Source of the DNA: a virus
DNA length: 30,848 nt
Reading direction: 5' to 3' (one strand)
IMG/VR virus record: IMGVR_UViG_3300025543_000131
Span: 1 to 30,848 of that record
Positions 1-30,848 of the stretch are shown here, in pieces (positions within the stretch are counted from its first letter, which is position 1; the number at the start of each line of letters is the position of its first letter). A program made the translations under genes and the position numbers. The notes under the pieces were generated by a model. It had not been told where the DNA came from. It did no database searches and saw nothing but the letters and a program-made list of their open reading frames with translations.

Positions 1-471
1 AGTTCTACGGTAGTGACGGATAAATCGGTACCTACTGCAAATGCTCCAAGTGTTGTTGTAAACAATTCTGATATTTGTAAGGTAGCAACGTCAGGAGCAA
101 TTCAAACTAATATACTTGGTTTAGCTACGGGCATAGTAGTAGACGATGAGCTGTGTCAGCTTTTGAAGCTTTCCCGCCAGTTGTATGCTAGTGGCCTTAA
201 AGTTGCCTCAATTTCATTATTAGCGACAGACCCACGCGTTTTTGACAGTTTAGTAATGGCAGGCACTCCGCCTCCATATATGGGTGCTATTGGAAGTGAA
301 GCTTTAGAGAAATGGAAATCAAATCCAAATATGATACCAGAAGGCAGTGTAGTGTTTAATGATGAAGATGTTTTAAAAATTAATGTAAATGAGGATGTAA
401 GTGATGGCGAATTCCAAAAGTTTTTATTTTACGCTATGGCTCTGTATATCGGTTTCCCTATCCTTTTCTAG
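1..471 (+). CDS. Conserved phage hypothetical protein, 5' end cut by window
   Basis: The reading frame is open from base 1, so the gene probably begins before the window; a GTG at 13 is the first start-type codon inside it. The visible protein is about 156 residues. It has an N-terminal stretch with the pattern APSVVVNNSDICKV and a central segment with LLKLSRQLYASGLKVASISLL and DPRVFDSLVMAGTPPPY. From memory these resemble a conserved family of unknown function found near virion genes of marine podoviruses; no function can be assigned. The C-terminus is hydrophobic (FLFYAMALYIGFPILF) and its last 68 bases are also read in another frame as the signal peptide of the next gene. A structural or morphogenesis role is only inferred from position. 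Confidence 0.75.
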   Translation, partial: SSTVVTDKSVPTANAPSVVVNNSDICKVATSGAIQTNILGLATGIVVDDELCQLLKLSRQLYASGLKVASISLLATDPRVFDSLVMAGTPPPYMGAIGSEALEKWKSNPNMIPEGSVVFNDEDVLKINVNEDVSDGEFQKFLFYAMALYIGFPILF

Positions 472-2044
472 TAAAGCTGTAGATTGTTCAACAGATACAG
501 TTGGACTATGTACTCCTACTATTGAAGAAATAATAGATGAAGTAGTTACAGAAACAATAGAATATGAAGCAGATGGGTATACTGTAACAACCACAACTGA
601 TACGACAACAACCACAACAACTGTAACCAATGAAGATTCAGGTGATTTATTGGATGGTGATAATGGCTATGTTAGTTCTACAAAAGAAGGCGATATGGAT
701 TTTGATTTTGGAGGCCAAGGGCCTGCAAACATGCCATCAGGTAGTGGATGTTATGGTCTAGGAACAGATAAGTGTGCACAAATTACAGGATCGGGAAATA
801 GTACAAGTACAATGGGCGTGGAGGGAATGGGAACCACGTTTGTCAACACAGTTGATATATCTTCACTTGATATAGAAAATGGAGGAAGAACTAATTACAC
901 AATTAAAGTAGATAAACAAGATGCACAAGACCGTATCTATATGCACATTACAGGTAAAAACGGAAACACAAATGTATTTAGTGGTACAGACATATTGTCA
1001 GAATCAGGTGTAGCTAGTGGCTATCAAGAATATGAAAATGGGTTTGATTTTGCAGGCACTATAACATCTTTAACAATAGAAATTGGAGGTAGAGATATAA
1101 ATCTTGCTATAGGACCCTTGTTCGATGACGTCACAATTAATGTGCTCTATAACACTATCAATACGATAGTACAAAATTCAATAACAAGTGTAGAAATGTG
1201 GGTTGCTTACGGAGGTAGTACAGAAACAGAAATTATAGACATTGTAGATAATATTATTGATCATAATGATTTTGTTGAACAACCAGGTGGAGAGATAGAA
1301 ATAGAGCCTATACAAGAACCAGACGATCAAGTTTCCTATGAAATGGTAGAAATTGAAATGGAGATGGAAATGCCTGTTATGGAAATAGAAATACCAGAAA
1401 TGGAAATAGAAATGCCTGAAATAGAAATGGCAAGTGTAGAAACAGAAATTGAAATGGAGATGGAGATGGAGATAGAAATGCCAGAACCAGAGGTAGTGAA
1501 ACCAGAAGTAGAAACGCAACCTGAACCAGAAGTAAATGAACCAGAACCTGAACCAGAACCAGAAGTTTCTGAACCAGAACAAGAGGAGGTACAAGATGAA
1601 CCTACTAAAGAAGATACTAAAGAGCCTGAAGCTGATGCGGAAGAAGAGCCTGGGCCGCAAGAGAGCGTATCAAAGGCTAAAGAAAATGAAGATAGCGAAG
1701 AAGATATGGAAGAACCAAAGGATAAGGATCAAGACGAGGTAAAAAAAGAAGAAGCTAAAAAAGAAGTTGCTGCTAAAAAAATATTAAAGAAGATGGGTGA
1801 TAAGGGTAGATATGACTCAGCAAATCAGTTAAAAACATTAATTGTAATGCAAGTGTTAGGAAACTCTAAATCTTTTTTTGATAGTCAACAAAGCCTTAAC
1901 GACATAGAAGGATTTTTTACAGATAACGTAATACCTGATGCTGAGTTAACAACTAACAACATAGCTCAATATTTTTTGTTTGCAGGAAGTGATGGATTAA
2001 TGGATGAGATGATAATGCAACAATGGCAACAAATTTTGGAATAG
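404..2044 (+). CDS. Secreted Met/Glu/Pro-rich protein of unknown function
   Basis: Encodes 546 residues from ATG 404 (an in-frame GTG at 401 is the alternative; GAGG at 391-394 could serve either). Residues 1-25 form a clear signal peptide, with a hydrophobic core around residues 7-21 and likely cleavage after S-K-A at 25, so export across the inner membrane is expected. A threonine-rich stretch lies near residues 60-80. Residues about 313-396 are low-complexity Glu-Met/Glu-Ile then Pro-Glu repeats, followed by an acidic/lysine-rich segment. The C-terminal segment from about residue 459 (KKILKKMGDKGRYDSANQ onward) looks folded and I recall similar tails in marine phage proteins. Function is unknown. 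With the membrane-anchored neighbour downstream, it could act at the host envelope, for example in lysis or adsorption; this is inference. Confidence 0.85.
   Translation: MANSKSFYFTLWLCISVSLSFSSKAVDCSTDTVGLCTPTIEEIIDEVVTETIEYEADGYTVTTTTDTTTTTTTVTNEDSGDLLDGDNGYVSSTKEGDMDFDFGGQGPANMPSGSGCYGLGTDKCAQITGSGNSTSTMGVEGMGTTFVNTVDISSLDIENGGRTNYTIKVDKQDAQDRIYMHITGKNGNTNVFSGTDILSESGVASGYQEYENGFDFAGTITSLTIEIGGRDINLAIGPLFDDVTINVLYNTINTIVQNSITSVEMWVAYGGSTETEIIDIVDNIIDHNDFVEQPGGEIEIEPIQEPDDQVSYEMVEIEMEMEMPVMEIEIPEMEIEMPEIEMASVETEIEMEMEMEIEMPEPEVVKPEVETQPEPEVNEPEPEPEPEVSEPEQEEVQDEPTKEDTKEPEADAEEEPGPQESVSKAKENEDSEEDMEEPKDKDQDEVKKEEAKKEVAAKKILKKMGDKGRYDSANQLKTLIVMQVLGNSKSFFDSQQSLNDIEGFFTDNVIPDAELTTNNIAQYFLFAGSDGLMDEMIMQQWQQILE
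1340..1590 (+). repeat. Low-complexity Met-Glu / Pro-Glu coding repeat
   Basis: A purine-rich stretch built from GAA/GAG with ATG, ATA and CCA codons, giving Glu-Met, Glu-Ile and Pro-Glu dipeptide and tetrapeptide units. The units are imperfect, so this is a coding repeat inside the secreted protein and not a CRISPR or regulatory array. Such tracts change length easily by slippage and the encoded part is probably extended or coiled. Confidence 0.8.
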
Positions 2045-2046
2045 CC

Positions 2047-2595
2047 ATGGCAGAAATGGAATTTGCGGGTTTAAAATTTAAGGGCGGAAAAATATTCGTA
2101 GTTCTTACGGCATTGACTACACTTGGTGGTGGACTGTGGGGCGGATTTGAATTCTACAAAGATTACCTCAATATGAAAGAACAGATACAAAACTATGTAG
2201 CTCCTGACCTTTCAGAGTTTGATAAGACTATTGCTTTAACTAAAGAAGAAATGAAAAGTAAAACAGAGCTTATACAAACAGAAGTTGAAATGATAATGCA
2301 AGAGATGGAAATGATGATGTCGGAAATTCGCTTAGTGAGTGATGTGGCAAACGAATTGAAAAACGACCTTCGGCAAGATGTAAGAAGAGTAGAGAAAATT
2401 GTTAATGATGTAGAACAACAAGTGAAAGAAGATGCTAGAGATAATTCAAAAGATTTAAAAATTACTGTAGATACAATTGAAGAAGATATGTCAAAATTAA
2501 AATCTGATTTAGAAGAAAAGATGAAAGAGTTACAAGAGAGTATTGATAAACAAATTAAACTTACTCTTGCTAATCCTTTATCTCAAATGAAGTAA
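2047..2595 (+). CDS. Membrane-anchored coiled-coil protein
   Basis: 182 residues from ATG 2047. An ATG at 2023 would add eight residues inside the previous gene; I prefer 2047 because the recognisable protein starts at MAEMEFAGLKFKGGK. Residues about 15-37 are a single hydrophobic Gly-rich segment (VVLTALTTLGGGLWGGF) fit for one membrane span. The remaining 140 residues are charged and heptad-like with many Lys, Glu and Met, typical of a long coiled coil. This topology is compatible with a spanin-like or holin-accessory protein or a membrane-tethered virion factor, but no family match can be proven by eye. It follows the secreted protein closely, and its stop overlaps the next start (TAATG). 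Confidence 0.8.
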   Translation: MAEMEFAGLKFKGGKIFVVLTALTTLGGGLWGGFEFYKDYLNMKEQIQNYVAPDLSEFDKTIALTKEEMKSKTELIQTEVEMIMQEMEMMMSEIRLVSDVANELKNDLRQDVRRVEKIVNDVEQQVKEDARDNSKDLKITVDTIEEDMSKLKSDLEEKMKELQESIDKQIKLTLANPLSQMK

Positions 2596-2735
2596 TGGCT
2601 GCAAAACTTCCAACCAACGAATACTTTACACCAATTAAAAAAAGAACGAGCATCGGTAATTCATCTCGTTCAAAACCAAAAAATAAACATAAGAGATTGA
2701 ATTGGAAAAAATACAACCGACAAGGCAACAGATAA
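2595..2735 (+). CDS. Small basic conserved phage protein (46 aa)
   Basis: A 46-residue reading frame starting at the ATG of TAATG and ending at TAA 2733-2735. It is very rich in Lys, Arg and Asn, with the segment KKRTSIGNSSRSKPKNKHKR in the middle and an aromatic/basic C-terminus (NWKKYNRQGNR). I recall similar short basic proteins next to tail or connector genes in marine phages, which supports translation, but no function is known. The composition suggests nucleic-acid contact or a virion-internal role (inference). Its last 34 bases overlap the next gene in another frame. Confidence 0.65.
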   Translation: MAAKLPTNEYFTPIKKRTSIGNSSRSKPKNKHKRLNWKKYNRQGNR

Positions 2736-3292
2736 TAGAAGACGTTAGACTTTGGTCTAAGAATTTTTTAGAAGTATCTAATGTACATTTAGGAGGTGCT
2801 CCTGCTTGTCCCTTTGCTAAAAAAGCATGGGCTGATGATAAAGTTTGGATTGCTGTCAAAACTAAACACAGTACTTATAAGAAAGAATTAAATGATTGTA
2901 TTAAAAATTTAGATTTTACTAAAAAAGAAATATTAATATTTTGTGATCCTTATTACAGCTATTCTCCTGACGAACTGCATCTAGCTACAGAAGATTACAA
3001 TGAATGGTATAATATAAAAGACATATATTTTATGAGTTTTCACCCATCTAATCCAGCTACTGTAGATGAGCAAGAATTTTTAGTATTTCCTACTGATGAG
3101 CCAGATACAAGTGATTCTTATCCAGAGCATAAATATTCTATGATGCTAGTACAAAAGTTCTCGCAATTACAGCAAGCTTCTGATAAATTGCACAAACAAG
3201 GTTATTATAAACTATGGCCTGACGAATACTATCGAGACGTCGTAGTATCACGTGATAATAAATACAAAAAGATCAATGGAGGTCTATCATGA
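2702..3292 (+). CDS. Conserved hypothetical with CPFAKK motif, remotely DUF1415-like
   Basis: 196 residues. The only reasonable start is TTG 2702: an in-frame stop lies at 2690, and AAGAG at 2691-2695 gives a six-base spacing. Visible landmarks are a helix with W18, the motif CPFAKKAW at residues 36-43, LIFCDPYYSYSPDE in the middle, MSFHP at 111-115, and a C-terminal helix YSMMLVQKFSQLQQASDKL. The order 'helix-W, CPFAK, strand, SFHP, helix' resembles the bacterial DUF1415 family, whose function is unknown to me. The likeness is by eye and weak. It sits in the structural operon and overlaps both neighbours, so it is probably a co-expressed accessory protein. Confidence 0.75.
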   Translation: MEKIQPTRQQIIEDVRLWSKNFLEVSNVHLGGAPACPFAKKAWADDKVWIAVKTKHSTYKKELNDCIKNLDFTKKEILIFCDPYYSYSPDELHLATEDYNEWYNIKDIYFMSFHPSNPATVDEQEFLVFPTDEPDTSDSYPEHKYSMMLVQKFSQLQQASDKLHKQGYYKLWPDEYYRDVVVSRDNKYKKINGGLS

Positions 3293-3732
3293 TGGGTAAA
3301 AAGAAAACAGCCATGAAACGTGGCGGTAAAGTTGTTAAAAAAAGAGGTGGCGGACCAGTTAAAAAAATGGCTAAAGGTGGTGACGCTATTAATCAACATA
3401 AAAGAATGGCTATGGGAATGATGAATGGCGGTACAGTTAAGAAACGTGCTAGTGGCAGTGGAAGAACAGGTGAAATGATGTATTCTAGAGGCTATGGTGC
3501 TGGTGAAAAATCTAAACGTACACCTACAATGCTAATGGATCGTGGACCTTCAGGAATGAAAAAAGGTGGTCGTGTTGGTAAAAAAGAACAAGGTTATAAA
3601 GATCGTAAAGATGAATCAATTGCAATGCGTGTTAAAAAGAAAAGAACAAAAAAACAATTAAAAGCAAGTGCAAATGAATCTTATGGTAAATTTGGAAGTA
3701 AGGCTCGTAAAAAAGGCAAGATCAATAGATAA
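3289..3732 (+). CDS. Lys/Gly-rich basic protein
   Basis: 147 residues from ATG 3289; the next codon is also ATG (3292). GGAGGT at 3278-3283 fits both. The protein is extremely rich in Lys, Arg, Gly and Met, with repeated KKGG, AKGG and NGG turns such as KKRGGGPVKKMAKGGD and MKKGGRVGKK, and few acidic residues. No fold or enzyme motif is visible. It is probably disordered and could bind DNA or RNA or neutralise packaged DNA; that is inference from charge. Similar GG turns recur in the internal virion proteins at the right end, suggesting a shared virion role. It overlaps the previous gene (ATGA) and the next (TAATG). Confidence 0.75.
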   Translation: MMGKKKTAMKRGGKVVKKRGGGPVKKMAKGGDAINQHKRMAMGMMNGGTVKKRASGSGRTGEMMYSRGYGAGEKSKRTPTMLMDRGPSGMKKGGRVGKKEQGYKDRKDESIAMRVKKKRTKKQLKASANESYGKFGSKARKKGKINR

Positions 3733-4436
3733 TGCCAACTTATGCAAGCACAGCCAATTTTGATTTCTCTATTGATGAAATAGTTGAAGAAGCTTTTGAA
3801 CGATGCGGTTTACAAGATCGTACTGGGTACCAACTTAAAACCGCTCGTCGTTCATTAAATCTTCTTTTAGCTGAATGGTCTAATAGAGGACTTAATCTTT
3901 GGACAATACAAAAACAAACAGCAGCATTAGCTGCAAACACTATTGAGTTAAGTGGTACAGCTTTATATGGTGCAGCAGCAAGTGATGCTTCTCAAATTGT
4001 AGAAATAACAGATTTAGTCATTCGTGACGCAAGTAATAATGAGTATTCTTGTTCACCTATTAGTAGATCAACATATTTAAATTATACTGTTAAGACTTCT
4101 GGTGGTAGACCAACTCAATATTATTTTGAAAAAACAATTAATCCTAAATTATATTTATATCCTGCAGCCGATGCGGCTTATACCGTAGTTTATTATGCTA
4201 TGCTTAGAATGAAAGATTCTGGTGATTACACTAATAATAATGAAATACCTTTTTCTTTTTTACCGTGCTTAACAGCAGGGTTAGCTTATTATATATCTAT
4301 GAAATATGCACCTGATAGAATTGGTATTTTAAAACAAGTATACGAGGAAGAGTTTCAAAGAGCTGCGGACACAAATAGAGAAAATGTAAGCTCTCATTTT
4401 GTTCCTTTCATTGGTATTACAGGAGGAACTTATTAA
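3732..4436 (+). CDS. P22 gp4-like tail accessory / DNA stabilisation protein
   Basis: 234 residues. The N-terminal half has the helix pair typical of P22 gp4-like head-completion proteins: SIDEIVEEAFERCGL, then LKTARRSLNLLLAEWSNRGLNLWTI. A β-rich middle follows (EITDLVIRD, RPTQYYFEK, LYLYPAAD), then a C-terminal helix with YISMKYAPDRIGILKQVYEEEFQRA. In P22, gp4 forms a ring under the portal that closes the head and carries the tail hub. The length is somewhat above the P22 protein. It lies directly before another connector-type pair, which fits a neck gene cluster. Start is the ATG of TAATG. Confidence 0.8.
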   Translation: MPTYASTANFDFSIDEIVEEAFERCGLQDRTGYQLKTARRSLNLLLAEWSNRGLNLWTIQKQTAALAANTIELSGTALYGAAASDASQIVEITDLVIRDASNNEYSCSPISRSTYLNYTVKTSGGRPTQYYFEKTINPKLYLYPAADAAYTVVYYAMLRMKDSGDYTNNNEIPFSFLPCLTAGLAYYISMKYAPDRIGILKQVYEEEFQRAADTNRENVSSHFVPFIGITGGTY

Positions 4437-4912
4437 TGGGACGATATTCTTCAGGAAAATTTGCTTTACGAATTTCAGATCGTGATGGTTTTGCATATCC
4501 TTATAATGAAATGGTACAAGAATGGACAGGAGCATGGGTTCATAAATCAGAATACGAAGTAAAGTCTCCTTTATTAAATCCAACTAATCATCCAACCGAT
4601 GCACAATCTTTACAACACGCTAAACCACAGGTAATTAGTGTTACTATACCTCTTGGCGGTATTTATATAAATGATGATATTGATTCAAAAGCTATGATAG
4701 ATGGAGGAGCTAATGGTGTTTCTCCTGCAATTGGAGCAAACAATTTTCAGACTGTTATGCAAACTATACAACAATTTAATCCTATTCCTGCTCCTGGAGC
4801 TTTAGAAACAGTGCAAGTTAGAACAATGCAACCCTTAAATGGAAGTTCACAAGCTAATCAAGACACTATAATGAACACCCAATTAGGCACAGCAACGGTG
4901 GTAATATCATGA
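4436..4912 (+). CDS. Conserved neck-region structural protein
   Basis: 158 residues starting at ATG 4436 with a strong AGGAGG upstream. The N-terminus is distinctive: MGRYSSGKFALRISDRDGF, then YNEMVQEWTGAWVHKSEYE and a Pro/Asn-rich stretch (LLNPTNHPTDAQSL). The second half is low-complexity Gln/Asn/Pro-rich. From memory, proteins with this N-terminus sit between gp4-like and adaptor genes in marine podoviruses and are annotated as hypothetical or structural. No enzymatic motif is visible. A role as a small head-tail joining component is inferred from position between two connector genes, with which it overlaps by one and four bases. Confidence 0.7.
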   Translation: MGRYSSGKFALRISDRDGFAYPYNEMVQEWTGAWVHKSEYEVKSPLLNPTNHPTDAQSLQHAKPQVISVTIPLGGIYINDDIDSKAMIDGGANGVSPAIGANNFQTVMQTIQQFNPIPAPGALETVQVRTMQPLNGSSQANQDTIMNTQLGTATVVIS

Positions 4913-5589
4913 GTACATACACAGAAGTAGTAGATCAAATAAGAAGTTACACAGAAACAGATAGCACTGTATTAACTACAGCAATCGTAAACGATTTTAT
5001 TAATCAAGCAGAACTACGTATATTTAGAGAAGTTGATCTTGATGTATTTAGAGCTTATCAATTTGCTACCTTAACTCAAGGTAATGAGTTTGTTACTTTG
5101 CCAGGAGCTACTCCAAGCACTATGGCATTTGTTCGTACAGCTTCTATTTATCCTTCTACTGGAACAGATGCAAACGTTAGAACGTATTTATTACAAAAAG
5201 ATATTAGCTACATGACAGAATATTGGCCAAATAGAACTACTCAAAGTAAACCAAGATATTATGCGATGTGGGATCAGAATACAATATACCTTGCTCCAAC
5301 GCCAGATACAGCATATAAGATAGAATTAGCTTTGAATCGTAATGAAACAGGGCTTTCCGCAACTAACACGACAAGTTGGGTTAGTACAAATGCGCCACAA
5401 GTATTATTATATGCTTGTCTTATTGAGGCTTTTAAGTTCCTCAAAGGACCTTATGATTTACTTGCACAGTACGAAAAAAGTTATAATGAATCCGTACAAA
5501 GACTTGCAATTGAACAACAAGGAAGACGAAGAAGAGATGAATATCAAGATGGTGTTATTCGTTTACCTTTGCCTTCACAAAACCCATAG
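4909..5589 (+). CDS. Phage adaptor protein (head-tail connector)
   Basis: 226 residues from an ATGA overlap. Features are an N-terminal helix and FINQAELRIFREVDLDVFR, a β-rich middle with FVTLPGATPSTMAFVRTASI and YWPNRTTQSKPRYYAMWDQN, then TIYLAPTPDTAYKIELALNR, and a long C-terminal helical part ending in a basic patch (GRRRRDE). This order (helix, 'pairing' segment, P-x-x-Y-...-W-x-x-D, L-x-P-x-P) matches the phage SU10-type/T7 gp11-like adaptor family, which forms the ring between portal and tail hub. Sequence similarity is by recollection, so function is likely but not proven. Confidence 0.75.
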   Translation: MSTYTEVVDQIRSYTETDSTVLTTAIVNDFINQAELRIFREVDLDVFRAYQFATLTQGNEFVTLPGATPSTMAFVRTASIYPSTGTDANVRTYLLQKDISYMTEYWPNRTTQSKPRYYAMWDQNTIYLAPTPDTAYKIELALNRNETGLSATNTTSWVSTNAPQVLLYACLIEAFKFLKGPYDLLAQYEKSYNESVQRLAIEQQGRRRRDEYQDGVIRLPLPSQNP

Positions 5590-5598
5590 GAGATAAAA

Positions 5599-6057
5599 AT
5601 GGCTATAACACAAGCAGTGTGCAACACCTTTAAAAAAGAATTATTAGAGGGAAAGCACGATTTTGCAAATGGTGGGCATACTTTTAAAATTGCGTTGTTT
5701 ACATCAAGCGCAAGTTTAGGAGCAGGCACTGCTAACTATTCAACAAGTAACGAAATAACAAACGCTTCTGGATCAGCGTATTCAGCAGGTGGAGAAACTT
5801 TACAGAACCAATCTGTAACAGGAGGCACAGGAGCTTCAACAGCATATGTTGACTTCAATACTAACCCTCAATGGACTTCTGCTAGTTTCACAGCTAACGG
5901 CGCTATGATTTATAACACCACTACTGATGGTGGATCAGGCACTACGAATTCAGTTTGTATTTTAGCATTTGGTTCTGATTTTACAGCAACCAACGGTACG
6001 TTTACTATTGAATTTCCAGCACCAGGCACGAGTACAGCTATACTGAGATTATCGTAG
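5599..6057 (+). CDS. Conserved phage structural protein (MAITQ...SFK type)
   Basis: 152 residues with AGGAG just before the start. The N-terminus reads MAITQAVCNTFKKELLEG, followed by HTFKIALFTSSASLGAGTANY; the rest is Thr/Ser/Gly/Ala-rich β structure ending in TFTIEFPAPGTSTAILRLS. Proteins of this kind recur beside tail-fibre genes in marine phages and are usually unnamed. The composition is that of a β-sandwich virion protein, possibly a tail or decoration component; there is no catalytic signature. It opens the fibre block and is separated from the adaptor by nine bases. Confidence 0.7.
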   Translation: MAITQAVCNTFKKELLEGKHDFANGGHTFKIALFTSSASLGAGTANYSTSNEITNASGSAYSAGGETLQNQSVTGGTGASTAYVDFNTNPQWTSASFTANGAMIYNTTTDGGSGTTNSVCILAFGSDFTATNGTFTIEFPAPGTSTAILRLS

Positions 6058-6066
6058 GAGTTTAAC

Positions 6067-6525
6067 ATGGCATTGATTATCAATGATCGTGTTAAGGAAA
6101 CCACGACATCAACAGGTACGGGGACCGTGAATCTTGCAGGAGCAAGCACAGGTTTTCAAACTTTTGTCGCTGGTATTGGCACAACAAATACGACGTACTA
6201 CTGTATTGCCATGCAATCAGGAAGTACGGAATATGAAATTGGTATAGGTACTGTAACCGATGCTGCTCCCGATACACTATCAAGAGATACAGTTTTAGAG
6301 AGTACGAATAGTGATAATAAAGTAGATTTTTCTGCAGGTGCAAAAGATGTATTTTGTACATATCCAGCAAAGAAGGCACCATCTCCTGTCATGGATCCTA
6401 CAGCATATGTGACAACACATAATTCTACAATTAGCGATGTTCAAACAATGGACTCTGGCGTTTTAGCTGGACCCGTATCTATTACAGGTACACTGTCCGT
6501 AACAGGAAATTTATTTATTTTATGA
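6067..6525 (+). CDS. Conserved phage tail-region protein (DRVKETTT type)
   Basis: 152 residues with TAGGAG six bases before ATG 6067. The opening ALIINDRVKETTTSTGTGTV and the central IAMQSGSTEYEIGIGTV with LSRDTVLESTNSDNKVDFSAG are a pattern I recall from phage tail and neck proteins, where it precedes a fibre. The end, GTLSVTGNLFIL, is a short hydrophobic β-tail of the kind that packs in trimers. Function is not established; a baseplate-side or fibre-attachment structural role is inferred. Its stop overlaps the start of the first cassette gene by four bases. Confidence 0.7.
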   Translation: MALIINDRVKETTTSTGTGTVNLAGASTGFQTFVAGIGTTNTTYYCIAMQSGSTEYEIGIGTVTDAAPDTLSRDTVLESTNSDNKVDFSAGAKDVFCTYPAKKAPSPVMDPTAYVTTHNSTISDVQTMDSGVLAGPVSITGTLSVTGNLFIL

Positions 6526-7334
6526 GCACGATTGAAGTAAATAAAATTATACCACAAGGATCAGGTACTGCTCTTCAAATAGGAGAGAACGGTGACACCA
6601 TAACGTTGCCAGCAGGTACGGTAATAACATTACCTAACGGATCAATTACAAACGACGAACTAGCAGGTTCTATTGCTAATGCAAAATTAGCAAATTCATC
6701 AATTACAATTAACGGATCATCTGTTGCTTTAGGTGGTTCAATAACAGTAGGATCAGTTTTAACTTTTCCAACAATAGGTTCTATTAATCCTTCAACAATA
6801 GAAAACACACAAACAGCAGTTACTATTACAGGAACTAATTATATTTCTGTTCCTTTTGTCGATGCAATTAATTCTTCAACAGGAGCTATTGTGTCAGCAG
6901 ACTCAGTATCTTTTACAAATGGAACAACTATTGTAGCAACTTTTACACTACCTGTAGACGGTACGTATTTTCTCCGTGTAGAAAATAATGACGGACTAGC
7001 CGTACGATCAGGTTCAGCATTACTAACTGTATCAGACGCACCAGCTTGGCAAACAGCGGCAGGATCACTTGGTACAAATGCTGCTGGTAGTACTGTCTCT
7101 TACACAGTTTCAGCTACGAGTGCTACAGCGTATGCAGTTCAATCTGGTTCTTTACCTGGAGGTGTTTCTTTAAATACAAGCACAGGAGCTATTACAGGAA
7201 CAGAATCAGGAGCTACTTCAGAAACAACTTACAATTTTACTATTCGTGCTACTGACGCTCAAGCACAAACAGCAGATAGAGCCTTTTCAATTACCATTTC
7301 AGTTGGTATAAACAACTCAATGAGGCTTCAATAA
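6522..7334 (+). CDS. Tail fibre gene A1: attachment motif + IPT/TIG + Ig-like
   Basis: 270 residues. Residues 1-30 carry the fibre attachment pattern MSTIEVNKIIPQGSGTALQI followed by GENGDTITLPAG. Residues about 44-78 contain SITNDELAGSIANAKLANSS and ITINGSSVALGGSITVG, a linker I recall from phage fibres. An IPT/TIG domain spans about 83-168 (PTIGSINPSTIENTQTAVTI, then the G-T-Y-F-L-R-V-E-N strand). A putative Ig (He_PIG-like) domain spans about 172-262, with LPGGVSLNTSTGAITGT and TYNFTIRATDAQAQTADRAF. The C-terminus NNSMRLQ may supply the first strand of the LamG fold encoded by the next gene. It likely anchors or extends the adhesin. Stop and next start share TAATG. Confidence 0.8.
   Translation: MSTIEVNKIIPQGSGTALQIGENGDTITLPAGTVITLPNGSITNDELAGSIANAKLANSSITINGSSVALGGSITVGSVLTFPTIGSINPSTIENTQTAVTITGTNYISVPFVDAINSSTGAIVSADSVSFTNGTTIVATFTLPVDGTYFLRVENNDGLAVRSGSALLTVSDAPAWQTAAGSLGTNAAGSTVSYTVSATSATAYAVQSGSLPGGVSLNTSTGAITGTESGATSETTYNFTIRATDAQAQTADRAFSITISVGINNSMRLQ
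7266..7291 (+). repeat. 26-base exact direct repeat, copy in A1
   Basis: Identical over 26 bases to 10901-10926. It encodes the end of the Ig-like domain (QTADRAFS region) in two cassettes whose surrounding DNA is clearly diverged. It marks recent exchange or selective conservation between A1 and A2. Confidence 0.85.
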
Positions 7335-8713
7335 TGACAACTATAAGTAAATCAATATCAAGCACAGGTAACAGACAAATATTTACTATTTCTGTTTGGC
7401 TAAAAAGAGCAAACGGAGTTAGTAATGGAAATGGTGGAATATTTGGAGTTGGCACCGCAGGAAGTGATTCAGGTCAATTTTATTGTAGATTTGATGGTTC
7501 TAATAAGTTAAGAATTGGAGGTGGAGCTACAGTTTACAGGGTTAGTGATGCTGTATTTACTGATCAATTTTCTTTTTATCATATTGTTGCTGCTATTGAT
7601 TCTACAGATTCTAATGCTGATAATAGAGTAAGAGCTTGGGTTAATGGAGAACAAATAACAGTATGGGGAACTAATAATACCATGACACAAAATCAAAACA
7701 CCCCTGTAAATGAAAGTGGTAAAACACATTATATAAATACTGATGGAGATGGAGCTTCTTCTAATTTTAAAGGATACTTTTCTCATTTTCATTTAATTGA
7801 TGGCACTGCTTATCCTCCAACATCTTTTGGAGAAAAAGATTCTACGTCAGGAATATGGAAACCAAAAACTAATCCTAGTGTTACTTATGGAACAAATGGT
7901 GTTTTTCTTAAATTTGAGAACAGTGGTAATATGGGATTAGATTCAAGTGGACAAACTAATAATTATACTATCGGAAGTGCTGGAACACTTCCTCAAGTAA
8001 CAGACACTCCTTCTAATAATTTTGCTATATTAAATCCATACGCCAGACGTCAAACTAATAATGCTCCTGACTATGCTCACGGTAATTTATTTTTAGATAA
8101 TCAAGATCAAGATGGTCAAGGTAATAACTGGTGTTCTAGTTTGGGAGGTTTAACAAAAGGAAAATGGTATTGTGAAATAACTCCACATGTAAATTCAGCA
8201 GCAGTTTCTGCAGGTAATGGTCCATTGTTAGGGGTCATAGCTACCCAAATGGATATGAATGCAGCTAATGTTAGCTCCGACAAAGGTACAGGATACAGTT
8301 ATCTTTATGGGGCAAACGGACAAAAATATTTAGGAGATGGTACAGGTTCTCTTACAGGTTCGGCTTATGGTAATTCTTATGCCACTGATGATATTATAGG
8401 AATGTTTTTAGATTTAGATAATGGAACATTAAAGTTTTCTAAAAACGGTACAATACAAAATAGTGGTACAGCAGCTTTTACAAGTTTAAGTACATATAAA
8501 GATTACAGTGGATATATGTTTGGAGGTAGAGTTGGAACTGGTGGACAATATCAACAATGTCAAATTAAAGGAGCTAATTTTGGTAATCCAAGATTAGCTA
8601 TTAGTTCAAGTCAAGCTGATGCAAATGGTCAAGGAAATTTTGAGTATACACCTAATGATGGGTCATATAATTATTATGCTTTATGCACAAAAAATTTACA
8701 GGAGTTTAACTAA
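7334..8713 (+). CDS. Receptor-binding protein B1: LamG-like + SPRY-like
   Basis: 459 residues, start in TAATG with GAGG upstream. Residues about 8-195 form a concanavalin A/LamG-like lectin domain: FTISVWLKRAN, FYHIVAAIDSTDSNADNRVR, AWVNGE, FKGYFSHFHLIDGTAYPPT and SFGEKDSTSGIWKPK. Residues about 265-430 resemble a SPRY domain: GLTKGKWYCEI at about 272, then DDIIGMFLDLDNGTLKFSKNG at about 353-373. The end is GNFEY...YYALCTKNL, conserved in all three B copies. LamG and SPRY folds bind glycans or proteins, so host-surface recognition is the likely job. I recall the LamG-like and DUF7483 parts fused in other phages; here they are separate genes. Confidence 0.8.
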   Translation: MTTISKSISSTGNRQIFTISVWLKRANGVSNGNGGIFGVGTAGSDSGQFYCRFDGSNKLRIGGGATVYRVSDAVFTDQFSFYHIVAAIDSTDSNADNRVRAWVNGEQITVWGTNNTMTQNQNTPVNESGKTHYINTDGDGASSNFKGYFSHFHLIDGTAYPPTSFGEKDSTSGIWKPKTNPSVTYGTNGVFLKFENSGNMGLDSSGQTNNYTIGSAGTLPQVTDTPSNNFAILNPYARRQTNNAPDYAHGNLFLDNQDQDGQGNNWCSSLGGLTKGKWYCEITPHVNSAAVSAGNGPLLGVIATQMDMNAANVSSDKGTGYSYLYGANGQKYLGDGTGSLTGSAYGNSYATDDIIGMFLDLDNGTLKFSKNGTIQNSGTAAFTSLSTYKDYSGYMFGGRVGTGGQYQQCQIKGANFGNPRLAISSSQADANGQGNFEYTPNDGSYNYYALCTKNLQEFN

Positions 8714-9771
8714 TGGCTTATGCAACAATTGCTGACGCTTCAGCAAACTTTCAAGCACTTACTTATGATGGTAATGGAAGTGATGATAGAAATATTACTT
8801 ATACTGGTAATTCTAATATGCAACCAGATTTCTTATGGTTTAAAAGAAGAAATAACACTGCAAATCATCTTCTTTTTGATTCAACTAGAGGTGTAACATC
8901 AAGAATTCATAGTAATAATTCTAATGCAGCAGCAGTAGAAGCAAACTTTTTACAAGCTTTTAATTCAGATGGTTTTCAAGTTGGAACTGATGCTGATATA
9001 AATGCTAGTGGAGGAACATATATTAATTGGGGATGGAAAGCCAATGGTGGCACTACATCATCTAACACAGATGGATCTATAACTTCAACTGTACAAGCTA
9101 ACGTAGCAGCGGGATTTAGTATTGTTAAATGGACAGGTACAGGATCAAATGGCACGGTAGGACACGGTTTAGGTGTAGCACCAGATTTTATACTTTTTAA
9201 AAATTATGCAGCAACTGAAAACTGGACTACTTATCATTCAATTTTTGGTAATATTGGAGGGATGTATTTAAATTTAACGAATGATTTTAATACAGCAGGT
9301 TCTTGGTATCAAGACACTTCTCCTACATCTAGTTCTTTTTATGTAGGAACAAACTCTAAAACAAACGGCGGCACTATGATAGCTTATTGTTTTGCTAATA
9401 TAAAAGGTTATCAGCAAGCAGGAAAATATATAGGAAATGGGACAAGTTCTAGCGGAGCTTTTGTTTACACTGGTTTTAGGCCCGCTTATGTTCTTCTTAA
9501 AAGAAAAGCTAATGGAGGAGGTATCTGGGCTATAAAAGATTATAGACGTCCTGGACATAACCAAGTTACAGGAAGATTAGACGCTAATGATAGTGATGCA
9601 GAAAATGTGGATCACGTAGCTGAGTTTTTTGGTAATGGATTTAGAGTAATGGACGGTGGTAGTGCAATGAATGCTAATGGAGAAACTTATTTTTATTATG
9701 CAGTTGCTGATCAATCTATAGTTTCTACAAATAATTTACCTTCTAATGCAGGAATAATGAAGGCAGAATAA
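8713..9771 (+). CDS. Tail fibre gene C1: DUF7483-type
   Basis: 352 residues, start in TAATG after an AGGAG. Three related modules follow each other: N-terminal (LQ/MQPDFLWFKRR, SDGFQVGTD, GGTYINWGWKANGG), middle (AGFSIVKWTGTG, GHGLGVAPDFILFKN, MIAYCFANIKGY) and C-terminal (GFRPAYVLLKRK, FFGNGFRVMD, GETYFYYAVADQ). The middle and C-terminal modules match my memory of the DUF7483 family found at ends of marine phage fibre proteins. No catalytic residues are evident. The C-terminus (LPSNAGIMKAE) differs from C2 and C3, which both end in GVPTTA plus one residue. Likely a distal, glycan- or surface-contacting part. Confidence 0.75.
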   Translation: MAYATIADASANFQALTYDGNGSDDRNITYTGNSNMQPDFLWFKRRNNTANHLLFDSTRGVTSRIHSNNSNAAAVEANFLQAFNSDGFQVGTDADINASGGTYINWGWKANGGTTSSNTDGSITSTVQANVAAGFSIVKWTGTGSNGTVGHGLGVAPDFILFKNYAATENWTTYHSIFGNIGGMYLNLTNDFNTAGSWYQDTSPTSSSFYVGTNSKTNGGTMIAYCFANIKGYQQAGKYIGNGTSSSGAFVYTGFRPAYVLLKRKANGGGIWAIKDYRRPGHNQVTGRLDANDSDAENVDHVAEFFGNGFRVMDGGSAMNANGETYFYYAVADQSIVSTNNLPSNAGIMKAE

Positions 9772-9772
9772 C

Positions 9773-10972
9773 ATGGTATCAACACTTAAAGTAAACACAA
9801 TCAAGAAACATTCAGCTACTTCAATCACACTTGGAGAGTCAGGTGATTCTATTGTTAATAATGCTTTAGACGTTACGCCTCAAGGCACATCTGCTAACCC
9901 TGTAACGTTTACTGTTACTGTTGCAGCAAAAACTTCGGCTAATGTATACAACGGCGCAGGTAGTTCTAATGCTTATTTTATAAACGGAACAGAGGCTCCA
10001 AGTTTTTTTATTGAAGGTAATGAATCTTCTTCTTACGAATACTATTATAAATTTGATCAATCCGATGCTTCTAATTCAGGACATCCTTTATTGTTTTATT
10101 TAGATGCAGGAAAGACACAAATATTTAGTACCAATGTAACAACAAACGGTACACCTGGTCAAGCAGGCGCTTACACACAAATAAAAGTTGGAGGTTACAC
10201 ACCTAACGTTTTATATTATCAGTGTAGTAGTCACAGCTATATGGGTAACAAACTTATTAATCCAGCGACAAAAACATTAAGTTTATCAGGAGCTGCTATA
10301 ACTTTACCAACAGGAACAGGAACAGCAAATCAATTTATTGGATATTCTTCTTCCTCTGCTGGCGTAACAACAACAGCTTGGGCAACGGTTGTAGGAGAAA
10401 CCAAACCAACCATTACAGGTATTAGTCCTTCCGTTATAGAAAACACACAAACAGCCGTAACAATTACAGGGACTAATTATGTTAACACGCCTTATGTAGA
10501 TGCAATAAATTCTACAGGGGCTATTACATCAGCAGACTCTGTTTCTTTTACAAGTGCAACAACATTAGTAGCAAACTTTACGTTGCCTGTTGATGGCACG
10601 TATTTTATACGAGTAGAAAACCCAGATGGTAATGCGGTCCGTAGTTCATCAGCAATACTTACCGTATCCGATGCTCCTGCATGGCAGACAGCGGCAGGAT
10701 CTTTAGGAACCGTGGATGCTGGAGGAACTATTAGTTTTACTGTTAATGCAACCAATGCTACAGCATACGCCGTGCAATCAGGATCGTTGCCAGGAGGTGG
10801 TAGTTTGAATACGAGCACAGGAGCTATTACAGGAACCGAGTCTGGAGCAACGCAAGATACAACATATAACTTTACTATTAGAGCAACGGATGCACAGGCT
10901 CAAACAGCAGATAGAGCCTTTTCAATCGCCGTTAACGTTGGTATAAGTAACGCTATGAGGTTTGACGCATAA
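9773..10972 (+). CDS. Tail fibre gene A2 with cupredoxin-like insert
   Basis: 399 residues. The N-terminus VSTLKVNTIKKHSATSITLG is the same attachment pattern as A1 and A3. Residues about 60-165 are unique to this copy and look like a cupredoxin (plastocyanin-like) domain: SGHPLLFYLD with H104, then VLYYQCSSHSYMGNKL with C151, H154 and M157, giving the blue-copper order His...Cys-x2-His-x2-Met. The Cys-His-Met spacing is tighter than in plastocyanin (C-x2-H-x4-M), so metal binding is not assured. IPT/TIG follows at about 211-297 and Ig-like at about 300-390. The end, SNAMRFDA, abuts the LamG start of B2. Stop and next start share TAATG. Confidence 0.8.
   Translation: MVSTLKVNTIKKHSATSITLGESGDSIVNNALDVTPQGTSANPVTFTVTVAAKTSANVYNGAGSSNAYFINGTEAPSFFIEGNESSSYEYYYKFDQSDASNSGHPLLFYLDAGKTQIFSTNVTTNGTPGQAGAYTQIKVGGYTPNVLYYQCSSHSYMGNKLINPATKTLSLSGAAITLPTGTGTANQFIGYSSSSAGVTTTAWATVVGETKPTITGISPSVIENTQTAVTITGTNYVNTPYVDAINSTGAITSADSVSFTSATTLVANFTLPVDGTYFIRVENPDGNAVRSSSAILTVSDAPAWQTAAGSLGTVDAGGTISFTVNATNATAYAVQSGSLPGGGSLNTSTGAITGTESGATQDTTYNFTIRATDAQAQTADRAFSIAVNVGISNAMRFDA
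10901..10926 (+). repeat. 26-base exact direct repeat, copy in A2
   Basis: Identical to 7266-7291, 3,635 bases away. It lies at the same place in the Ig-like domain. The A3 copy is diverged at this place. Confidence 0.85.
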
Positions 10973-12354
10973 TGGGCACATATTTAAGCAGAACTCCAAG
11001 CTCAACAGGTTCAAGAACAAAAGCAACTGTTAGCTTTTGGGTTAAAAGAGCAAATCTAAAGGCTAGTGGTAATCATTATATACTAGAGGCATCATCTTCA
11101 ACTTCACCTTTTAACATGACTAGAGTAAGGTTTGCAGATGATTTACTAATTATTGATAATACTTTGAATGGTAGTGCAGCCAGTGGTTTTTATTTTCAAA
11201 GCAATAGAGAATATAGAGACAACTCAGCTTGGTATCATATTTTTTTTAGTGTTGATGTTACCCAAGCTAATTCAACTGATGGTTGGAAATTATATGTTAA
11301 TGGAGTTCAACAAACAAAAGCCTTGACTTATTGGGTACAAAACGCAAATCTTGAATGGTCTCAGTCTGGTGTTCAAATGAATATTGGTAGACGACATGAT
11401 AATAGCACTGAACATCTTGATGGTTATTTAACAGAGTTTTATTACATAGATGGCACAATAAAATCATATACAGATTTTGGAGAAACAGATTCTACAACAG
11501 GTATATGGAAACCAAAAACGTATTCAGGTTCATACGGCACCAATGGATTTAGATTAGAATTTAAAAATGCTGCGGCATTAGGAACAGATACCAGTGGTAA
11601 TAGTAATACATGGACGGTAAATAACGCAGGCACGGGTGCTCAAGTTGTTGACACGCCAAGTAATGTTTTTGCTACTTTAACATCTATGGGCTTTCCTCAA
11701 GGTACTAGAAATGTTTTAACACAAGGTAATTTAGATTTTGACTTTACAGGAGATGGAGCACAAAGTGGTCAAAGATTAGATAATCAATGTATTTCAAATA
11801 TTGGTTTGACTAAAGGTAAATGGTACGCTGAATTTAAAATAACTGAAGATGTGAACGGTGGTTTTGCAGGAATTACAAATTGGTCAAATAAACAAAACAC
11901 TCAAAACATTGAAAGTTTTGCCTACATTTATACAGGTGATGGAGATCTTTATTATAAAGAAAAAACAGGTGCTGGAACAAGTACTTCTTCATATGGCGCA
12001 GGTTTATCATTAAATGATGTTATGATGGTAGCATTAGATATGGATAATAATAATGTTTATTTTGGCAACAATGGGCAATGGGGAAATGGAAGTGGTGCTT
12101 GGAATCAAGCTAACCCTACATCGGCAAAAAATTTTAGTTCAGATTTTATAAATACAGATTCTTACGGTGTTGTTGTTTTTAATGTTGCTGCCGCTGGAGC
12201 TAATGAAACTCCTAGATGGTTAGCAAATTTTGGCAATCCACCTTTTACTATAGCTTCTAGTAATAGTGATGGAGCAGGATATGGTAATTTTGAATATGCA
12301 GTACCGTCAGGGTACTATGCACTTTGCACAGAAAATTTAAACACATACGGATAA
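10972..12354 (+). CDS. Receptor-binding protein B2: LamG-like + SPRY-like
   Basis: 460 residues. LamG-like part about 5-195: TYLSRTPSSTGSRTKATVSF, WVKRAN, SAWYHIFFSVDVTQANSTDG, LYVNGVQ, LDGYLTEFYYIDGT and FGETDSTTGIWKPK. SPRY-like part about 270-430: GLTKGKWYAEFKI near 278 and NDVMMVALDMDNNNVYFGNN near 348-367, followed by GQW. The end is GNFEYAVPSGYYALCTENL, close to B3. The middle of the lectin and the SPRY loops differ strongly from B1 and B3, as expected if each copy recognises a different surface. Separated from C2 by three bases. Confidence 0.8.
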   Translation: MGTYLSRTPSSTGSRTKATVSFWVKRANLKASGNHYILEASSSTSPFNMTRVRFADDLLIIDNTLNGSAASGFYFQSNREYRDNSAWYHIFFSVDVTQANSTDGWKLYVNGVQQTKALTYWVQNANLEWSQSGVQMNIGRRHDNSTEHLDGYLTEFYYIDGTIKSYTDFGETDSTTGIWKPKTYSGSYGTNGFRLEFKNAAALGTDTSGNSNTWTVNNAGTGAQVVDTPSNVFATLTSMGFPQGTRNVLTQGNLDFDFTGDGAQSGQRLDNQCISNIGLTKGKWYAEFKITEDVNGGFAGITNWSNKQNTQNIESFAYIYTGDGDLYYKEKTGAGTSTSSYGAGLSLNDVMMVALDMDNNNVYFGNNGQWGNGSGAWNQANPTSAKNFSSDFINTDSYGVVVFNVAAAGANETPRWLANFGNPPFTIASSNSDGAGYGNFEYAVPSGYYALCTENLNTYG

Positions 12355-12357
12355 GAT

Positions 12358-13419
12358 ATGGCTTATACAACAATAACAGATCCTTCAGTATATTTTCAGA
12401 CAGCACTTTATTCTGGTAATGGTGGAGGTACAAATAATGTAGTTAATGATGGTAATTCTAATCTACAACCAGATTGGGTTTGGGTTAAAGAAAGAAGTAG
12501 TAATTCTTCACATGCTTTAACAAATTCAACTAATGGAGCAGGTTATATATTAAGTAGTAATAATACTAATGACGAAAGTTCAGCGAGTGCTTTTACTAGT
12601 TTTGATTCTGATGGTTTTACAGTAGGAAGTGATGGTAAAACAAATGAAAGTGGTCAAACATATGTAGGCTGGCAATGGAAAGCAAATGGTGGAACTACTG
12701 CTAGTAATACAGATGGTTCAATTACTTCTACAGTGCAAGCTAATACAACGGCTGGATTTAGTATTGTGTCTTATACTGGCGTTAACAGTTCTAATGGGCA
12801 AACATCAACAATAGGTCATGGCCTTAATTCGGCACCTGAACTAATCATTTGCAAACGCAGAAACGGTACTTATGGGTGGTCTGTTGGTAGCACTACTATA
12901 GGTAATTTTACCTCAAGCAATGTTTTTGAGTTAAACGAAACAGGTGCGCCATCAGCAACATACGCTTACGAATGGGGTGCAAATCCAACTAGCACAGTTT
13001 TCACAACTGGCTATTCAAACAGGACAAATATAAGCGGCGGCACATTTATAGCTTATTGTTTTGCACCCATACAAGGCTATAGTAAATTTGGTAGCTACAC
13101 AGGTAATGGTAATGCAGACGGAACATTTATCTATACAGGTTTTAAACCTCGTTTTTTTATGCTCAAAGGCACAGGAAATGTTTCATCGTGGTGTATGTAT
13201 GATACTGCAAGAGATCCTATTAATCAAGCTTCACAAAAAATTTGGGCAAACGAAAATAATGCTGAACAGTCCACTGGAGCTATGGATTTTTTATCTAATG
13301 GTATTAAAATGAGAATTAATGATAATGATTTTAATGGTAGTGGATACCAATATCTCTACATGGCATTTGCAGAAAATCCATTTGTAGCAACGAACGGAGT
13401 GCCAACAACGGCTAACTAA
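12358..13419 (+). CDS. Tail fibre gene C2: DUF7483-type
   Basis: 353 residues with the three-module layout. Module 1 has NDGNSNLQPDWVWVKERS, FDSDGFTVGSD and QTYVGWQWKANGGTT. Module 2 has AGFSIVSYTGVNS, GHGLNSAPELIICKRRNGTY and FIAYCFAPIQGYSKFGSY. Module 3 has YTGNGNADGTFIYTGFKPRF, MDFLSNGIKMRIND and GYQYLYMAFAENPF. It starts with TTITDPSVYF, which is nearly the same in C3 (including about 19 identical bases) but not in C1. A surface-binding distal fibre part is the best guess. Confidence 0.75.
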   Translation: MAYTTITDPSVYFQTALYSGNGGGTNNVVNDGNSNLQPDWVWVKERSSNSSHALTNSTNGAGYILSSNNTNDESSASAFTSFDSDGFTVGSDGKTNESGQTYVGWQWKANGGTTASNTDGSITSTVQANTTAGFSIVSYTGVNSSNGQTSTIGHGLNSAPELIICKRRNGTYGWSVGSTTIGNFTSSNVFELNETGAPSATYAYEWGANPTSTVFTTGYSNRTNISGGTFIAYCFAPIQGYSKFGSYTGNGNADGTFIYTGFKPRFFMLKGTGNVSSWCMYDTARDPINQASQKIWANENNAEQSTGAMDFLSNGIKMRINDNDFNGSGYQYLYMAFAENPFVATNGVPTTAN

Positions 13420-13420
13420 T

Positions 13421-14203
13421 ATGTCAGAGATAAAAGTAAATACCCTTAAAAAATATGATGGTTCTACCATCACGATTGGTGAAGGTGGTGACACGGTTAC
13501 AATAACACCAGGTATTACTGCTACAACATTAACATCAGGCACTATTCCTAATGCACGGTACGGTACACCAACTTTTGATGCGTCTAATTTAACAAACTTA
13601 CCAGCAGAAACAAAACCAACAATTGGTAGTATTAGTCCTACTGTTATTACCAATGACTCAACGGCTGTCACTATTACAGGCACAAACTATGTATCTATTC
13701 CAACTGTTGACGCAATCTCTACAACAGGAGCAATCGTAGCAGCGAGCGCAGTAAGTTTTACAAGTGCTACTGTTATTGTTGCAACACTGACGTTACCGAC
13801 AGATGGCACATACTTTTTACGAATAGAAAATAATGATGGTAATGCTGTTCGGTCAAATACAGCTTTACTTACCGTATCAGATAATCCTGTTTGGACAACA
13901 AACTCTGGTTCTCTTGGAACTATTGCAGGAAACTTTTCAGGTACCGTAGCTACGGTAGCAGCGTCTGGTGAGTCAGTAACCTTTTCAGAAACAACAAGTG
14001 TATTAACAAACGCAAGTCAAGCAAATTGTTCGCTAAACGCAAGCACGGGTGTTATAACTACAAGTGATTTTGGTGGATCGTCTACGAGCGCAACAACGTA
14101 TAACTTTACTCTTCGTGCAACAGATTCACAAGGGCAAACAGCGGACCGTGCTTTTTCACTAACATCAAGTTTTGCAATAACTACTTCAGGAAGGTTTGAT
14201 TAA
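13421..14203 (+). CDS. Tail fibre gene A3: attachment motif + IPT/TIG + Ig-like
   Basis: 260 residues. Attachment motif MSEIKVNTLKKYDGSTITIG at the N-terminus, followed by GEGGDTVTI. A short linker with ATTLTSGTIPNARYGTPTFD and ASNLTNLPAE is typical of phage fibres. IPT/TIG covers about 66-150 (KPTIGSISPTVITNDSTAVT, DGTYFLRIENNDGNAVRSNT). The Ig-like domain, about 153-255, keeps TYNFTLRATDSQGQTADRAF but has lost the LPGG turn of A1/A2 and instead reads SQANCSLNASTGVIT. It ends in TTSGRFD, the proposed first LamG strand of the next gene. Stop and next start share TAATG. Confidence 0.8.
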   Translation: MSEIKVNTLKKYDGSTITIGEGGDTVTITPGITATTLTSGTIPNARYGTPTFDASNLTNLPAETKPTIGSISPTVITNDSTAVTITGTNYVSIPTVDAISTTGAIVAASAVSFTSATVIVATLTLPTDGTYFLRIENNDGNAVRSNTALLTVSDNPVWTTNSGSLGTIAGNFSGTVATVAASGESVTFSETTSVLTNASQANCSLNASTGVITTSDFGGSSTSATTYNFTLRATDSQGQTADRAFSLTSSFAITTSGRFD

Positions 14204-15576
14204 TGGCGACTCAATTATCTAGAACAGCATCAAGCACAACAGATGCACAAAGAAAAACTTGGACTCTTAGTTTTTGGTTAAAACCATCAAACATGAGCGG
14301 GTCTAGTGCACAAGAATATCATTATGTGTATCAAGCAAGTGGAGGTTCTAATGGATACTTTAGAATGGATAGTGATCAAAAGTTAAGATGGAGAGATTAC
14401 ACAAATGGTGGTTCTCCTGATTATTTAAAAATAACAAATAGCGTATTTAGAGATCCTTCTGCTTGGTATCATATAGTTTTAAGATGTGACACCACACAAG
14501 CAACAGCCGCAGATAGAATAAGATTATATGTTAATGGCGAATTACAAGAATGGCAAAATGCAAACTATCCAGCACAAAATCATGTTACTTTTATAAACTC
14601 TACATTTCCATATCAAATAGGTCAGTCTGGTTCTAACGGACTTGATTCAACTTATCTCGCACAATATATTATGTGTGCAGGGCAATCATATGCACCAACT
14701 GTTTTTGGTTCAACAAATGCTAATGGTATTTGGGTGCCTAACACAAGTCCTTCAGTTACATATGGAACCAATGGTTTTAAATTAGATTTTGCAGGAACAG
14801 GAACTGCTGCTGATGCGAGTGGTTTTGGTGCAGATAGTTCTGGTAATGGTAATCACTTTACTTCAGGAGGATTAGGCACAAATCCTAGTACAACAGATAC
14901 TTGTCAAAATAATTTCTGTACCTTAAATCCTATATACGTTGATGAAGGAAATAATATTTCAGGTTCTGATTTTTCAAAAGGCAACTTGGAGTATACAACA
15001 TCCTCTGATGGTTGGAGGTTTGGTAGAGGTACTTTTTCTTTTTCCGCTGGTAAATGGTACATAGAAGGTAAGGCAACAAAAACAGGAAATGGAGAAGTTT
15101 CTAATCTTGCTTTAGTTTCAGTTAATGATACAGGGGATGTAAATGGTTCCTCAGAGGGTATTAGAATTAATTTGGGTGGCAGTAATACACTTTTACAAAA
15201 ATTAGATACTGGCACAGCAACTACAGTTTTTAGCAATTTTAACAGTGGTAACATTGCGCAATTAGCCGTTGATTTAGATAGTGGTAAAGTATGGGTTGGC
15301 AACAATGGCACTTGGTATAATAATAACAATGCTTCAACAACACTTAATGCGAGTTATCCTGATTTTACAATAGACACAACAAAAACTTGGGTTCCTTGTA
15401 TAGCAGCTAGCAGAAATGGTTCTGACAATACTACATGGCAAATAAATTTTGGTAACCCTACTTATACTATAGCATCAGGAAATGCAGATGCTAATGGATA
15501 CGGAAATTTCGAATACGCTGTACCATCAGGGTTTTATGCGTTATGTACTAAGAACCTAGGAGCATACGGAGGTTAA
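14203..15576 (+). CDS. Receptor-binding protein B3: LamG-like + SPRY-like
   Basis: 457 residues with AGGAAGG upstream. LamG-like part about 5-200: QRKTWTLSFWLKPSN, SAWYHIVLRCDTTQATAADR, IRLYVNGELQEW, and PSVTYGTNGFKLDFAG. SPRY-like part about 275-430: FSAGKWYIEGKA near 280 and IAQLAVDLDSGKVWVGNNGT near 351-370. The end is GNFEYAVPSGFYALCTKNL. The segment usually reading IDGT in the lectin is CAGQSYAPTVFG here, a local divergence. Likely a sugar- or protein-binding adhesin. Confidence 0.8.
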   Translation: MATQLSRTASSTTDAQRKTWTLSFWLKPSNMSGSSAQEYHYVYQASGGSNGYFRMDSDQKLRWRDYTNGGSPDYLKITNSVFRDPSAWYHIVLRCDTTQATAADRIRLYVNGELQEWQNANYPAQNHVTFINSTFPYQIGQSGSNGLDSTYLAQYIMCAGQSYAPTVFGSTNANGIWVPNTSPSVTYGTNGFKLDFAGTGTAADASGFGADSSGNGNHFTSGGLGTNPSTTDTCQNNFCTLNPIYVDEGNNISGSDFSKGNLEYTTSSDGWRFGRGTFSFSAGKWYIEGKATKTGNGEVSNLALVSVNDTGDVNGSSEGIRINLGGSNTLLQKLDTGTATTVFSNFNSGNIAQLAVDLDSGKVWVGNNGTWYNNNNASTTLNASYPDFTIDTTKTWVPCIAASRNGSDNTTWQINFGNPTYTIASGNADANGYGNFEYAVPSGFYALCTKNLGAYGG

Positions 15577-15577
15577 C

Positions 15578-16633
15578 ATGGCAGTATATACAACAATCAA
15601 CGATCCTTCAGTATATTTTCATACACAGTTATATACAGGAACAGGTAGCGCACGTTCTGTTACAAATGACGGTAATGCTAATCTACAACCAGATTGGTTA
15701 TGGATTAAAAGAAGAAGTGGATCAAATGCTTCTATGATAGTTAATTCATCTTTAGGACTAAGTGGCAACGTAGCAGTTGCAAGTAATTTAAACCTTGCAG
15801 CATATGCAACTCCTGTAAGTGCTTTAAATAGTGATGGTTTTTCGGTTAATGCTGGCGATGCTTCAGTTAACGCAAATGGAAGTACTTATGTAGCATGGCA
15901 GTGGAAAGACAATGGTGGAACAACGGTTACAAATAATGATGGATCACACGCTTCAAGCGTGCAAGTTAATACTACAGCAGGGTTTTCTATAGTAACATAT
16001 ACAGGAACTGGCTCAAGTGTAACTCTTGGACATGGTTTAGGCGCAGCTCCAGAGATAATATTTAATAAAGGATTAAGTGATAATCATGCATGGATTGTAG
16101 GAGCTACTGCTGATAGTTCAAACTTATCAAAAGTAATGATACTAAATTTTACAGATGCAAGTACATCTGACGCAAATAGTTTTAGTAATACTGCTCCAAC
16201 ATCTTCTGTTTATACAATTGGTACTGCGGGAGGAGTAAATCAAAACGGACAAAATTACATATCGTACTTATTTAGATCCATACAAGGATATAGTAAAATT
16301 GGAACATACACTGGTAATGGTAGCGCAGATGGAACGTTTGTTTATACAGGATTCAAGCCAGCTTATATTCTAATTAAATGTACAAATGCAGCTAAAAACT
16401 GGTACATATTTGATAATAAAAGACCTACATATAATGTAGATAACATACTAATTACAGCTAACACAGATGCTGCAGAAGTTGTTGGTAGTGAAAAAATAGA
16501 CTTTTTGTCAAATGGTTTTAAGTTAAGACAAGATTTTAGTCATACTAATGCATCAGGTAGCACGTACCTCTACATGGCTTTCGCTTCAAATCCTTTTGTA
16601 ACCTCGGACGGCGTTCCCACAACAGCGAGATAG
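15578..16633 (+). CDS. Tail fibre gene C3: DUF7483-type with three internal repeats
   Basis: 351 residues; GGAGG overlaps the preceding stop. The triple internal repeat is clearest here. Module 1, about 19-112: YTGTG, LQPDWLWIKRRSGS, LNSDGFSV, NANGSTYVAWQW. Module 2, about 141-232: YTGTG, LGHGLGAAPEIIFNKG, HAWIVG, NQNGQNYISYLF. Module 3, about 244-345: YTGNG, YTGFKPAYILIKCTN, NWYIFDNKR, FLSNGFKL, NASGSTYLYMAF. Module 3 matches the DUF7483 pattern as I remember it. Likely a distal fibre or tip domain array; no enzyme motif. Confidence 0.78.
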   Translation: MAVYTTINDPSVYFHTQLYTGTGSARSVTNDGNANLQPDWLWIKRRSGSNASMIVNSSLGLSGNVAVASNLNLAAYATPVSALNSDGFSVNAGDASVNANGSTYVAWQWKDNGGTTVTNNDGSHASSVQVNTTAGFSIVTYTGTGSSVTLGHGLGAAPEIIFNKGLSDNHAWIVGATADSSNLSKVMILNFTDASTSDANSFSNTAPTSSVYTIGTAGGVNQNGQNYISYLFRSIQGYSKIGTYTGNGSADGTFVYTGFKPAYILIKCTNAAKNWYIFDNKRPTYNVDNILITANTDAAEVVGSEKIDFLSNGFKLRQDFSHTNASGSTYLYMAFASNPFVTSDGVPTTAR

Positions 16634-16636
16634 CGC

Positions 16637-17485
16637 ATGACGTTAGGGATCCTAGCATTTGCAGAAGGTCCAATATCGTCCCTTGGTAAACAAGATGCGG
16701 TAGCGGTTGTTACAGGTCTTGCCTTAAATTCTACTTTAGGTACAGCCGTAGCTCAAGCTGGAGCACAACCAAACATAACAGGACAATCTTTAACATCGGC
16801 TGTTGGTACAGTTGTTCTTAATACAGCGTCTGTGGCAGCACCGTCTGGTGTTTCTATAAACTCTGCTCTCGGCTCACCGACCATTAATGTTATTGCTAAC
16901 CCAACCGTATCGGTTACAGGGTTTGGCTTAAATCAAATACTAGGAACCTATGCGGTAAGTGCAGGAGGGCAAGTTGCTATTGATGCGTCTGCTGAACCAG
17001 ACATGGATATGTTCCTTGGAAACTCAACTGTTTCAGGAACAGCTTCTCTATCCGTTACAGGTCAATCAGTATCCACGGGTCTCGGCACAGTTAGCATAGA
17101 TGCTCAGACTCCAGTAGCTGTTACTGGTCAGGCAATGAATGTTGCTCAAGGCACCTCAACAGTCATTGCTACAGGAAAAATAGAAGTTACAGGACAAGTT
17201 GTTAATTCTGCTGTCGGCACAGCAACAGTTAATGCGTCTGCTACAGCTATTCCAAATGGTAATATTATATCTACCGCTCTTGGAAATGTTACCGTTGACT
17301 CCAATACGATTGTTTCCGTTACAGGACTTTCTATGGATATGGTTATCGGAGATGCTGCTGTTTATGCATGGGTAACAGTAGACGATGCAGCCAATACACC
17401 GTTTGCTAACGTTGATGATAGTGCTACAAATACTTGGACAAATGTCGATGATAGTGCTACTAATACATGGCAAGATGCAGCTTAG
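16637..17485 (+). CDS. 22-residue-repeat β-solenoid-like tail protein
   Basis: 282 residues. About ten imperfect repeats of roughly 22 residues run from residue 25 to 245, with the consensus V-T-G-x-x-h-N/S-x-x-h-G-T-x-x-V, where h is hydrophobic. Clear units are VTGLALNSTLGTAV, ITGQSLTSAVGTVV, VTGQSVSTGLGTVS, VTGQVVNSAVGTAT and VTGLSMDMVIGDAA. Regular short β repeats suggest an elongated β-solenoid or fibrous stalk. The C-terminus has three units of the type N-V-D-D-S-A-T-N-T-W, a motif I recall from other marine phage structural proteins. It follows the cassette array directly and precedes other fibre-type proteins. Role as a shaft or spacer is inference. Confidence 0.7.
   Translation: MTLGILAFAEGPISSLGKQDAVAVVTGLALNSTLGTAVAQAGAQPNITGQSLTSAVGTVVLNTASVAAPSGVSINSALGSPTINVIANPTVSVTGFGLNQILGTYAVSAGGQVAIDASAEPDMDMFLGNSTVSGTASLSVTGQSVSTGLGTVSIDAQTPVAVTGQAMNVAQGTSTVIATGKIEVTGQVVNSAVGTATVNASATAIPNGNIISTALGNVTVDSNTIVSVTGLSMDMVIGDAAVYAWVTVDDAANTPFANVDDSATNTWTNVDDSATNTWQDAA
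17408..17473 (+). repeat. 33-base tandem repeat (two units)
   Basis: Units 17408-17440 and 17441-17473 differ at only a few, mostly third-codon, positions. Each encodes NVDDSATNTW plus one residue at the C-terminus of the solenoid-like protein. A third, more diverged unit precedes them. Confidence 0.85.
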
Positions 17486-17492
17486 GTAAATT

Positions 17493-18200
17493 ATGTCAAC
17501 ATATTCAAGCAGACTACAAATAGAGTTAATAGGGGTTGGAGATCAGGCAAATGCTTGGGGCACAACAACCAATAACAATTTTTCTCAGTCTCTTGAACAA
17601 GCCATTGCAGGTGTTTATACAAAAAATATATCATCTGGCACTACCACAGTCTTAACAGATACAAATGGCCCTGCTACTCAAGCAGATAACGAAAATAGAC
17701 AAGCTGCTATCATCTTTACAAATGCGGGAGCTAATCACACAGTACAGTTTACTTCAAAAGAAAAATTGTACTTCTTACGAAATGCTTCTTCGACTTATAC
17801 AGTTACAGCTAGAATAGGCGCTTCGGGTAATACATATGTTATTAACCCTACAACAAGTGTCTTTTTGGCCACTGATGGTACTAATTGGTTTGAACTCCAG
17901 ACATCAGGTGGCACATGGATTACAAAGAACGCCGCTTACACAGCTTTTAGTGGTGATAGAATATTTGTCGATACATCATCACAGGCCGTTACTATTACGT
18001 TGCCTGCCGCTCCTGCGACAGGAGACGAGATACGGTTTGTTGATGTAGCTAGTACGTTTGATACAAACAATTTAACAGTCGGAAGAAACAGTTTAAAAAT
18101 AAATAACCAAACATCAGATTTAACAGTAGCAACCGAAGACGCAGCTTTTGGGTTAGTGTACTCAGGTGTGTCTTATGGTTGGAAGATAATGGAGAAGTAA
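17493..18200 (+). CDS. Tail fibre-associated protein (STYSS...GTTTN type)
   Basis: 235 residues. The N-terminus STYSSRLQIELIGVGDQANA followed by WGTTTNNNFSQSLEQAIAGV is a pattern I recall at the start of many phage tail-fibre proteins. The middle is β-rich with LYFLRNASSTYTVTARIG. The C-terminal part from about residue 150 (GDRIFVDTSSQAVTITLPAA, DEIRFVDVASTFDTNNLTVG, GLVYSGVSYGWKIME) looks like a compact β-helix or trimeric end domain shared by phage fibres. Likely a separate tail appendage or a cap on the preceding stalk; the exact place is unknown. Confidence 0.72.
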   Translation: MSTYSSRLQIELIGVGDQANAWGTTTNNNFSQSLEQAIAGVYTKNISSGTTTVLTDTNGPATQADNENRQAAIIFTNAGANHTVQFTSKEKLYFLRNASSTYTVTARIGASGNTYVINPTTSVFLATDGTNWFELQTSGGTWITKNAAYTAFSGDRIFVDTSSQAVTITLPAAPATGDEIRFVDVASTFDTNNLTVGRNSLKINNQTSDLTVATEDAAFGLVYSGVSYGWKIMEK

Positions 18201-18201
18201 A

Positions 18202-18471
18202 ATGCCAACTTATGAATCTATCAAATATAAATTCTCAGGTACAGCAGTTACTGGTGTATTACAAGTAGCAAACAATTTAAGTGATGTCGCCGCCGCAGCA
18301 ACTTCAAGAACTAATTTAGATCTTGATATTGGAGGAACTCCAGCAGCAGGCGCTGATGTACAAGCTTTTGTTTCTACAACAGCAGGGACAAATGTTAATG
18401 GAAACAGAACTGTAAGTACAAATGCACCAAGTGGTGGATCCGATGGAGATATTTGGTACAAATATACATAA
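18202..18471 (+). CDS. Short tail fibre protein
   Basis: 89 residues, one base after the previous stop. Contains VANNLSDVAAAATSRTNLDL, a variant of the LSDV-x-x-A-x-x-A-R-T-N-L-G-L signature of phage tail fibres, and ends in SDGDIWYKYT, another fibre-type ending. The opening MPTYESIKYKFSGTAVTG is similar in style to its neighbours. It is too short for a complete adhesin and probably acts as a linker or adaptor in the appendage formed with the genes on either side (inference). Confidence 0.7.
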   Translation: MPTYESIKYKFSGTAVTGVLQVANNLSDVAAAATSRTNLDLDIGGTPAAGADVQAFVSTTAGTNVNGNRTVSTNAPSGGSDGDIWYKYT

Positions 18472-18477
18472 TGCCTT

Positions 18478-19395
18478 ATGCCAATTTATGTTAAAGACGG
18501 TGGTACTTTTCGTGAGATAAGCTCTAGTGCTGGCTCACAAGTCTACGTGAGAGACGGTACATCCTTTACTAACAAAACAATTACCAATGCCTACGTCAAA
18601 GATGGCGGTGCATGGCGAACGGTCTTTACTTTATTTGATACACCAGGAAGTTTTACAATAGCAGGATCAGGTACAACAAATTTTAATGTTCCAGCCAATG
18701 CTAATGCTATTCACATACAACAAGCAGTTGGTGGTGGGGCTGGTGGAGTTGTAGGAGCTGAGTATGATAAAGCTGGTGGAGAATCAGGTGGAACAGGTGG
18801 TGGATCAGGAGCTTATATATCAGATAAAGTATATACGGTAATAGGTGGTGAACAATTAACTGCTATAGTAGGGGCTGCAGGCCCACAATCTGCAGGAAAT
18901 CCTTACAACACTACTGCTGGTAGTGGAGGATTAACAAGTTTAACAGGTGCAAGTACTGGAGCAATATTTTCTTTAGGTGGAGGAGTTGGTGGATCATCTT
19001 CAGGAGGTGGTGTACAAGGTCCTCTTCGTTCTAATAATCCAAGTTCTGGAGGAACAGCTACTTTAGGATCTTCTTTATCTTCAGGAACTACTGTTGATGG
19101 CATTAATATTACAAGTTTTAATACAGGAGAAGTTGGAAGTTTTAATCAAGGTGGTGATGGCGTTGCAGGTGTAACGGGAGCAAATTGTGGGGGCGATAAC
19201 TGTCAACAAACTGGTGGCGCTGGAGCGGCTTCTTACGCTGGCAATGTATCTGGTGGTTCTGGTGGACCTGCAGGAACAGCAGCAGGAGTAGGGTCTCAAG
19301 GTTCTGGTGGTGGAGGTGGAGGTGGACAACCTCAATCTTCTGGTGCTGACGGCGGTGCTGGTGAAATTAAATATAGATTTATAAGGATCGCATAA
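18478..19395 (+). CDS. Glycine-rich tail adhesin
   Basis: 305 residues. Start ATG 18478; an out-of-frame ATG at 18471 is not used. Residues 3-50 hold three short repeats of the type YVKDGG-x-W/F-R (4-9, 23-28 as YVRDGT, 39-44), a pattern I know from phage fibre N-termini. A β-strand pair follows (GSFTIAGSGTTNFNVPANAN), then from about residue 83 to 296 a Gly/Ser/Ala-rich region with many GGG and GGSGG runs. This resembles phage receptor-recognition adhesins whose glycine-rich motifs pack as a polyglycine-II sandwich (as in Salmonella phage S16 gp38), with loops giving specificity. The end GEIKYRFIRIA is a closing strand. Likely a tip protein binding an outer-membrane receptor. Confidence 0.75.
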   Translation: MPIYVKDGGTFREISSSAGSQVYVRDGTSFTNKTITNAYVKDGGAWRTVFTLFDTPGSFTIAGSGTTNFNVPANANAIHIQQAVGGGAGGVVGAEYDKAGGESGGTGGGSGAYISDKVYTVIGGEQLTAIVGAAGPQSAGNPYNTTAGSGGLTSLTGASTGAIFSLGGGVGGSSSGGGVQGPLRSNNPSSGGTATLGSSLSSGTTVDGINITSFNTGEVGSFNQGGDGVAGVTGANCGGDNCQQTGGAGAASYAGNVSGGSGGPAGTAAGVGSQGSGGGGGGGQPQSSGADGGAGEIKYRFIRIA

Positions 19396-21230
19396 TGCCT
19401 CTTACTAAAATAGCTTTTGCCCCAGGGATAGACAAACAAGATACAGAGTACGGTGCAGCAGGACGTTGGACTGATTCTGATTTTGTACGTTTTCGATACG
19501 GTCTACCAGAAAAGATTGGTGGATGGTTAAAATTAATTCCAACAACCTTGGTCGGTGTTGCACGAGACATGCACGCATGGACAGATCTTAACGGTGTACG
19601 GTACACGGCCATCGGAACAGATAGAAAATTATATATTTATACAGAGGGTGTAGCCTATGACATTACACCTGTTAGAGCTACAGGATCAATTACAGGATTT
19701 AGTACAACTAATAATTCGCCAACAGTTACCGTTACTGATCCAAGTCACGGTGCAAGTATAGGAGATTTTGTTACCATATCATCTACGTCAGGACCTGTTA
19801 ACGGTATTCCTGCAGCGACAATGAATGCCGAATATCAAATTCTTACTATACCAACAAGCAATACGTATACAATTACAGCCGCAGCTAATGCAACAAGTAC
19901 AGGAGCATCTGCAGCGACAGCAACAGCAACCTATCAAATATCTGTAGGCACAGCCGTATCACAATATGGTTATGGTTGGGGTACTTATCAGTGGGGTAAA
20001 GAAGCATGGGGCACGGCTCGTTCTACGTCTAACGTTACTATCGAAGGACGTAACTGGTCTTTTGACACTTTTGGTGAAGACTTATTAGCTACTGTAAGTA
20101 ATGGTGGAACATTTAGATGGGATACATCGGTTGGTGTAGGAACGCCTGCCGCAGTAGTATCAAGTGCACCTACTATCTCACGATTTAATTTAGTATCAAT
20201 GCCTGATAGACATGTGTTTTTATTTGGAACAGAAACAGTTATTGGAACATCAACATCTAAAGATGATTTATTCTTACGTTTTTCTTCGCAAGAAGACTAT
20301 AACACATGGGTTCCAACAGCAACAAACACAGCAGGTTCTTTTAGAATACAAGACGGATCAAAAATTATAACGGCTGTACGATCACGTAACGCTGTATTAG
20401 TTTGGACAGATACAAGTTTAAATGCATTACAATTTGTTGGTGCACCTTTTACATTTAACTTAACACAAATAGGAGCAAACTGTGGAGCTGTATCTTTACA
20501 CTCAGCAGTAGATGTAAACGGCACAGCCTTTTGGATGTCACAGAATTCTTTTTATAAGTTTGATGGTGCTATTTCTAAAATGCCTTGTAGTGTGCAAGAT
20601 TATGTTTTTGAAGACTTTAGTATTACAAACCAACCAGAAACTTTTGCTGCTGTTAACTCAGAGTTTAATGAAGTAACGTGGTTCTATACCTCTAATGATG
20701 CCACACAAATTGACAGATATGTTACCTATAACTATTTAGAAGACTGTTGGTCAACAGGATCCTTGGCTAGAACAACATGGCAAGATTATGGCGTGTATCA
20801 AAAACCATATGCTACAGAATATTCAACAACAGGAGTTGCTAATAATAATGTTATTAACGGTTTAACAGCAGGAGCAACAACATTATTTCAACACGAAACA
20901 GGTGATGATAATGTAACACTACCTATTACAGCATTTATTGAGTCAGGTGATTTTGATATTGCTGATGGTCAACCTTTCTTACATATAGGAAGAGGTATAC
21001 CAAACTTTAAAGATCTTACAGGATCTGTTGATGTAACATTAAAATTTAAAACATATCCGAATGCAACAAACAGTCAAACCGTTGTAAGAACTGTAGTTCC
21101 TACAACAGAAAAATTTGATTTACGAGGTAGAGGAAGACAAGCAAATGTTCGTATTGACAGTGACGCTGTTGGTGATAAATGGAGATATGGTACACTTCGA
21201 TTAGATGTACAACCAGATGGAGGCAGATAA
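19395..21230 (+). CDS. P22 gp10-like tail hub / packaged DNA stabilisation protein
   Basis: 611 residues with AAGGA before TAATG. The N-terminus FAPGIDKQDTEYGAAGRWTD followed by FVRFRYGLPEKIGGW is the signature of the phage stabilisation (P22 gp10-like) family. Other landmarks are MHAWTDLNGVRYTAIGTDRK, RHVFLFGTE, LRFSSQEDYNTWVPTATNTA, WTDTSLNALQFVG, GTAFWMSQNSFYKFDG and NEVTWFYTS. In P22, gp10 forms the tail hub below gp4 and holds DNA in the head. The protein is longer than P22 gp10, partly because of a β insert at about 96-190 that resembles an FCCH-like domain. It sits downstream of the 13.8 kb fibre block rather than next to the gp4-like gene. Confidence 0.85.
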   Translation: MPLTKIAFAPGIDKQDTEYGAAGRWTDSDFVRFRYGLPEKIGGWLKLIPTTLVGVARDMHAWTDLNGVRYTAIGTDRKLYIYTEGVAYDITPVRATGSITGFSTTNNSPTVTVTDPSHGASIGDFVTISSTSGPVNGIPAATMNAEYQILTIPTSNTYTITAAANATSTGASAATATATYQISVGTAVSQYGYGWGTYQWGKEAWGTARSTSNVTIEGRNWSFDTFGEDLLATVSNGGTFRWDTSVGVGTPAAVVSSAPTISRFNLVSMPDRHVFLFGTETVIGTSTSKDDLFLRFSSQEDYNTWVPTATNTAGSFRIQDGSKIITAVRSRNAVLVWTDTSLNALQFVGAPFTFNLTQIGANCGAVSLHSAVDVNGTAFWMSQNSFYKFDGAISKMPCSVQDYVFEDFSITNQPETFAAVNSEFNEVTWFYTSNDATQIDRYVTYNYLEDCWSTGSLARTTWQDYGVYQKPYATEYSTTGVANNNVINGLTAGATTLFQHETGDDNVTLPITAFIESGDFDIADGQPFLHIGRGIPNFKDLTGSVDVTLKFKTYPNATNSQTVVRTVVPTTEKFDLRGRGRQANVRIDSDAVGDKWRYGTLRLDVQPDGGR

Positions 21231-21397
21231 TGGCTAAGATTACGACAACAAGATTTCCTCAAGCAACACCTGAGTATCAACCTACTATAATTGATATATT
21301 AACAAGGTTGTTAGAGCAGATAGTGCAACAATTAAACTTTGGTTATCAGCAGGATATAAAAGACGAATCAACAGCAAGGACGTGGTTCCTTGGCTGA
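21230..21397 (+). CDS. Small conserved phage protein (55 aa)
   Basis: 55 residues. The true start is ATG 21230, in the TAATG with the gp10-like stop and with GGAGG upstream; a longer in-frame ATG at 21179 would lie deep in the gp10-like gene. The protein reads AKITTTRFPQATPEYQPTII, followed by a helix LTRLLEQIVQQLNFGYQQDI and TARTWFLG. I recall close relatives next to tail hub genes of marine phages. Unknown function; the helix could oligomerise. It overlaps the next gene by eight bases. Confidence 0.7.
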   Translation: MAKITTTRFPQATPEYQPTIIDILTRLLEQIVQQLNFGYQQDIKDESTARTWFLG

Positions 21398-21722
21398 TTT
21401 ATTTATAAGTAGATCAGGTAGTGCAACAGGAACTATTTACACTGTTCCAACAGCAAATCAAAACTCGCAACCTCCTGTACCACCAACAACTGCTTTAGTT
21501 AAAAGTATTCGTTTATCTAATCAGTCAGGCGGAGCTGTTGTAACAACAGTAGCTGTATTAGATAGTAGTAACAGTAATTTAGAAATAGAGTTGTTCAAAG
21601 AAAGTTTAGCTGACGGTGCAGAAAGCGAAGTGTTAACACAACCTATTGTATTAGAACAAGCTGATGCAATAAAACTAACAGGTGCAGTAAAAATATTAGT
21701 AAGCTTAATGGAGATAAATTAA
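21390..21722 (+). CDS. Small conserved phage structural protein (110 aa)
   Basis: 110 residues. Start is TTG 21390, inside the end of the preceding gene, giving ADLFISRSGSATGTIYTV. The β-rich sequence SIRLSNQSGGAVVTTVAVLD and VLEQADAIKLTGAVKILVSL looks like a small β-sandwich of the kind found as short tail or decoration proteins in marine phages. No catalytic motif. Function unknown; a virion role is inferred from operon position. Confidence 0.68.
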   Translation: MADLFISRSGSATGTIYTVPTANQNSQPPVPPTTALVKSIRLSNQSGGAVVTTVAVLDSSNSNLEIELFKESLADGAESEVLTQPIVLEQADAIKLTGAVKILVSLMEIN

Positions 21723-21979
21723 TGGCATTTAAGAAAGTACAAGACTCAAAAGAAATAGGTAAGCAAGTAATAGAAGGACAAGAAATTCCTATTATACAAC
21801 CAGAAGTTCACGTTGAGGTAAAAAATAAAAGTACAGGGGCTGATTACGAATCAGAGGATGAAGCTAAACTAGATATTGCTAATCCAAACACAGCTACTAC
21901 ATCTGATGATGTAGAAACTAATGTTCAAATTAAAGTGACGAAGTTACCTGATGTATTTGGAAAAACTAAAAATCCCTAA
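21722..21979 (+). CDS. Small acidic conserved phage protein (85 aa)
   Basis: 85 residues, GGAG upstream, start in TAATG. Acidic and lysine-rich with VHVEVKNKSTGADYESEDEA and VETNVQIKVTKLPDVFGKTK. The V-K-N-K-x-T-G-x-x-Y-x-S-E-x-E-A pattern and the closing K-L-P-D-x-F-G are familiar from marine phage genes between the tail hub and internal virion proteins. Function unknown. It is the last plus-strand gene before the minus-strand island; its stop overlaps a convergent stop by three to four bases. Confidence 0.68.
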   Translation: MAFKKVQDSKEIGKQVIEGQEIPIIQPEVHVEVKNKSTGADYESEDEAKLDIANPNTATTSDDVETNVQIKVTKLPDVFGKTKNP

Positions 21980-22056
21980 GCTCCGCAATTTTCACAGAAA
22001 TCATCACAAATACATTTATCTAAATCACAACCACAAGCTGGGCAATTATTGTCCAT
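21976..22056 (-). CDS. Cysteine-rich 26-residue microprotein
   Basis: A minus-strand frame of 26 residues whose ATG (22054-22056) overlaps the stop of the upstream minus-strand gene (ATGGACAATAA). It has seven cysteines at positions 5, 8, 10, 15, 17, 21 and 24: the order is CPACGC, CIC, then FCENCG at the end. Paired C-x2-C knuckles suggest binding of a zinc ion or an iron-sulphur centre. With a stop directly after the last knuckle, nothing else is encoded. Short ORFs arise by chance, but seven cysteines in a knuckle pattern and the coupled start argue against that. Function is unknown; transcription or redox control would be guesses. Confidence 0.55.
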   Translation of the reverse strand: MDNNCPACGCDLDKCICDDFCENCGA

Positions 22057-22267
22057 TTGCTGCCGCCTTATGTTTTGCCATGTTTTCTTGTACAAAAATT
22101 CGTTCATCTTCTGTTAAAGGTCTACCCATACTAGGAGGTTTAGATTGACATGAACACCCATCAACGTGTTTCTTGTGATCTCTTTCTACTGCTAATAAAC
22201 GTTCATGATAGCGACTCACCTTATCTGCGAGGACAGCTATAGCTTTCAATACTTCTTGATTATCCAT
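22046..22267 (-). CDS. Small hypothetical with helical N-terminus and CSC motif
   Basis: 73 residues on the minus strand, preceded by a good AGGAG five bases before ATG. Residues 1-33 form a charged amphipathic helix (VLKAIAVLADKVSRYHERLL); C-S-C lies at 38-40; then PPSMGRPLTEDERIFVQENM and a short basic end. No family is recognised. The strong ribosome site, the sensible composition and the coupled downstream cysteine-rich frame support a real gene. It may form a dimer through its helix; the CSC pair could bind metal or form a disulphide. Confidence 0.6.
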   Translation of the reverse strand: MDNQEVLKAIAVLADKVSRYHERLLAVERDHKKHVDGCSCQSKPPSMGRPLTEDERIFVQENMAKHKAAANGQ

Positions 22268-22302
22268 AATATCTCCTGATTTGTAATTTTGGGGTGAGAT
22301 CT

Positions 22303-22331
22303 AATTTAAACACGTCTATCATAATTATCAA
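22303..22331 (-). promoter_or_regulatory. Possible sigma-70 promoter for the minus-strand pair
   Basis: On the minus strand TTGATA (22326-22331) and TAAATT (22303-22308) are separated by 17 bases, upstream of the 73-residue gene. The -35 box matches five of six consensus bases, the -10 box four of six. The region is AT-rich, so chance matches are common. It would allow the pair to be made independently of the late plus-strand transcript. Confidence 0.35.
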
Positions 22332-22362
22332 GTAATCTTTTTATAATTGTTTTCTTGACAAC

Positions 22363-22707
22363 TTATTTTTGTTCTGAGTAGTCAACAGATAAATATTCTA
22401 TTTTTGTCACCCAACCTTTAGGTATAGCAATAGCACCACCACCAGATATGTCGTCTTTATCTTTACTATAAGAGCGCATAATAATTATTTTTTCATCATT
22501 ATTATGTATCATCCACCCTACTTCTTGACACACGGCTAACGGAGCATTTATCACATCTTTTATGTCTAACCATCCAGTTTCCGTGTCCCGTGCATCGCGC
22601 CACGTGAGACGAACCATAGGAACTTTCTTAATATCTATATCCATGTCTAATTTCTCATTGCACATTACAATAAAAACACCTATAAATATAGAATAAAATA
22701 GGCGCAT
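22363..22707 (-). CDS. Conserved phage hypothetical protein (VRLTW type)
   Basis: 114 residues if started at ATG 22707, which has GGAG just upstream; upstream ATG 22725 and TTG 22737 and internal ATGs at 22644 and 22617 are alternatives. The core is VRLTWRDARDTETGWLDIKD, VCQEVGWMIHNNDEKIIIMR and AIAIPKGWVTKIEYL, a pattern I recall as a small β-fold family of unknown function in marine phages, often encoded away from structural genes. The first 25 residues (LFYSIFIGVFIVMC) are hydrophobic and could be a signal anchor; a lipobox is not convincing. If translation begins at the core, this part is absent. It diverges from the next plus-strand gene with about 60 bases between. Confidence 0.65.
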   Translation of the reverse strand: MRLFYSIFIGVFIVMCNEKLDMDIDIKKVPMVRLTWRDARDTETGWLDIKDVINAPLAVCQEVGWMIHNNDEKIIIMRSYSKDKDDISGGGAIAIPKGWVTKIEYLSVDYSEQK

Positions 22708-22767
22708 TTCTCCAAGCCTCGCCATCTTGCTTTTCAACGAAAAACTAGTTGCTATGAAGGATTATGC

Positions 22768-23793
22768 ATGATGGAATTTGACGAACAATTTATTGAGGAT
22801 ATCCCCCAATTAGGTATTGGTGGTTTCTTAAATAAAACATTTAAATCGGTAAAAAAAGCAGTAAAAAAGATAGCCCCTATTGTAGGTGGTGGTCTTGGTT
22901 TTATGATTGGTGGTGCTGCAGGCGCTGGTATTGGCGCTGGTATTGGTGGCCTTATATCAGGACAAAAAGCAGACAAGGCTCTTAAAACAGCATTAATGGG
23001 TTATGGTATTGGATCCATCGCAGGAGCATATGGCCCTCTTAAAGGTTTCGCTGGTAAAGGTTTACCTGGTGGTAAATTTGCTATGGGAGATGATTTTAAT
23101 GTTATTAAAGGCGCTCAAAACATGATAGATAAATTTGCTAACGTAAGCGGTAATGCAGATAAAGTTAATCTTAAAAATCAATTAATTGAAGCAAAAGAAT
23201 TAGCAATTAATAATCCCACAAAAGAAAATGTAGATGCATACAAGAGATTACAATATTTATCAGGCAGTAATAAACTTGGTGTAGGAGATGTCTTTAGTAA
23301 ATCAAATTTATTAGTAGGAGCAGGTCTTGGAGGACTTTCTTATATGGATGCAAAAAATCAATTAGCAAACTTTGAACCTGGCGACCCTAATGCATTAAAT
23401 CCCCTTTACTATAATGATCCACAAGAGTTTCAATTATCAGGACAAGGTGTTAAACCTTATTACTACACTGACATGCAAGATCAATTTGGTGTACCTATCG
23501 AAGAATTAACAGATGATTTTGTTCGTTACTCAGCAGAGGGTGGTATCATTAATTTAGCCGATGGATCAAAAAAATATTTTCCGCGTAAGAACGGAGAAAT
23601 AGAGGGGCCTGGAACAGGAACAAGTGATGATATACCTGCAATGTTAAGTGATGGAGAATTCGTGTTTACCGCCAAAGCAGTTAATAATGCAGGTGGAGGT
23701 AATAGAAGAGAAGGAGCAAAAAGAATGTATCAAATGATGAAAAATTTAGAAAAAGGTGGTACACTCTCTGAACAATCAAGAGGAGTCGCATAA
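22768..23793 (+). CDS. Probable internal virion / DNA ejection protein
   Basis: 341 residues; start ATG 22768 with AAGGA six bases upstream, a second ATG directly follows. A basic amphipathic helix (22-35, KTFKSVKKAVKKI) leads into a Gly-rich hydrophobic zipper (36-65, GGLGFMIGGAAGAGIGAG), which could insert in a membrane. The C-terminal part holds EGGIINLADG, then GPGTGTSDDIPAMLSDGEFV at 280-299 and NAGGGNRREGAKRMYQMMKN. The GTSD-x-I-P-A-x-L-S-D-G-E-x-V box is known to me from the ends of phage tape-measure and internal proteins. It opens the group of large internal protein genes; a role in membrane passage of DNA is inferred. Confidence 0.7.
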   Translation: MMEFDEQFIEDIPQLGIGGFLNKTFKSVKKAVKKIAPIVGGGLGFMIGGAAGAGIGAGIGGLISGQKADKALKTALMGYGIGSIAGAYGPLKGFAGKGLPGGKFAMGDDFNVIKGAQNMIDKFANVSGNADKVNLKNQLIEAKELAINNPTKENVDAYKRLQYLSGSNKLGVGDVFSKSNLLVGAGLGGLSYMDAKNQLANFEPGDPNALNPLYYNDPQEFQLSGQGVKPYYYTDMQDQFGVPIEELTDDFVRYSAEGGIINLADGSKKYFPRKNGEIEGPGTGTSDDIPAMLSDGEFVFTAKAVNNAGGGNRREGAKRMYQMMKNLEKGGTLSEQSRGVA

Positions 23794-24677
23794 TGTCAAC
23801 AGCAACACAAATACAAAGAGAAGCGCCAGATATTGAGGCTCGTAAACTTGGTTTAATAGATACCGCTAAAGCCTTAACAGAAAAAGGGTATACTCTTCCT
23901 GATTATGTTTTAGCTGGACTTACTCCTGAACAAAAACAAGCTTTTAGTTTAGCGCAACAGGGCATTGGTGCTTATCAACCTTACTTAGATGCAGCTAAAG
24001 ATTACACAACACAAGGACAAAATTTATTAAGTGGTATTACGGGAGCGCCAACGCAATCTCAATTAGACGCTTACATGAATCCTTTTCAACAGCAAGTTAT
24101 TGATGCAACAATGACGGAGCTTGATAAAAGAGGGGCTCAACAATCAAATCAATTAGCTGGAGATGCTGTAAGAGGTGGCGTGTTCGGTGGTTCGCGTTAC
24201 GGGGTTCAACAAGCAGAACTTGCAGGACAACAACAAGACGCAAGAGCGCAAGCTTTAGCAACTCTTAATGCACAAAATTATGGTCAAGCCATGCAAGGTT
24301 ATCAAGGTGAAATGGAAAGACAAAGAATGGCTGGTTTAGGTATTGCAGGTTTAGGAGCTCAACAAGCTCAACTAGGTGCGCAAGCTCAAGGATTAGCAGG
24401 CCAAGATATTCAATCATTACTTGCTTCAGGTGGAATGCAACAACAATTCGCTCAACAACAAGAAGACATGAAAAGACAAAATTTATTACAAGGTATTATG
24501 CAACCGTATCAACAACTAGCTTTCTACGGTGATATTATGCAAGGTGCACCGTCCTCTTCGGCTGTCTTTAACACAGCTCAAGGATATGGCGGACCAAGCC
24601 CAATGCAAGCTGGTATAGGAACAGGCATAGGGGCCTTAACAGGTTTAGCAGGCCTTAAAAAATTAGGAGTAGTATAA
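23793..24677 (+). CDS. Gln/Ala-rich internal virion (DNA ejection) protein
   Basis: 294 residues, strong GAGGAG before TAATG. Mostly α-helical with very many Gln and Ala. Landmarks are LTPEQKQAFSLAQQGIGAYQ, DAYMNPFQQQVIDATMTELD near residue 92, GGVFGGSRYG near 128-137, and a long Q/A/G helix (QQAQLGAQAQGLAGQDIQSL). The AYMNP-x-Q-x-x-V-I and G-x-F-G-G-S-R patterns are shared, from memory, by podovirus ejection proteins of marine phages. A Gly/Leu-rich C-terminus (GIGTGIGALTGLAGL) could contact membrane. It is probably packed in the capsid and released with DNA. Confidence 0.7.
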   Translation: MSTATQIQREAPDIEARKLGLIDTAKALTEKGYTLPDYVLAGLTPEQKQAFSLAQQGIGAYQPYLDAAKDYTTQGQNLLSGITGAPTQSQLDAYMNPFQQQVIDATMTELDKRGAQQSNQLAGDAVRGGVFGGSRYGVQQAELAGQQQDARAQALATLNAQNYGQAMQGYQGEMERQRMAGLGIAGLGAQQAQLGAQAQGLAGQDIQSLLASGGMQQQFAQQQEDMKRQNLLQGIMQPYQQLAFYGDIMQGAPSSSAVFNTAQGYGGPSPMQAGIGTGIGALTGLAGLKKLGVV

Positions 24678-27316
24678 TGGCAGTCATGAATAGATCAATG
24701 TTTCAACGACCGATGCCCGTGGTTCGCCGTCAAGATGGCACTCCTATGGGAGGCGAAAGACAAGAGGGAATTACTATAGCTAATAATGAAGGCATTAATG
24801 CGCCAAGTTTATTTGAAAGAATAAAAAATAGTAAGGTTGTACAAGGTATAAATGATTTTCTTGATAAACCTACTGATCAATACGGAGAAGGAAGTGCTTA
24901 TGAATTAAATGAATATGAATTTAATTTGTTGTATCCTAATGTAGCTTATCCTTCCTCTGTTATGGAAAGAATAATTAATACTGAAAGTGATGATTATAGA
25001 AAACTTGTAGAACTTACTGTTCCATCTGCAAGAGCAGAAGGTTCACCTCCTCAAGGTGAAATAGTAGAAGAACAAGTTAATACAGAGAACGTTGGTATTA
25101 TGGATGGTTTTAGTGGCGGAGGCGGAGAAGCAGAAGCTATGGCCATGTTAGAAGAAGGCGAAAGAGCCAAAAATGAAATTGATGATACTAACACTTACGA
25201 TGAGTTAATGCGCTCTATTAGAGGTGATGATTTAAGTGAAGCTGATAGAAGGCAAGAGTTAGCTTCTTACGTTGGAGAAAAAGATGCGGAAGAAACACCT
25301 GACAGTGTTTTAACTTTAGTTCAACCTGTTATGCAAATGCTTGATCAAGATAGCGCTAACACTGGTATTGGTCAAATAGAAGAAGGGCAAGAAATGTCTT
25401 CTATTGCACCAACACAACAAGATGCGGAAGAAATGATGGCGATGAATATGCCTCCACAACCTGTAGGCGTCGCTAACGGTGGATATATGAGTTCTTTTCC
25501 TAATCAAAATTTAAATACAGAGTCATTATCAGCAAGTGATAACATTGATGATCGTATTATGCAGAATTTACAATTTGAAAGAATGGCACCAGGAATGATG
25601 GGTTATGCTAATGGTGGACCAGTTCAACCAATACAACATTTTAATAAAGGTAATTTAGCTACTTCTTACAAAGAAGATTATCTTCCTTTATATATGGAAT
25701 TAATGCAAGGATACAATGATCCTGAAAGAAACAAAGCTAATACCCTTATGGATATTTCTAAACTAGCTTTAGCTTATGGAAGAGGAGACATAGATCCAAG
25801 TCAAGCGGGAAGCATGTTTTTAGATTCAACACAAAAAAGAGTAAATACACAAGATGCAAAAGAAAAAGCTTTAGAGATGCAACTTAAATCAGGAGCACTA
25901 TCATCAGCTATTGCAGCCGATACAGCGGCTAAAGCTGCGGGAGCAAAAGCCACAAATACATTAGTTAAAACAGGTAATGCAGAAAAAGATTTATTAACTG
26001 CTACTCTATTAGGCATGACTATAGATGAATTTAATGCAGCATATCCTATAACAGGAACAACTTTTCAATTTAGTGCTAATGGTTCTTTAAATAAATTTAA
26101 TGAGCCAAAAGATAAAAAGGAATCATCGGTATACATTGGTACAATAGGACAATCTGAAGATACCGTATTTACAGATCTTAACCTTAACTTAGATGGTATT
26201 GCAGAGAATACTCTTGTTTACAAAAAACCTAACGGTGAATATGAATTCAGTACACCAAAAGCAAAAGATAAAATTGAATACGTAGTAAGTTACCCAACTG
26301 TAGTTGATGGTGAGGTAACAACACAAACGGCTGTTATAGATATTAGCAGTGAAGAAGGTATTAATAATTACAATAAATTCTTAGAAAAATTTGCTGATGC
26401 GGATAATGCATTTAAAAAATATTGGAAATTTGACAAAGTAGGTGGGCTCAATCTTGAAACTAATATTACTAATGTTCAACCTCAACCTCAAGCTAAAGGT
26501 GGTTTAATTAAAAAAAGAAATACAGGAACACCAATAGGAGGAGAAAATTCTAACGAAATTGAAATAGCACAAAACATTGATTTTGAAAATATTCCAACTA
26601 AAAATGATGGGTTGGTTGATGTGGAGTCACAAACAGTTAATATAAAAGAGGGTTCATCTAATGAAAACATATTAATTCAAAAAGCAAATCAAGGAGAAGA
26701 AGCTATAAAACTTTTGGATCAATTATATGAAGTTGCTTTAAACTATCCTCAATATTTTGGTATTATAGGTGGAGCAGCAAGTTACGGAAAAAGTGGTTAT
26801 TTATCTTTAGATCAAATATTTAATAGTCTTTTAGGAGTAGATTTACCTGAAATTAAATTTCTTGACAGCCCTGTAATAGATCAAATTGCTGGTCTACAAG
26901 ATTCTATTGCCTCTAAACTTGCAAGTGTTGAGAAACAAGGATCGTTTAGATCTATAACAAATAAAGAGAAAAATGATAAAAAAGATATTTTAAATATTTA
27001 TGCAGGGAATGCTAAGAGAACAATGGACTCTATTAAACAGATTCGTAAAACTTTAGTTAATGATATTAATTCTTTTTACCGACAAACAGGTAACTCAGAG
27101 AAAAAATTTGAGACTCCTCAGTTTTACAATATTAAACCAAAAGACATCAAAAGTGAAGATATGAAATTAGAGATAATTAAAAGTTCTTTACCTAAAGAGA
27201 TGATAGATATGATAGACACGGATCCACAAATTATGAATGCTATCACCGCAATTATGAATGGTAAAGATCCTGAACTGGTAATCAAGAAATATAAAGAATG
27301 GAAATCCTCTCAGTAA
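24677..27316 (+). CDS. Large internal virion protein with GG motifs
   Basis: 879 residues, AGGAG before TAATG. The N-terminus FQRPMPVVRRQDGTPMGGER returns in altered form at 606-623 (AKGGLIKKRNTGTPIGGE). Other Gly-Gly turns are VANGGYMSS near 266-274 and YANGGPVQP at 310-318. The region about 380-440 is Ala/Lys-rich helical, about 480-570 is β-rich (TVVDGEVTTQTAVIDISSEE), and 680-850 is helical. No transglycosylase or other enzymatic signature is visible. It sits among other ejection-type genes, so a capsid-internal, ejected protein is likely. The DNA-level domain boundaries cannot be set by eye. Confidence 0.7.
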   Translation: MAVMNRSMFQRPMPVVRRQDGTPMGGERQEGITIANNEGINAPSLFERIKNSKVVQGINDFLDKPTDQYGEGSAYELNEYEFNLLYPNVAYPSSVMERIINTESDDYRKLVELTVPSARAEGSPPQGEIVEEQVNTENVGIMDGFSGGGGEAEAMAMLEEGERAKNEIDDTNTYDELMRSIRGDDLSEADRRQELASYVGEKDAEETPDSVLTLVQPVMQMLDQDSANTGIGQIEEGQEMSSIAPTQQDAEEMMAMNMPPQPVGVANGGYMSSFPNQNLNTESLSASDNIDDRIMQNLQFERMAPGMMGYANGGPVQPIQHFNKGNLATSYKEDYLPLYMELMQGYNDPERNKANTLMDISKLALAYGRGDIDPSQAGSMFLDSTQKRVNTQDAKEKALEMQLKSGALSSAIAADTAAKAAGAKATNTLVKTGNAEKDLLTATLLGMTIDEFNAAYPITGTTFQFSANGSLNKFNEPKDKKESSVYIGTIGQSEDTVFTDLNLNLDGIAENTLVYKKPNGEYEFSTPKAKDKIEYVVSYPTVVDGEVTTQTAVIDISSEEGINNYNKFLEKFADADNAFKKYWKFDKVGGLNLETNITNVQPQPQAKGGLIKKRNTGTPIGGENSNEIEIAQNIDFENIPTKNDGLVDVESQTVNIKEGSSNENILIQKANQGEEAIKLLDQLYEVALNYPQYFGIIGGAASYGKSGYLSLDQIFNSLLGVDLPEIKFLDSPVIDQIAGLQDSIASKLASVEKQGSFRSITNKEKNDKKDILNIYAGNAKRTMDSIKQIRKTLVNDINSFYRQTGNSEKKFETPQFYNIKPKDIKSEDMKLEIIKSSLPKEMIDMIDTDPQIMNAITAIMNGKDPELVIKKYKEWKSSQ

Positions 27317-27317
27317 C

Positions 27318-29915
27318 ATGGCTGATGAAATTAATATTTTTGATGATATAGAATCAAATATCCCTGTTAATATTTTTGATGATATAGAAGGTCCTGAAGA
27401 AGAAACACAAACTCCTATTCCTGGAATGTTTGACATAGAACGTTTTACGGATAAAAAAAAATTTATTGGTGATTCTGAATTTTTAGAAGACTATGAATTA
27501 GTTGATCCAGATAAAATGGATTTTTTTGACAAATTTGTTTTTCAAACATTAGGTGGTAATGAAGAAGTTTACAGACAGAAAAAAACTGACTTTGGAGAAA
27601 ACTTTATGCGTGCTCTTCAATCAAGAGATACAGCTTCTATAGTAGGAGCGTTAGGAGGATATGAAGGAGTTAGAAAATTAGCAGCTAATGCATTAAAAAC
27701 TACTTTTAAAAAGAATCCTGTAGGCACAGTGCTATATGCCATAGGAGGTGGAACTTTAGGCGCAACAGCAATGGAGCAATTGTATGACCGTGTTAAAGGA
27801 TTTATTACAGGGGAAGAAGAAACTATAGAAGAAATATGGGAAAAAGTTCCTCAAGATCTTAAAAGAAATTTATCCTTTGAAGCTTTTGGCGTAGGAATAG
27901 GATCTATTCCTTTTCTTTTTAAAAGAATTTTAATGACAGGAAAAAAGGGAGCCGAAGGATTAAAAAAAATAGCCGACAAATTTGGTATTGATTTTGCTCC
28001 TATAGATGTAGCTTCGGGGTTTGCTAAAACGTTTTTACGAATTGGAGGCATGTTTCCGTTGGTATCGGGACCAGTTGGAAAATTTGTAAAAAAAAGAGGT
28101 GCTCAATTGGAGTCAGCATTTGATGATACTCTATACGCTCTTGCTCCTACAGGCCAGACTCAAAGTCAATTAGGAAAAACTATTACAGAACTAGCTACCG
28201 CTACTTATAAAAATTTTCGGACAAAAGTAGGCGCTCAATATAATAAATTTTTAGATTTAGCGACAGGAAAAATAAACGGAAAAAAAGTATATGATTTTGA
28301 CATTAACATAGTTCCATTAAGAAATACAAATCCTGATGCTAAAGATGTTCCTTATGTATTAGACGTCGCAAGAAGAATTATTAGTGATGCTCAACAGGGA
28401 GGAAAAGGTCAATTAAGCCCTAACGATCCAGGATGGAGTGAAGCATATAAAGTGGCTTTAAATATAGTGGATAAGTTTGGTGCTAAAAAGTTTTTAGATG
28501 TTAAAACATTAAGAGATTACATTACAAACACTATTAAAAAAGCACAAAAAAGAAGTTATGCTACAGAGGGAGGAGCCTCTGTTAAAGAATTAATTGATAT
28601 AAAAAATTCTATTAATAATAGTTTTGGTAATTTAGATTTATCCAAAATAGATGCTGATTTAGCTGATCAAATTTTATCACAATACAAAATTGCTACCAAC
28701 ATGTATAAAAATGGATGGGAAGAAGGAGGAAAATGGTTTGAAGGTAAACCTCTTTTTGAAAGAGCTTTCGCAGGAAAATTTGATGCATTTAAAAATAATA
28801 TATTTGACACAAAGTTAACTACAGAGGGAAAAAAATATTATGATGAATTTATTAGAGATATTTTAAAGACTCAATCTAAAGAAGGAATTGATGATTTATA
28901 TAAATTATTAGGAGAAAATGATCAGGCTTTTGGATCCTTTGTTAGAGCGTATATAGATGAGGCAATAGAAAAATCTTTTAAAGTAGGTAAAGGAAAAAAT
29001 GAATTTGAAACAACTTCAAATTTTTTAAACATTGATCCAGACGCTTTACTTAAAGCTCTTGGTTTTAGATCTTCTCAAGTAGCCAGTAAAGGATCTACAA
29101 TACCTGTAAGAGAAGAAAGTTTATTACATGCACTAAATATTTTAAACAAAGAAGGCGCTTCTGTAATTGATGGAAATCAATTTAGACAGTTACTTGATTT
29201 TATGTCTCAACATAAAAGTATAAAAGTTCCTGATGTAAATCAATATATTCAAAGAGCTGCTGTGTTTGGTGGTATTGGATCTATTATAGGTAATTATTTT
29301 GGTGTTTTAAGTGTTGGTGATATAGGTATGGCAGGTGGCATGGGCTTAGTACCTACACTAAGTGCTAGAGGAATAGCAAGAGCTTTAAGTAATCCTGCTA
29401 ATACAAAAATTTTATTTGATACTTTAGATACAAGTTTATCTTATTTTCAACGATATAGCGCAGGTATTCGTTTACTTGATTTAACACGTAATAATCTTAA
29501 TGAGTCAATTGCCAATGCAACCGATGATGCAAAAGAAGGGTTACTTCAGTACAAAGAAGGGTTTGATCTTTTTTATGAAGACGTTATAAAAAATGCACCT
29601 ACAGATGAAAATGCAGAAGAACCTATAGAATTTTTATTAGATGCTCCTGAAGATTCTTCTATTGAAGAGGAAGTTATTCAAGAAGATATTCCAGTAGACA
29701 TTGTAGGATCACCTACTTTAGATGTTCCACAACCAGATGCAAACTTTAATATGGCCGCGGTCATTGACCCTATTCCTTCTCCTTCAAATCGTCAACCAGG
29801 ATTAGATCCAGAAACAATAAGTCAATTAGAAGGTGTAGGTCTTCCTTTCTTTGCAAATCAAGGGGGCATAGCTTCTTTAATGGGTAATAAAAAACCACAA
29901 CAAATGGTATCATAA
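27318..29915 (+). CDS. Large internal virion protein, NIFDDIE repeat at N-terminus
   Basis: 865 residues, no obvious Shine-Dalgarno; two bases follow the previous stop. The N-terminus has two copies of NIFDDIE (residues 5-11 and 17-23), then an acidic region. A Gly-rich hydrophobic segment lies near 132-150 (VGTVLYAIGGGTLGATAME) and another near 648-685 (AAVFGGIGSIIGNYFGVLS, GMAGGMGLVPTLSARGIARA). The bulk is helical and Lys-rich; an acidic Pro-rich tail is followed by NQGGIASLMGNKKPQQMVS. From memory, NIFDD repeats occur at the start of very large phage internal proteins. A role in the ejected channel is inferred. No muramidase motif is seen. Confidence 0.72.
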   Translation: MADEINIFDDIESNIPVNIFDDIEGPEEETQTPIPGMFDIERFTDKKKFIGDSEFLEDYELVDPDKMDFFDKFVFQTLGGNEEVYRQKKTDFGENFMRALQSRDTASIVGALGGYEGVRKLAANALKTTFKKNPVGTVLYAIGGGTLGATAMEQLYDRVKGFITGEEETIEEIWEKVPQDLKRNLSFEAFGVGIGSIPFLFKRILMTGKKGAEGLKKIADKFGIDFAPIDVASGFAKTFLRIGGMFPLVSGPVGKFVKKRGAQLESAFDDTLYALAPTGQTQSQLGKTITELATATYKNFRTKVGAQYNKFLDLATGKINGKKVYDFDINIVPLRNTNPDAKDVPYVLDVARRIISDAQQGGKGQLSPNDPGWSEAYKVALNIVDKFGAKKFLDVKTLRDYITNTIKKAQKRSYATEGGASVKELIDIKNSINNSFGNLDLSKIDADLADQILSQYKIATNMYKNGWEEGGKWFEGKPLFERAFAGKFDAFKNNIFDTKLTTEGKKYYDEFIRDILKTQSKEGIDDLYKLLGENDQAFGSFVRAYIDEAIEKSFKVGKGKNEFETTSNFLNIDPDALLKALGFRSSQVASKGSTIPVREESLLHALNILNKEGASVIDGNQFRQLLDFMSQHKSIKVPDVNQYIQRAAVFGGIGSIIGNYFGVLSVGDIGMAGGMGLVPTLSARGIARALSNPANTKILFDTLDTSLSYFQRYSAGIRLLDLTRNNLNESIANATDDAKEGLLQYKEGFDLFYEDVIKNAPTDENAEEPIEFLLDAPEDSSIEEEVIQEDIPVDIVGSPTLDVPQPDANFNMAAVIDPIPSPSNRQPGLDPETISQLEGVGLPFFANQGGIASLMGNKKPQQMVS

Positions 29916-30848
29916 TGGGTATCTTTAGTTTTCTATCAGGTAAAAAGAAATCAACACATACCTCTTCAGGTTCCTCACAACCTAATTCTCCTCAATCTCA
30001 ATCAGTAAATGAATCAAATAAAGCTATTGAAAATTTAATAGCCAATAAAGACAAATATCAAAATAATCAAATAGCTGGAGATAATCGCAACGAATATCAA
30101 ATGAGAATGCAAGCTCTTAAAACAGGGCAAACTTTTGATCCTTCTAATTTTACATTTACAGACAGAAAAGGAAATCAAATTAGTGCAGGCTCTGATAATA
30201 AAACTATAGGAAATGCAGGTGGTGCGGAAGCTTACAAAGAAAGGTTTCCTATAACATCTGGTATTCAAAATTTAGTAGGCGCCGCATCTAATCTTATTCC
30301 TGGTGTTGGTATGGCTAAATCTATTTTAGGTGTATTAAATAAAATGGGTGGAAAAGTTAAATCAGGAGCTAGTCTTGTAGGAGATAAAACAGGAATAACA
30401 AATAGTAAAGTGTATAGAGATTTAGCAAATGCTCCATCAGGATTTATAAATGATCTTAAAGACATGATTACTATTGGTGATGGTAATAAAGAAGAGAATG
30501 TTTCTCTTGATATAGAAAGTATTAAAAACGATAAAAAAATTAAAAAAAATAATTTTATAAATAAAAATAATAATGTTGAAGGCGAGTTAGCGAAAGAAAT
30601 TTTATTTGGTTTGAATACAGAAAATGTAGATAACTCTACTGTAAATCAAATAGTAAATAGGTTGCCTTATCAGTATCAAGCTAATCAAAATGATTTTAAC
30701 GCGCTTCGTGGTAATCGTTCTTTAGATTTTAGTCAGTTAGCAGGTGCTCCTAATAATCCTAGAATACCTTTTTCTAACTTTAATGCAAATAATGTTGGAA
30801 TAGGAGGTGTTACATTAGATAGCACAGCTTATCGAAACTACTTAGCTA
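29915..30848 (+). CDS. Probable internal virion protein, 3' end cut by window
   Basis: Frame open for 311 codons from the ATG of TAATG to the window end. The start is MGIFSFLSGKKKSTHTSSGS, followed by a Gln/Asn/Ser-rich segment and a helical part (NLIANKDKYQNNQIAGDNRN). Residues about 113-150 contain a Gly/Ile-rich hydrophobic stretch (SGIQNLVGAASNLIPGVGMA) and NKMGGKVKSG, a turn like those of its neighbours. The later part is Asn-rich. Position directly after two large internal proteins suggests the same class. Size and ending are unknown. Confidence 0.7.
   Translation, partial: MGIFSFLSGKKKSTHTSSGSSQPNSPQSQSVNESNKAIENLIANKDKYQNNQIAGDNRNEYQMRMQALKTGQTFDPSNFTFTDRKGNQISAGSDNKTIGNAGGAEAYKERFPITSGIQNLVGAASNLIPGVGMAKSILGVLNKMGGKVKSGASLVGDKTGITNSKVYRDLANAPSGFINDLKDMITIGDGNKEENVSLDIESIKNDKKIKKNNFINKNNNVEGELAKEILFGLNTENVDNSTVNQIVNRLPYQYQANQNDFNALRGNRSLDFSQLAGAPNNPRIPFSNFNANNVGIGGVTLDSTAYRNYLA

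Follow-up and report, generated by a model that had tools for sequence, protein, structure and literature searches.

Background

Cupredoxins are familiar as carriers of electrons and as domains of enzymes. The ligands of amicyanin are His53, Cys92, His95 and Met98 (PMC12723479), positions that we confirmed on the 1AAC sequence. In cyanophages, the plastocyanin gene petE is a known auxiliary gene, and gp9 was listed as a 'baseplate socket' in earlier genomics (PMC2984593). Many structural proteins of the T4-like cyanophage proteome are without structural or functional assignment (PMC3037559). Our searches of the open-access literature found no cupredoxin or plastocyanin-like domain described in phage fibres, virions or Caudovirales structural proteins.

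The tail-fibre-type protein A2 and its insert

The window, that is, the whole stretch of 30,848 nucleotides analysed here, encodes the structural protein A2 and two paralogues, A1 and A3. Their features are as follows.

9773..10972, + strand: A2, 399-aa structural protein of the tail-fibre type, in which the domain lies (open reading frame; phrog_30742 match)
9773..9889, + strand: N-terminal segment of A2, residues 1-39, which A1 and A3 have in similar form
9890..10276, + strand: predicted cupredoxin domain of A2, residues ~40-168 (AlphaFold2 model, Foldseek, VIA and homologues)
10082..10084, + strand: H104, predicted as the first copper ligand, where strand 4 begins (aligned with amicyanin H53)
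10223..10225, + strand: C151, predicted thiolate ligand, where strand 7 ends (aligned with amicyanin C92)
10232..10234, + strand: H154, second His of the predicted ligand set (aligned with amicyanin H95)
10241..10243, + strand: M157, predicted axial ligand (in register with amicyanin M98)
10394..10669, + strand: first Ig-like domain of A2, residues ~208-299 (beta-rich; weak PPC match)
10703..10936, + strand: second Ig-like domain of A2, He_PIG PF05345, residues 311-388 (Pfam)
6522-7334: A1, short Ig-domain fibre protein, paralogue of A2
13421-14203: A3, short Ig-domain fibre protein, paralogue of A2

The preliminary description had proposed a cupredoxin-like insert in a tail fibre, with about 130 extra residues confined to A2. 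The fibre context is borne out by the match of A2 residues 41-365 to phrog_30742 ('tail fiber protein', E 1e-30), a span that takes in the cupredoxin domain itself. Alignment of the three paralogues likewise gave ~125-130 extra residues in A2 (about residues 40-165) that are absent from A1 and A3. They sit directly after the shared N-terminal segment, which has the pattern MSxIKVNT..xTITIGExGD in all three proteins and is probably a virion anchor, a function deduced for residues 1-39. Further along, the first Ig-like domain is shared with A1 and A3 and was modelled with a confidence of ~90 in most blocks, and the He_PIG match has an E-value of 2.4e-11 (44.4 bits against a cut-off of 24). In the full-length A2 model (pTM 0.42) the N-terminus is of low confidence.

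The four proposed ligands are at the positions first reported, with SGHPLLF running from residue 102 (nt 10076) and YYQCSSHSYMG from residue 148 (nt 10214). C151 is the only cysteine among the 399 residues, H104 and H154 are two of three histidines, and M157 is the sole methionine besides M1 and M395. An accidental origin of the insert in a single contig was rejected: three contigs are identical and many others are 73-94% identical.

In the window, positions 6522-16633 hold three successive cassettes, each composed of a short Ig-domain fibre, a SPRY/LamG-like protein and a DUF7483 protein; this triple arrangement is likely a system that varies the adsorption apparatus. The large protein at 401-2044 has a single match in the phage collection, to Pelagibacter phage HTVC115P (71% identity over half), and by sequence the window phage is of the pelagiphage kind. 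A search of HTVC115P for the cupredoxin domain found no copy, so the domain is accessory in phages of this type.

The predicted fold

The preliminary description had called for structure prediction and a fold search, and both returned a cupredoxin. From 45 sequences (the window domain and 44 natural homologues), AlphaFold2 gave a domain model with pLDDT 90.8 and pTM 0.85 and with eight strands in cupredoxin order. The prediction is a Greek-key beta-sandwich of about eight strands, as in the cupredoxin superfamily, and its ligands lie where cupredoxins carry them (His at strand 4, Cys at strand 7, His and Met before strand 8). In domain numbering, H65 precedes strand 67-70, C112 ends strand 107-112, and H115 and M118 precede strand 119-123.

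The ten best Foldseek matches in the PDB were all cupredoxins, rusticyanin being first at E 5e-4. VIA-align matched the N-terminal cupredoxin domain of copper nitrite reductase (Z 8.3 over 103 residues) and covered 93 of the 95 residues of the purple cupredoxin of Nitrosopumilus (N. maritimus) at Z 6.7. These VIA Z values are middling taken alone; the fold call is convincing because many independent cupredoxins and the ligand positions agree. On the model, the A2 insert is almost certainly of the cupredoxin fold, as had been proposed.

Sequence searches gave fainter signals. No Pfam family scored above cut-off for the domain. A2 did not match PF00127 (Copper-bind), which was matched by one of 45 family members at E 0.26, below the gathering cut-off; Pfam matches of the domain to At5g54830-like and DUF4623 were weak (best E ~4e-4). 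PDB sequence searches with the domain, the family profiles and the P-SCSP2 and gp9 queries returned no significant solved relative of the domain, and weak partial matches to pseudoazurin point toward a cupredoxin too. In BFVD, the model was also matched by small 'beta-sandwich proteins' of Pithovirus and Marseillevirus LCPAC/LCMAC, with TM up to 0.75 (target).

The ligand loop

The His/Cys/His/Met order of type-1 copper proteins, already read from the letters, was recovered both in the model and in the register with amicyanin. Profile alignment placed domain H65, C112, H115 and M118 on amicyanin H53, C92, H95 and M98 (E ~0.005, hhalign probability 6-10%), a register obtained in local mode, the global mode being uninformative. 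This register gives indirect support to a convergence of the four predicted ligands on a single metal position. The C-x2-H-x2-M spacing had been described as tighter than usual. This was mistaken: it is the natural loop length of amicyanin and hence no anomaly, and an argument from its shortness against a type-1 site falls on the same ground. The loop is present in 211 of the 221 copies of the main group. Some baseplate-type copies (L409, L398, L400 and L191) have C-x2-H-x3-M, one residue longer (for example CTNHGGAM and CQTHGGGM). As modelled, the A2 insert amounts to one whole cupredoxin domain, its predicted type-1-like site intact and its loop of amicyanin length.

Distribution among phages and cells

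The preliminary description mentioned similar motifs in structural proteins of marine phages, and we found them in phage records and contigs alike. Hundreds of marine viral contigs contain the domain. By tblastn, 49 phage records matched the window copy, 339 the divergent P-SCSP2 copy and 345 the gp9 copy; marine cyanophages, pelagiphages and Methylophilales phages make up nearly all of the matching records. Podovirus- and siphovirus-like phages have the domain as well. The plasmid search with the domain gave no match. An intact-ligand copy was found in a BspA-like repeat protein (5494-aa frame) on a 1-Mb contig of a Bacteroidetes single-cell genome (L098 2-8281), possibly a cellular source of the domain or an exchange with phages.

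Among the matches listed, gp9 of T4-like cyanophages, labelled 'baseplate wedge tail fiber connector', accounts for most. The gp9 of ACG-2014d has a PF07880 (T4_gp9_10_N) match at its N-terminus; the cupredoxin, with H-C-x2-H-x2-M, makes up its final ~95 residues. N-terminal copies occur in the proximal fibre of P-SSM2 and in a fibre-like protein of P-SCSP2. We also located the domain in gp7 of P-HM1, P-HM2 and S-CAM22, in a gp9/10-like protein of Pelagibacter phage Mosig, in the Melnitz and Bellamy fibres and in virion proteins of S-TIM5. Copies in contigs are N-terminal, internal or C-terminal in their host protein, some of them far inside large proteins. In Synechococcus phage S-B68 (L370 1-3294), a single protein contains DUF7483 segments with the cupredoxin between or inside them; in the window, too, DUF7483 proteins occur together with A2. 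The domain thus represents a module family without a Pfam model that marine phages reuse in structural proteins.

Conservation and joint loss of the ligands

Across 49 divergent homologues (mean column identity 38%), only six columns never vary: F55, H65, G87, C112, H115 and M118. The four ligands named beforehand therefore make up four of the six (~2e-6 by random draw). Viral contigs, genome contigs and isolates together gave 341 distinct copies whose sites could be read, and 331 of them keep the whole H-C-H-M set; contigs were scanned with short conserved peptides, which biases this collection toward typical members, and plain tblastn of phage records gave the same ligand picture for isolates. 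At least 334 of the 341 copies retain the axial Met. The His and Cys codons at the ligand sites change synonymously, leaving the residue unchanged. Retention of the ligands in close homologues had been set as a test of the metal site, and among A2-type copies one (L020) has lost two ligands and all others keep the four.

The ten exceptions comprise a copy with a longer loop, CNTNGHNYM (L029), one without the first His alone (L475) and eight without two to four ligands. Independent loss would predict ~1.0 copy with at least two ligands gone where eight were observed, a comparison that is approximate owing to relatedness (L364/L365 and L463/L484 are related pairs). Degenerate copies are often neighbours of intact ones: in the baseplate proteins of S-CAM22 and P-SSM7, an intact copy is accompanied by another that reads K/E-G-T-L at the ligand sites. 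These gp7-like proteins (L364 421-3312, L365 394-3282) also contain a YHYH domain, PF14240, at E ~1e-15. In the triple-copy protein L483, all three C-x2-H-x2-M loops are intact; in the orthologous tandem proteins L484 and L463, copy 1 is intact and copies 2 and 3 are without most or all ligands. The three tandem proteins form a natural experiment on loss of the metal site. Cyanophage PSS2 has a stand-alone version of 112 aa next to the tape measure gene (L366 1492-1830), with D-A-T-M, three of the four ligands being lost.

Since ligands are lost several together, the four residues appear to act as one metal site, and it is very probably as a metal site that they are retained. Because ligand-free copies persist, the fold can do without metal.

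Proposed role and alternatives

Copies of the module are often found at virion-proximal joints: the N-termini of fibres, the C-terminus of the gp9 socket and gp7-type baseplate proteins. On balance we favour the explanation that an intact type-1-like cupredoxin module, loaded with copper, is reused by marine phages to stiffen joints of the adsorption apparatus. Copper occupancy in virions and the source of the copper are what we infer: most likely each copy would bind one copper ion, taken up from seawater or from the host as it lyses. The bound metal would tie the edge of strand 4 to the strand 7-8 loop, and the module so tied would stay rigid and stable in seawater, fixing the geometry of a fibre or socket joint. 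Copper is probably the native metal. The stabilised joint as the main role is put forward more tentatively, as something that could well be the case; it is favoured because many copies are virion-proximal and the residues between the ligands vary, unlike an electron-transfer docking face. Against a pure joint role are the ligand-free stand-alone protein of PSS2, the deep-internal copies and the cellular adhesin copy.

Because the cytoplasm of the host, in which phage proteins fold, has little free copper, the site may hold zinc or no metal. Cupredoxin His/Cys/His/Met sites can take zinc if made in the cytoplasm, and virion proteins are assembled there; the site could then hold zinc, another metal or Cu(I) only, with a purely structural part, its type-1 look being inherited. 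The proline that follows the first His in most copies also counts against the favoured reading, as small cupredoxins usually have Asn or Ser after this ligand. Retention of the axial Met in nearly every copy is, however, hard to explain for a zinc site, and we find this alternative unlikely. A metal-free beta-sandwich spacer, its four residues kept merely by packing or descent, would account for the maintenance of degenerate copies (L364, L365, L366, L463 and L484), which indicates that the fold alone can be useful. The share of ligands among the invariant columns at such low mean identity nevertheless fits a metal site and not packing, and both the synonymous His and Cys codon changes and the joint loss are expected of a metal site, which makes the spacer very improbable.

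Two other alternatives accept the metal and give it a different task. The more exciting of them is attachment through copper, in which the metal domain on the fibre or baseplate would be recognised by a copper-uptake or cupredoxin-binding protein of the host outer membrane. The domain does lie on the adsorption apparatus, its carriers are nearly all phages of ocean bacteria, and the nearest precedent is the Trojan or Ferrojan horse hypothesis with the HxH iron sites of marine phage fibres (PMC11705849). Yet many copies are at the virion-proximal end and not at receptor-binding tips, and free variation of the inter-ligand residues (CSSHSY, CTNHSG, CTAHGA) leaves no conserved docking face. We know of no receptor for attachment through a phage cupredoxin domain, and such attachment seems decidedly unlikely. 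The site could instead be a redox or copper-sensing switch, a Cu(I)/Cu(II) change in the periplasm or via host redox proteins altering the joint and triggering the fibre or tail. Type-1 ligand sets normally serve redox, and gp7, gp9 and the proximal fibres are moving parts in T4-like triggering. Against this, type-1 sites barely change shape upon reduction, no redox partner gene was recognised beside the domain in the window, and podovirus- and siphovirus-like phages with other triggers have the same module; a switch is thus quite improbable.

Our analysis suggests that the virions of many ocean phages carry protein-bound metal, probably copper. A further-reaching version, in which a type-1 copper site is near-universal in T4-like cyanophage gp9 and in many pelagiphage fibres and copper controls adsorption or triggering, is doubtful; if true, a large share of ocean phage particles would carry copper and their infectivity would be linked to ocean copper. 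The copper content of virions, the effect of copper availability on infectivity and the role of the C-terminal part of cyanophage gp9 are testable now. The family also supplies a missing domain definition for many proteins currently labelled hypothetical.

Comparison with known systems

The phage domain shares its predicted fold class, ligand order and C-x2-H-x2-M loop with amicyanin (1AAC) and plastocyanin-like cupredoxins. Whole-domain sequence similarity to amicyanin is not significant, the A2 domain having no PDB sequence match, and the first ligand is followed by proline in the phage domain (H-P) and by asparagine in amicyanin (H-N). Amicyanin is a secreted soluble electron carrier, whereas the phage domain is a module of virion proteins. 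Rusticyanin and the domains of copper nitrite reductase are the best structural matches of the A2 domain (Foldseek and VIA), at 12-17% identity, but those proteins are enzymes or periplasmic carriers. A conserved type-1-like site in fibre and baseplate proteins would be a new use of the cupredoxin fold.

Within phages, petE also provides cyanophages with a cupredoxin. It is, however, a photosynthesis gene that comes from the host and encodes a free electron carrier, whereas the domain described here is part of structural proteins and is found in pelagiphages too. The N-terminal domain of T4 gp9 and gp10 (PF07880) is also present in cyanophage gp9, whose C-terminal domain, unlike that of the T4 proteins, is the cupredoxin; a Pfam search of A2 for PF07880 gave no match. 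The HxH iron sites of T4 gp37 and of marine phage fibres place metal in the adsorption apparatus, as is proposed here (PMC11705849), and copper would be the second metal, after iron, to be tied to phage adsorption. The HxH sites hold iron by paired histidines in a trimeric fibre, whereas the phage domain has a one-chain His/Cys/His/Met site in a predicted beta-sandwich, often near the virion end.
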